A DNA stretch of 64,000 nt. Origin: Miscanthus floridulus. Lineage: Eukaryota; Streptophyta; Magnoliopsida; Poales; Poaceae. Numbering within the stretch: position 1 is the first letter of the stretch; the number at the start of each line of letters is the position of its first letter. Below, piece by piece: positions 1 to 64,000 of this stretch. The DNA is taken from NCBI RefSeq assembly GCF_019320115.1, contig NC_089587.1, forward strand, positions 84,430,384 through 84,494,383, in the 5' to 3' direction. Position numbers and translations under genes: made by a program. The notes under the pieces were generated by a model, which was not told where the DNA came from, searched no databases, and saw nothing but the letters and a program-made list of their open reading frames with translations.

Positions 1-922
1 TGATTTGCTTGAAAAACTTGAGGTAGTGAATCCTCTTTGTTATGGCCTTCAGACATCTCAAACAACATGTTTAGTCAGCATACCTCTGACTAATACTATT
101 CTTCTTGTCTTTTTTAGGAGTATGGTGACTCCATTCAGATGGATGGTTTCGACATAGAGTATGGGGTTAGTTGCAACACACGATGGAGAATCATGCAATC
201 CTTTCTAGTATGTGTTTTCTTTTTCATGTATTTGATTATTGATGCATCCTTCTTTTCTTGGACATTTTAGAATCAGGTTTTGACATTAAGGCTTGGGGAT
301 CTGGGGACATATGTTATAAACAAGCAAACGCCAAACAAACAAATCTGGCTATCTTCACCTGTGAGGTACAGTAAATGCTATCTTAGTACCTCAGTTGTTG
401 TTTGTTTCATTATATGTAATAGACACCTGAATTTGATTGCCATCGTCTTGTCTGCCATGTTGTATTATCATCCTTTCTCAAGGTTGATGCATATTGTATT
501 ACACTAATAATTAATTTTACTAGTATCGTGAACCTGTCCCTGTGTAAGGACTTAGGAGTACTGAGTACATGTCATTTTTCGAATATTGTTTATGGCCACC
601 CTTTGTGATATGTGGTTCAGTTTATTCGATATGGTTATTTGTCTTATGATGTTGCTGCGAAACTTATTAATACTTTTATTTCCAATCAAACAGACCCATG
701 CTTGGGTATTTTGTACAGTACCCAAAAGCGCTTTGCTGAACTTGTATGTCATTTTTATCTTATATAAAGATGCTATCTGGATATGAATGCAGTGGGCCTT
801 CTAGATTTGATTGGGATGCAACAACCAATGGTTGGATATACAAGAGGACTGGAGTGAACCTTGTGCAGCTTCTGGAGAAGGAGATTGATGAGCTCTGTGG
901 TACTCCAGTAGAACTTTCATAA
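1..922 (+). CDS. FH: Frataxin, mitochondrial (3' part, four exons)
   Basis: Last exons of the plant frataxin gene; the start and the mitochondrial presequence lie upstream of the window. Exons read 1-22, 118-165, 271-365 and 793-922, each joined by GT..AG introns, with a split Ser codon across the last intron (AG at 364-365 plus T at 793). The spliced frame gives DLLEKLE, then [16 protein letters not shown] (acidic helix and start of the sheet), then a segment with [14 protein letters not shown], then GPSRFDW and a C-terminal helix ending CGTPVELS and TAA at 920-922. The [10 protein letters not shown] and SGPSRFDW blocks are the conserved beta-sheet surface of frataxins. Frataxin is a matrix protein that supports iron-sulfur cluster assembly on the NFS1/ISCU complex. 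No disrupting change is seen, so it looks functional. Single-exon reading frames in the introns are chance. Confidence 0.93.
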
Positions 923-1055
923 AGTACAGGAATTGCCACACAGCTAGGTTGGATGGAGAGTAGTGCATTTGAGGGAATGAGACACTCGTGTAATATGTTT
1001 TTTCACAAAACTTTTTTTTTGTTCTATGTATTGCACACAGTTTGGAATAAATAAC
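923..1055 (+). other. Frataxin 3' UTR with poly(A)-signal candidate
   Basis: Follows the frataxin stop. An AATAAA hexamer lies within 1046-1052 (GGAATAAATAAC), about 125 bases after the stop, preceded by a T-rich stretch near 1010-1022. This is the natural end of the transcript; the next gene converges from the other strand about 270 bases further on. Confidence 0.5.
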
Positions 1056-1328
1056 TTCCCCTCGCTGGTAACGGGACAGTATTATTCATCAGGCACATCT
1101 TTTTTTGATATGCCCTAGATATGAAGTGGTCTTACATGTAGAAACAGCAAAGTGAATGCTCGTTGCACTTTGTAGTCCAATTTTCAGCTTGTGTTAATAT
1201 CATAATCTGAGCAATGTCAGCCTGTGCATATTAATATTTCTGAATGCAATACCACATTGGAGTTGAACTAGCAAAATGACAAAGTATCACTATATTCTGT
1301 TGTACCAAGTAACAAGGATCAAACTACA

Positions 1329-1718
1329 TCAATGCTGAAACATCCTGTGTGCCTCTTCTTCCATCAGCTCAGGGCTCAGTCTGACCATGAGGATGCAGAA
1401 CTCCATCTGATCCAGCGCCCCGTCCCCGTCCAGGTCGCCTTCCTTCATCATCTCCAGGAGCTCATCGTCCCGGAGCTGGCCAAGCCCGAGCCTGGTCACG
1501 TTCTGCTTCAGGCTTCGGAAGGTGATCTTTCCTGCCCTGGGCTCCATGAGCAGCTGGAACCCCTTGCAGAGCTCCTGGATCAGGCCCTCCACGCCGAGCT
1601 TCCTCGCCATCAATGGCAGGAAGTCCTGGAACTGCACGGAGGCGCCCTTGTCTGAGTCCATGCCGGAGTTATCCCGCGAGATCATGGCAAAGACTGAAGA
1701 CCTCGCAATGGTTGGCAA
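1329..1718 (-). CDS. Single EF-hand calcium-binding protein, KIC/PBP1-like
   Basis: A 129-residue intronless protein. The N-terminal ~25 residues are variable; then comes the family core (FQDFLPLMARKLGVEGL, ELCKGFQLLM), a segment with ITFRSLKQN, and near residues 93-104 one canonical EF-hand loop, DLDGDGALDQME, with Asp/Asp/Asp at positions 1, 3, 5 and Glu at 12, followed by FCILMVRLSPELME. Length, the single hand and the FC.LMVRLSP signature match plant KIC (kinesin KCBP-interacting) and PBP1 (PINOID-binding) proteins, small cytosolic Ca2+ sensors. I cannot separate KIC from PBP1 by eye. The first Met is used because a TATA box lies 63 bases upstream; Met12 and Met20 are alternatives. No disrupting change seen; it converges on frataxin. 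Confidence 0.88.
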   Translation of the reverse strand: MPTIARSSVFAMISRDNSGMDSDKGASVQFQDFLPLMARKLGVEGLIQELCKGFQLLMEPRAGKITFRSLKQNVTRLGLGQLRDDELLEMMKEGDLDGDGALDQMEFCILMVRLSPELMEEEAHRMFQH

Positions 1719-1780
1719 GATTTATGCACGGGATTTTGGACTTGTGGTTCGTGGTGGGTTATGGAGAAGGTAGGTGTTTG

Positions 1781-1788
1781 TTTATATA
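1781..1788 (-). promoter_or_regulatory. TATA box of the EF-hand gene
   Basis: Minus strand reads TATATAAA about 63 bases upstream of the ATG at 1718. That would place the transcript start near 1755 and leave a 5' leader of roughly 35 bases. Position and sequence fit a plant core promoter; no other TATA-like site is as close. Confidence 0.55.
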
Positions 1789-1799
1789 AGGGGAATGAA

Positions 1800-2505
1800 G
1801 GGAGGATGGTGGCAGGAGAGGGAGGAGTCCATGAGGTTCTTGGAATTGGGAGCAGTCTCCCCATCATGAGGGGACCCCATGCATGCCAACCGAAGTGCAG
1901 GGAACTGCAGGCATGCTCTCCTTGCTCCTGCCTGTCTCAAGACAGGGTGTTTGCTGCGTCCGGCAGTTTGTTTCTGCGAAATAGCACAAAGGGCTGGCTT
2001 CTGCTGGATCTCAAAGACTGGTTGCTTGGACAGGTCTGGCTTCTTCCCTTTTATTTTCGCAGTAGACTTTGGAACGAGGGGCTTGACTACATAAGAAAAT
2101 GGATAAGGGCAGTGATTGGAAGTGCTTGTCTGAACACAAGAACTAGAGTAGAGTTGATTATTAAGAGCCTGGTGGCGTTGGTTTCTCGCCATCTTGTGAT
2201 TGCACCAAGAGTCCAAGATATTTATTGGACGGCTCCTGGGCCCAATACGTCAGCCTTCCCGGTGTGCTGTGCACAGGAAGCATCTGTGCTGGATATTTGT
2301 TCTTGCTGCCTAAGACAAGTTTAGTTGAACGATTCAACGTGGCAAGTATGAACCGTTGAGGCTGCATTCTGCATAGGTCTTCGGGACGTGATCCGCAGGA
2401 AATTTCGTCCCAGGTTCAGCCTTACGTTCGACTGGGGATTTCGCTTGCCATTCCTTGTGAATTGCAGCACATTTGCCTTGCACGTAAGAAACGTAGAGAG
2501 CTGAC
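1800..2505. other. Intergenic DNA, no gene recognised
   Basis: Upstream region of the EF-hand gene. Open frames of up to 187 codons exist on both strands but show no recognisable domain, overlap one another and have no conserved motif. I see nothing else here except the presumed promoter of the gene to the left. Confidence 0.6.
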
Positions 2506-2685
2506 GCTAAGAGCGTCTCCAAAGAGTTCCTTGAATCAATTCCCTTTTTTTTTTGTCGCCAGTTAAAAACAACTTACTAACGCTACAATCAATTTTATTT
2601 TTAAATGGGCTATATCAAATCAATTTTTTATTTGAAAAGACTATAAAAAGTTGTCAGCCTCTAGGTTCTAGACTAAACGAAATAT

Positions 2686-2898
2686 GGGCCTGTTTGGTTC
2701 ACGCCGCCGTGCGTCACAACTTGCCGCGCCGCAACCGTGGCGTGCCGCCGCGGGGTTTGGTCGGCGCCGCACTTTTGGCGTGCCGCAGCTGCGCCACAAG
2801 CCCACAGGCTATTTGGGCCGCCAAGCCATGCCAAAGCTGTGGCGCTTTAGGCGCAGCCGTAGCTGCGGCAAGGCGTGTTTTGACGGCGGCCAAACAGG
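2686..2898. mobile_element. Small GC-rich inverted-repeat (MITE-like) element
   Basis: About 210 bp of GC-rich sequence in AT-rich surroundings. The left end GGGCCTGTTTGG and right end CCAAACAGG are inverted copies, and the pairing continues imperfectly inward for about 40 bases (GCCGCCGT and CTTGCCGC occur on both arms). GGGCCTGTTTGG-type termini are common on grass non-autonomous DNA transposons. The right end lacks the final CCC and I find no clear target-site duplication, so superfamily is not assigned. Confidence 0.4.
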
Positions 2899-3181
2899 TT
2901 AGCTACTGAAATAACCAATAAATAATTTAACAACGCTATTATTTAAGATATGGAGAAAGGGTTAAAAAATAAGGATGAGTGATAAAATTATACAATTTAT
3001 GCATATATATATCAAAGCCACTAGTCCGGCCAAGTGACTATTTGGAACGCAACAATTTTACATGAAATTGTGCCAAAGCAATTCCCCCGTGGAATTTGAA
3101 CAAGCCTTAGTTTACCACCGCTAAGCAAGCAAACAGATAGCATGTGTCCATGGCGGCGCCGGCGCGGATGCGGAGGAGGAG

Positions 3182-4037
3182 TGTCACAGAACCGTGCAAT
3201 TTATAAGAGCACAAGTGCAATAACAACTGCCGAGACAGTCGCACTCTCACACTTAGAGCACATATAAATCCAGTAGTTCGTCGAGTACCACGAAGGCCTC
3301 GAAATACGAGCCGCATACAACCAAGATCGTACATGATTCAGCATACACACATCACATGTTACATAAAGTTCACAAATAGTCGACATACATCGGAGTTCAA
3401 ATATAATTATTACAACACGAGGTTCAAATTTAGTAGCGGAAGCGACATAGTTTTGAAACAGCATATACACACACTTAGTTCAAATACATACCAGTTTAAT
3501 GATCAAGTCTAACAAAAGCAACACAGATAAGATACTAAAGAAGGCCTTACCCGCGGCCTCACTCCTCGTCCACAGCCGGAGAGAAGCAGTTCTTGCAGTA
3601 ACCATTGTACATTACACTATCTGCAACAACGAGGAATAAACCCTGAGTACGAGAATATACTCAGCTAGACTTACCCGTTATAAGCCAAAAATAAATTGAC
3701 ACCAAGGAGTATGCAATGCTTTTCATAGTTGGGTTAGCTTGGCAACATTTTGCATAAAAGCTTACTAAATTAAATCCTCCCTTTTAATTATTCTAGCATC
3801 AAGTTAAAGAGAGGTATTTATTTATACATTTGCAACATCACGTGGCAAACAATTTATTTAGGACATCAACATCACATTAGTAACCATATCAAATTAATTG
3901 GGAAACCACATAACCATCGTATTCCATCAGATTACTACGAATGTTGGAAGCTCATTCAAGTTTCTCACTATCCGGAAGAGACGGCGATTCGAATCAGTTG
4001 CAACCAGCTGGGCAGAAATCCATAACACAAACCCAGG
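3182..4037 (-). repeat. Old chromovirus LTR, piece 1 (3' end of the LTR)
   Basis: Starts TGTCACAGAACC on the plus strand, the reverse of the LTR 3' end. Continues until the copia LTR insertion at 4038. It corresponds to roughly 9600-10413 of the young element. Confidence 0.75.
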
Positions 4038-5956
4038 TGAAAGGTCCTAATGGCTAGAGGAGGGATGAATAGCCTAATAAAAATTTCTACAACAACACTT
4101 AACCAAATGGTTAGACAATTATGAGGCGAAGCGAGTGTTGCGCTAGCCTACTCAAAATGCAAGCCACCTACCATAATTCTAGTTTAGATAGTGTCAATTC
4201 ACACAAGAGCAATGACACTACCCTATGTTAGTGTGCTCTCAAAGGCTAACTAAAGAGCCACACCAACCAAGCATGCAAGCTCTCACAACTAGCTACACTA
4301 AAGAGCTTGTCAACTAGTTTGCGGTAAAGTAAAGAGAGTGATCAAGAGGGTTATACTGCCGTGTAGATGAATGAACCAATCAATCACGAAGATGAATAAC
4401 AATGATGATCAATCACCTCGGAATCAATGATGAACACAATGATTTTTATCGAGGTTCACTTGCTTGCCGGCAAGCTAGTCCTCGTTGTGGCGATTCACTC
4501 ACTTGGAGGTTCACGCGCTAATTGGCTTCACACGCCAAACCCTCAATAGGGTGCCGCACAACCAACACAAGATGAGGATCACACAAGCCACGAGCAATCC
4601 ACTAGAGTACCTTTTGGCGCTCCACCGGGGAAAGGTCAAGAACCCCTCACAATCACCACGATCGGAGCCAGAGACAATCACCACCTCCGCTCGACGATCC
4701 TCGCTGCTCTAAGCCATCTAGGTGGCGGCAACCACCAAGAGTAACAAGCGAAATCCGCAGCGAAACACGATCACTAAGTGCCTCCAGATGCAATCACTCA
4801 AGCAATGCACTTGGATCACTTCCAATCTCACTATGATGATGAATCAATGATGTAGATGAGTGAGAGTCCTTTGGCTAGGCTCACAAGGTTGTTATGTCAA
4901 TGAAAATGTGCAAGAGAGCTCCCTTGAGCTGGCCATGGGGCTATAAATAGAGCCCCAATCAAATAGAGCTGTTATACCCCTTCACTGGCAAAACGCGCTC
5001 TGACCGGACGCTCCGGTCCACTTGACCGGACCCTGGACTCAGCGTCCGGTCCACAGATGAACACCACGTGTCATCAGCTTCAAACGCTGTTTGTCAGATT
5101 CCAACGGTTATGACGCTGATCGGACGCTCCGGTTAAAACTGACCGGACGCTGGAACCTCAGCGTCCGGTCGAGTACAGTAAGGGTTGAAACTTAGTTTTC
5201 CTCGACCGGACGCGTCCGGTCCACCTCGACCGGACACAGCCAGTGTCTGGTGGTAAACCCTAGCCACTGTACCGACAGTCAACGCGACCGGACGCAGGCA
5301 GTCAGCGTCCGGTGCTTCTGGATTCAGCATCCGGTCACTGGACCGACGCTGGCATCAGCTCTGTTCTCACTTCTATCTTCTCCACCCTTGCTCCAATGTG
5401 CCAACCACCAAGAACTTACATCCGACGTAATAGAAAATAGGCATTTCATTTTCCCGAAAGCGCCGAATCCCGCCTTGCAAGCTCGGCGGGAGGGAGAGAG
5501 GGACCCAAACCCATCTCAACCCTGCACACACCTTGTACACATGTGTTAGCATATTTTCACAAATATTATCAAGGGTGTTAGCACTCCACTAGATCTTAAA
5601 TGCATATGCAATGAGTTAGAGCATCTAGTAGCACTTTGATAACCGCATTCCGATACGGGTTTCACCCCCTCTTAATAGTACGACTATCAAACCTAAATAT
5701 GATCACACTCTCTAAGTGTCTTGATCACCAAAACAAAATAGCTCCTACAAGTTATACCTTTACCTTGAGCTTTTTGTTTTTCTCTTTCTTCTCTTCAAGT
5801 TTAAGCCCTTGATCATCTCCATGCTATCACCATTGTCATGTTATGATCTTCATTTTCTTCTCTACTTGAAGTGTGCTACCTATGTCATGATCACTTGATA
5901 AACTAGGTTAGCACTTAGGGTTTCATCAATTCACCAAAACCAAACTAGAGCTTTCA
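4038..5956 (-). mobile_element. Solo LTR of a Sirevirus-like copia element
   Basis: 1919 bp, from TGAAAGGTCCTAATGGCTAG to TAGAGCTTTCA, closely similar and equal in length to the LTR at 55423-57341. Flanks are CCAGG (4033-4037) and CCTGG (5957-5961), a 5-bp target duplication with one mismatch. Contains a palindromic TATA region (GGGGCTATAAATAGAGCCCC near 4936-4956) and at 4990-5340 a run of GACCGGACGCTCCGGTC-type palindromes. No internal coding sequence remains. It sits inside the old chromovirus LTR and is therefore younger than it. Confidence 0.85.
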
Positions 5957-6352
5957 CCTGGCCCACCAGCCACGGTAGCCTTAGGTCACCTTTGGTACAA
6001 TTTGGGATACCGTGGGTTTGAGCTGAGCCGCACACTCAGGGGGGGGCAGCCGAATGCTAGGTAGCTCAGGCCAAGCTTGCCCACAGTCAATCCCTGTCCC
6101 GCCGCACACCTTACTTCTTCCAGTGTGCGCGCCATACATCTCAAATTTCCAGCCCAAATTGAGCTACTCTGCTTGGCGGTCAAAACGACTTATCTGGCCA
6201 GCTAAGTGAAAGGCGGCGTTCACTCTCGAACAAGGTCCAACAACGGTACAATCCTTAACCGACACAGACGGGATCAACATAGCCAAACCTAACACCATTT
6301 GCATATAAAATCCCGCCCGGTCTCCATTTATATGACACCACATGGTTATTTT
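5957..6352 (-). repeat. Old chromovirus LTR, piece 2
   Basis: Short continuation of the old LTR between the two insertions. It ends with ATTTT (6348-6352), the target duplication of the young Gypsy element. Confidence 0.7.
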
Positions 6353-7029
6353 TGTAACACCCTGGTGTTATTCTTGCCTAATTGCACTTGCATTTCATAT
6401 TCATGAGCATCATTCATCAATTCATGAGCATATGTCACTTGAAACATGGGAAACATGACTTTGAAACAAATGTATCATTTCAAGTGTTTTCATCATTTCA
6501 GTACCTTTAGTGCTTGATTATTGTATGACCAATGTGTGATATAGCTAAATCTATTGTTAAACATCTTAGCTATGCTTAGAAAGTCATTAGGAACAATGTT
6601 CAAGTTGATCATTTTGCCCAATTAAGATTTCAAATCATGGTTTGACTTGTTTTGACCCTAGGACTTTTTGGTTTGACTGTTTAAAAAGTACCACTTGGAA
6701 TGTTTGCATGTCAGAGCAACCTAAAACAAAGTTGTAGCAAATTACATAAGGAACAAAAGTTATTTTGTGACCAAGTCATGAAAATGTGCACAACATGCTC
6801 AAAATGGTCCCACAAGTCAGAATTTGGGTTGATTTCAACACTTAGAAATTTCTAAGTGTAAGTTTCAGTTTTCAGTTTCTTGAACCCGACTTTGACATGA
6901 TTTTACTCTCTGTCCTTTGCGAATTAGGTCTTGATCATTTAAGATGAATTACAGATGGTACTTAGAGCTACAACTCTTGTGTAGATGGTATGAGCTAATA
7001 CTTCACGGTTTAGTAGAAAGAACGTTGTC

Positions 7030-7880
7030 AAATGGCGTCGTCAGGCTCTGATCGCGGGTCTGATGATCGTCTTCGTCAGGCCGAGTGGCCGACCGCCGTC
7101 AGGCCCAGTGCGCCAAGTGGAGTCCGTACGCCGTCGCAGCCCCCGCAGGTCAGACCGTCGCTGCCACGACATCGCCACGCGCCCCGCAGCTGGCCTATTT
7201 GGTTCGCCCGCGCTCCTTCGCATCGTCAGTCCCCTCTGAGCCGAGCTCGCGCTTCCGCCATTGCCGCAGGGAGAGTCGCCGCTGCTCAGCTCGCTCGCCT
7301 CCGTGTCGTTGCCGCCTCCAGTTAGCGCTCAGCTCCGTCTTCACCTCCCCTAGCTACTCCATCTCACCGTCGAGCCGGATAACCCAAGGTAGTGGCCTAA
7401 TTGAGTTCCCGCCGCCACCGCAACTCGCCGGAGTTGGAGCTCACCGTGGCTAGCACGGCACAGCTTCTCTCTGCCTTCCCTACCTCTTGTTTTGTCTTCT
7501 CCGTCGCGCGCTATTGCTCGAGTGATGGTGTCACCGTCCTCGCCTGGCTCCGTCTGGCCGGAACGCGGCCCGCGCACCGCCGTGCGCCATGGCCGAGCCG
7601 CCGCGCTCCGTGGCTGGAGTGCTTAGGGGTCAGTAGGGAGCAAGGTTAGGGTACCAATCGACGCGGTTCTTCACGTAGGTCACGTTGGTGCCGTCGGTTT
7701 CGCTGGGGAGATCACCGTCGGCGAGCTCGATCATCGCCGCGCCGACGTGTGCCGTCTCCCCTGTTTTGTGTCATTAACACGGGGGTCCCGCGTGTCAGCC
7801 GCCGAGCCGAAGAGAGCCAGGCTTGGGCTGCGTCGTGTCGTGGGCCGTCGGGTCCCTTCGGGCCGGCCCAGCAACACTTA
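7030..7880 (+). other. GC-rich island inside the LTR
   Basis: About 850 bases of CpG-rich sequence with many overlapping open frames on both strands, flanked by AT-rich DNA. The same island is in the 3' LTR (about 17767-18615), and a GC-rich stretch sits at the equivalent place in the old LTR (about 23100-23880, minus). The overlapping frames share no conserved protein, so I read the island as regulatory or untranslated rather than coding. Confidence 0.45.
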
Positions 7881-8731
7881 AGCGAATTGTTTTCCATTTA
7901 TTATTTGTTATTTGAAATCAAGAATGGTTTGAAAAATGTTTGGATGATCAAACTTGTTCCAAATTTGTTGAAACAAAATTTGCTAGGTTCCTTATCACCA
8001 GATCTACTTGGGAAAAATTATGTATGTCATTTTTGAGATACTTTTCTGTAGAACTTTATTTAATCATGAATATTGCTGATAACTTGAAAAATATGTAGAA
8101 AAATATATAGGCTTCAGAAAAATATGATTTCAAGTTTGTTAATCTTCTTGTGTCATGTACTCCTTAGGAAAAATATATTTCATGCATGTGCCTGTGGAAA
8201 AATTTTGAGGTGTAGTTCAAGCTCCTTTTATAACTGATTTTTGTTATTTTTGCTAGAGAGCAAACTTTGTATAAAACATGCATGTGGTAATTTTTGTACA
8301 GTCACTATATGCTATTAAGAACTTAGGAAAAATACTAATTCTGTTGTTTGACACTTTTCATAGTACAAAGTAATTTCATGCTCATTTTTATGCTATAGCT
8401 TGTCATTTTTGTGTAGGATGGTTTACTTATCCAAATGCCATGAAATTTTTATGGTAGTCTGTTTAGGGTAGTAGTATGCTACTGCAATTTTCTCAGATTT
8501 TTAGGAGCATCAGAAACATAGGTTGCTATTCAAACCTATTATTAACTAGGGTTTAAGCCAGTGTCGCTTTAAGTGTGATTAAGAAAGTCGTAAAGCTTTG
8601 GTGTATCTTTGAAGCATTTCATAAGATAGGTTAACTTAACATATTAGTAGTAGAAGAGAATGCAGTAGATGACATGTGCTTGTAGTATAGTTCTTCGATG
8701 ATGTTGACTACCTTGCATTTCAACATATCCA

Positions 8732-8977
8732 TTGCATTCATCTCCTTCGATGCACCGTTTGCATAATCACTTACACGCATTGCATCATACAGGATCGCAA
8801 ACCGAGAACCCAGTCGTCATACCCGAGGAGCCCGAGGAGCAGCTCGAGGTGCAGCAGCAGGAAGTGCCAGAAGCCGACGAGGAGGACGTTGAGGAACTTC
8901 CGGAGTGCCCCGATCACCGTCCGAGCTCCTTCGAGAGAGGCAAGCCCCGGAGCATTTTTCTCCCGGTTTGCAATTAA
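8732..8977 (+). CDS. Small acidic ORF within the LTR (81 codons)
   Basis: Frame beginning MHSSPSMHRLHNHLH, then an acidic Glu/Gln-rich stretch (EEPEEQLEVQQQEVPEADEED) and a C-terminal block ELPECPDHRPSSFERGKPRSIF. The copy at 19466-19711 is identical. The diverged old LTR keeps a related block on the minus strand near 21404-21470 (ELPEC, H.PASF, KGKPRSI), so the reading frame has been kept between two distant LTRs. An acceptor-like TACAG stands just before GATCGCAAACC at about 8792. No known domain. It could be an exon of a spliced leader ORF or a relic of gag; function unknown. Confidence 0.35.
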   Translation: MHSSPSMHRLHNHLHALHHTGSQTENPVVIPEEPEEQLEVQQQEVPEADEEDVEELPECPDHRPSSFERGKPRSIFLPVCN

Positions 8978-9880
8978 TTAATTAAATGCTTTACTTTAAT
9001 TGATGCATTACGTTCAGGAGTTGTTTGCAACCGTTGCTGCATTATACCTTGTTTACCTTTGTTATACTATATCCTTGTTACCCTGGTATCCGCAGTCGAG
9101 TCAATGCTTAGCTGGCTTAGACCGGTAGAAGTCGGGTGATTTCCTGTCACCTGCGAGCTATAGGTGGTTACCTGGATCTGCTTGGATGACTATGAAGTCA
9201 TAGTATAACTAAGTGTTAAATGAAGTTGAGACCGGACGGAGACTTGCAGAGTTTTGAACTGTAGTGTTTCCGTCTGTGTCGATTAAGGACCGACCGTTGT
9301 TGGGCCTCGAGTCATGTTGAACGCATGCCTTACATTTAGCTGGCCGGATAAAGTACCTTCCGACCGCGAAGCTGGGAGATTTTTCGGGCCGAGTAGATTG
9401 CCCGCAACGCACTGTACCGGAGCAGGTGTGGTAGGACACGGGGGCGGGATGATAAGACCAAAGTGCAGTCGGTCGGCCCCCGGGTACATGTGGTTCCTGG
9501 CAAACTCGAGATTCCTGGAAAGTTGACTCGGTGATCAATATCTCACTTTAGCGGGTGAGTGAGGTTTGTGTAAGGAATAAATCACCAGCTGGTTAGGAAT
9601 CGATTCGAATCGCCATCGCTCCTGGATAGTGAGCACTTGACTTGAGTTACTTCATCGTAGTAAATGCTATGGAACACTTGGACAGTTATAGTGTAATATG
9701 ACAGTATGGAAGTTGTTTAATGATCATTGGTTATCATTCTCTGCTTAATCACATGTTTACTCTAGCATAGGTGCAAACCTAGTTGACAGGTTAATAATAA
9801 TTAACTTGGCAATAATGCTTTTAGACAGGTTCTTGAATTGCTAAAAATGCTTCTTTTTGCAAATGAGTCAGCTACCCTAC

Positions 9881-9887
9881 TATAAAG
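9881..9887 (+). promoter_or_regulatory. Candidate LTR TATA box
   Basis: TATAAAG in the context CCTACTATAAAGCCC, about 530 bases before the LTR end; the same site recurs in the 3' LTR near 20613. The best TATA-like site in the 3' half of the LTR. No start-site data, so a candidate only. Confidence 0.3.
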
Positions 9888-10415
9888 CCCTTCATAATCC
9901 TTGGTGTCATTATTTTCGGTTATGTCGGGTAAGTCTGGCTGAGTACATTCTCGTACTCAGGGTTTTATTCCCACTTGATTGCAGATGGGCAGATGTACTA
10001 TGGCTACTGTATCAACTGCCTGTATCCTGCGATGGGTGATGCTTAGGACCATGGGCATGGTCATTCCTTACGTCTCATCTGATGCTTTTGTTGGAGATGA
10101 TCATTCGCTGGCACTATATTTGAACTCCGTGTGAGTGTGTGTGGTTTTAAGCAAATGACTTCCGCTACTTTTTATTCGAACTTGTTTTGTAATAACTATG
10201 TTTAAACTCTGATGTATCTGTTATGCAAACTTTTATGTAATATGTGATTGGTGACCGCTAAACTTAGTACGATCATGGCTGGGACATGAGTTGGTTTGAA
10301 ATCCTTCGTGATTTCACGGACTACCGGGTTATACGGGCTTAAGTTTGCTAAAGCGTCTGCTCTGGCGGATGATTTTCTTACTTAATTTCGTATAATTGGT
10401 CGGTTCTGTCACAGC

Positions 10416-10427
10416 TGGTATCAGAGC
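10416..10427 (+). other. Primer-binding site (initiator Met tRNA)
   Basis: TGGTATCAGAGC, two bases after the 5' LTR end, complementary to the 3' end of plant initiator tRNA-Met. It primes minus-strand DNA synthesis. Confidence 0.92.
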
Positions 10428-11201
10428 ATGGTTTAGCGTGTTACTGTTCACAAGTGTATTTAAAACAAAAAGGCATTGGAAAACGTGATTTTAAAACTAT
10501 AAAGTGTGCCAGTGATCATATCCGTTATGCCCAGTTAAGGACTTTAGGTGGCTTAATTAAGTACTGACTGGGGTTCTTGCATCATATTTCTCTTTCGTCG
10601 CTCATACGGCGTGCTATTGTATGAGTGCCACTTGTTTGAGTGGTAATGAATGGATCAATTGCCTCTACGCCTCGGTAAGTGTGAGTTGTGAGAGCATGAT
10701 CGGATACACCGCCGATCTAGGGTGAATGCTTATATGATACTGGAGTAATTACATGTTCTACGCATGTTTTACCAAGGTATCTCATGTGAGGGTCTTCCGT
10801 CTGTGGAGGCGATGCCATCATTAGGATGATGATTCGGGTAGTTACTACCGTTGTACACGTATCTGGGGATTCGTGTAGAGCGTGTAGATAAAATTTTACT
10901 GCTTTTATGCATTCATTGGGAATTGGGCTGAAATGAATCTTCTGCAGGTACATAACAACGCTATCGTGTAGAACGTATTAGCTACGTAAATGAGAGATCG
11001 TTGTTATGCCACCGAATTCGTCGTTAGAAATTATTTATTTCCTAAGTTTGTGAGAACGTACGACCCGTACATACATCATGTACTTGTGCATCTCATTCAT
11101 CTCATGCATACCTCCCCTTATAAATTGATTATCTCATTTTGATAAAAGTTGTATCACCTAAAATATGTTTCCCCGAGGTAATAAGAGAACTTTTGCTACA
11201 G
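10428..11201 (+). other. Leader of the young Gypsy element with splice signals
   Basis: Non-coding region between PBS and the first internal ORF. A consensus donor GTAAGT stands at 10675-10680 after CTCG. Acceptor-like sequences TTTTGCTACAG at 11191-11201 and AATATGCAG at 12551-12559 end exactly at the ATG of the H3-mimic ORF and of gag. This suggests that both proteins may be made from alternatively spliced RNAs (inference; no transcript data). Confidence 0.4.
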
Positions 11202-12191
11202 ATGGCCCGCACGAAGCAGACCGCCCGTAAGTCCACCGGAGGAAGAGCACCTCGACGTCCGTTGGCCCTGAGGGAGCACCGCACCACGGACACCTTCTTG
11301 AGCGAGTTTGGCATGCCGACTTTGCTTTGGAGAGTGCTCCATGATGTGGGGTACCCAGAGGGTCAGGAGCCGGTGTACTCTTGGAATGAGAGCCAGTTAG
11401 CAGATGATGGACTTGCAGTGGTGGAGATCACGGTTCCTGCTCTCGGTGATGCTCCAGATTGGGATGGTTGGCATTTGGAGTTTGAGGGTCGCACTCCAGC
11501 TGAGGGTGCAGAGGGAGCAGCCTTCCGTGTCATCAGGGACATTATGAGCAGATTTCCCAGTGAGCTTGCAGCAGCTTTAGCTGGTACTTTTCCTAGGGAT
11601 GATCCCCGCGATGCCATTTGGGTTCAGCCTGAAGGAAGCGCATTGGTCAGAGGTCCAGCTGAGGGACAGGCTAGCGACAACCAGGCAATGAGTGCTATGT
11701 TCGCCGCCATCAGAGCGTATGAGGGTCTTGAGAGTACCTACTGGACTTTGACTGGCTTGCGTAGTGAGGATAAGCTCAAAGGGAAGAAGCAGAAGAAGAG
11801 ACAGGCTCGAGCTATAGCTAGCTTGCAGGAGCAGTTGGCTGATATGAATCTACAGCGAGATCAGGCGGTTGAAAGAGGTGATAGAGCTATGCAGCGAGTG
11901 CATACGTTGACTCAAGCCAACAACAATGCAGATCGCATGATTGGACAGTTGGTTCAGGAAAGGAATGAAGCCTGGAACGCAAGAAACCTTCTGTTGCAGA
12001 GAGTCGATGAGCTAGAGGAATACAACGGCTACTTGCACGAGGAGTTTCACGCGCTCTACAATGGGGTTGGCCCATATGCTCCACCGAACGCCGCTGGCAT
12101 GGACATCGACGACGACAACCAGGATGAGCCTGTAGTTTCACCTGGAGGCGATGGTGACGTCTCCGATCCCGACGATGGCCCCGAGGAGTAG
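11202..12191 (+). CDS. Retrotransposon ORF with histone H3 N-terminal tail, coiled coil and acidic tail
   Basis: A 329-residue ORF between PBS and gag, same strand. Residues 2-14 are ARTKQTARKSTGG, the exact H3 tail including K4, R8, K9, S10; then R-APR-RPLA, where H3 has K14, K18 and Q19, so 18 of the first 21 tail positions match. The early codons are GC-ending as in plant histone genes. Residues ~22-190 are a region I do not recognise; the ALREHR just after the tail resembles the start of the H3 alphaN helix (ALREIR), which may be chance. Residues ~190-200 are Lys/Arg-rich (KGKKQKKRQAR), ~200-285 a strong coiled coil, ~300-329 very acidic (DIDDD, DPDDGPEE). The ATG is the one that exposes the H3 tail after Met removal and follows a CTACAG acceptor-like site; an in-frame ATG 21 codons upstream exists. 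Not a histone: no histone fold. Role unknown; H3 mimicry of chromatin readers or writers is inferred. Confidence 0.85.
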   Translation: MARTKQTARKSTGGRAPRRPLALREHRTTDTFLSEFGMPTLLWRVLHDVGYPEGQEPVYSWNESQLADDGLAVVEITVPALGDAPDWDGWHLEFEGRTPAEGAEGAAFRVIRDIMSRFPSELAAALAGTFPRDDPRDAIWVQPEGSALVRGPAEGQASDNQAMSAMFAAIRAYEGLESTYWTLTGLRSEDKLKGKKQKKRQARAIASLQEQLADMNLQRDQAVERGDRAMQRVHTLTQANNNADRMIGQLVQERNEAWNARNLLLQRVDELEEYNGYLHEEFHALYNGVGPYAPPNAAGMDIDDDNQDEPVVSPGGDGDVSDPDDGPEE

Positions 12192-12559
12192 GCTAGTAGC
12201 TTTGCGCTAGTATCTAGGTCTTGTCGCGATGACCTTTCTTTTGTTGGCATGTAATCTATCGTATGTTGCTTCGAACGTATGAGAATTGGCATGTGTTTGG
12301 AACTTGATTTTCGAATGCGATATCTGAACGCATAAAAAGTCCTAGTGTATGTATACTGGCAATGTGATTGTATGGACGCGATGTTTGCCGTTTAAGTAAC
12401 TCGATTAAGTGCTGTTGTTTTAATTGGAATTGCGATTGTTGTGCCTCTGTTTTTATTGTATGAATTTATTCTCTCCAGTAAATTCAGTATGGCATAATTT
12501 TTCCCTCACTCGCAATTATTACAGCTTCACTCAATCATACTTGTTGCTGAAATATGCAG
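12192..12559 (+). other. Spacer between H3-mimic ORF and gag
   Basis: Non-coding AT-rich DNA ending in the acceptor-like AATATGCAG directly before the gag ATG. Nothing else seen. Confidence 0.5.
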
Positions 12560-15556
12560 ATGACAAACACTCGCCGAACCACGTATGAGGCCGCTGAGCC
12601 CGGTGCCAACGGTGCAGGGACCGGTGGTGGTGGTGGTGGTGGTGGAAACCACAGCAACAACAATGAACCTCCCCATGAACCGCATTTGCCACCTCCGCCC
12701 CCGTTTACCCCCGAAATGTTCCTCGCACAGCTACTCGGGAGTCAGCGCAACACAGAACAATCTCAGAAGAACATGGAGGATCTTCTCAGAACCATCGCCA
12801 ACAACGTTCAACGTGGTAACAATCAAGGTGGTGGCATGGGAGTGAACCAATATAGCAGCTTCAAAGATTTCATGGACACCAGGCCACCAGTCTTCAAGGA
12901 AGCAACAGAGCCACTTGATGCTGAGGAATGGATCAACACGATGGAAGATAAATTCCGTGTGTTGAGAATGACTGAGGTGCTAAAAACGGAGTATGCTGCA
13001 CTTCAATTGCAAGGACCGGCGGGAATGTGGTGGAAGCACCATCGCACCACCTTCCCTCCAAATGCTCAGATTTCTTGGAGAGAGTTTGCTGAGGCCTTCC
13101 GCGGAGTCTATATTCCACCCGGGCTGACAGAGATGAAGTTGGGAGAGTTTCTGGCATTGAACCAGGGTACCAAGACCGTGACGCAATACCTGCATGCTTT
13201 CAACAACTTATGTCGCTATGCTCCCGACATGGTTGACACAGATGCTAAGAGAATAGCCAGTTTTAAGAGGGGTCTCAATCCAAAAATGATGAAGCATGTT
13301 GGTACCAACAACCGCGTCAGATTCAACGATTTCATCAGTGACTGTCTGAAGCAGGAGAAGAATAACAACGCCAGCACCGCAGCCAAGACACGCAAGAGAG
13401 CCTTCGAAGGTGGGCCGTCTCAAGCTAGAGCACCTATGGGAGGTCGTCCTCCTTATCGCCCATCGGCACCTGGCGCTAGATTCAGGCCACCTCAGCCAAG
13501 AAGCCAGAATTTCCGTGGACCTCAAAAGCCGTACAAGATGGCAGTACAGCCCAACAAAGCAGCCGCAACTGCGGTACAAGGCAGTTCCAAGGGAGCTGTG
13601 GGATCTGCCGGGACAGTGAGAGGACCCTGCTATAACTGCGATCAACCCGGTCATTTCTCGAGGTTTTGTCCATACCCGCCCAAGAAGAAGCAGCAGACTT
13701 ATAATGCTAGAGTGCACAGTACAACAGTGGATGAAATTCCAGAGGGAGAGCCCGTCACTGCTGGTAAGTTTACTGTCAATGAAAACCCTGCAGTTGTTCT
13801 ATTTGATTCCGGATCATCGCATTCTTTTATGAGTCAAGCATTTGCACAGAAATATGAACAACTATGCACAGAATTGGGTTATGGTTACCGTATAAGTTCA
13901 GCAGGGGCTGATGTTTTGACCAACCGGATGGTTCGAGGGGCAACCCTTGAATTAGGTAGCAGAAAGTTCCGAGTGAACTTGATAGTTATGCCTGGGTTAG
14001 TCTTGGATGTCATTATAGGGATGAATTGGATGAAGGATTGGGGAGCAGTCATAGATACTGGAGGTCGAGTACTTACCCTTAAGGATCCCCTGGGTGAGGG
14101 TACTTTCCAAGTACCATTGCCTCGAAGAACAGACCTTATAAGTGTTACATGCGCTACGGCAGTCATTCCTATTCATCAGATTCCGGTAGTGTGTGAATTC
14201 CCGGACGTATTCCCGGATGAGCTACCTGGTCTTCCGCCAGATAGAGAGATTGAGTTTGGAATTGAGTTAGTCCCCGGAACAGCTCCGATTTCAAGGAGGC
14301 CCTATCGGATGCCTCCCGACGAGTTAGCTGAGCTAAAGAAGCAATTAGAAGATTTGTCGAAAAAGGGGTTTATTCGGCCAAGCAAGTCTGAATGGGGATG
14401 TCCAGCTTTGTTTGTGAAGAAAAAGAAAGAGGGCACGTTGAGAATGTGCGTAGATTATAGGCCACTCAATGCTGTGACCGTCAAGAATAAATATCCCTTG
14501 CCACATATTGATGTTCTGTTTGACCAATTATCCAAGGCCAAGGTGTTCTCAAAAATAGATTTGAGATCCGGTTATCATCAGATCAAGATTAGGCCACAGG
14601 ATATACCAAAAACTGCATTTTCCACCAGATACGGGTTGTATGAGTATCTTGTCATGTCTTTTGGCTTGACAAATGCTCCCGCATACTTTATGTTTTTGAT
14701 GAATACAGTTTTCATGCCAGAATTGGATAAGTTTGTGGTAGTGTTCATCGATGACATTCTGGTGTACTCCGAGAATGAGAAAGATCACGAAGAGCATCTG
14801 AGAACTGTCTTGACCAGACTTAGAGATCATCAATTGTATGCTAAGTTTAGCAAATGCGAATTCTGGTTGAAGGAAGTTCCTTTCCTTGGTCACATTCTGT
14901 CAGAGAATGGAGTTTCAGTCGATCCAAGTAAGGTGCAAGAAGTTATGAATTGGAAAGCACCGACCACAGTTCCTGAGATTAGAAGTTTCTTAGGACTAGC
15001 GGGTTATTACCGTCGCTTTATACCAGATTTCTCAAAGATCGCCAAACCGATGACGAGTCTCCTACAGAAGGATCACAAGTTTGTGTGGACAGAGGAGTGT
15101 GAAGCAGCTTTCCACACTTTGCGGAAACTGTTGACCACTGCTCCTGTTCTAGCACAACCGGATATAGAGAAACCATTTGATGTGTTTTGCGACGCATCAA
15201 AGACTGGATTGGGTTGTGTTCTTATGCAAGAAAGGAGAGTCATAGCTTATGCATCACGTCAATTGAGAAAGCACGAGGTCAACTATCCAACACATGATCT
15301 TGAACTTGCTGCAGTTGTGCACGCCCTAAAAATTTGGAGACATTACCTACTTGGTAATGTGTGCAATATTTTCACGGATCACAAGAGTCTTAAGTATATC
15401 TTTACCCAACCAGAGCTAAACATGAGACAACGTAGATGGTTGGAATTGATCAAAGATTACAACTTGAATGTGCAATATCATCCTAGGCAAAGCCAATGTA
15501 GTGGCAGATGCTTTGAGCAGAAAGTCACATTACTTGACTGTGCAGCCCTTACTTGA
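12560..15556 (+). CDS. gag-pol: Gypsy gag-protease-RT-RNase H polyprotein (5' part of gag-pol)
   Basis: Starts [15 protein letters not shown] at 12560 (an ATG two codons upstream is also possible). Residues ~1-90: Gly/Pro-rich leader with a poly-Gly run; ~100-270 retrotransposon gag capsid domain (ending [12 protein letters not shown]); ~357-370 zinc knuckle [14 protein letters not shown] (CX2CX4HX4C) for RNA packaging; ~416 aspartic protease motif FDSGSSHSF; ~560-780 reverse transcriptase with catalytic FIDDILVYS at ~730; ~870-985 RNase H ([10 protein letters not shown]). The frame breaks near 15485, in the RNase H-integrase linker, where one extra base shifts reading; the true continuation is the next ORF. 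Gag and pol are one frame here, without a gag-pol stop. Confidence 0.92.
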
Positions 15557-16742
15557 AGATGGATTCGATCTAATGCATCCTGCTGTGTTAAATAGTATTC
15601 AGATTAGTTGCTCTTTGGAGAGTAAGATAATAGAAGGTCAGAAAACTGACAAGGGGATATTCCACATCAAAGAGAAAATAAAAGAAAAGCCGTCTCAACA
15701 CTTTAAAGTGGATGAACAGGGTGTGTTGTGGTTTGACAACCGTCTTGTGGTTCCCAAGGATCGAGAGCTTAGGAATAAACTCATGGATGAAGCTCACCTG
15801 TCTAAGCTATCTATCCATCCCGGAAGTAGTAAGATGTATCAAGAACTAAGATCTCGTTATTGGTGGACCAAAATGAAGAAAGAAATTACAGCATATGTTG
15901 TCAGATGTGACACATGTTGTCGAGTGAAAGCCATTCACATGAAACCTGCCGGTATGTTGCAACCCTTATCAGTCCCTAGTTGGAAGTGGGACGATATCAG
16001 TATGGATTTTATCACGGGTTTGCCCACTACTCAAAAAGGACATGATTCGATTTGGGTAATTGTGGACCGTCTTACCAAGACCGCTCATTTCTTGCCTGTC
16101 AAAACAGATTATCGACCACCTCAATATGCCGAGAAGTATATCGCAGAAATTGTGAGGTTGCATGGTATACCCAAGACCATAATATCTGATAGAGGCTCAC
16201 AGTTCACGGCTCATTTTTGGGAACATTTACACAAAGGCTTAGGAACTAGTTTAATTCGCAGTACCGCTTATCATCCTCAGACAGATGGTCAGACTGAACG
16301 AGTAAATGCTGTTTTGGAGGATATGTTGAGAGCCTGTGTATTGTCTTCCAAGGGATCATGGGAGTCATGGTTACCGTTAGCTGAGTTTTCTTATAATAAT
16401 AGCTATCAAGAAAGCATCAAGATGGCCCCATTCGAAGCTTTATATGGCAGAAAATGTAGAACACCATTGAATTGGATCGAGCCTGGTGATAGAAGGTATT
16501 ATGGCATTGACTTTGTAGAAGAAGCCGAGAAGAAAGTTCATATTATTCAGCAGAATATGAAAGCTGCCCAATCACGTCAGAAAAGCTATGCAGACAAAAG
16601 AAGGAGACCCCTTGTGTTTGAAGTTGGTGATTATGTTTATCTGAAAGTCACACCAATGAAGAAGAAAAGGTTTGGAATCCGAAGAAAGCTTGCCGCAAGA
16701 TTCGTAGGACCATACAAGATCTTGGAACGAAGAGGCCGGTAG
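15468..16742 (+). CDS. pol: Gypsy integrase (second part of pol)
   Basis: Continuation of pol in the next frame after the single-base shift near 15485; the ATG at 15468 is not a biological start. It holds the HHCC zinc finger (HLSKLSIHP ... CDTCCRVK), then the integrase core with Asp in SMDFITG, Asp in SDRGSQFT and Glu in GQTERVN, the last two 35 residues apart (D,D35E), and a C-terminal DNA-binding region (VGDYVYLK ... GPYKILER). Integrase inserts the cDNA copy into host chromatin. Reading stops at 16740 after a one-base loss near 16735, compensated by a one-base gain near 16775, so about 40 bases are out of frame. Confidence 0.9.
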
Positions 16743-16775
16743 CCTACAAGTTAGAGTTACCTGAGACAATGAGTA

Positions 16776-17078
16776 CCAGTTTTCCCAGTTTTCCATGTAT
16801 CACACCTCAAGAAATGTTTGCGTGTTCCGGAGGAAAGAATAGAACCTCGAGGTATCCAACTCAAATCAGATTTGGTGTATCGTGAACAACCAGTCCGAGT
16901 GTTAGACACTAAGGAACGTGCTACTCGGAATAGTGTGGTAAAAACATACAAGATACAGTGGGATCATCATGATGAGGGAGATGCAACTTGGGAAACAGGA
17001 GAGTATCTACAAAAAGCTTATGAAGAATTTTATAACAAATGGTTCGTAACCCAAATCTCGGGACGAGATTTTTTATAA
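16776..17078 (+). CDS. pol: Integrase C-terminal chromodomain
   Basis: In the same frame as the integrase ORF once the compensating indels are passed. Shows the linker VSHLKKCLRVPEE and a chromodomain-like segment PVRVLDTKER ... YKIQWDHHDEGDATWE ... AYEEFYNKW, then stop at 17076-17078. This is the chromodomain of chromoviral integrases, which in related elements directs integration to heterochromatin by reading histone marks. The aromatic cage is partial: W of IQW and W of ATWE are seen, the first aromatic is not obvious, as in the Tekay-type group. Confidence 0.85.
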   Translation, partial: PVFPVFHVSHLKKCLRVPEERIEPRGIQLKSDLVYREQPVRVLDTKERATRNSVVKTYKIQWDHHDEGDATWETGEYLQKAYEEFYNKWFVTQISGRDFL

Positions 17079-17088
17079 GGAGGGAGGG
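17077..17088 (+). other. Polypurine tract
   Basis: AAGGAGGGAGGG one base before the 3' LTR start at 17090. Primes plus-strand synthesis. Confidence 0.88.
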
Positions 17089-17089
17089 C

Positions 17090-20000
17090 TGTAACACCCT
17101 GGTGTTATTCTTGCCTAATTGCACTTGCATTTCATATTCATGAGCATCATTCATCAATTCATGAGCATATGTCACTTGAAACATGGGAAACATGACTTTG
17201 AAACAAATGTATCATTTCAAGTGTTTTCATCATTTCAGTACCTTTAGTGCTTGATTATTGTATGACCAATGTGTGATATAGCTAAATCTATTGTTAAACA
17301 TCTTAGCTATGCTTAGAAAGTCATTAGGAACAATGTTCAAGTTGATCATTTTGCCCAATTAAGATTTCAAATCATGGTTTGACTTGTTTTGACCCTAGGA
17401 CTTTTTGGTTTGACTGTTTAAAAAGTACCACTTGGAATGTTTGCATGTCAGAGCAACCTAAAACAAAGTTGTAGCAAATTACATAAGGAACAAAAGTTAT
17501 TTTGTGACCAAGTCATGAAAATGTGCACAACATGCTCAAAATGGTCCCACAAGTCAGAATTTGGGTTGATTTCAACACTTAGAAATTTCTAAGTGTAAGT
17601 TTCAGTTTTCAGTTTCTTGAACCCGACTTTGACATGATTTTACTCTCTGTCCTTTGCGAATTAGGTCTTGATCATTTAAGATGAATTACAGATGGTACTT
17701 AGAGCTACAACTCTTGTGTAGATGGTATGAGCTAATACTTCACGGTTTAGTAGAAAGAACGTTGTCAAATGGCGTCGTCAGGCTCTGATCACGGGTCTGA
17801 TGATCGTCTTCGTCAGGCCGAGTGGCCGACCGCCGTCAGGCCCAGTGCGCCAAGTGGAGTCCGTACGCCGTCGCAGCCCCCGCAGGTCAGACCGTCGCTG
17901 CCACGACATCGCCACGCGCCCCGCAGCTGGCCTATTTGGTTCGCCCGCGCTCCTTCGCATCGTCAGTCCCCTCCGAGCCGAGCTCGCGCTTCCGCCATTG
18001 CCACAGGGAGAGTCGCCGCTGCTCAGCTCGCTCGCCTCCGTGTCGTTGCCGCCTCCAGTTAGCGCTCAGCTCCGTCTTCACCTCCCCTAGCTACTCCATC
18101 TCACCGTCGAGCCGGATAACCCAAGGTAGTGGCCTAATTGAGTTCCCGCCGCCACCGCAACTCGCCGGAGTTGGAGCTCACCGTGGCTAGCACGGCACAG
18201 CTTCTCTCTGCCTTCCCTACCTCTTGTTTTGTCTTCTCCGTCGCGCGCTATTGCTCGAGTGATGGTGTCACCGTCCTCGCCGGCTCCGTCTGGCCGGAAC
18301 GCGGCCGCGCACCGCCGTGCGCCATGGCCGAGCCGCCGCGCTCCGTGGCTGGAGTGCTTAGGGGTCAGTAGGGAGCAAGGTTAGGGTACCAATCGACGTG
18401 GTTCTTCACGTAGGTCACGTTGGTGCCGTCGGTTTCGCCGGGGAGATCACCGTCGGCGAGCTCGATCATCGCCGCGCCGACGTGTGCCGTCTCCCCTGTT
18501 TTGTGTCATTGACACGGGGGTCCCGCGTGTCAGCCGCCGAGCCGAAGAGAGCCAGGCTTGGGCTGCGTCGTGTCGTGGGCCGTCGGGTCCCTTCGGGCCG
18601 GCCCAGCAACACTTAAGCGAATTGTTTTCCATTTATTATTTGTTATTTGAAATCAAGAATGGTTTGAAAAATGTTTGGATGATCAAACTTGTTCCAAATT
18701 TGTTGAAACAAAATTTGCTAGGTTCCTTATCACCAGATCTACTTGGGAAAAATTATGTATGTCATTTTTGAGATACTTTTCTGTAGAACTTTATTTAATC
18801 ATGAATATTGCTGATAACTTGAAAAATATGTAGAAAAATATATAGGCTTCAGAAAAATATGATTTCAAGTTTGTTAATCTTCTTGTGTCATGTACTCCTT
18901 AGGAAAAATATATTTCATGCATGTCCTGTGGAAAAATTTTGAGGTGTAGTTCAAGCTCCTTTTATAACTGATTTTTGTTATTTTTGCTAGAGAGCAAACT
19001 TTGTATAAAACATGCATGTGGTAATTTTTGTACAGTCACTATATGCTATTAAGAACTTAGGAAAAATACTAATTCTGTTGTTTGACACTTTTCATAGTAC
19101 AAAGTAATTTCATGCTCATTTTTATGCTATAGCTTGTCATTTTTGTGTAGGATGGTTTACTTATCCAAATGCCATGAAATTTTTATGGTAGTCTGTTTAG
19201 GGTAGTAGTATGCTACTGCAATTTTCTTAGATTTTTAGGAGCATCAGAAACATAGGTTGCTATTCAAACCTATTATTAACTAGGGTTTAAGCCAGTGTCG
19301 CTTTAAGTGTGATTAAGAAAGTCGTAAAGCTTTGGTGTATCTTTGAAGCATTTCATAAGATAGGTTAACTTAACATATTAGTAGTAGAAGAGAATGCAGT
19401 AGATGACATGTGCTTGTAGTATAGTTCTTCGATGATGTTGACTACCTTGCATTTCAACATATCCATTGCATTCATCTCCTTCGATGCACCGTTTGCATAA
19501 TCACTTACACGCATTGCATCATACAGGATCGCAAACCGAGAACCCAGTCGTCATACCCGAGGAGCCCGAGGAGCAGCTCGAGGTGCAGCAGCAGGAAGTG
19601 CCAGAAGCCGACGAGGAGGACGTTGAGGAACTTCCGGAGTGCCCCGATCACCGTCCGAGCTCCTTCGAGAGAGGCAAGCCCCGGAGCATTTTTCTCCCGG
19701 TTTGCAATTAATTAATTAAATGCTTTACTTTAATTGATGCATTACGTTCAGGAGTTGTTTGCAACCGTTGCTGCATTATACCTTGTTTACCTTTGTTATA
19801 CTATATCCTTGTTACCCTGGTATCCGCAGTCGAGTCAATGCTTAGCTGGCTTAGACCGGTAGAAGTCGGGTGATTTCCTGTCACCTGCAAGCTATAGGTG
19901 GTTACCTGGATCTGCTTGGATGACTATGAAGTCATAGTATAACTAAGTGTTAAATGAAGTTGAGACCGGACGGAGACTTGCAGAGTTTTGAACTGTAGTG

Positions 20001-21145
20001 TTTCCGTCTGTGTCGATTAAGGACCGACCGTTGTTGGGCCTCGAGTCATGTTGAACGCATGCCTTACATTTAGCTGGCCGGATAAAGTACCTTCCGACCG
20101 CGAAGCTGGGAGATTTTTCGAGCTGAGTAGATTGCCCGCAACGCACTGTACCGGAGCAGGTGTGGTAGGACACGGGGGCGGGATGATAAGACCAAAGTGC
20201 AGTCGGTCGGCCCCCGGGTACATGTGGTTCCTGGCAAACTCGAGATTCCTGGAAAGTTGACTCGGTGATCAATATCTCACTTTAGCGGGTGAGTGAGGTT
20301 TGTGTAAGGAATAAATCACCAGCTGGTTAGGAATCGATTCGAATCGCCATCGCTCCTGGATAGTGAGCACTTGACTTGAGTTACTTCATCGTAGTAAATG
20401 CTATGGAACACTTGGACAGTTATAGTGTATATGACAGTATGGAAGTTGTTTAATGATCATTGGTTATCATTCTCTGCTTAATCACATGTTTACTCTAGCA
20501 TAGGTGCAAACCTAGTTGACAGGTTAATAATAATTAACTTGGCAATAATGCTTTTAGACAGGTTCTTGAATTGCTAAAAATGCTTCTTTTTGCAAATGAG
20601 TCAGCTACCCTACTATAAAGCCCTTCATAATCCTTGGTGTCATTATTTTCGGTTATGTCGGGTAAGTCTGGCTGAGTACATTCTCGTACTCAGGGTTTTA
20701 TTCCCACTTGATGCAGATGGGCAGATGTACTATGGCTACTGTATCAACTGCCTGTATCCTGCGATGGGTGATGCTTAGGACCATGGGCATGGTCATTCCT
20801 TACGTCTCATCTGATGCTTTTGTTGGAGATGATCATTCGCTGGCACTATATTTGAACTCCGTGTGAGTGTGTGTGGTTTTAAGCAAATGACTTCCGCTAC
20901 TTTTTATTCGAACTTGTTTTGTAATAACTATGTTTAAACTCTGATGTATCTGTTATGCAAACTTTTATGTAATATGTGATTGGTGACCGCTAAACTTAGT
21001 ACGATCATGGCTGGGACATGAGTTGGTTTGAAATCCTTCGTGATTTCACGGACTACCGGGTTATACGGGCTTAAGTTTGCTAAAGCGTCTGCGCTGGCGG
21101 ATGATTTTCTTACTTAATTTCGTATAATTGGTCGGTTCTGTCACA
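17090..21145 (+). repeat. 3' LTR of the young Gypsy element
   Basis: 4056 bp, almost identical to the 5' LTR. One-base indels against the 5' LTR include those near 18280, 18305, 18924, 20430 and 20712. Holds the second copy of the small acidic ORF (19466-19711) and of the GC-rich island. Confidence 0.93.
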
Positions 21146-21541
21146 ATTTTCCACGATAGCAAATATAGCCAACCGTGACCAAGTATCCACCTATAGCTTG
21201 TAGGTGACAAGAAATCACCCGACTTCTACCGGTCTAAGCATGACTAAGCATATACTTCGATCATGGACCTAACAGAGGTAATAAGATATATTTCTAGACA
21301 AGGGAAAGATATATGCATCAACAGTTTCAAACAACTCCTATAACGTAATGCGTCAATCATAAAGGACTCAAGGATATTTTTAATAAATCATGGGAAGCTT
21401 AATATGCTCCGGGGCTTGCCTTTGAGAAAGCTAGCGGGAACATGCTCCAGACACTCCGGCAGCTCCTGGACCTGTTCTTCCCCTTCTGGACCCTCCTAGA
21501 CCTTCAGTGGAACCTCCTCTCCCACAGTCTCAAGCTCCAAC

Positions 21542-21563
21542 TATATATATATATATATATATA
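21542..21563. repeat. (TA)n microsatellite
   Basis: Eleven TA units in a row inside the old LTR. Confidence 0.95.
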
Positions 21564-22858
21564 GCACAAGAGATGCAATAGCAAGCTTAGATTAAGCATT
21601 TTCTGAACTGCAATACAATAGTCACTTGTTTTAACTATAGCTAGAGTTTTAAGCATCCAACAATGTTCTTTAACTTTCTGGAAAGCTTATGAAATTTTCT
21701 AAAACTTTCTTATTATCATCTTAAGAAGATTCAACAGTTAACGAGGTCAAATAATGCCATGTTTCAGAACTGCACAGAACGCAACCAAAACCTGATAGAG
21801 AATTTATAAAATCTATAACTCCCAAACCTGCTGGCCTAAAATCATGAAATTTTAGGATAAGACAGATGAGCAAGTTATCTACAACTTTGTTATTATCAAG
21901 ATTTACAACAAACCTCATTTTCACCATGAAAACACCACGACAACATAGACTACACATGCAACCATTTTCAGCACATAAATAAAAGGTTCACCACTTGTTT
22001 AGTTAAACAAGATAGCACACACATAAGTTATTCTAATAGCTTCAATCATCACTACCCTAGCTCAGCAACATTTTATCTTAGTCATAAGTAAAAGATGAAC
22101 AAAAGGAGCATGCATACATATTAAGCTTCTCACATAAAATTAAGAGTTACACTAGCAAACACTTGAATAGCAAGCAAAAAGAGAAACCGCATCAAAATGG
22201 AATCCTGCATGCTCACAGAAATTACAGTAGCTCATATACACATTTTCACACCTAAAGAAAATCTAAAACCTGTAGCTAACAACTTATCCTAATTAGAGTA
22301 TGCAAGCATTTAACAAGCATCAAGCTCTCATGCGGCAAACAATTCCAGAAAATCTAGATACTTGCCAACTATACCAACATATTATATACACCGCAAACAT
22401 GCTAGAAAGTATAATGGTTAAGCCCAAACAAATTATTTACATGCCTTTATTAATTTCCTTAGGTGGCAAGGTGAAATAGAGAACTGCTATTTCTAGTGCA
22501 CAGTAAATTCTGTAAAAATTATAGTAGCTTAAGAGTGCATTCAATAGACCACTGCAGGAATTTTATAATTTTCGAGCAAGTAAAACAGCCTCTACAAAAA
22601 TCACAAGCAGATCAGGCTTTCATCAACTTAAACAAGCATTAAACAAGGTTAATTCATAACACCACAGTAAAAGCATGTAAACTGCAGGTTTAATATTCTT
22701 TTTAGCAAGCATATGACAAAACAAGACTAGCAAAATTGGAATCACATTTTTAGCACACTCCTAACTCTAATTTCACATTTTACAAGTTTTAAATGGCACT
22801 TTGCATATAAAAAGTCACCAAAAAGCAAACTGTATACTTCTATCAGATAGAGCATTTC

Positions 22859-23108
22859 ATAACGAAGCTAACAAATATGGTTTCACTCAAATCGGATCAT
22901 TCAAGCTCTAGATATGAAGTTTACAAAATCATCACATAATTCGGAAAAGATTAAAACGAAAAACAACTAAACCCTAGAAACTGATAACGAAGCTAACAAA
23001 TATGGTTTCACTCAAATCGGATCATTCAAGCTCTAGATATGAAGTTTACAAAATCATCACATAATTCGGAAAAGATTAAAACGAAAAACAACTAAACCCT
23101 AGAAACTG
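22859..23108. repeat. 125-bp tandem duplication
   Basis: Two adjacent copies, 22859-22983 and 22984-23108, each running from ATAACGAAGCTAAC to ACCCTAGAAACTG, with no difference that I can see. Lies in the old LTR just before its GC-rich island, and is absent from the young LTRs. Confidence 0.9.
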
Positions 23109-24595
23109 CTACGCGCACACAGCTCAGTGCACCCTGAGGGGCTGACGGCTGGGGCCTATGGTCAACCTGACCCCACACGTCACAGGCACAGAGGCAGGGA
23201 CGGCGCTTTGATCGGCGATAGCTCGCCGGCGGCGAACTTTCCGGCGACGGGACTACCACCAATGGACTCCTCTCATCGAGACGCATCTATCAGGATAGGT
23301 TAGCGAATGATTTTTCGACTTCCGTGCCGACGGTAGCGGAAGGGACGGCTCGACGGCACTGCACGGCGGCGTGCTCGCCGCTGCTGGCCACGATGGCGCT
23401 GGTGAGACCTCGGCGGAGCTTCTACATACTACTGCGAACTCCCAGCAAGCACAAGGAAGAAGAGAGACGGCCCGAGACGGGCACGGCCACGTGGAGCTCG
23501 AGCTCGGCGGCGGCAATGGCGGCCATGGCAGCAGCTTCGGCCCGAGGGCCCTCACCTTGGCTCAAACGATGACCAAGCTAGGTCGGGGATGTAGCAAAGG
23601 CCATGGTGGTGTTGTGGCTGCGATGAATTGGAGCGAGGTGCGGTGGCTGCGGTGGATTTTGCGGCGGCGGCGGCGGCTGCTTGGCTCGTCGTTCCTGGCG
23701 AGAAGAACAGCGAGGGAGAGCGAGCGAGAGGGAAAGAAAGGGAACGGAGAGGTCGCGCTCTGCTTCACATCGCGTGCCCGGCCGCGGCGTGGGCCCAACC
23801 CCGGCGTACGAACGCCACGAGGGGGCCAAGGGCTGCGGCCGGTCGGCCACTGCTCCAGTTCGAAATCAGCTGAAGAGCTGACAATACCACCTCAAAATTA
23901 CAACTGAATCTCCATTTTCCACCCTTCATATCTGTCAAACCGGTTATTGGCTGGTTCAACCAATTGCACCGTATGATATATCTACACGATTACAACAACT
24001 TTTCTTAAATAAGCATGGTCAAATTCCAACTGGGTTGCGAGATATAATTCTCCAAAGTAGGGTCCCTCGAAATTGAAAATTCAGTTTAAGTCCATTGAGG
24101 ACTTGGCCAAATTTCGAGCTCCAGAAACAGCACTGCATTCACTTTTGGAGACTCTGTTAGACTAAGTTAGAAACCAAACTAGCTTTTGACCCTTAAACAA
24201 AGTTTGCTCTACTAAAGCAGAACTACAACTTTTATTTAAGGTCCAACTCCATGCAAGCACTCTAAGCAATAGGTCAACACAGGTCAAAACAACATCTTGA
24301 AAAAGGCATTTTTAGTCACACACGCATAGAAGCAATTTCAAATTAAATCATGAATATATACATGGTTTCATTTTTCATCCTAAGTGTGTCTAGGTTAGTT
24401 TAGTGACCAAACAACAATCACTTGCATTAACAAGCATGGTCATCAAGCATACATATGGCTAATCTAAGCATTTTAGGGAAATAAACATAACAAGAAAATG
24501 CATCACCACATGCTCATGATCATGAATGGATGGATGATGCTTATGCTTATGCAATGCAAGTGCAAGATGCAAGCTTAACACCTTAGGGTGTTAAA

Positions 24596-25129
24596 AGGAG
24601 GAGGTGCCGCCGGTCCCAAAGGAGCTCCGCGAGCCAGGAGGCGGCAGCCGGGTCTAAGGTGTACGCACAGAAACAGTCATGAGCGAGAGAGGCCGCCGCC
24701 GGGTCAAGCCATCCGTATTTGGGGGGGGGGGACTGATAGCTGGGCCCCGCCGCCAGCGTGTCTTTCGCTGCCAGGTTGGAGTGCCACATGGGCAAAACGA
24801 GGGCACCTATTCACTGACCGGTGGCAGGATGACGTCCGCTGAGCCCCGCGGAAATAATTTTTCCTGCGCGCACTTCATCAAGTTTGGCCAATTTAGTTTT
24901 GTTACTGGGCCTTCAGGTCACATATACCAGGGAATACAAAAGGATAACACCAAGTACAAGTATGCATGTGAAACAAATTTGTTGACATCATCTATGTGCA
25001 GAGTGTTTGAAAGTTAAAAAAGTTATATTTCCTAAACAGAGTTTCAAAATTAAATTTCGATTACGTCACTGTGTTTCTTACAATAAATCATTCAAGTCAA
25101 GATCCCACTTGGGTATCTATAGAAAAAAT
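24596..25129. other. GC-rich then AT-rich flank of the solo-LTR nest
   Basis: 24596-24890 is GC-rich and carries an 11-base poly-G run (24721-24731). It is the original neighbour of 3110-3181, separated by the LTR nest; on the minus strand the rejoined DNA has a CT-rich leader-like stretch followed by an ATG in GCCGCCATGG context (about 3152). It may be a disrupted promoter or first exon, but no protein is recognisable. From 24890 the DNA becomes AT-rich with no gene seen. Confidence 0.4.
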
Positions 25130-25740
25130 ATTTACATATATACTACCGAATATTATAAATACATTATAGAACATCACATTAAAACTATACGAACATCACA
25201 AAATATAGCATAGAACATCATATGTAAACTACGTGAACATCACATATATCATGAAATATAAAAAATAAAATTAGAAAAGTAATTAATTAGAGTCAAATAA
25301 AAAGAAGAAAAATAGTAACGAACATAATAAAAATATATCTTAGAACATCAATGTATACTACCGAACATCACAAATATATCGTAGAACATCACATTAGACT
25401 ACACGAACATCACAAAATATAGCATAGAACATCATATGTATACTGTATGAACAACACATATATCTAGAAATATAAAAATAAAATTAGTAAAGTAATTAAT
25501 TAGAGTCAAATAAAAAGAAGAAAAATGCTACCGAACATCACAAAATATATCCTAGAACATCAATCTATACTGAACATTACAAAAACATCGTAGAACATCA
25601 TATTTGTACTCGCAGACATCATAAAATATAGCATAGAACATCACATATTTACTACGTAAACATCACATATATCATAAAATATAAAAAATAAAATTAGTAT
25701 ATTAATTAATTAGACTCAAATAACACAGAAAAGATTCAAA
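25130..25740. repeat. AT-rich higher-order tandem repeat, three units of about 210 bp
   Basis: Three diverged units; the landmark AATTAATTAG begins at 25281, 25494 and 25704 (spacing 213 and 210). Each unit is itself built of short GAACATCACA-type repeats followed by an A-rich block with AAAATAAAATTAG. No coding potential. Confidence 0.75.
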
Positions 25741-26036
25741 ATAAAAAAATGAATAACAAAATAAAAATATAAATGAAAACCAAACTTTAACAAAATCTGC
25801 ATGAACCATAAAAGAGAAAAGCGAAGTAAATAGAAGAAAACAAAGAAAAATAAAAAACATAGAAGAATTAAAGGCAACATAACAAAAGAAAAAGGAAAAT
25901 AAATGAACGAAAGAAAAAAAAAGAAAAGCAAAAACGCACAAAGAAAATAAAAAGGAAAATTAAAAATAAAAAGAAGAATAAAACAACATAGAGAAAAAGG
26001 AAAAAGGAAAAAAAGAAATAGAAAAAAGAAAAACTC
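25741..26036. repeat. Purine-rich low-complexity tract
   Basis: About 300 bases composed mainly of A with interspersed G on the plus strand (AAAGAAAAA-type). Long frames on the minus strand here are pure Phe/Leu/Ser low complexity and are not genes. Confidence 0.8.
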
Positions 26037-26100
26037 ACCTACTGAACCACCTACACGGATCGACAACGGCACAGCGTGCTCTGCTGGGTCGTGTCCTGGG
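26037..26100. other. Short unassigned sequence at the copia truncation point
   Basis: Unique bases between the purine tract and the point where similarity to the copia LTR begins (about 26101). The missing 5-bp target duplication of the copia element shows that its left end was deleted here. Confidence 0.4.
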
Positions 26101-26851
26101 CAACATAAGAACACAAGTGTAGCAACATAAGTACAAGATGACACAAAGATTTATTCCGTGGTTCAGCTTGTCACCAAGGTTTGCTGAAGTCCACGTTGTT
26201 GAGGTATACCACTAAGGCTTAGAGCTTTGCAACCCTACCTCGTTCTCAAGTCAAGAGAGTGAACTCTTGAGATGAGGAGTGATTTTACTCGTTGCAAGAG
26301 GTGGTTACAAACCTCTCGGAGCTGCCACACAAGTTGGCAAGCTCTACGGACGACGCTCTAGCCGACTAAGAGCCAAGCTCCAAGAGTAACAAACATAACC
26401 ATCGGCTAAAACGTGAACCAAATGCTCTTTAGAGTATGAGAATCAATGGAGCTGCTCTCTAATTGAGTTTTAGACCCTTTTCCCACAAGGATTGATGGAG
26501 AAATTAATGGATTTGCTTGGGGGCTTGAGGTCAACAATAGAGTGAGTGAGAGAGAGAGAGAGATCTCCTGCTCTGTTTTGGGCATGCTGAAGTGAAGAAA
26601 AAGAGAGCAGATGGCCGTTGGGGAAGAAAGAGAGAGGTATATATACCCCTTTATAGTACGTCTTTTCCTATACTTAAATTCAATATATAAAAGAATTTAA
26701 ACCTCCTTTGAGTTTGAAGCCATCTACATTTGTAATTGGGGCCTCCTCCATTTCGTATAGCATCCTCGAATATAAATTCCCTGCTTGTCATCTTGATAAA
26801 TCTCATTAGTTCTTTAATTGCGTGGTCATTATCGGCTTGATTGCACTTTCA
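26101..26851 (-). repeat. Truncated 3' LTR of the Sirevirus-like copia
   Basis: Matches 35612-36897 of the 5' LTR except for a ~520-bp block present only there. Ends in GATTGCACTTTCA on the plus strand (LTR start TGAAAGTGC on the minus). Contains a GA microsatellite near 26541-26562. Confidence 0.82.
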
Positions 26852-26866
26852 ATCTTCTCCTTTTTG
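26852..26866 (-). other. Polypurine tract of the Sirevirus-like copia
   Basis: Minus strand reads AAAAAGGAGAAGAT directly against the 3' LTR start. Confidence 0.7.
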
Positions 26867-27600
26867 GTGATTGATGACAACCCAATTAGATATGAAATAA
26901 ATACTGAGACTTTTCGAGCCATGGGTATAGAGCCTACCCCTAAGTATGTAAATAGAGAATTGAATTCTCAAATTGGCATAAGAAGCCAAGATTCACATTT
27001 TAGTGAAAGTGATGGGGCTCCCCCTATATCCATGCTTCTGTGGGGTGCTGCATACTGTGTTAGGTATGTAAAACGTGATGCAAATGATAGTTTATGCATA
27101 ACATGGTTTGTTGTTGCAGCTGGGCGCGGCACTGCCGCACTTGCTGTAACAGCACAGATCAGTATGGACACCACACAGCATGTGATACATATAAAGATAT
27201 ACATTCTAGCATAGATTAATATATGCCCATATCCCACACATATATAAAGTACTTAAGTAGCATTATTACATAAATAGAGTTTCTAATGGACTCTCAAACT
27301 CTCACATAACGAAGACTACTCTAAGCGGATATGAATATGACTCTAGCTGCAACAACCTCCATGGCGTCGAAAAAGTTGACCCAAAAAGTTGTCCCCTCTA
27401 ATTTTCTCCCCCTTTGGCATAAAGCACCAAAAAGAGAAGGAAAGAAGAAAGACCAACACTCACTCCTCATCCTCTTGGATCGTGTCCCAATCAACATCAT
27501 CGCCACCAACAACTTTACTAGCACCTGCGACGTCCTCCTCACCACCGCCCTCTCTTGGTGATGAGTGGTTGAAATGTCGTGCTCATGCCTAGTGCTCCTC
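26867..27600 (-). other. Non-coding internal DNA between extra ORF and 3' LTR
   Basis: AT-rich; includes a copy of the GGCACTGCCGCAC palindromic motif at 27128-27140. A 130-codon plus-strand frame here has no recognisable domain. Confidence 0.5.
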
Positions 27601-27608
27601 CTTATGGA

Positions 27609-28541
27609 CTACAAGGTGGTCCTTAAACTAGTGTGAGAATCAAGTTCTAGCTGCTCCTGCTCCTCCTCCTCCTCCTCCTCCTCATCCTCTGAATCTATCT
27701 CAGAAATACTAGAGAGGTCATCAAACCTCGGAGGTGACTGAACTAGAGAAAGAGGTGGTAGCCCTGCATGCTCTCTAGCCTCCCGGTTGGATTCATAGTT
27801 CTCCAACCGGTCCTGATATGCGGTCCTCGCTGCATAGGTAAATGTGGTGAAGATGGCCTTGATCCACTTCCCAAACTTCTCCATCTTCTTTTCCTTACGA
27901 GGCCTAGATCGAGATGACTCGGGCATGTCCTCAACTGATGGAGAACGTCTCACTACCCTGCTAGCACCTACCCCTCGGGTCTTCTCAATTTTGTAGACGG
28001 TGTGAAGACCATCTTTCTTAAATCTATAGTAAGTGACCCTCTCAATCAACATACTGCATCTTGACAACTTTGGATTTCTTGGAGTTGAAGTTCACAGATG
28101 CATAGAAGTTGGAATGAAACTCATTCTAAAACCTATAGTCAATCTCCAAATCCTTTGGCTGCTAATAGGAATTGTTCTCACGTGCTTCCTCCATCATCTT
28201 CAGCTTTCCCGCATAATTGAGCATAGGATGAGCACGTGTGTCAACAGGATGCCTCATCACCACATCCTCAGAATACTCTCTAATGTAGCTCCTATCAAAC
28301 TCCTCAAGATGAGGTGGAGTAACTAGGCAAGCACCTGGAGGAATGGTGCGGCCAGCCCTCTCTAGGTTCTCCTCCTCCTAGATCATCCGATCTCTCCTCC
28401 CCCTATCTCTAGCAACATCTCTGCCTACTGTACTGCTGCTGCCCCCTGTGGTCCTTCCACGACCACGACGAGGCAATTGCTTGACATGAGGCTCTATCAT
28501 CTTCCTCTTCCCCCTCCGGTCATCATCACCTCCAGAGGACA
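27609..28541 (-). pseudogene. Extra ORF downstream of pol (Sirevirus 'env-like' position), broken
   Basis: Minus-strand frame beginning near 28541 with a basic, Gly/Arg-rich start (MSSGGDDDRRGKRKMIEPHVKQ region), interrupted by several stops and frameshifts, and ending in a 152-codon open stretch (28067-27609) with a long Glu run (about 27660-27690) encoded by a TCC/CTC microsatellite. Its place after RNase H on the pol strand is where some Sireviruses carry an additional gene. I see no signal peptide or clear membrane segment in what remains, so an envelope role is not supported by this copy. Confidence 0.45.
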
Positions 28542-29033
28542 TCTTGGTTTACGCGGATTGAGGAGGAAAGGGATGAATCGACTCTGTCCACGAGCTAGGG
28601 TTGCTGCTAATGACAACGTAGAAGAACAGCAGCAGGCCACGACAATGCCGAAGGTGGCAACGTGGCTAGACAGAGCGGCGACAACTACAGGTGAGAATGA
28701 GGTGAGAGTTACCCTAGGGCTAGGTGAGAATGAGAAGAGTAAATGGGCCCTCATGGTAACTGCTGTCATGGGCTGAATTTTGATTGAAATTCAAAGTGTG
28801 GCACTGCCTCACTCCTTAGAACAACAAGATTTAGCTACTAACTAAATAGCTATATACATATAGGATATGGACACATATTTCAAGCACACTATGATTAGTA
28901 ACAATTAATCAATACAAACAATGATCATAATGCACTTGTTTCTAATGATAAATTATTTTGAAGCACAATATTTAAACATTTCCAATTCATTTCTCCTATC
29001 CATGCTAGTTCATCAATCAAGGTGTGCTAAAGT
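28542..29033 (-). other. Spacer between pol and the extra ORF
   Basis: No domain recognised. Overlapping frames on both strands (90-99 codons) are low-complexity and unsupported. Carries a GTGTGGCACTGCC motif at about 28796. Confidence 0.4.
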
Positions 29034-30569
29034 TCAAACCATGTTACGAGAATCAAGAATGTTTAGCTCACTACGTAAAGCACAAAACCTTGACTCATCA
29101 AGAGGCTTAGTGAAAATATCGGCTAGTTGTTTTTCAGTGGTCACATGGCGAATTTCGATGTCTCCTTTGGCTTCGTGGTCTCTCAAGAAATGATGTCGGA
29201 TATCTATGTGCTTAGTTCTTGAGTGGCTTACAGGATTGTTGGCTAACTTTATAACACTTTTGTTGTCACACAAGAGTGGGATTTTTGTGAAGTGACATCT
29301 AAAATCTTGAAGGGTTTGCCTCATCCAAAGTAGTTGAGCACAACATGCACTAGCTGCAACATACTCGGCCTTGGCGGTGGAAAGGGCTACACAATTTTGG
29401 TTTTTAGAACTCCAAGACACTAGGGACCATCCAAGGAATTGACATGTCCCCAAATTGCTTTTTCAATCTACTTTGCAACCGACATAATCGGAATCCGAAT
29501 ATCCAAGTAGATCAAACCTAGAGCCCTTAGGATACCACAAGCCAAGGTTAGGAGTGTGTACTAAATATCTCAAGATTCTCTTAACGGCCACTAAGTGACA
29601 CTCTTTTGGGTTAGCTTGAAATCTAGCATACATGCACACACTAAGCATAATATCAGGCCTAGATGCGCACAAATAAAGTAGAGAGCCAATCATAGAGTGA
29701 TATACCTTAGTATCCATGGCTTTTTCTTCATCATTGAGATCTATATGTCCATTGGTTGGCATGGGAGTTTTGATAGGCTTGGCATTCACCATGTCAAACT
29801 TCTTAAGCATATTATGGGTGTACTTTGTTTGACTAATAAAAGTTCCATTCTTCACTTACTTGATTTGAAATCCAAGGAAGAACTTCAATTCACCCATCAT
29901 GGACATCTCAAATCTCTTGGTCATGATTCTACTAAATTCCTCACAAAAAGAATGATTAGTACTACCAAATATTATATCATCAACATATATTTGGTACACA
30001 AATATATCTTTGCCAACTTTGTGAGTTAAAAGGGTAGGGTCGGCTTTGCCTATTTCAAAGCCTTGTTTAAGCAAGAATTCCTTAAGGCATTCATACTATG
30101 CTCTTGGTGATTGCTTAAGCCCATAGAGCGCCTTTTAGAGTTTGTAGATGTGGTTGGGGAACTTGGGATCTTTAAAACCTGGTGGTTGCTCAACATAGAC
30201 AAATTCTTGAATGGGGCCGTTGAGGAATGCACTCTTCACGCCCATTTGATATAGCTTGAAATTGTGATGAGTGGCATAGGCTATAAGCATTCGGATTACT
30301 TCAAGTCTTGCCGCCAATGCATATGTTTCCTCAAAGTCCAAGCCCTCTATTTGAGTGAAACCTTGAGCAACCAATCTTGCCTTGTTTCTTGTCACCATGC
30401 CATTCTCATCTTGCTTGTTGTGAAAGACCCACTTGGTGCCAATGATATTGGTGTTGGGTCTCTCCACCAACGTCCACACTTGATTTATTTTGAAATTATT
30501 GAGCTCATCTTGCATGGCCATCACCCAATCCAGATCACCAAGTGCTTGCTCAACCTTAAGAGGTTCCAA
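29034..30569 (-). pseudogene. pol: Copia reverse transcriptase-RNase H, degraded
   Basis: Pieces 30569-30135, 30074-29856, 29855-29463 and 29453-29034. Recognisable blocks in order: [32 protein letters not shown] (RT fingers and palm), YVDDIIFGS (catalytic, near 29975), the connection with RILRYLVHTPNLGLWYP, then RNase H with ALSTAKAEY, LCDNKSVIKLANNP and TKHIDIRHHFLRDH, ending [13 protein letters not shown]. Broken by stops between the pieces. Expected DVKSAFLNG reads GVKSAFLNG, and PVARLE reads LAARLE, so catalytic-region residues have also drifted. Confidence 0.9.
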
Positions 30570-31040
30570 AGAGGAAACAAACGGGTAATATTGGCAAAAG
30601 TTTGCTAAATGTGAACGAGTTGTTACCCCCTTTCGAAGACTCCCAAGGATATTGTCAATGGGATGATCCCGTTGTATTGTTTGCCTTAGCCTTGGATGAT
30701 CAATGGCCTCTTGTCCATCTTCTAGATCTTCATTATCTTCTTGCTTGAATATGGGTTGTAGGTTCTGTCCTTGAATTAGAGTTGGACTTGCTACTGCTGT
30801 CAGAGGGAGTGTGGCACTACCGCTCTTATGTGTGGCACTGTCGCTCTACTAATTTGTAGTAAGGGTCTGCTCCCCCTCAGCATCAGGTACGTCAGTGAAA
30901 CTTTGTTCATCAGCAGCTTGAGGAACCTCCACTTCAGTGACTTTGTCTTCTTGTGGTCTTATATCACCAATAGCCAATTGCTTAATTGCTTCACATGATG
31001 GATCCTTCTTTCCTACAACACTTGAATCAACTTGCTCCAC

Positions 31041-32578
31041 TTAAGAGCCATTAGATTCATCAAATGTCACGTCTACCGCTATTTCAACTCTCCTAGAGGT
31101 TTTGTTGAAAACACGATAGGCATGCTCATTTGATCCATAACCAAGAAGAAAATCTTCATCAACTTTAGGTGCAAACTTAGAGGTTTTGGATTTCTTATTA
31201 AGTATGAAACACTTGCACCCAAACACTCTAAAGTAGGACACCTTTGGTTTGCTACTAGTTAGAAGCTCATATGAAGTTTTCTTCAACTTCTTGTGTAGGT
31301 AGAGGTAGTTGATGGCATGTCAAGCGGTGTTGACGGCTTTGCACCAAAAGAGGTCCGGCGTCTTATACTCATCTAGCATTGTCCTTGCCATGTCAATTAG
31401 TGTACGATTCTTCCTCTCTACTACACCATTTTATTGAGGGGTGTATGGAGTTGAGAACTCATGCTTGATGCCTTCTTCATCAAGAAACTCCTAAACTTGG
31501 GTGTTCTTGAATTCGGTCCCATTGTCGCTTCTCATTTTCTTGATGGGGAGACCGAGCTCCTTTTGAGCTCTTACAACAAAAGTCTTCACATTGTCTCTAA
31601 CTTGACATTTATCAAATAAGAAAGATACACAAGTGAAACAGGAATAATCATCAACAATAACAAGACCATACTTGTTACCCCCTGATACTTAGGTAGGCGA
31701 TCGGTCCAAAGAGATCCATGTGTATGAGTTCCAATGGTTGCATCGTGGTCATGATGCTCTTTGGAGGGTGAGGTATGCCAACTTGCTTTTTGGCTTGACA
31801 AGCACTACATATCCTATCTTTTTCAAAGTGAATATTTGTTAGCCCAAGGATGTGTTCGTCCTTTTGAAGTTTGGCCAAATTCCTCATCCCAACATGGGCT
31901 AGTCGACGATGCTAAAGCCACCCCATGCTAGATTTTGCCACTAAACAAGTCTCAAGATTAGCTTTACTTTTGTTGAAATCAACTAGGTAAAGCTTGTTCT
32001 TTAAATGACTTATAAAGATAATAGAGGAATCCTCCCTTCTAAAGACTTCCACACCCTTATCCTTAAAGAGACAATTGAAGTCCATCTCGCATAATTGAGA
32101 GACGGACAACAAATTATAACCTAACGAATCAACATGTAAAACATTTGTAATTGAATGCTCAAGGGTTATAGCAACTTTACCGAGACCAATCACATCCCCC
32201 TTAGAGTTGTCTCCAAAGAGAATATTTTCATTTGAGTCCATCTTCAGGGTATATGATGAGAACATTCTCCTTTCTCCGGTCATATGATTTATACATCCAC
32301 TATCAAGCACCCAACTTGACCCACTAGAGGAGTATGCCTGTAAAACAGATTTAGTTGCTTGATTTAGGTCCCCAATTAGACTTGGGACCTTGCATGTTAG
32401 TCATAAGAAATTGAGGAACCCAAATAGAAGTATTCCTATATATGTTGGCTTCCTTTCCAACATATTTGGTAACTACTTTTCCACTATTGTTGTTCCTTAA
32501 AACAAAACACGAAGTCAAGCTTTGTCGAGGTGGTTGAAACTTTGATTGGTAGGCATACTTGTTCATAGTGCCCCACAC
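31041..32578 (-). pseudogene. pol: Copia protease-integrase region, degraded
   Basis: 32578-32351: linker; 32310-31912: aspartic protease MLDSGCINHMTG with downstream VLHVDSLGYNLLSVSQLC; 31887-31675: GAG-pre-integrase zinc finger (CSACQAKKQVG) and first core Asp in IHMDLFGP. The core up to about 31300 is full of stops; 31286-31041 is the C-terminal region (VFGCKCFILNKK ... VEIAVDVTFDESNGS). Integrase ahead of RT places the element in Ty1/copia. Confidence 0.85.
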
Positions 32579-32743
32579 TGATTCCTTTGGCTTCTGCTAA
32601 ACCTATTTCTGCTGGGACACCTTCTTCTTGGGCTTAGTTTGATCAGGAGTGGAATTGGGAGCCTTCCCATTTTTATGGGGAGCGGTACAACCGGCCTTCA
32701 CTGTGGCACTGCCACGGTGCGGCACTACTACTGTCTATGCAGG

Positions 32744-33907
32744 CTAATCTATACCAACTCTTTCCTTCCTCTCAAACTTGACACACTCATAGCCATTTAT
32801 GATCTTTCTTCTATTTGTCTTGGCTCCTGCAGTGTACCCAAGCCTATGCTTGATTGAGGGGTGTCTCCCTTGCTTGAATTGAGGCATTTTTGAATCATTT
32901 ACCTTCTTGTCACTTACTTGAGCCTTACCACTCAAGCAGCCCTTGACAATGATCTCATTGAGTCTAGAAATTTCTTTTCTCATTGCCTCCATATTTGCAA
33001 GGTTAGTGGAATAAGCATTCAAATCAATATTATAACATTTTCCACAACCTTGACTAGTGGAGGTAGTAGAGGCATCCTTTGCCTTAGAGGGATGTGAGTT
33101 GCTATCCCAAAGAATGTCATATTGCAGCTCAAGTTCTTTGTGCTTTTCATCTAAGTCACAATACTTTTTCTTGAGAGCAATATTGTCTTTCTTTGTGATA
33201 GCATGGTCCCCTTGTTCTTTGGCCAAGGCCTTATGCAAGAATTCTACCTCACTTCTCTCTAATGCAAGAGCTTCCTTGCTAGCAATGTAGAGATCCTCTT
33301 GTTGGATAAGAGTTTTCTCTCTAGATTCTAGCTCGGCTTGGACACTCTCTAAGTCCTCCATTAGTTTAGTGATGAATAGTTTGGTCATTCCATCTAAGTT
33401 CTTAGTTAATTTATTAATTTCTTCATCACTAGATTTATCATCACTAGAGCTATCACTAATATCACTACTAGAGATATCACTAGGAGGTGGAGGTGGAGGA
33501 GCTTTGGCCTTGGATTTAAATTTTACCTTCTCACCCTTTGTCATAAGACAAATATGAGGAGAGTAGTAGTCATCATAGGACATGTTGATGAAGAGTCTTG
33601 GTGAAGAAGATGGCTCATGGATAGCAATGGTTGCAACTTTCTCATCTTCTTCACTTGAGCTTTCAATAGATGAATCCCATTCATGCCCAATGTGAGCTTC
33701 TCCCATGTTTTTCTTACTCTTTCTCCTGTCGGCCTTGTCCTCCTTCTTTCCTTTCTTATATTTGTTCTCCTTGATCTCATGTGGGCACTTGGCAATGAAG
33801 TGATCGGTGCTTTCATAATTGTAGCATGTCCTCTTCTTCTTGTTTGGAAACTTCCTCTTTACTACCTTGTACCCTTGCTTCTTCAACCCTTTGTGAAACC
33901 TCCTCAT
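32744..33907 (-). pseudogene. gag: Copia gag C-terminal part with altered zinc knuckle
   Basis: 387-codon open stretch starting MRRFHKGLKK, then CYNYESTDHFIAKC, a zinc knuckle whose second Cys has become Tyr, so metal binding is doubtful. Then a Lys/Glu-rich stretch, an acidic Ser/Asp run (SSDISDSSSDD), and a coiled coil of about 150 residues (ESREKTLIQQEDLY ... KKYCDLDEKHKELE). Long coiled coils in gag are typical of this lineage. Confidence 0.75.
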
Positions 33908-34072
33908 AAAGAGAGCAACATCATATACTTTCTCATATTGGTCATCATCATGTTCACTCTCACTAGAGGATGAGGTGGTCTCTACTCTTTCTTGAACTTG
34001 CTTGATTGCTTTGGGCTTGCTAATTGAAGCTTGCTTATTGGTCTTGGACTTGCTAGTAGAGCCTTCCTTGCT

Positions 34073-34960
34073 TTATTTGTTGGCCTTGAGAGCTACATCC
34101 TTGTTGATCTTGATGCCTTCTAGCTTTGTTTGCAATTCTCCAAGTTTCTTCCTCTCATTTGCTTCTTCTCTTTGCATGTCAAAGGTCAAGATCCTCCCAA
34201 GTACATCGTTTGGTGTGAAGTACTCAAACTTCTTCTTGTCTCTAATTAGAGTTACTATGGTCTCATTTCTTGGTGAATAAGTTTCCAACATAATCTTGAC
34301 AACTTTGTGATCATTTAGCTCATCACAACCATAGCCTCTCATCTTGCCCACCATGATCATCAACCTATCAAACATCTCTTGTGGCCCTTCTCCATCCAAG
34401 ATAACAAATCGATTATGCTTGGACATCAACAAATTAGTTCTTGCCTTTCTCACTTTGTTAACCCCTTCATGTGCAAGATGCAAAGTATCTCAAATTTGCT
34501 TGGCAACATCTACACCAATCACTCTATTGTACTCATCACCATCCAGGGAACTATGTAGCACACTAGTAGCTTGACCATTGAGGTGGATGATTCTTATTTC
34601 TTCCATGGTTGGATTCTTGGGATCAATCGGTGGCCCAAATCTATTGCAAACAACCTCCTAAATGTCGGGATGAAGACCTATACGACAGGCTCTCATCAAG
34701 TGCTTCCACTTGGCAAAGTTGGTCCCATTGAAATGAGGTAACTTGCTCGTGGGCACATTGATGAAAGACTTGCGATCATGGTTAGTCATAGACATAGAAG
34801 AATAGTTAAATAATATAGCGGCATATTTGTTGTCGTCATTCTTCTTGCCCTTTCCTCTCTTGTCCTTCTTGCTATGCACTTGCTAGGACTCATAATCATC
34901 ACCATCTTTGGAACTGCTAGATAGCTCACTTGAACATGCATTGGAGGCTTTTGCTTCTTG
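34073..34960 (-). pseudogene. gag: Copia gag N-terminal part (UBN2-type)
   Basis: 34879-34658 has KLPHFNGTNFAKWKHLMRA, the N-terminal DUF4219-like block; 34483-34073 has the UBN2 gag core (VNKVRKARTNLLMSKHNRF, SPRNETIVTLIRDKKKF). Stops separate the two. The protein would form the particle core. Confidence 0.8.
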
Positions 34961-35307
34961 TTCCTTCTTTCTTGCTTCTCTTCTTTTTCTTCTATCTTCT
35001 CTCTTGAGTCTTCTTTCTTATTTTCTTGCTTTCTTCTCTTCTAACCACTACTGCTCCTTCTTCTTCTCTCTTGCTTCTCTTTTCTAGCTGCCCTTCTTCT
35101 TCTTCTTTCTTCTTCATTTTGAGCTTTTTTGGCATCGGTTGCCTCTAGCTACGGGAGCGTGGAGTTGCTTGCTGTAGAGGCGCTAAGCTCACTGCTATCG
35201 GTGTCATGCAGCCCAATGTCCTCTGGATCGATGTTGATGGGCTTCATAGCACCGGATCCTCCCCCAGGCTCCATACCTCATGCGGTGAAGTGCACACGAG
35301 GTAACCA
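34961..35307 (-). other. Leader of the Sirevirus-like copia
   Basis: Between PBS and gag. Minus strand is GA-rich (long runs of AAGAAG repeats at about 34960-35120) with no open frame of note. Confidence 0.5.
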
Positions 35308-35319
35308 GCTCTGATACCA
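35308..35319 (-). other. Primer-binding site of the Sirevirus-like copia
   Basis: Minus strand TGGTATCAGAGC, two bases from the 5' LTR end at 35322; initiator Met tRNA type. Confidence 0.9.
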
Positions 35320-35321
35320 CT

Positions 35322-36897
35322 TGTAGGATGTCTGGTACGCCTAGAGGGGTGAATCAAACTGTAAAAATTTAACTCAAACCAAAGTTAAATTCACCCGCAG
35401 CACTACCACTCTGTGAGCGTAGCACTACCGCACAGTGACACTGCCACACCTATAGAAGAGATTAGTTCACAGTATAAAATCTACCCAATGAAATTTAGAT
35501 TGGGTAAATTTCTAAGCTTTCTACAGGGTAGTAGATCAAAGATCGACAGCTGAAAGTGGTGGGAACACCACACACAAGTAGATCAACCTCAAACTCTAGA
35601 AATCACCTCAACAACAACAAGAACACAAGTGTAGTAACATAAGCATAAGACGACACAAGAATTTATCCTGTGGTTCAGCTCGCCACCAAGGCTTGCCTAA
35701 GTCCATGTTGTTGAGGTATACCACTAAGGCTTAGAGCTTTGCAACCCTACCTCATTCTCAAGTCAAGAGAGTGAACTCTTGAGATGAGGGGTGATTTTAC
35801 TCGCTGCAAGAGGTGGTTACAAACCTCCTAGGGCTGCCACACAAGTTGGCAAGCTCCATGAGCGATGCTCTAGTCGGCTAGGAACCAAGCTCCAAGAGTA
35901 ACAAACACAGCCACTGGCTAAAACATGAACCAAGTGCTCTTTAGAGTATGGGAATCAATGGAGCTGCTCTCTAATCGAGTTTTGGGCCCTTTTCCCTCAA
36001 GGATTGATGGGGAAATCAATGGATTTGCTTGGGGACTTGAGGTCAACAATGGAGTGAGAGAGAGAGAGAGAGCTCCTACTCTATTTTGGGCATGCTGAAG
36101 TGAAGAAAAAGAGCAGATGGCTGTTGGAGAGGAAAGGGAGAGGTATATATACCCCCCAGCCCCCAACGGTCACTACACCCAAGGGATTGGGCGAGACAGA
36201 GCCTGTGGCCTCAAGGTCAGGCGAGACGAAGCCCACAACCAAGGGGTCAGGCGAGACAGAGTGCGCGACCAAGGGGTCGGGTGAGCCAAATCCCATGACC
36301 TTAGGGTTGGGTATGCCGAAGCCTACAACCAAGGGGTTGGGCGAACTGGATCCCACAGCGAGCCAGATCCCATGACCTTAGGGTCGAGCGAGCCGGAGCC
36401 CGCGACCAAGGGGTCGAGTGAGCCAGATCCCATGACCTTGGGGTCGAGTGAGACTTTTTAATACGTCTCGAGCCATTTGGAGAAGTGAGTGTGTGCGCTA
36501 GCTTCCTTGTGCCACGACACAAGTGTGTCAGTGCCACTCTTCAAGTGCGGAAGTGCCGCACCATGCAAGACAGCAAGGGTAATAGTGAAGTGTAGACTGT
36601 CTTGGCTATGAATCTGAGGATGCATGTGGTTGTTTGAGCACTTGGTAGCACATATTAGCTTAAGCATTATGCACCCCTTTATAGTATGGCTTTTCCTATA
36701 CTCAAATTCAATATATAAAAGAATTTAAATCTCCTTTGAGTTTGAAGCCATCTACATTTGTAATTGGGGGCTCCTCCAATTCGTGTAGCATCCTCGAATA
36801 TAAATTCCCTGCTTATCATCTCGATAAATCTCATTAGTTCTCTAATTACATGGTCATTATCACGAAAACCCACAATTAAGGCTTGATTGCACTTTCA
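35322..36897 (-). repeat. 5' LTR of the Sirevirus-like copia
   Basis: 1576 bp; plus strand from TGTAGGATGTC to GATTGCACTTTCA. Contains a copy-specific block of about 520 bp (36155-36673), flanked by the shared sequences TATATATACCCC and CCCCTTTATAG, that is absent from the other LTR and carries a minisatellite. Confidence 0.87.
36179..36447. repeat. 30-bp minisatellite, about 9 units
   Basis: Units like GACCAAGGGGTCGGGTGAGCC repeat with a 30-base period (one unit is extended). The period is a multiple of three, so both strands stay open and read 10-residue repeats (GSGETE, TTKGSGE on the plus; SPDPLVVGF on the minus). Lies only in the right-hand LTR. Confidence 0.85.
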
Positions 36898-37061
36898 CTA
36901 GTTCCCCCAAACCACCATGTACCTGACCTATCTCATTATATAAGTGATAAGGTTGGACCTAGGAGGGGAACGGAATAGAAGACACGATCAGAAGATAGAT
37001 CATTCCTTTCCTTGGCCTCTGCTCAGCACCGAGAGCAAGGCAACCCATGGAGGGGCACCGA

Positions 37062-39427
37062 TGAAAGGTCCTTGTTTGGTTTTGGTAATTGAGTGACAAC
37101 TTAGGTGGACTAATTGTGTTTATGTGAGATACATAAGTGATTAGTCCACAGGTACATGTATGTGAGCAACATATGCCATGAAGGTGAAAATGGCTTGGAG
37201 ATCTTGCAAAGCTCACACATGTGATGATGAAGGAGCTTAAATGCACATGAGACATGACATTGAGTCATGTGATCAAGGTGGAGAAGATCAAGACAAGACT
37301 TGGCTTGATGGACCGGTTGCAAGCGTGAAGGGCAAGTCGAAGGCTTTGGAGTGATGGACCGCGTGGCGGTGAAGCTTGAGCAAGACTTGGCGCCGATGGA
37401 CGATGGCAACAGTGAAGAGCAAGTAGAGTCAAGATTGATGAACCAATATGATCATGTGATGATATGAAGTGGATCATATCATTGTTGATCATGTTGGTGC
37501 ATGTGTTGCATCGACATTGAAGGAGATGGAATGGAATGCGCAAGGCAAAGGTATAACCTAGGGCATTTCATTTCACCGGTCATAGGTGTGTAGAGAAGTT
37601 TATGACCGGGTTTAGGATAGATGGCCGTACTATCAAGAGGGGCAAACTTGTTTGCATATCGGTCATCTAGTGCCACTCGAGTGATCTAACTTTGCATTGT
37701 CGCTAGGATCGAGTGGCGTGGCAAGTTGAGTGGCTAACATCCTTTGGGAAATGATTGTGAAAATGCTAACACACATACATATGGTGGTGTACACTTGGTG
37801 GTGTTGGCACATTTACAAAGGAGGTGGTGTTGGCACATTTACAATGGAATGCGCTTTCGGGAAAATGGAATGTCTATTTTCTATTGCGCCGGATGCAAAT
37901 TCTTGGTGGTTAGCACATTGGTGCAAGGGTGAAGAAGTTAGAAGTGAAAACGAGTTGGTCGCGAAGATGCCGATGTCGGTCAACTGACCAGACGCTGGAT
38001 CTGAATGCACCAGACGCTAGAAGGCTGCGTCCGGTTAGGCTGACGTACGGTGACGCAGTAACTGGAGTGTGATCGGACGCTGGCTGCGTCCGATCGCATT
38101 CGACCGGACGCGTCCGGTCATGCTTGGGAGCTTACTGGAAATGACCAGACGCTAGGGGTTCAGCGTCCGGTCAGTTGAGTGCTGCTGCGTCCGGTCAGGT
38201 CAAGTGACCGTTGGAATCGGGACACGTGGTCGTCTACGAGCGACCGGATGCTGAGGTCCAGCATCCGGTCAACTCGACCGGAGCGTCCGGTCGGCCCAAC
38301 CGTTGCCCAGTGAAGGGGTAACGGCTAGTTTAGCCCTTGGGGCTATAAATAGAAGTGGCCCTCGGCCGTGGCTGGTGCTGAGCACCTTGGGGGACTTTGT
38401 GTCCATGCTTGAGAGTGCTTAGGAGCCCTCCATCACACACATACTTGATAGTGATCATTCGATTGTGTGAGTGAGCGATTCTAGTGCGATTGCATCATGA
38501 GGTTGCATCGAGTGGCACTAGGTGATCGAGTTGCAAGCCAGTGGTGCTTGTTACTCTTGGAGGTTGCCACCTCCTAGATGGCTTGGTGGTGGTCTCCGTG
38601 GAAGCCTGCAAGAAGCTTGTGCGGCGCTCCGGAGAAGAGCTTGTGAGGGGCATTGTGCTTGCCCCGCGGGAGCCGTGAAGAGCAACTCTAGTAAAGCGTG
38701 TCATTGAGCTACCCTCACTCAAGGGGTAGGTTCTTGCGGCGCCCGACATGTGGGCTTAGCGGGTGATGCTAATTAGCTGCCGAACCACCAAGTGAGCGGT
38801 CGACACAACGGGGACTAGCGTGTTGGCAAACACGTGAACCTCAGGAGAAAAATCATCGTGTCAACCTTATTCTTCCCATTGGTTTGCATCCTCGTTACAC
38901 AAGCTTGCAATTACTTTTATACATATTAAGCTTGTGTAGTTGCTCTTGTAATTAGATAGCTTGTGTAGCTTGCTAATTACCTTCTTGCTTATGTAGCATA
39001 GAAGTAGCTCCCTTGCGTGGCTAATTTGGTTTTAGTAACCTTGTTAGTCACATTGCTTAGTTTGTGTAGCTAAGTATTTGCATTCTCTAATTAGGCATTG
39101 GTTGCCTTGTTATTGAGCATTGCTAGTGAGCATCGTTAGCTTTGTGCTTTTGCTTACTAGCATGTGTAGGAGCTTCCTTGTTGCTTAAAGTACTAGTGGC
39201 ATAGGTTTGTGTAACCTTGCTCCTAGAATTGTTTAGGAGAGCTCTAACTAGCCCGGCACCTTTGTTGCATAATTGTTATCTTTGCAAGGTGCTAGTGAAT
39301 ATATATAGTGGGGTATAGTCTTGGCTAGACCGATAGTTTTAATTCCGCATTTGTATCGGTTAGCCGACGCGATTAATTTTAGAAAAGACTATTCACCCCC
39401 CCTCTAGTCCGCCATCTCAACCCTTCA
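37062..39427 (+). mobile_element. Solo LTR of a Sirevirus-like copia, plus orientation
   Basis: 2366 bp from TGAAAGGTCCTTGTTTGG to CTCAACCCTTCA with a perfect 5-bp duplication ACCGA (37057-37061, 39428-39432). TATA box GGGGCTATAAATAG near 38339-38352; palindromic CCGGACGC / GCGTCCGG motifs cluster at 37985-38300. Near the end it shows GACTATTCACCCCCCCTCTAG, the common 3' end of these grass LTRs. No internal region. Confidence 0.9.
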
Positions 39428-39779
39428 ACCGAGAGCTCCTCCGTAGCATCATGCCATCTTCCTCCTCTCTGATGAGGGGAAGTCTCCACCGATGGTGAGG
39501 CAACCTTAGGATTAGCACTGAGCTAACCCCCTACCAAATCTCTCTACAACCCTGTTGTAACCGCCCAATTTTGGGTGCTTTTGACTATAAGGATCATCAA
39601 CTGCTGGACGTAGGGCATCGATTGGCCTGAACCAAGATAAACCATTGCGTCCTCTCTATGATTCTTATGTTCTTGAGTCTACCCGAGCCACTGGAGACAC
39701 GTACTCTGACACCGACTCAAACAATATGCTTGCTGCGGTTCTGACCCAGCGACAGCTGGCGCGCTAGGTAGGGGGTAGC

Positions 39780-41430
39780 GTCAAGTGTGATTCTGGCACT
39801 ACGGTGGCTGGAGCCACCCGCCTCATCACTGGAGCAAGCGACGCTGCCCCAAATGGCGGTGTCTACTTCCCCAGTGAATTCTCCATCACGGCCGATGCCT
39901 TTGCTCTGGGCAATGTCGTCGACTGCTATGGCAAGCTTCGTCCACTCCACAGGGCTACACTTGTGGGCAACGAGCCTACGGCATCACCCGCTCCACCAGG
40001 GCTTCTAGGAGTAGATCTCGAGGTCCTGGCCTGATAGATCTGGCGTGGTTTGGGCCCGTACCCCATCAGGTCAGACCGCCGCTAGATGTTCTACATGTTG
40101 GCCAATGTCCACCCCCAGGTCACCACCGGTGAGGTGCTCCCACCGTCGAACCACTTCTAGTACAAGCTCCCAGACCTGCCTTTTGGGATCTAGAACGCGG
40201 GGCCATTTTTCTAGATGGAACTGGAGCACCTCATCAGTTGTGAGGCACCACAAAGCACCATCCTCTCTAGCATGGTGGGGACCAATTTCCCATCGTTGCG
40301 TTTCTTCCTCGAGATCCTCTCGGGGAGCGACTCAGGGTACGACTCCAACAACATCGACTATAGTGCCCCTTCCCGCATGTGCTACCACATTGATGGTGAG
40401 GTTCTGCTTGAGGAGGCACCTAAGCTCATGTCACCAGACTAGAGTCCCCACAACCGCATGGCCTACCTTCTGGAGAAGGCGAACCACTTGCGAGCTCAGC
40501 AGGTGGACTTGGAGGCTACTTAGGTAGAGCTCTAGCGCTGAAGGCAGGACTTTGCACGGAACAAGCCGTGCACCCTCTTGATGATGACGACGATGCCTGC
40601 ATGAGGGCTCCCAATGGCTTCTGCTTCCCCCACATGGTGTACAACATGGCAGTTGCCCCCTGCCGTCTAGAAGACATCTCTGACATGCCAGACCTGAAGA
40701 CCAATGAGCGGTTAAACGAGGCGAAGCGGCTCCACCACATCGCCTTCGAGTAGCAGGATGAGCGCTCGACATCCTAGTGCTAGGTTGTGCTCTCCCAATC
40801 ATCCTAGATGAGGGCTACTCCCAATGGGGACTACACCCACACCCACACCCACACCCCACTGGTAGGGCGAAGCAGCGGTGACACCTCCGACAATAGCTCT
40901 GACTTGCCACAAACCCGAGGAACCAAGCCTCAGTAGGAGTGAAGGTGAGACTTTTCTCCTTGACGTCCCCCGTGCACTACTGGATCGACCACGTCCACAA
41001 CACCATCGAGGCCAGGTGCCACGCTCAGGTGCAGTCCCATACCCCTGAGTAGTAGGTCAGGAGCACCGCACTGGATCACTTTGGCCCCCTAGCATTCAGG
41101 GTAGCGATCCGAGTGGCTCCCTACCCTAGGCGTTTCTGGCCACCGACACACATCTCTAAGTATGACGGTGAGACCACCCTAGATCACTAGCTAGAGGATT
41201 ACTGCCTTGCCATGAAGGCTAGGGGATCAGACGATGACTTCACCATCCAGTGCCTTCCTCTGCTTCTATCAAGCTCGACCAGCTTGAGCCTAGCAACATT
41301 GGCTGCTGGGGCAATCTCTACTCCATCTTCATCGGCCACTTCCAAGGTACGTACACTCGACCAGGTAACTCATGGGACCTCCGCAACTACAGGTAGAGGC
41401 CCGACGAGACCCTCGGGGAGTACTTAATAG
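39780..41430 (+). pseudogene. gag: Tat-like Gypsy gag, many TAG stops and frameshifts
   Basis: An N-terminal region (39780-41080) contains recognisable frame fragments such as MELEHLISCEAP and SRMCYHIDGEVLLEEAP but no named domain. The capsid part (41095-41430) has APYPRRFWPP, ISKYDGET, LEDYCLAMKARGSDDDF, then after a frame shift the GHFQGTYTRPGNSWDL block, and is cut after RPDETLGEYL. In-frame stops are mostly TAG (for example within GATCACTAGCTAGAGG where the family has Trp-Leu-Glu). A short CACACC tandem occurs at 40835-40857. Confidence 0.7.
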
Positions 41431-43098
41431 CCTCAACATGGAGAGAAAAACTGCTTGGGCAAGAGTTTGACAATTTAGGTCAGTTGGCTCAACAGGTGGC
41501 AGCACTTAATAGCCAATTCTAGAATATGCTCAGAGATACCCGATTCTAGAAGAATGTCGTAATTGCTGAAGCTTATAATACATATTTAGCTGATGATGAT
41601 GGTGAGGATGATGAAGAAGAGGAGATTGCTATGACTGAATGGAATTGGGGTAAAAAGATAGTGATGGTTCCAAATCCTTGGGGAAAAGGAGTTGTAGAAA
41701 GTTATGATTTTGATGTCACAAAATCAGACAAGCTCTTTGATTTCTTGCTTGAGAAGGGACAGATCAAATTGTCTGCCAATCATGTCATATTATCCCCTTA
41801 TCAGTTGAAGAATAAGAAGTTCTGTAAATTTCATAACACTACTTCTCATTCTACTAATGAGTGTAGAATTTTCCGACAATATATATAGAGGGCTATTCAG
41901 CAAGGGAAGCTTAAATTTGATACACCTCAGAAGATGAAAGTTGATGATAAACCTTTCCCAAAAGATCAAAATATGGTTGATGCTAAGTTGCTCAAAGGGA
42001 AGACTAAAGTTCTAACATCAACTAGGGCAAAAGAAACTGAAACAGTTGATCCAAAGATGCACATATCGGCTAATGAATATAAATAAATTAAAAGGCGTCA
42101 TGACCAACATAAAAGCCGATATGAGCAGGGAGAGACATCAAGAAATGAGGCGATGAGGCCGCGTGTTACATCTTGAATTTTGTTGAATAAATGACAATGG
42201 TAGAAATAGAAGGATTATTGACATTGGTTAGAAGAGAAAGAATATCAGCATCAACAAGAAGAGGAGAGGTATGAAAGAGAACAAGTTAAATTACATTGGA
42301 ATTGTCCTTTTTTAGACATTGTTGAAATGAAGGTTTGAAATTGCCTACTAAAAATAATTGCCCAGAGTGTAGTGAACAATATTGGGAATTTAGGCAATCT
42401 CAAGCCAACCGCCGATCTATCCATGCTCGAATCGGGTATCATCATGATAATATGGATCGGCGCTTAAAAATTAGAAGTGTTCATGATCGGCTTAGGAAGA
42501 GAGTTGTTGATCAAAATTGGGCTGATTATGAAGAAGAAGGTGATGAGGAAGAGTATGTTTGGTAGGAAGGGCAATGGTGTCTAGGAGGTTCAACAAGAAG
42601 TCAAAAAAGAAGGGTATAATGCCTAAGGAATAGAGAGCTAGAATAGGCTCAGAAATCTGGTAAATCTCAAGTATGGCATGTTAAACAAACAACCGATAAG
42701 GGTCAACCATCGGCTAATATTAAAATGCCTTTTTCTTTTACCATCAAAATTTAGAGCTCCATCAGTTTAAGAAGTCTATTTAGATTTTGATGAATTGGAA
42801 TATGAGGAGATGGTTGCTAAATTGACAGTGATACAGCAAGCTATATTTGATAAGCTAGTCAAGCATCAGCACTTGAAGGCTTTATATGTAAAAGGTTTAG
42901 TTGATGGGAAGCCGATGGGCAAAAAGTTGGTGGATGAAGGTGCTTCTGTTAATCTTATGCCTTATACTACTTTTTGCAAGCTTAGTAAGGGACCAGGGGA
43001 TTTGATTGAGACTAACATGATGCTTAAGGATTTTGGGGGTAATGCATCTAAGACTAGGGGCAATAAACATTGAATTGACAATTGGAAGTAAGACTTTG
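41431..43098 (+). pseudogene. gag-pol: Gypsy gag C-terminus and protease-like region (outer copy)
   Basis: Readable stretches: QEFDNLGQLAQQ, an acidic DDDGEDDEEEE, TEWNWGKKIVMVPNPWG, then KFCKFHNTTSHSTNECRIF (a Cys/His block C-X2-H..H..C rather than a CCHC knuckle), and at 42795-43073 a retropepsin-like domain with KLVDEGASVNLMPYTTF. The usual DGGAS reads DEGAS. In-frame TAG stops at 41520-41522 and 41547-41549, plus others. The inner copy at 46230-47840 aligns along the whole length. Confidence 0.75.
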
Positions 43099-44817
43099 TG
43101 TTTACACCAGAATTTGGAAGAAGGATCTCAGAAGCTCGAGAGCTCCCAAAATCATGTCAGCAAGGGATCAATTGCGTGCAGATCAAAACCAGCTAATTTG
43201 GATGCAGCACTAGAATCGACTTTCTTCAGATAGCGCCAGCAGATAATGACAAAAGCTATGATCGACGCTGGGATGAGACATGCTAGACTCTACAAAAAGG
43301 GAAAGATTAGAGTCCAAGTTATCTTAAATTCGGAAAGTTTTTATTTTTATGCCAAAGATTGTAGCAAATCGTGCTCGAGTAGGATTCATGTTTAGACTCC
43401 GGGTATAAATATCAAACCCCGGCTATTGTAAAAAACAATCAATCAAATAAAAGTCAATTACTTTTTTAGCTTCGGCCACCCCTTAGGAGTAGGAGTAGAG
43501 TAGATCTCGGTGAGTTCTTCAGCAAGTATGGTTGCATCGATCCGCTCAACCTCCACTGCTTGTCTGTAAGTACCATCATGGTTTATACCTCTGTTCGTAT
43601 GGCTGCATCGATCCGGTCAACCTCCACTACGACTCTGGCATAGGCTAGTTATCAACTCTTGTCTAATTCAAGTATGGCATGTGTGATTCTGCCTCACACC
43701 CCACTGCTTGAATTAGATCAAGGTCAAGTTATCAGCTCTACCTTAGTATGGCAGTCTTTGGTAGATTCATTAAGTTACCGATATTGCTTATTGCTTTCAT
43801 CGTTTATCTAATTACAGTAATATCACTCTGCCCGATTGAGATTGATCTGGATCAGCCTTATATCTTATTTAACTCACCGTTTGCTAATCTAAAAATTGAT
43901 CTAATCTATATCTTAAGCGATGAGTTATGTTTTTATCGACTATTTTACATCAATCTCAATCGTGCATAGCGTGCGGTTAAGGCATGTTCGATCTTGAGTA
44001 GATCTATTAGTTAATGAAAACCGTTCCATGGCCCATCGTCATGGCCTGTGGGATTCTGCCTCTCACCCCACTGTTGGCACCATGGAGTGGGGATTATTAG
44101 TTGGTAGACCCGTTCCTAAGAAGGCATGACATTAACTGTGCGCTATGCCTAAATTAGCTGTTTAGCCGATATCGAGCGCTTTCACGAACAGTTCACATTA
44201 CGAGATCATTAAAGTAGAGATAAGTTGAAAGATATGTTAGCCCTATGATCTTATTATTGTATTACAGCCTACATGATTTTGTCTCATGCCCCACTGGTCA
44301 TGGCGATAGATGAGATCTAACATGTTCATTAGATTTATCTTTATAAAATGGTTAAGTGGTGTTGAATTGTTTCTTTATATAAAAAGGAGTTTGGTTACTT
44401 ATAATCATTGACTCAGTATAAACCGATCATCATTGATATCTTATTGCCATTGATTAACATTTGCTTAAATAATATTAATCCTGAATGATAACCGATTCTT
44501 CTTATACAACCCATAAGCTTTAGTCAATTTATTCTTATGAATATGCTAGAATCGACAATTTAGTCGATCTACTCTCATATTGGCTCTCAGAGCCGCACAT
44601 TCGGGACTGTCTGGCAACACTGGCACGTTCCGCCCTTAATTACTAATGAGCTTTCTTTCCTTGTCAATTGCAGGGTTAAATTAACTGGCACGTCTCGGGA
44701 GGATTGCGCAGGATCAATCACCCTTGCGCTAAAGCTAGGCAGATCTGCTCCATCAAGCGGACCCTTTCGGCTTGCTACGTGTGTCCTCGGCACGGAGACA
44801 AAAATTTTATGTCGACA
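43099..44817 (+). repeat. 5' LTR of the pol-deleted Gypsy
   Basis: 1719 bp. Carries a dispersed ~33-bp motif (GGCCTG.ATGATTCTGCCTCA-like, followed by CCCCACT) at about 43674, 44040 and 44265, and a repeated GGCTGCATCGATCCG block (43526, 43598). After the LTR comes TTCTGGCATGCTCGGTGGGACC, the probable primer-binding region; I cannot name the tRNA. Confidence 0.88.
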
Positions 44818-44855
44818 CATGTTTCTGGCATGCTCGGTGGGACCCCACAATCATC

Positions 44856-46900
44856 ATGGTGGTTCACAACAATGACAATATCCTTATGGTACATTATGAA
44901 GACCTACCTGATGAAGATAAGGATACCATTAGCAAAGCTATAGAAGAATTTTAGAAGAAGTGTTTGTTGTCCTACACCAAAACATGTGACAGCACAATTA
45001 TTCAGAAATTTCCACTACCAAGAGTTCTACTACACAGGCAGACAAATACAGTCGAAGCTGAAGATAGGCGTTTCTTTATGGAAGCCATAGACAAATCTGT
45101 TCGTGATGCCATATCAAGACACAATGAAGCTTTCATTGATGCATTTCACAACGCCATGAAAGAGGCGATTCATGGAATTCTAGTTGGTCAGGTTGGATCG
45201 ACTTGTTACAACATTCTAGATCCGTCAACTCAAAGGACTAATCAAGTTGGTACCAGCCATCATGAAGCAGCACTAGCTGGTAATGGTGATGTCCAGGCAC
45301 TTCAAGGTTCGTCTGAACAAACTCTAGGTACTACTGTGAATCAAATACAATACAATCCTAGACCGTCAATACAGCATGTGCAACAGCCAGCGGGGCAAAG
45401 TCAGAACCAGATGATCAATTTTGGCACATCAGGCCACATACCATCATCAGCTCAAAAAATACCACCATTAATTCAAAGGATCCATAGAGATATAGATCCT
45501 TATGTCTATAATCAGAGACTTCAAGCAGCAAGCCAGCAAAAGACCCAATAGATTGAGATTCCACAAGGCTATCACTATGGCATGGATTATAACACCCTCC
45601 ACATGATGCCAAATCTAGGATATCAAGGCACGCAAGATTTCAATCCACAGATGGGTCAGCAAGTACCGAGAAATCCAAATCCACAAGCTGACGAGTTACT
45701 GCTGAAGGTGACCGAGATGATGAAGAATCAGTTCGGTCTAAAGCCAAAAGGGTTGACCTTTTCGTACAAACACCCATATCCAGAATGGTATGATTTGGTT
45801 GCTCTTCCTACAAATTATAGGCTCCCAGAGTTTGCCAAGTTCACTTGTCAAGACAGTACAAGCACAATAGAATATGTCGGTCGATATCTTACACAATTAG
45901 GCAAAGCGCCAGTTGAGGATGCCCATCGAGTTCATTTCTTCTCCTTATCCTTGTCAGGGCCAGCCTTCACTTGGTTTTTGTCACTACCAGTCAACTCCAT
46001 TGACAATTGGGCTAACCTAGAAAAGAAGTTTCATATATATTTTTATACTGGGACTAGAGAAAAGAAGATAACCGATCTGACAACCATGAGACAGAGGACT
46101 AATGAATCAGGCATTGAGTTTCTTTAGAGATTCCGAGAGACTAGGAACTTGTGCTTCTCATTGAACTTGGCTGATGATTAGCTAGCTGCTTTAGCTATCC
46201 AAGAAATGTTGCCAATATAGAAAGAAAAGCTGCTAGGATAAGAGTTTGACAACTTGGGACAATTGGCTCAATGGGTAGCAGCGCTCAATAGCCAATTCCA
46301 GAGTATGCGCAGAGATACCCAATTCTAGAAGAGCACCACAGTAGCCAAAGCTTATGATCCATACTCAATTGATGACGGCTATGAAGATGAAGAAGAAGAG
46401 GTTGCTGCAACTGAATGGAATTAGGGCAAGAAGACAGTAATGATACCAAATCCTTAGGGAAGAGGAGTCGAGGAGAGCTATGACTTTGATGTCACAAAAT
46501 CGGACAAGCTCTTTAACTTCTTACTTGAGAAGGGCTAGATCAAATTGTCGAATAATCATGTCATGTTGCCCCCTAAACAGTTGAAGAATAAGAAGTTCTA
46601 CAAGTTCCATAATGTTACTTCTCATCCACCAATGAATGCAGAATTTTCCGGGAGCACATACAGAGGGCTATTCAGCAAGGGAGGCTCAAGTTCGATATGT
46701 CTCGGAAGATGAAAGTTGATGATAATCCTTTTCTAGGGGATCAAAATATGGTTGATGTTGGGATATTCAAAGGAAAGTCTAAGGTCCTAACATTGGCCAA
46801 ATGAAGAGAAGTTGGAACAATTGATCCCAAGATGCAAATATCGGCCGATGAATACAGAGAGATTAAAAAGCGTCATGATCAGCAGAAGAGCCAATATGAA
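44856..46900 (+). pseudogene. gag: Gypsy gag, interrupted by TAG stops
   Basis: ATG at 44856 (MVVHNNDNILMVHYEDLPDE), TAG after EEF, then open 44964-45551 with FMEAIDKSVRDAISRHNEAF and a Gln-rich stretch; 45582-46127 has the capsid core (FSYKHPYPEWYDLVALP, FAKFTCQDS, DNWANLEKKFHIYFYTG). Further in-frame TAGs at 46326-46328, 46422-46424, 46455-46457 and 46536-46538. Most of these are CAG or TGG in the outer copy. It has lost coding capacity. Confidence 0.8.
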
Positions 46901-48190
46901 TAGGGGGAAACATCAAAGGATGGAGCGACAAAGCCACAAGTCACATCTTGAATCCTATTGAATAAGTGGTAGCGGCAGAAGGAAAAAGATTATCAGCAAT
47001 TGTTAGAAGATCAAAAATACCAGCGTCAACTGGAAGAAGAAAGGTATGAAAGGAAGCAAGCCGAATCGCAATGGAATTGTCCTTTTTCAGATACTACTGG
47101 AACGAAGGTTTGAAATTGCCTACCAGATATAACTGTCCAAAATACAACAATCAATATTGGGAGTTTAGGCAATCTCAAATCAACTGCTAGTCTATCCATG
47201 CCCATGATGCATATCATCATAATAACATGAATCGGTGCTTAAAAATAAAAGTATTCATGATAGGCTGGGAAAAAGAGTTGTTGACCAAGACTGGGCCGAT
47301 CATGAAGAAGAAAGCAACTAGAGGGAACATGTCTGGCAGGAAGGCCAATGGTGCCCTAGAGGATTGACAAGAAGCTAGAAGAGAAGGGTGCAACGCCTAA
47401 GGAATAAGGAGATAGAACAGGCTCAGTCATCTAGTAAAACTCAAGTATGGCGTACCAAGCAAATAGCTGATGAGAAGCAACCATCGGCTAATATCCAAAT
47501 GGCTTTTCTGTTGCCATTAGAATTTAGAGCTTCGGCTGATCAGGAAGTTTATTCAGACTTTGATGAATCAGAGTATGAAGAGATGGTAGCCAAGTTAATG
47601 GTTGTACAACAAGCAATATTTGATAAGCCAGTCAAGCATCAGCACTTAAAGGCTTTATATATGAAAGGTTTTGTTGATGGGAAGCTGATGAACAAGATGT
47701 TGGTGGACGGAGGTACTTCTGTCAATCTTATGCCTTACACCACTTTCCGTAAACTTGGCAAGGGACTAGGAGATTTGCTTGAAACCGACATGATGCTTAG
47801 AGACTTTGGAGGTAATACATCTAAGACCCGGGGGCAATGAACGTCGAACTGACAATCGGGAGTAAAACTCTGCTCACCACGTTCTTTGTCACCGATGGAA
47901 AAGGATCATACAGTTTACTCCTCGGTCATGACTAGATTCACACAAACTATTGTGTGCCATCGACCATCCATTATTGTTTGATTCAATGGCATGGAGATGA
48001 TGTCGAGGTGGTTCACGCTGATGAGTCTGTGAGTATTGTGACACCCGATCCAGTGTTTTTGGAGCTAGGAGACTTTGAATGCCTTTCTGGCAAAACTTGG
48101 GAAGGAGGCTTCATCAAGATTAATAATGAAGGCCAATAGCCGGTTCAAGCAATCGGCTCTGAAAGTTTGTTTTGATCAATAATCGTGGCA
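46901..48190 (+). pseudogene. pol: Protease-like region of the pol-deleted Gypsy
   Basis: After a linker with Glu/Arg-rich coil (RKQAESQWNCPFSD region), 47388-47840 gives a retropepsin-like domain: KALYMKGFVDGKLMNKMLVDGGTSVNLMPYTTF, where DGGTS is the active-site type. Continues past a one-base shift with VELTIGSKTL, FFVTDGKGSYSLLLGHD, then a TAG where a Trp is expected, and IHYCLIQWHGDDVEVVHADES to about 48138. Confidence 0.75.
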
Positions 48191-48410
48191 TCGCGTCGAC
48201 CATTGAGTTAAGGAAAAATAAGCATTGAGTCTTAGAGATGGGTTTAGGCCAACGTATGTGAATGCTGAGTTAAAGTGTAGGTGTGATTCAAAGTTAATGG
48301 ATTTCTTAAGAGAAGTTCTATTTTGCTTAATAGGATGCTTGACTTGGATTGATCGATCGTTTGATCTTTGGAATGAAAAATGCATGAAGAAATGTTATCC
48401 TAACATCTGA
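48191..48410 (+). pseudogene. pol: Remnant start of RT, then pol deletion
   Basis: DGFRPTYVNAELKCRCDSKLMDFL aligns with GDRPRMTYVSTKLNPEYKREL of the outer copy at 54660-54720. Homology ends soon after (LTWIDRSFD corresponds to GLDRSIVEH). All catalytic RT blocks are gone. Confidence 0.65.
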
Positions 48411-48599
48411 ATTTGATAGCCGATTCATTCTTGGCTCCAATAGCCGGTACCAGGAGGGTATCGCCTCTAGTTCAAAAAGTAAAAATCTTCAAAGATAGCA
48501 AAAGCCGATACGATATGTATCGCTTACAAAGCAAAAACAAAAAGCAAAAACAGTCATACGCAAGGATGTCACACTGAAGCACAATCATAAAGGAACATG

Positions 48600-49471
48600 A
48601 GTCTTCATTCATCTATTTATCCTAAATACAAACTAGTCGAAGACTTTGTTCACCACATCCTAAGCGGGTGTGATGTCCACAATGGCCTCTGCCGCTATGG
48701 TGAAATCTTCTATCAGATCTTCATGTCCCTTAGGACCATCATCGGTCAGGAAGTCAACCTCCATGGTGTGGAGATCATGCCTAGTTTGGACCTACGCCGC
48801 AGTTAGTGCCACCGACGCACCATGACGAACGCCATGAAGGGCAATCTCTTGGACACGGACCAAGATGTCTTAGAGATGAGCATCAATGAGGGAACCCCTA
48901 GCATTGATGGCATCTGCGGTCACGTTTGCCGCCAATTGAAGAGACTCCAATTGCACCGTTTGGGCTGGTGATTGCAGAAGAATATCAAGACAAAGGCAAT
49001 GGAAACCAGGATAGAAATGTTCATGAACCTCGTCTTACCTACTACCGTGGTGTCAGATTCAGCCAGTCGCTCTCGAATGGTGCTAGCCTCCTCTTCAGCC
49101 GCATTAAGGGCCGCTTGGAAGACCCCTAGATGGATCTCAAGCTAGCCATTATTCTAGATTGCTTTAGAATAGCAGTCCTCAGCCGCTCTCCATTCTCGGA
49201 AGAAGCTCTGGGCATCATCGCCATCATGTGAGTTGGAAGAACCTGATGATGAGGCTGGCACAAAAGACACATCATCAGTAGGTTTGTCGGTCCTAGAGAA
49301 AAGGATGAAAACTATCATTCATAATGAACCTATAGGCAAATTAGAATGGGTCATCATCATAAACATGGATTGCCAATCTCACCTCGTGCATCAGAGATGC
49401 TGGTTCCTTGGCAAGTCTTTTGCCAGGATCTCCTCTACGGCGTGTTTACCTCGGTTATCTTCTCCGGCCAT
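48600..49471 (-). pseudogene. Antisense ORF copy I of the Tat-like element, spliced and broken
   Basis: Minus strand, opposite to gag. ATG at 49471 (MAGEDNRGKHAVEEILAKDLP), then GTGAGA donor near 49384; next exon from about 49297 (TDKPTDDVSF, acidic Ser-rich, then an Ala/Glu-rich coil AEEEASTIRERLAESDTT) to a GTAAGA donor near 49040; last exon after a CACCAG acceptor near 48965: LQLAANVTADAINARGSL ... VQEIALHGVRHGASVALTAA, a TAG, then LHTMEVDFLTDDG and DVVNKVFD. Several TAG stops. The core matches copy II. No known domain. Confidence 0.5.
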
Positions 49472-49479
49472 GATAAATG

Positions 49480-50440
49480 ATTGGATCTATGGGAGAAAGG
49501 AAGAAAACCGCTACAGGGTTTTGGCAGGCGGAAGAGAGCGAAGGAACAGTTGCAAATAGAGATGCGTTTGAGGCCAAAACCCTCGGTTGGTATTTGAAGA
49601 CGTGAAGCGAAGAGGCGGACGCCTCGGGATGCGCAAAAGACAACTGCAATTAATAAAAGGCGAAACACCACTCCACAAATGTCGAAGAGAGTACGACGCC
49701 ATATAACTGAGGATAGGAGATCGAAGGGCTCTCTTGACAAAAGCCGTGTTTTCATACCTAAGTGGGATTAAGATCGGGAGTCCAAAATCGGTTATTTTCA
49801 AAAAGAATCGGCTCTTTAGCCAAAGCGGATGTGATTAGTCAACTGTAGTGGTTCTCTAAGCCTCCTGCCTATTCGGGTGCCCCTCGGCCAAAAAGGGTTT
49901 CATAGTCAAACAAACTCCTCCGAGCCTGTATCACCTTTAGGACCTAATCTTCAAAAATGTAAAAGGGAGACAAGACTCTGGGGAAGGTTGAGAATAGATT
50001 GCCCTTGATGACCAAGAGCAGAGGAGCTAATATGATCGCCTTATGAACTTGTGCATAGACACAATGCAGTCTTTCTTTGGGAAGTTCAAACTGGATCAAG
50101 GCGTGTTACATTGCAAAACGATTTATCTAGCCGAAGTCTACTAGAATTTTGTGATGAATGACTTTAAAGACTTGAGTTGCCTTTGGCTGCATGCTCTTGA
50201 AAAAACACTAAAGCCAATAAATTGAGGATTGCGAGATATTATGATTAAAAGGTCAAGATCAAGCAATTTTCTGAAGGAGCTTAGTCCAGAAAATAAAATC
50301 GCCGATCAGGTCAGGGAACAGTAGGTTCAGCGAAAGGTCACCCAAAGGACCTTATCGGATCAAATGTTATGTGCCTAGTAGTACTTGTATTTTGGAGATA
50401 CTGAGAAGAGAAAGGAAATTCGGCAGAGCAATCAAATGGG
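49480..50440. other. Non-coding DNA between the antisense ORFs
   Basis: Presumed promoter side of antisense copy I and 3' flank of copy II. The start of the latter (50446-50590) resembles 48389-48520. No gene recognised; minus frames of ~100 codons near 49511-49801 overlap each other and are unsupported. Confidence 0.4.
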
Positions 50441-50689
50441 AAATGTTTGAAGGAATATTACCCTAACATTTGGATTGATACTTAACAACCGATTTGCTCG
50501 GTCGTCAGTTTTGGTAGCCAATACCGGGAGGGTATCATTGCCAGCGAGAAAGTAAACCCAAAGGGGTGAAAGCCGGTACAATGCGTATCGATTATGCCGA
50601 CAGAGTGATGCGTATAATATGGAGTACAAAACAAAGGAGAGATCACTCAAGACAAAGAAATTATTTGCTAAATACCACCTATTACAAGT

Positions 50690-51456
50690 TATGGGCCGAA
50701 AAACACTTTGCCTACTATGTCATCGGCCAGGGTGTTGAAGGCCATAGAGTTGGTGGCGCTAAGGAAATCCTCAGTCAAACGCTCGTGATCCCCAGGGTGC
50801 ACCGCATCCGGAAAATCGTGAGGAAGAAGCCAAAGATTGTGACCAAAACAAGCCTATGCGGTAGCCAACGTCATGGCAGCACCATGACAGATGCCATGAA
50901 GAGCGGCCTCCCTAACACGATTTGGGATGTCATACAGGCGAACTATCGGGATGGCACCTCTGGCGTTGACAAATCCTACCGCGTACTCCGTAGCTAGTTG
51001 AAGGATCTCCAGTTGGGCGGACAAATCTGAAGAGTTCAAAAGGGAGATGATCAAAATCCTGAAGGTGAAATTGAAAGGAAACAAAGGTTATGATATCTCA
51101 CCCATGATTCTAGCCTCGACTTTGGCCAATTTATAATCCACTGAATCAACCATGGGAAGCGATCGGCATCGAGCCATGGCTAGGATTGATTCTATGAGAG
51201 AAAGACATTCGGCAAGACTCTGGTCGTGACTGTCAATGGTGGCGAGCAGGTCATCATTGCCGATCTGCCACCTCGAGTAGCAAGGAAGCTGGCAATAAGC
51301 TATTGACAAGGAAGACCCCAGAGGCCGAACAGAGTCTGCCCTATGACCTGAGGCAGTGGGCGCATCACGGGCTACACCCTCTTAATGATGAAGGCGTTGG
51401 CATGATGATGTAGATCCTTCGAGAGTCCCCTCAGCAGACCTCTTGCTGTTCTCCAT
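50690..51456 (-). pseudogene. Antisense ORF copy II of the Tat-like element, spliced and broken
   Basis: Minus-strand ATG at 51456 (MENSKRSAEGTLEGSTSS), one stop, then an exon through SLIESILAMARCRSLPM and KVEARIMG to a GTGAGA donor near 51089; acceptor CTCTTCAG near 51030; last exon AQLEILQLATEYAVGFVNARG, RVREAALHGICHGAAMTLATA, one TAG, then DHERLTEDFLSATNSMAF to about 50690. The block around NARG and LHG..HGA is shared with copy I, as is the intron position. Of unknown function. Confidence 0.5.
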
Positions 51457-51548
51457 AATCTCAAGCTTATGGAAAAATAGAGACTATACTAAGGATGTAG
51501 AGGGATTGAGACAAAGCGGGTTGTTGCTTGACCCTCAGTCGTGTCCCG

Positions 51549-51556
51549 TATATATA
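51549..51556 (-). promoter_or_regulatory. TATA candidate for antisense ORF copy II
   Basis: TATATATA about 93 bases upstream of the antisense ATG at 51456. If used, the antisense gene would have its own promoter rather than depend on the LTR. Copy I has no equally good site. Confidence 0.35.
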
Positions 51557-51559
51557 GCC

Positions 51560-52468
51560 TGGGAAGGCAAAATCGGTTTCGCCGGGGGTATGAAATTGAA
51601 ATCAGAAATGGAAACAGATCAACACTCTAGGGATTCAGGGGATAGATAACAGAGAGGTAACAGATTCAAACTTATCGCTTCCCTAATTATGAAGCATCGT
51701 GGGATGGACACAAAAGATTTACATGGACCAAAGATCAACCCACCAAGGCTTCTTTTGGATTGAAGGGCGTCCGGATCCCCACAAGGCCAAGGATCATCAT
51801 AAACCAAGTCACATCGTCTCATTAATAAGATTATGCCAAAGAAAGGGAAAAGCCACCTGACTAGCAGATACCTAGCTGATTCCTCTATGACTGGGAAACC
51901 GCTGGAAAGAAGTTTGTGGTTTTCTCGATAGGCATTTGATGGAACAAACAAGGGAAAAGTGTCCACACATTCTAGCCCTTGCAAACACTAGAATAGCTCT
52001 ATGAGCATGGTGAGAAGACGCAGGCGATGTCACAAGACTTCTTCTAGCCGCAGCAGCTGATTCTCTTGCTCGACAAAGTGCTAGAATGAGCGACATAATC
52101 ACCCTATGTACAAGAATTCTTCTAACCGCTCAAGATCTTTGTCGCAAAGAGATGGGCCATGGAGGGTCCAGCGGAGTTGGGATCACTAAAAAAGATGGAT
52201 GGAAGAGAAACATGGCTGCAGTGTTGAGTTGCTCTCGTCAGGGTCGAATAAGCCTTTTATAGCCGGTCCGGAAAGATGGATCCAAATGCCCGTGAAACAG
52301 TGATGCTCTTGTAAAAAGTTTTGAGGCATAGGCTCGTGAATGGACACAAGCAGCGACAAACAGTGGGCCCTAGATCAAGGTTCTCTACCCATGACTATGG
52401 ACCAATCAGGGATGCAGACATAATAATTTTGGAATAAAATGACTTTTATCCCAAAATTAGGGGGCATG
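51560..52468. other. Internal DNA before the 3' LTR, with polypurine tract
   Basis: No protein recognised. Ends with CCCAAAATTAGGGGGCATG, the polypurine tract region at about 52451-52468, against the 3' LTR. A TTTTATAGCC at about 52255 is a possible extra TATA site for the minus strand. Confidence 0.4.
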
Positions 52469-54264
52469 TGTTTACACTAGAATTTGGAAGAAGGATCTCA
52501 GAAGCTCGAGAGCTCCCAAAATCATGTCAGCAAGGGATCAATTGCGTGCAGATGAAACCAGCTGATTCGGATGCAGCACTAGAATTGGCTTTCTTTAGAT
52601 AGCGCCAGCAGATAATGACAAAGGCTATGATCGACGCTGGGACGAGACATGCTGGACTCTATAAAAAGGGAAAGATTAGAGTCCAAGTTATCTTAAATTA
52701 GGAATGTTTTTATTTTTATGCCAAAGATTGTAGCAAATCATGCTCGAGTAGGATTCATGTTTAAACTTCGGGTATAAATATCAAACCCCAGCTATTGTAA
52801 AAAACAATCAATCAAATACAAGTCAATTACTTTTTTCGGCTCCGGCCACCCTTTAGGAGTAGGAGTAGAGTAGATCTCGGCGAGTTCTTTAGCAAGTATA
52901 GCTGCATCGATCCGATCGACCTCCACTGCTTGTCTGTAAGTACTGTCATGGTTTATACCTCTGTTCGTATGGCTGCATCGATCCGGTCGACCCCCACTAC
53001 TACTCTGGCATAGGCTAGTTATCGACTCTTGTCTAATTCAAGTATGGCCTATGTGATTCTGCCTCACACCTCACTGCTTGAATTAGATCAAGGTCAAGTT
53101 ATCGGCTCTATCTTAGTATGGCAGTCTTTGGTAGATTCATTAAGTTGCCGATATTGCTTATTGCTTTCATCGTTTATCTAATTACAGCAATATCACTCTG
53201 CCCGATTGAGATTGATCTGGATCGGCCTTATATCTTATTTAACTCATCATTTGCTAATCTAAAAATTGATCTAATCTACATATTAAGCGATGAGTTATGT
53301 TTTTAAAGGCTGTTTTACATCAATCTCAATCGTGCATAGCGTGCGGTTAAGGCATGTCCGATCTCGAGTAGATCTATTAGTTAATGAAAACCATTCCATG
53401 GCCCATCATCATGGCCTACGGGATTCTGCCTCTCACCCCACTGTTGGCACCATAGAGTGGGGATTGTTAGTTGGTAGACCCATTCCTGAGAAGGCATGAC
53501 CTTAACTGTGCGCTATGCCTGAATTGACTGTTTAGCCAATATCGAGCGCTTTCACAAATAGTTCACATTACGAGATCATTGAAGTAGAGATAAGTTGAAA
53601 GATATGTTACCCCATGATCTTATTATTGTATTATGGCCTGCATGATTCTACCTCATGCCCCACTGATATTAGTAATGAGTTAGGGTCATCGAGTCTATTG
53701 TTGTTTCTATGGCCTGCATGATTCTGCCTCATGCCCCACTAGTCATGGCGATAGATGAGATCTAACATATTCATTAGATTTATCTTTATTAAATGGTTAA
53801 GTGGTGTTGAATTGTTTCTTTATATAAAAAAGGAGTTCGGTTACTTGTAATCATTGGCTCAGTATAAACCAATCATCATTGATATCTTATTGCCATTGAT
53901 TAACATTTGCTTAAATAATATTTATCCTGAATGATAACCGATTCTTCTTATACAACCCCATGAGCTTTAGTTGATTTATTCTTATAAATATGCTAGAATC
54001 GACTATTTAGTCAATCTTCTCTCATATCGGCTCTCAGAGCCACACATTCGGGACTGTCTGGCAACACCATCATGTTCCGCCCTTAATTACTGATGAGCTT
54101 TCTTTCCTTGTTATTTGCAGGGTCAAATTGATTGGCATGTCTCAGGAGGGTTGCGTAGGATCGACCACCCTTGCGCTGAAGCTAGGCGGATCTGCTCCAT
54201 CGAGCGGACCCTTCTGGCTTGCTGCGTGTGTCCTCGGCACGGAGACAAAAATTCTGTGTCGACA
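52469..54264 (+). repeat. 3' LTR of the pol-deleted Gypsy
   Basis: 1796 bp, about 77 bp longer than the 5' LTR because of an extra copy of the GGCCTGCATGATTCTGCC motif with 44 bases of spacer (53664-53740). Ends GTGTCGACA followed by CTTTG. Confidence 0.87.
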
Positions 54265-55087
54265 CTTTGCTCACTACATTCTTTGTCATTGATAGAAAGG
54301 GTTCATATAGTTTACTCCTTGGTTGTGATTAGATTCATGCAAATTGTTGTGTACCATCGACTATGCATCAATGCTTGATTCAGTGGCATAGAGATGATGT
54401 TGAGCTGGTTCATGCTGATGATTCTATGAGTATAGCAACAGCTAACCCAATGTATTGGGAACTGGAAGATTTCGAGTGTTTTTTTGGCAAATGATGGCAA
54501 GGAGGCTTTATTAAGATCAATGATGAAAGCCAACAGACGATCCAAGCAGTCGGCTCTGAGAGTTTGTTTTAATGGATAATCCCATAGATGGTACGAATGG
54601 TAAACTAGGTCATGGCTTTACGTCGGCTGATGAATTAGAGGAGATAGATATTGGTCCTGGAGATAGGCCTAGGATGACATATGTAAGTACTAAGTTGAAT
54701 CCTGAGTATAAGCGAGAGTTGATAGATTTATTAAAGGATTTTAAAGATTGTTTTGTTTGGGAATATTATGAGATGCCTGGTCTAGATCGATCAATTGTTG
54801 AACATCGGTTGCCAATCATACCTGGATATTGGCCATTTAAACAAGCTCCAAGGAGATTTAACCCAAATATTCTTGATGACGTCAAAAAGGAGACTGAAAG
54901 ATTACTAGAAGCAAAATTTATCTGACCGTGCCGTTATGCAGAGTGGATATCGAGTGTTGTTCCTGTGTATAAGAAAAATGGGAAGTTAAGAGTTTACATT
55001 GATTTCAGAGATCTGAACAAGGCTACACCCATGGATGGTTATCCGATGCCAATAGTCGACATGTTGGTAGATGCAACAGTCGGGCAC
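54265..55087 (+). pseudogene. pol: Protease end and RT start of the outer Gypsy remnant
   Basis: Continues the frame broken at 43098. Protease-like end to about 54540, then a linker and RT N-terminus: RMTYVSTKLNPEYKREL, LKDFKDCFVWEYYEMPGLD, HRLPIIPGYWPFKQAPRRF and, after a TGA at 54923-54925 (Arg expected, a CpG change), VPVYKKNGKLRVYIDFRDLNKATP up to the junction near 55087. The catalytic core lies beyond the cut. Confidence 0.8.
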
Positions 55088-55422
55088 TATAAGGAAAATG
55101 GACCCTAGGCCAATTTACTTTGGATTTTGGTGTTCGATGACAAACACAACCAAATTGGACTAAAGAATTTGCAAGTGATTATTTTATAGTTCAAATAGGG
55201 TGCAAGATGTGACTTGGACAAAGGCGACGTGATGATCCGATGATCAACACCATAAGCAAGACCCAAGAAGCACAAGATAAGACCCAAGATATCAAGCAAA
55301 GTCCAATCACGAAGATAGGAACCAAGTCGGACACAAGATCATAAAAAAAGAGCTCATAGAGGTAACCGAACGCTGGTAGCACAATGATCGGACGCTCCAA
55401 TCAAGAGGCTCGGCAACCACAG
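55088..55422 (+). repeat. Copia LTR fragment (5' end), interrupted by the next element
   Basis: Begins TATAAGGAAAATGGACCCTA, then TTTGGATTTTGGTG..CGATGAC, the typical opening of Sirevirus-type grass LTRs in plus orientation, and has CGGACGCTCC near 55390. Cut at 55422 by the copia element in the opposite orientation; its continuation lies outside the window. Confidence 0.6.
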
Positions 55423-57341
55423 TGAAAGGTCCTAATGGCTAGAGGGGGGGTGAATAGCCTAATAAAAATTTCTACAACAACACTTAACAAACCGGTTAGA
55501 CAATTATGAGGCGAAGCAAGAGTTGCGCTAGCCTACTAAAATTTCAAGCCACCTACCACAATTCTAGTTTATATAGTTTCTATCCACACAAAAGCTATGT
55601 CACTACACTAAGTTAGTGTGCTCTCAAAAGCTAACTAAAGAGCTACACTAACCAAACTAACAAGCTCTCACAACTAGCTACACTAAAGAGCTTGACAACT
55701 AGTTTGTGGTAATATAAAGAGAGTGAGCAAGAAGTTATACCACTGTGTAGAGGAGTGAACCAATCAATCACAAGAATCAATATCAATGAAGACCAATCAC
55801 CTTAGAATCAAATGATGAACACAATGATTTTTACTGAGGTTCACTTCCTTGTCGGTAAGCTACTCCTCGTTGTGGTGATTCACTCACTTGGAGGTTCACA
55901 CGCTAATTGGCATCACACACCAAACCCACAATAGGGTGCTGCACAACCAACACAAGATGAGGATCACACAAGCCACGAGCAATCTACTAAAGTACCTTTT
56001 GGCTCTCCACTGGGGAAAGGTCAAGAACCCCTCGTAATCACCATGATCGGAGCCAGAGACAATCACCAACCTTCGCTCAATGATCCTCGCTGCTCCAAGC
56101 CATCTAGGTGGCGGCAACTACCAAGAGTAACAAGTGAATCCCGCAGCAAAACACGAATACCAAGTGCCTCTAGATGCAAACACTCAAGCAATGCACTTGG
56201 ATTCTCTCCCAATCTCACAAAGATGATGAATCAATGATGGAGATGAGTGGGTGGACTTTGGCTAAGCTCACAAGGTTGCTATGTCAATGCAAATGGCCAA
56301 GAGAGTGAGCTTGAGCTGGCCATGGGGCTTAAATAGAAGCCCCCATGAAATAGAGCCATTGTACCCCTTCACTGGGCACAACACGGGGTGACCGGATGCT
56401 CCGGTCAGATCAACCGGACAATGGACCTCAGCGTTCGGTCATGCGATGTGTGCCATGTGTCCCCTCTCTTCAAATGTTGATCGCCCGATCTCAACGGTCA
56501 AGTGACGACCAGACGCAGCAGCTCAAAGTGACTGGACGTAGAACCCTAGTGTCTGATCATTTCCAGTAAGCATCTAGAGATGACTTTTCATGATGCTCGA
56601 CCAGACTCACCCAGCGTGCGGTCACACGGCGATTCCCCTATGCACTGCCACATCAGTAGGACCGGACGCACCCCTCTAGCATCTAGTCATAAAGTGACCC
56701 AGCATTCGGTTGAAGACTGACGCCAGCATCTTCGCTGCTTCTACTGACCGAACACGCTGGTCCTTCCGAGACCAGTGTCCGATCACTTACAGTGACCTTT
56801 GTCTTTTCTATCTAGGGCACTGGTGGCACCGTCAGACTATCCGCACTCTACGAGCGGACACTCCGCCGGTGAAGTATCTAACCCTTGCTCAAATGTGCCA
56901 ACCACCAAGTGTATCACCTTATGCACATGTGTTAGCATATTTTCACAAACATTTTCAAGGGTGTTAGCACTCCACTAGATCCTAAATGCATATGCAATAA
57001 GTTAGAGCATCTAGTGGCACTTTGATAACCGCATTCCGATACGAGTTTCACTCCTCTTAATAGTATGGCTATCGATCCTAAATGTGATCATACTCACTAA
57101 GTGTCTCGATCACCAAAACAAAATGGCTCCTACCATTTATACCTTTGCCTTGAGCCTTTTGTTTTTCTCTTTCTTCTTTTCAATTCCAAGCACTTGATCA
57201 TCACCATGGCATCGCCATCTTCATGTCATGATCTTTATTTGCTTCATCACTTGGAATGTGCTACCTATCTCATGATCACTTGATAAACTAGGTTAGCACT
57301 TATGGTTTCATCAATTCACCAAAACCAAACTAGAGCTTTCA
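55423..57341 (-). repeat. 3' LTR of the copia element
   Basis: 1919 bp, TGAAAGGTCCTAATGG to TAGAGCTTTCA. Palindromic CCGGATGCTCCGG-type motifs cluster at about 56385-56860. Confidence 0.92.
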
Positions 57342-57357
57342 ATCTCCCCCTTTTTGG
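57342..57357 (-). other. Polypurine tract of the copia element
   Basis: Minus strand CCAAAAAGGGGGAGAT directly against the LTR start. Confidence 0.88.
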
Positions 57358-58463
57358 TAATTGATGACAACCCTTTTACAAAGATATGAATTGAAATTCA
57401 ATTGAATCCATGTTGCTTGTCCAAGCATATTTACTATGTATAAAAGGATATGGACAAGTTTCATGAACTCCATATGGTAGCAATTGCTCCCCCTACATAT
57501 GTGCTAAGAGTTTGGATTGTAGCTTGCACATATGCTTAGAAAGAAAATATAGGAGACAATATCTACCAAATGATGCTAAGGTATAAAAGATGGACCTTTG
57601 AAGCGTGATACCAATCGGAGTGCACCATTATACCATCCTTAGCACCATGGTTAGCTTGATACCATTTGGAAACACTTGGAAATGAAATCACTAGATAACC
57701 TATGCATGCTAGATTTTCATTTCATCATTCAAACCTACAACTAGCATACACCACACAAGCATGGATATTGAAATTTAAAACTTGTGCCATGTAAGCAAAC
57801 ATATGAAATGCACATTCAAATGCACCATACAAGTTCATGAGCTTGCTCCCCCTACTTGTGTGCTTTAAAATTTTAATTGATTCCTTTCCTTTGTCATATC
57901 TCTCCCCCTATGTCAAGTTCTCCCCCTTTGTTGTCTTTTCACTATCTTAGTACACTAATATCTTTGTTTTTCTCCCCATGTACTAATATCTTTGTTTCTC
58001 TCCCCCTTTGTCATCAATGACCACAAGGTTTAAAAACTAGATAGGTTGAGATTATCAATGTCAATCAATGGGGTGAGGATCATATTCCCAAATTTGGTTC
58101 AAACTAGAATGTTTGCCAAAGATATTTAACTCGGTTTGATTCAAGGACAATCTTCTTCACACCTCCAAATAAGGGTTATCTTGTACCATGTTGAGTTAAA
58201 CACTTAGATCTTATTTTCTAGATTAAACACTAGGTTTACAAGCCCACAAACATGTCATATGCTACCACTAGACCAAAATGATCATAGAAGCAATAGTGGT
58301 ACCATACAATCATCAAATTTATTTGATTTTCATGAATGAGCCTATTAAATATGAACGATGTCTAGATGCACTAAACAAGTCCTTAGCAAGGATGTATGCC
58401 ATGCCAACCAACTTTTACCTTGGATTGCTCAAAGGAGAGGCATGTCATATAAGTGGGGGTGCA
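57358..58463 (-). other. Non-coding spacer between pol and 3' LTR
   Basis: About 1.1 kb. Plus strand shows several CTCCCCCT pyrimidine blocks (57487, 57847, 57901, 57927, 58006), i.e. repeated GGGGGAG tracts on the element's strand, resembling extra polypurine tracts. No open frame with a recognisable product. Confidence 0.55.
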
Positions 58464-59876
58464 TCAACACATATTTGAGAAATCCAATATGTTCAACTCA
58501 TTCCTTAGCTTGCAAAACCTTTTCTCATCCAATGGCTTGGTGAATATATCGGTAAGTTGATCTTCGGTGCCTACACTCTCAATGCAAATGTCCCCTTTTT
58601 GTTGGTGATCTCTTATGAAATGGTGGCAGACATCAATATGCTTTGTTCTTGCATGTTGAACCGGATTGTTGGTCAACTTGATTGCACTCTCATTGTCACA
58701 TAGCAATGGCACTTTCTTGAACTTAATTCCAAAGTCACTTAAGGTGGCCTTCATCCAAAGTATTTGTGCACAACAACTACCGGCGGATATGTATTCAGCT
58801 TCAGTGGTTGATAATGCAATACTATTTTGCTTCTTTGATGACCATGAAACAAGTGATCTTCCCAACAATTGACATGTGCCTGAGGTGCTCTTCCTTTCAA
58901 CCTTGCATCCCGCATAATCCGAGTCAGAGTAACCAACTAGCTCAAACTTTGCTCCTTTGGGATACCACACACCAATATTTGGTGTATGCTTCAAGTACCT
59001 CAATATTCTCTTTTTAGCCTTCAAATGACTTTCTCTTGATGAGGCTTGAAATCTTGCGCACATGCATACACTAAATATGACATCCAGCCTTGATGCAGTC
59101 ACATAGAGTAGGCTTCCAATCATAGACCGATACAATTTTTGATCCACCATATTTCCACTTGCATCACTATCCAAGTTGCCATTTGTTCCCATTGGTGTGC
59201 TAATGGCTTTGCTATCACTCATGCCAAACTTCTTGATCATGTCCTTGATATACTTGTCTTGACTCATAAATATACCATTCTTTAATTGCTTGATTTGGAG
59301 ACCAAGGAAGTAACTTAACTCTCCAATCATGGACATCTCAAACTCATTAGCCATCATCTTTCCAAACTCATCACAAAAGTCTTGATTGGTTGATCCAAAT
59401 ATGATGTCATCAACATAGATTTGCAATATAAATAAATCTTTTCCAATCTTCTTGATGAAAAGAGTGGTGTCAATCTTGCCCATCATGAACCCTTTAGAGA
59501 GTAGGAAGTCCCTCGATCTCTCATACCATGCTCTAGGTGCTTGCTTCAAGCCATACAATGCCTTCTTCAACCTGTACACATGGTTGAGCTTCTTGTCATC
59601 TTCAAAACTGGGAGGTTGCTCAACATATACTTTTTCACTGATGTAACCATTGAGAAATGCACTCTTGACATCCATTTGATAGAGCTTGATGTTGTGGGCA
59701 CAAGCATAGGCTAGCAAGATTCTAATTGCTTCCAATCTAGCAACCGGGGCATATGTTTCTCCAAAGTCAAGACCTTCAACTTGTGTATAGCCTTGTGCTA
59801 CCAATCTTGCTTTGTTCCTTACTACTATCCTATCTTGATCTTGCTTATTTCTAAAGACCCATTTGGTTCCATTCAC
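58464..59876 (-). CDS. pol: Copia reverse transcriptase-RNase H (intact stretch)
   Basis: 470 open codons. RT from [14 protein letters not shown] through [46 protein letters not shown] to [11 protein letters not shown] (catalytic Asp pair at about residue 153) and YFLGLQIKQ; then connection ([17 protein letters not shown]) and RNase H with [28 protein letters not shown] and [14 protein letters not shown], ending [14 protein letters not shown]. All core motifs are present. It copies element RNA into DNA. The first Met is internal to the polyprotein; the frame was originally continuous with integrase. Confidence 0.93.
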
Positions 59877-59906
59877 ATTGTGTCCCTTTGGTCTCTCTAC
59901 TAATTC

Positions 59907-60332
59907 TCATACTTGATTTCTTATGAAGTTATTCAATTCTTCATACATAGCATTCACCCAATCAACATCCTTCAATGCTTCATCTATCTTCTTTGATTCA
60001 ATGGATGACACAAATGAGAAATGTTCACAAAATGAAGCCAATCTTGATCTTGTTTGTACACCTCTAGAAATATCACCAATTATAGTATCCAATGGATGAT
60101 CCCTTGCAATATTTGTTGGTTGGAGCATTGGAACTTGATTGCTTGCACTTGCTTGATCATTGGGTTGAGAAGATGTACTAGCCACTTGATCTTGTTCATT
60201 ATCATGAGAGCCACTTGTACTAACTTGATTTGTATCATCTTGCACATTTGAGTTAAAGAGCACTTGTACTTGATCATCTTCATCATCATTCACTTGCCTA
60301 GGCCTCAATTCACCAACATCCATGTTCTTCAT
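59907..60332 (-). pseudogene. pol: Integrase-RT linker of the copia element
   Basis: Acidic Gln/Asp/Ser-rich linker (DDEDDQVQVLFNSN ... GSHDNEQDQVAST), then HPLDTIIGDISRGVQTRSR and the conserved EALKDVDWVNAMYEELNNF that leads into RT. A stop at about 59905 separates it from the RT frame. Confidence 0.8.
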
Positions 60333-60383
60333 GGCATTTGAAAGTTGAATGCCTCTAACATCTTCTAAGTTCTCATTCTCTAC

Positions 60384-61172
60384 TTATGAACCCTTGGTTT
60401 TATCAAATTCAACATCATGAACTTCCTCAAGAGTACCACTATCCAAATTCCAAACTCTATATGCTTTGCTTGTAGTGGAATAACCAAGTAGGAATCCTTC
60501 ATCACATTTCTTGTCAAACTTGCCCAGTCTAGTGCCTTTCTTCAAGATGTAGCATTTGCAACCAAAGATCCAAAAATATACAATGTTGGGCTTTCTACCA
60601 TTCAAGAGCTCATATGGTGTCTTCTCTTTCAATGGGTGATAATAGAGGCGGTTGCTATAATAGCAAGCCGTGTTGATAGCTTTGGCCCAAAAAGATTGAC
60701 TCACATTGTACTCACTAAGCATAGACCTTGCCATATCAATAAGTGTTCTATTCTTCCTCTCAACAAGACCATTTGATTGTGGAGTGTACTTGGCCGAGAA
60801 TTGATGTCTAATTCTAAATTCATCACACAACTCATCAATTCTAGTGTTCTTGAACTCACTACCATTGTCACTTCTAACTCTCTTGATGGTTGTTTCAAAC
60901 TCATTGTGAATGCCCTTGACAAATGATTTGAATGTCGCAAACACATCACTTTTGTCCACTAGAAAGAATATCCATGTGTATCTAGTATAATCATCCACTA
61001 TCACAAAGCCATATTTATTTCCACCAATGCTAGTGTATTGTGTTGGCCCAAACAAGTCCATATGCAATAACTCAAATGCTTTACTAGTGCTCATCATGCT
61101 TTTCTTAGGATGGGTGTTTCCAACTTGTTTGCCAGCTTGACAAGAGCTACAAAGCTTATCCTTTTCAAACAT
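60384..61172 (-). CDS. pol: Copia integrase core (open stretch)
   Basis: 262 codons: end of the zinc finger (CSSCQAGKQVG), first catalytic Asp in LHMDLFGPTQY, VIVDDYTRYTW, second Asp in RVRSDNGSEF, Glu in NGLVERKNRTLIDMA, then the C-terminal PYELLNGRKPNIVYFWIFGCKCY and SKAYRVWN blocks. D,D,E triad intact. A stop at 60384 ends the frame where the linker follows. Confidence 0.92.
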   Translation of the reverse strand: MFEKDKLCSSCQAGKQVGNTHPKKSMMSTSKAFELLHMDLFGPTQYTSIGGNKYGFVIVDDYTRYTWIFFLVDKSDVFATFKSFVKGIHNEFETTIKRVRSDNGSEFKNTRIDELCDEFRIRHQFSAKYTPQSNGLVERKNRTLIDMARSMLSEYNVSQSFWAKAINTACYYSNRLYYHPLKEKTPYELLNGRKPNIVYFWIFGCKCYILKKGTRLGKFDKKCDEGFLLGYSTTSKAYRVWNLDSGTLEEVHDVEFDKTKGS

Positions 61173-61259
61173 AATATCTTTCTAGCCTCTAACCAAGTCA
61201 TGCTTAACCAATCTATTCAATTGTTTTATTCCAACATGACCAAGCCTTCTATGCCATAA

Positions 61260-61665
61260 CTAACCCATGCTAGACTTAGTGAACAAGCATGTAGATAATC
61301 TAGCTTCACTAGCATTGAAATCAACCAAGTATAGATTCTCATATCTAAAGCCTTTAAAGATCAAGTTAGAGCCATCTACACTTATGATTTCTACATCATC
61401 TACCCCAAATATGCATTTGAATCCAAGATCACACAATTGAGCCACGGATAGCAAATTAAAGTTCAAGCTCTCTACTAGCAATACATTGGATATGCTCATG
61501 TCATTGGATATTGCAGTCTTACCAAGCCCTTTGACCTTGCCTTTGCTATTGTCACCAAATGTGATACTATCATAACCATCATTGCCATTGGTGTTGATTG
61601 AGTTGAATATTCTTGCATCACTGGTCAAGTGTTGAGTCCACCCACTATCAAGAACCCAATGCCTT
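61260..61665 (-). pseudogene. pol: Copia protease
   Basis: Aspartic protease: VLDSG with Trp next (DSGWTQHLT, near 61640), then ITFGDNSKGKVKGLGKTAI and LVESLNFNLLSVAQLCDLG. A stop near 61260 separates it from the zinc finger of integrase. DSG retained, so the active site is intact. Confidence 0.82.
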
Positions 61666-61923
61666 CCTCCGGCTTTATAATTGACCTACAAAAGAAGATC
61701 AATTCTTTTTAGGTACCCAAACTTGCTTGGGTCTTTGAAGGTTAGTCACTAAGCTCTTTGGTACCCAAATAACTTTTTTCTTTGAGCCCATCCATGGTTT
61801 ACCAATGAACTTAGCCTTCACACCATTTGTACCCTTGGTAAGCACATAGAAAGAATCAAGCTTAATGGAGGATACATTAGCATTTTTACTCTTGTTTTTG
61901 CATTCATGCTCTTTATGACCAAC

Positions 61924-62940
61924 TTACTTGCAACTAGTGCAAAATTGAGTATTATTCTTCACAAAACTAGTCTTGTGAGGAGCAAAGGCCGCCTTGCCTT
62001 TCTTGGGGGTATAGCCCAATCCCTCTTTGTAGAGAGAAGCTCTTTGGCTACCCAAGCACATAAGCAAGTGGTCCTCACCACCATAGGCCTTAGCCAAGGT
62101 GTGAGTGAGCTTATTAACCTCCTTCTTGAGGTTCTCATTCTCAACCATTAGTGAGGCATTACAAGTGAAACCATCAATACTAGATGAGGTGGAAGTAGAA
62201 GTACTACAAGAAGGGTTAGCGGGAGCAACAATGATAGGCATAGATAATGATTCATCAATTATATCACAAGTCAAGCCTACATTGCAAGTTTCAACATGCT
62301 TCTTTTTATCTTGCTCATCAAGCAAAGAGGAATGAGCCTTTTCAAGCTATTTGTGAGCCTTGCCAAGCTTCTCATGGGCTTCCTCTAGCCTCTCATGAGA
62401 TGCATTGAGCTCATCAAAGGCTTGCTTAAGGGATTTTAGTTCCTTACGTAAGCTTTTGCATTCCCTTCTCTTGATATCAAAGTGTTCCTTAGCATCTTCT
62501 AGCATGTCAAATAGTTCATCCTTAGTAGGTTTATCATCATCACTATCACTATCATTTTCCTTTTTTATTTTCATTATCATGTTCTTCATCACTTCCATCA
62601 TCACAAATTTGTACCTTAGTGGCCATAGCCATGAAGCATGATGGAGTGTCAAAGAGAGAAGGCTTCTCATTGATTATAATGCTTGCAAGTGCCTTTTTCT
62701 TGGTGGTCTTGTCATCATCACTATCATCATCATCACTTGAGGAAGCATCACTATCCCAAGTGACCACATATGAACCACCCTTCTTCTTGAAGGTCATCTT
62801 GTCCTTCTGATCTTTCTTTTCTTTCTTATCCTTCTTCTTGTTCTTCTTGTTGTCATCATCATTGTCGCTATTGTATGGATATTGAGCAACAAGATGATCT
62901 TTGCTTCCACATTTGAAGCACCATCTCGACTCTTCCTTGT
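61924..62940 (-). pseudogene. gag: Copia gag C-terminus: zinc knuckle, acidic region and coiled coil
   Basis: Zinc knuckle CFKCGSKDHLVAQY near 62870-62912, last Cys replaced by Tyr. Then Lys-rich, Ser/Asp-rich (DASSSDDDDSDDD, from trinucleotide repeats), a coiled coil (62670-62347; KEHFDIKRRECKSLRKELKS, then repeated HERLEEAHEKLGKAHK) and a stretch to 61924 with ENLKKEVNKLTH and the second CX2C end (FCTSCK). Broken by a stop near 62345 and by frame shifts. Confidence 0.72.
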
Positions 62941-62941
62941 T

Positions 62942-63780
62942 CTAAGATGAAGATATCTTTCTTCTAGCATGGTACCCTTTCTTCATCATGAATTTACCAA
63001 ATTTTTTGACAAAGAGAGCCATCTTCTCATCATCATCATCATCATCCCATGAGCCATCATCTTCACTTGATGTATCTTGATTTGCCTTGCACTTGGATGA
63101 TGTGGCCTTAAATGCCACGCTCTTCTTCTTCTCATCCTTCTTCTCATCATTCTTCTCCTTTTCTTCCTTCTCATCATCATCTCTATATGTATCATTGGTC
63201 ATTATATCTCCCAACACTTGATTTGGTGTCATAGTATCCAAACCACTCCTCACTAGAATAGTGACCAATGTGCCAAATCTTGAAGGCAAGCATCTCAAGA
63301 ACTTGTGGGAGAAGTCCTTGTCCTTAACCTCTTCTCTAAGTGCTTTGAGATCATTGACAAGCACTTAAAGCCTATGGAATATCTCCGACACACTCTCATC
63401 CTCCTTCATCTTGAAGCTTGCAAACTTTTCTTTGAGAATGTATGCCTTTGCACCCTTCACGGCTTGAGTTCCTTCAAATGATTCTTCCAACTTCTTCCAA
63501 GCCTCATGAGCCATCTCAATATTCTTGATTTGCTCAAATGTTCTCTCATCAATTGCATCATGAATGTCACTTAGAGCAATGTCATTATTTTGGAGAAGCA
63601 CTTCTTTGGCCATGGTGGGAGTCTCCGGATCTTCAATCTCAATTTTGGTTTCTACCACCTTCCACACTCTTCTATTGATTGACTTGATATGTATGGTCAT
63701 CTTTGATTTCCAATATGGATAATTTGTACCATCAAATTGGAGTGGCTTCTTGGTGTTGTTGATTTGAGCTATTTTTACAC
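62942..63780 (-). pseudogene. gag: Copia gag N-terminus and UBN2 core
   Basis: Starts upstream of the Met at 63700 with PLQFDGTNYPYWKSKM, the N-terminal block. Then AKEVLLQNNDIALSDIHDAID, AHEAWKKLEESFEGT, LKEKFASFKMKEDESVSE; a single TAA at about 63365; continues VNDLKALREEVKDKDFSHKFLRCLPSRF, an acidic poly-Asp run, and MKKGYHARR at 62942. Apart from the single stop it is well preserved. Confidence 0.82.
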
Positions 63781-63814
63781 CGAAGGTTGTTAAGCCTCAA
63801 ATCACGGTGACCTC

Positions 63815-63827
63815 GGTTCTGATACCA
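63815..63827 (-). other. Primer-binding site of the copia element
   Basis: Minus strand TGGTATCAGAACC two bases from the LTR end at 63830; initiator Met tRNA type. Confidence 0.9.
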
Positions 63828-63829
63828 CT

Positions 63830-64000
63830 TGAAAGGTCCTAATGGCTAGAGGGGGGTGAATAGCCTAATAAAAATTTCTACAATACTTAACAAACTGGTT
63901 AGATAATTATGAGGCGAAGCAAGAGTTGCACTAGCCTACTAAAATTGCAAGCCACCTACCACAATTCTAGTTTATATAGTTTCTATCCACACAAAAGCTA
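63830..64000 (-). repeat. 5' LTR of the copia element (first 171 bases visible)
   Basis: Starts TGAAAGGTCCTAATGGCTAG on the plus strand and matches 55423 onwards with about six differences; the rest is outside the window. Confidence 0.92.

Follow-up and report, generated by a model that had tools for sequence, protein, structure and literature searches.

An H3-like N-terminal tail on the ORF0 protein of a Tekay/Retrosat2-like LTR retrotransposon in Miscanthus floridulus

The analysed window, a stretch of 64,000 nucleotides from the genome of the grass Miscanthus floridulus, harbours an LTR retrotransposon enclosed by a 5-bp target-site duplication (Table 1). Its LTRs, its PBS and the order gag-protease-RT-RNase H-integrase identified the element as a member of the Ty3/gypsy group. 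The PBS (TGGTATCAGAGC) is of a type that we take to be initiator-Met-tRNA. In a blastn self-comparison of the window, both LTRs were 99.6% identical, with 11 mismatches. The window element is a young copy of a Ty3 LTR retrotransposon with a Tekay-like layout, the label Tekay being based on this layout and on published descriptions (PMC6317226; PMC3485330). With an extra ORF between PBS and gag and LTRs above approximately 3 kb (4061 and 4056 nt), the element has the layout of Retrosat2-like elements and is grouped with them here on that basis. The integrase part occurs in a different frame, so that pol is interrupted in the window copy; this frame change and interruption (15468-17080) are found despite the 99.6% LTR identity. 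Just outside the element, a 61-nt flanking segment (21179-21239) showed an inverted match of 93% to LTR positions 19849-19909, perhaps a piece of a related LTR in reverse orientation. Elsewhere in the window, on the minus strand (58464-61172), two ORFs resembled pieces of a Ty1/copia polyprotein, as judged by eye.

Table 1. Positions in the window of the retrotransposon, its coding regions and the predicted parts of ORF0
Feature	Position	Strand	Basis or remark
LTR retrotransposon, whole	6353-21145	+	LTRs, PBS, gag-pol domains
Target-site duplication ATTTT (5 bp), left copy	6348-6352	.	right copy at 21146-21150
Target-site duplication ATTTT, right copy	21146-21150	.	sequence
5' LTR, 4061 nt, TGTAACACCC...TGTCACA	6353-10413	+	blastn self-match to 17090-21145
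3' LTR, 4056 nt	17090-21145	+	blastn self-match to 5' LTR
PBS TGGTATCAGAGC	10416-10427	+	sequence
Leader from PBS to ORF0	10428-11201	+	sequence
Splice-acceptor-like CTTTTGCTACAG, abutting ORF0 ATG	11190-11201	+	conservation of TTGCTACAG
ORF0, 329 aa plus stop, ATG to TAG	11202-12191	+	ORF between PBS and gag
Met plus H3-like tail, residues 1-22	11202-11267	+	residues 2-14 = H3 1-13
dsRBD-like domain (predicted), residues 36-122, alpha-beta-beta-beta-alpha	11307-11567	+	structure model
Long helix / coiled coil (predicted), residues 161-288	11682-12065	+	structure model
Basic patch KGKKQKKRQAR, residues 193-203	11778-11810	+	sequence
Acidic C-terminal tail, residues 291-329	12072-12188	+	sequence; low model confidence
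gag, protease, RT, RNase H ORF	12554-15556	+	Pfam Retrotrans_gag, RVP_2, RVT_1, RT_RNaseH
Integrase part, different frame	15468-16742	+	Pfam Integrase_H2C2 above cut-off, rve below cut-off
Chromodomain-like piece, pol end	16854-17075	+	PF00385 E 1.2e-4, 22.4 bits, cut-off of 25.1 not reached

The extra ORF, designated ORF0, was found between PBS and gag, as originally predicted. Its N terminus reads MARTKQTARKSTGGRAPRRPLA, or MARTKQTARKSTGGRAPRRPLALREH in a longer reading of the start. ORF0 residues 2-14 were identical to H3 residues 1-13 (13/13), and 18 of 21 residues matched over H3 1-21, the mismatches being K14R, K18R and Q19P. The predicted exact H3 segment after the initiator Met, followed by diverged residues, was thereby confirmed. 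When ORF0 was compared with PDB sequences by phmmer, 133 distinct matches were obtained at E up to 10, the best 60 of which were all H3 or H3-like chains (top E 3e-5, query residues 1-23). Chance resemblance was rejected, since the probability of an exact 13-residue match at the extreme N terminus is negligible. Assignment of ORF0 as a core histone H3 was also rejected, because a histone fold was absent: no match to PF00125 was found up to E 1, and the structure model contained other folds. An H3 tail longer than chance would allow, on a protein that is not a histone, makes ORF0 a candidate histone mimic.

The sequence behind the tail, initially described as a unique region of approximately 170 residues, did not prove to be a featureless stretch, since residues 36-122 were modelled as the alpha-beta-beta-beta-alpha fold of a dsRBD. 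The best VIA-align rows for this domain were dsRBDs of plant DRB/DCL proteins, TRBP, Staufen and Loquacious; Foldseek by itself gave no clear assignment (top row DCL4, E 0.073). Although the modelled fold is that of these dsRBDs, ORF0 showed no sequence match to them. Pfam scans of the window protein (P0001), P0064, P0051, P0023 and six pieces of A8 yielded no dsRBD family, and none was present among the best 25 of 43 families for A4 (32 members); all these scans gave weak matches only, mostly to coiled-coil-rich families. A profile of the body gave six matches among PDB sequences, none a dsRBD and the best with an E of 0.54. RNA-binding dsRBDs usually carry lysines in helix 2, which are missing from the corresponding ORF0 helix (AEGAEGAA). 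The basic patch, coiled coil and acidic tail of the original prediction were all recovered (Table 1). Taken together, the sequence and the model depict ORF0 as an accessory protein encoded by an LTR retrotransposon of Tekay/Retrosat2-like type, in which a predicted core of dsRBD-like domain, coiled coil and acidic tail carries approximately the first 22 residues of H3 at its N terminus.

A search of the plant's own genome (2.68 Gb) with ORF0 gave 12,802 first-look candidates, of which 122 were scored. Every scored match started at ORF0 residue 1, with 121 covering residues 1-329 and one residues 1-327. Copies without the H3-like start, which had been envisaged as evidence against the predicted capture, were therefore not seen within the family (122/122 from residue 1); at the superfamily level, homologous ORF0s with no tail in the stretch retrieved did occur. 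Sequences of 110 copies were read (30 plus 80 of the other 92), in a sample that is biased towards intact copies by its ranking on protein score. In this sample, M followed by ARTKQTARKSTGG was exact in 93/110 copies and the whole ORF0 frame was open in 85/110. The pN/pS ratio of the tail was 0.59 for all variants, versus 0.24-0.50 in other regions, and 0.43 for variants present in at least three copies, versus 0.11-0.40. Among these 110 young copies, pN/pS thus gave no sign of extra constraint on the tail relative to the rest of the protein, and the expectation of such constraint was not borne out at this level. All three tail variants that change an amino acid and are shared between copies were CpG transitions, and CpG density was 8 per 66 nt in the tail versus 2.9 in the rest of ORF0. 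Recent polymorphism consequently provides no argument for selection on the tail, and we infer that tail variation in the young copies reflects decay of methylated copies.

Comparison between families gave a different result. An older ORF0 family was found with P0016, a 42% identical relative, as query (12,809 candidates, 123 scored), and each of the 123 scored matches had at least one internal stop. Twenty of the 123 were fetched, and counts among them are non-independent through shared descent. All 20 had a recognisable H3 tail at their start, most often resembling MARTKQTARKSTGGRAPRHQLAPRTR. Despite decay, 6/20 were exact over H3 1-13, and K4 and K9 were both K in 20/20. At H3 position 14, R occurred in 17 copies, K in 2 and S in 1; at position 18, H in 19, Q in 1 and K in 0; and at position 23, R in 17, C in 2, H in 1 and K in 0. 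When the window was compared with these copies, the tail showed a mean pN of 0.106 and pS of 0.550 (ratio 0.19), versus a pN of 0.418 and pS of 0.848 in region 23-35, and a pN of 0.318-0.390 and pS of 0.685-0.839 in four later regions; pN/pS in all non-tail regions was 0.43-0.56. Codon-by-codon comparison of H3 1-13 with the window, which covered five older copies, showed 5 synonymous and 0 amino-acid codon differences for L126 and L129, 6 and 0 for L121, and 2 and 1 amino-acid changes for L113 and L118, respectively. The low pN of the tail against diverged synonymous sites indicates that the tail predates the split of the families and was held as protein; as judged from these alignments, it is constrained as protein between families. 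The original prediction had offered selection or very recent capture as explanations for the exact tail. Very recent capture was rejected because the families are anciently diverged, with much synonymous change and common derived substitutions, and for the same reasons selection on an H3-derived tail was preferred.

The ORF0 start is conserved on its 5' side as well. The stretch TTGCTACAG directly 5' of the ATG was exact in 104/110 young copies, with one mismatch in the remaining 6. In the older family, it was exact in 15/20, had one mismatch in 4 and was absent from one (L112), which had also lost the ATG. Of the tail-less ORF0s discussed below, L139 and L140 have CTTGCAG immediately before the ATG, and CAG before the ATG is missing in most others. 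From the LTR end to ORF0, 21 ATGs were counted, which makes a spliced leader likely. In gag, CAG and ATG are likewise adjacent (12557-12562), with a further in-frame ATG just upstream (12554-12562), and may form a second splice acceptor. Translation of ORF0 probably starts from an RNA whose spliced leader ends at the CAG-ATG junction, and alternative 3' splice sites could give rise to separate ORF0 and gag-pol messages. The conserved acceptor-like stretch and the splicing suggested by the upstream ATGs would also fit a nucleotide-level constraint (splice acceptor, exonic enhancer or start context) that preserves the 5' end. However, synonymous sites of H3 codons 1-13 varied in L121, L126 and L129 at fixed amino acids. 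This observation led us to reject pure nucleotide constraint on the tail, and we consider the explanation in its wider form very improbable.

More distant relatives were sought with ORF0 residues 1-42 among proteins of approximately 181-576 aa, which gave 41 candidates and 32 matches at E up to 10; 19 of 30 new relatives were read. P0051 (from Aristida adscensionis, a grass), P0064 and P0059 each combined an H3 tail with a helical segment and an end rich in acidic residues. Among these three, tail identity was 20-22 of 22 residues; it was 19-21 of 22 to the window or L121, and pairs with P0016 shared 15-18 of 22. The tails of L121, P0064 and P0059 were identical at 21-22 of 22 residues, whereas their bodies shared only 20-31% in forced global alignments. 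All six ORF0 types compared (6/6) have R in place of both K14 and K23 and either R or H in place of K18; P0039 differs, with C at 14 and S at 23. K9 was retained in all ORF0 relatives compared, including P0016 and P0039, both of which had lost K4 (T3R, K4R, Q5L; in P0016 additionally R8H). Arginine and histidine are no substrates of lysine acetyltransferases. The ORF0 tails have lost the acetylatable K14, K18 and K23, have kept K9 and have mostly kept K4. For many metagenome relatives (P0002, P0019, P0023 and others), the protein start, known from predictions only, was placed at MPTLLW, downstream of the tail.

These substitutions bear on the view that the tail is a basic localisation or stability signal, derived from H3 by chance and with its mimicry unused. 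Consistent with that view, the tail is basic, and P0016 and P0039 tolerate T3R, K4R and Q5L and yet remain basic. A basic signal would not, however, preserve the uncharged T6, A7, S10, T11, G12 and G13, and K9 stayed K in 20/20 older copies whereas other residues, R and H among them, took the place of K14, K18 and K23. We therefore regard this explanation as unlikely.

H3 tails were also found at the N terminus of non-histone proteins of fungal or other origin (P0046, P0049, P0054, P0056, P0063, P0068, P0072, P0073 and P0075). Among the fungal ones, P0046 and P0073 (F-box proteins), P0056 and P0075 start with ARTKQTARKSTGG, with Q at position 9 in P0046, and their bodies look unrelated. In P0047, P0057 and P0062, from marine or other sources, the resemblance to H3 extends past position 30 and is followed by unrelated, partly acidic sequence. 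The fungal and other H3-tailed proteins are probably independent cases, and the occurrence of H3 tails on apparently unrelated bodies suggests repeated acquisition. The tails on P0046, P0056, P0063, P0073, P0075 and others indicate that such acquisition can recur, and repeated capture of host H3 genes, or conversion by them, might keep the ORF0 tail H3-like without selection on the protein. Against this possibility, the non-H3 states K14R, K18R/H and K23R are common to 6/6 ORF0 types, synonymous divergence of the tail is substantial (pS 0.55 versus 0.69-0.85 elsewhere), and the young and older families share TTGCTACAG before the ATG. It is accordingly given little credence here.

When the own genome was searched with P0064, 10,925 candidates were obtained, of which 123 were scored and 122 were body relatives (E 4e-9 to 4e-4, 21-30% identity). 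None of the 122 aligned before P0064 residue 21. Twenty of them were fetched with approximately 250-350 nt of upstream sequence each, and translation of each retrieved stretch in its three forward frames gave no tail-like motif (0/20), a tail exon farther upstream being conceivable. These ORF0s begin with MAGAW, MAEE or MADE, three of them having an earlier in-frame Met, and several are shortened by stops. A profile comparison linked window-type bodies to the tail-less ORFs combined with P0064 and P0051 (probability 91%, E 1.1e-6); values were 10% and 0.003 with the tail-less ORFs alone, and 13% and 0.0021 with P0064 plus P0051. The tail-less ORF0-like family (L132-L152; MAGAW..., MAEE...) is numerous in the genome. 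In L152, with an ORF at 221-745 and a PBS sequence at 7044, one tail-less ORF lies approximately 760 nt behind a window-type PBS, in a unit that repeats at approximately 7.58 kb and has short matches to the window LTR (80% over 99 nt). Inspection by eye revealed no pol-like ORF of at least 130 aa in the 7.58-kb unit, which is possibly a non-autonomous element that retains ORF0. Occurrence of ORF0 with and without the tail indicated that the tail is a module, either gained by or lost from an ORF0. If the tail-less forms are basal, its addition would be the simpler reading.

On the basis of these observations, we tentatively propose, at a little short of an even chance, that ORF0 mimics the H3 tail and engages readers or writers of H3K9, probably against silencing. 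An initiator Met before Ala is usually removed, and its removal from ORF0 would expose A1-R2-T3-K4...K9. K9 could then be methylated as in H3, giving a tail that would be methylatable at K9 and non-acetylatable at 14, 18 and 23. Multimerisation through the coiled coil would turn ORF0 into a multivalent H3-tail decoy, which may occupy plant H3K9me2 readers or writers of the ADCP1/AGDP1 and SUVH/CMT types, and the dsRBD-like domain might contact a Dicer/DRB-type partner or RNA. The net result would be a less silenced element. The plant H3K9me2 reader ADCP1 is reported to contact H3R2, H3K4 and K9me2 and not to bind unmodified H3 (PMC6318295), and VANC is described as a TE-encoded anti-silencing factor (PMC5735166), which provides a precedent. 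A more specific form of the proposal appears doubtful: a multivalent, largely non-acetylatable A1-K4-K9 decoy with a DRB/DCL-like fold would hit both H3K9me2 readout and the small-RNA arm, its tail module having been present in Tekay-type elements of grasses well before the window copy inserted.

The main rival to the decoy assigns ORF0 the role of a tether, whose tail would be recognised by H3 readers of the host or by the chromodomain of the element itself. In this role, ORF0 would connect the pre-integration complex with heterochromatin instead of opposing silencing. Such contacts could be multivalent through the coiled coil, and the element has a chromodomain-like piece. Type II chromodomains are reported to be without cage residues and without an identified partner (PMC6317226; PMC3350952). 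However, the PF00385 match in the window remained under the Pfam cut-off, the first cage residue is described as absent in Tekay-type chromodomains (PMC3350952), and related units have ORF0s without a tail. A tether is, in our assessment, an unlikely but not negligible role.

With a selected H3 tail, the role of ORF0 becomes testable: is histone mimicry used by the retrotransposon against plant chromatin, or for it? If the proposed mimicry is true, histone mimicry, which is known from viruses, would extend to abundant plant DNA, and it would offer one explanation of how a family with 12,802 first-look matches came to spread. The ORF0 tail could, moreover, supply reader studies with a naturally occurring H3 tail that has K4 and K9 and lacks K14, K18 and K23.

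An ORF0 that precedes the gag-pol ORF has been described for Retrosat2, RIRE3, RIRE8, Sorsat2, ZMsat2 and Brasat2, with homologues in maize, sorghum and Brachypodium; the LTRs of these elements are approximately 3 kb or longer (PMC3485330). According to the same source, such ORF0s are reported from grasses only and without an assigned function, evolve faster than ORF1, are thought to have originated by a frameshift or by capture of unrelated DNA, and have been suggested to be metabolic enzymes (PMC3485330). The element in the window resembles Retrosat2, RIRE3 and RIRE8, as described, in ORF0 position and long LTRs. The main text of the paper on these elements contains no occurrence of 'histone' or 'ARTKQ' (PMC3485330). 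Among the open-access papers listed, no title or opening of an abstract reported a retrotransposon protein with an H3 tail. Like ORF0, viral histone mimics (influenza NS1, ARKS-type) are parasite proteins, not histones, that carry a short H3-like peptide. Presumably, these viral mimics are short internal or C-terminal motifs. ORF0 differs from them in having H3 1-13 at a true N terminus, and in a retrotransposon. The VANDAL transposons of Arabidopsis are of another kind than LTR elements. Their VANC protein, an accessory protein by which a plant TE counteracts silencing, is proposed here as an analogy for ORF0; it has sequence-specific targets, and its abstract mentions no H3 tail (PMC5735166). 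Relative to these systems, the extra ORF0 of Retrosat2-like elements was known, and the H3-tailed, dsRBD-like ORF0 is regarded here as new.
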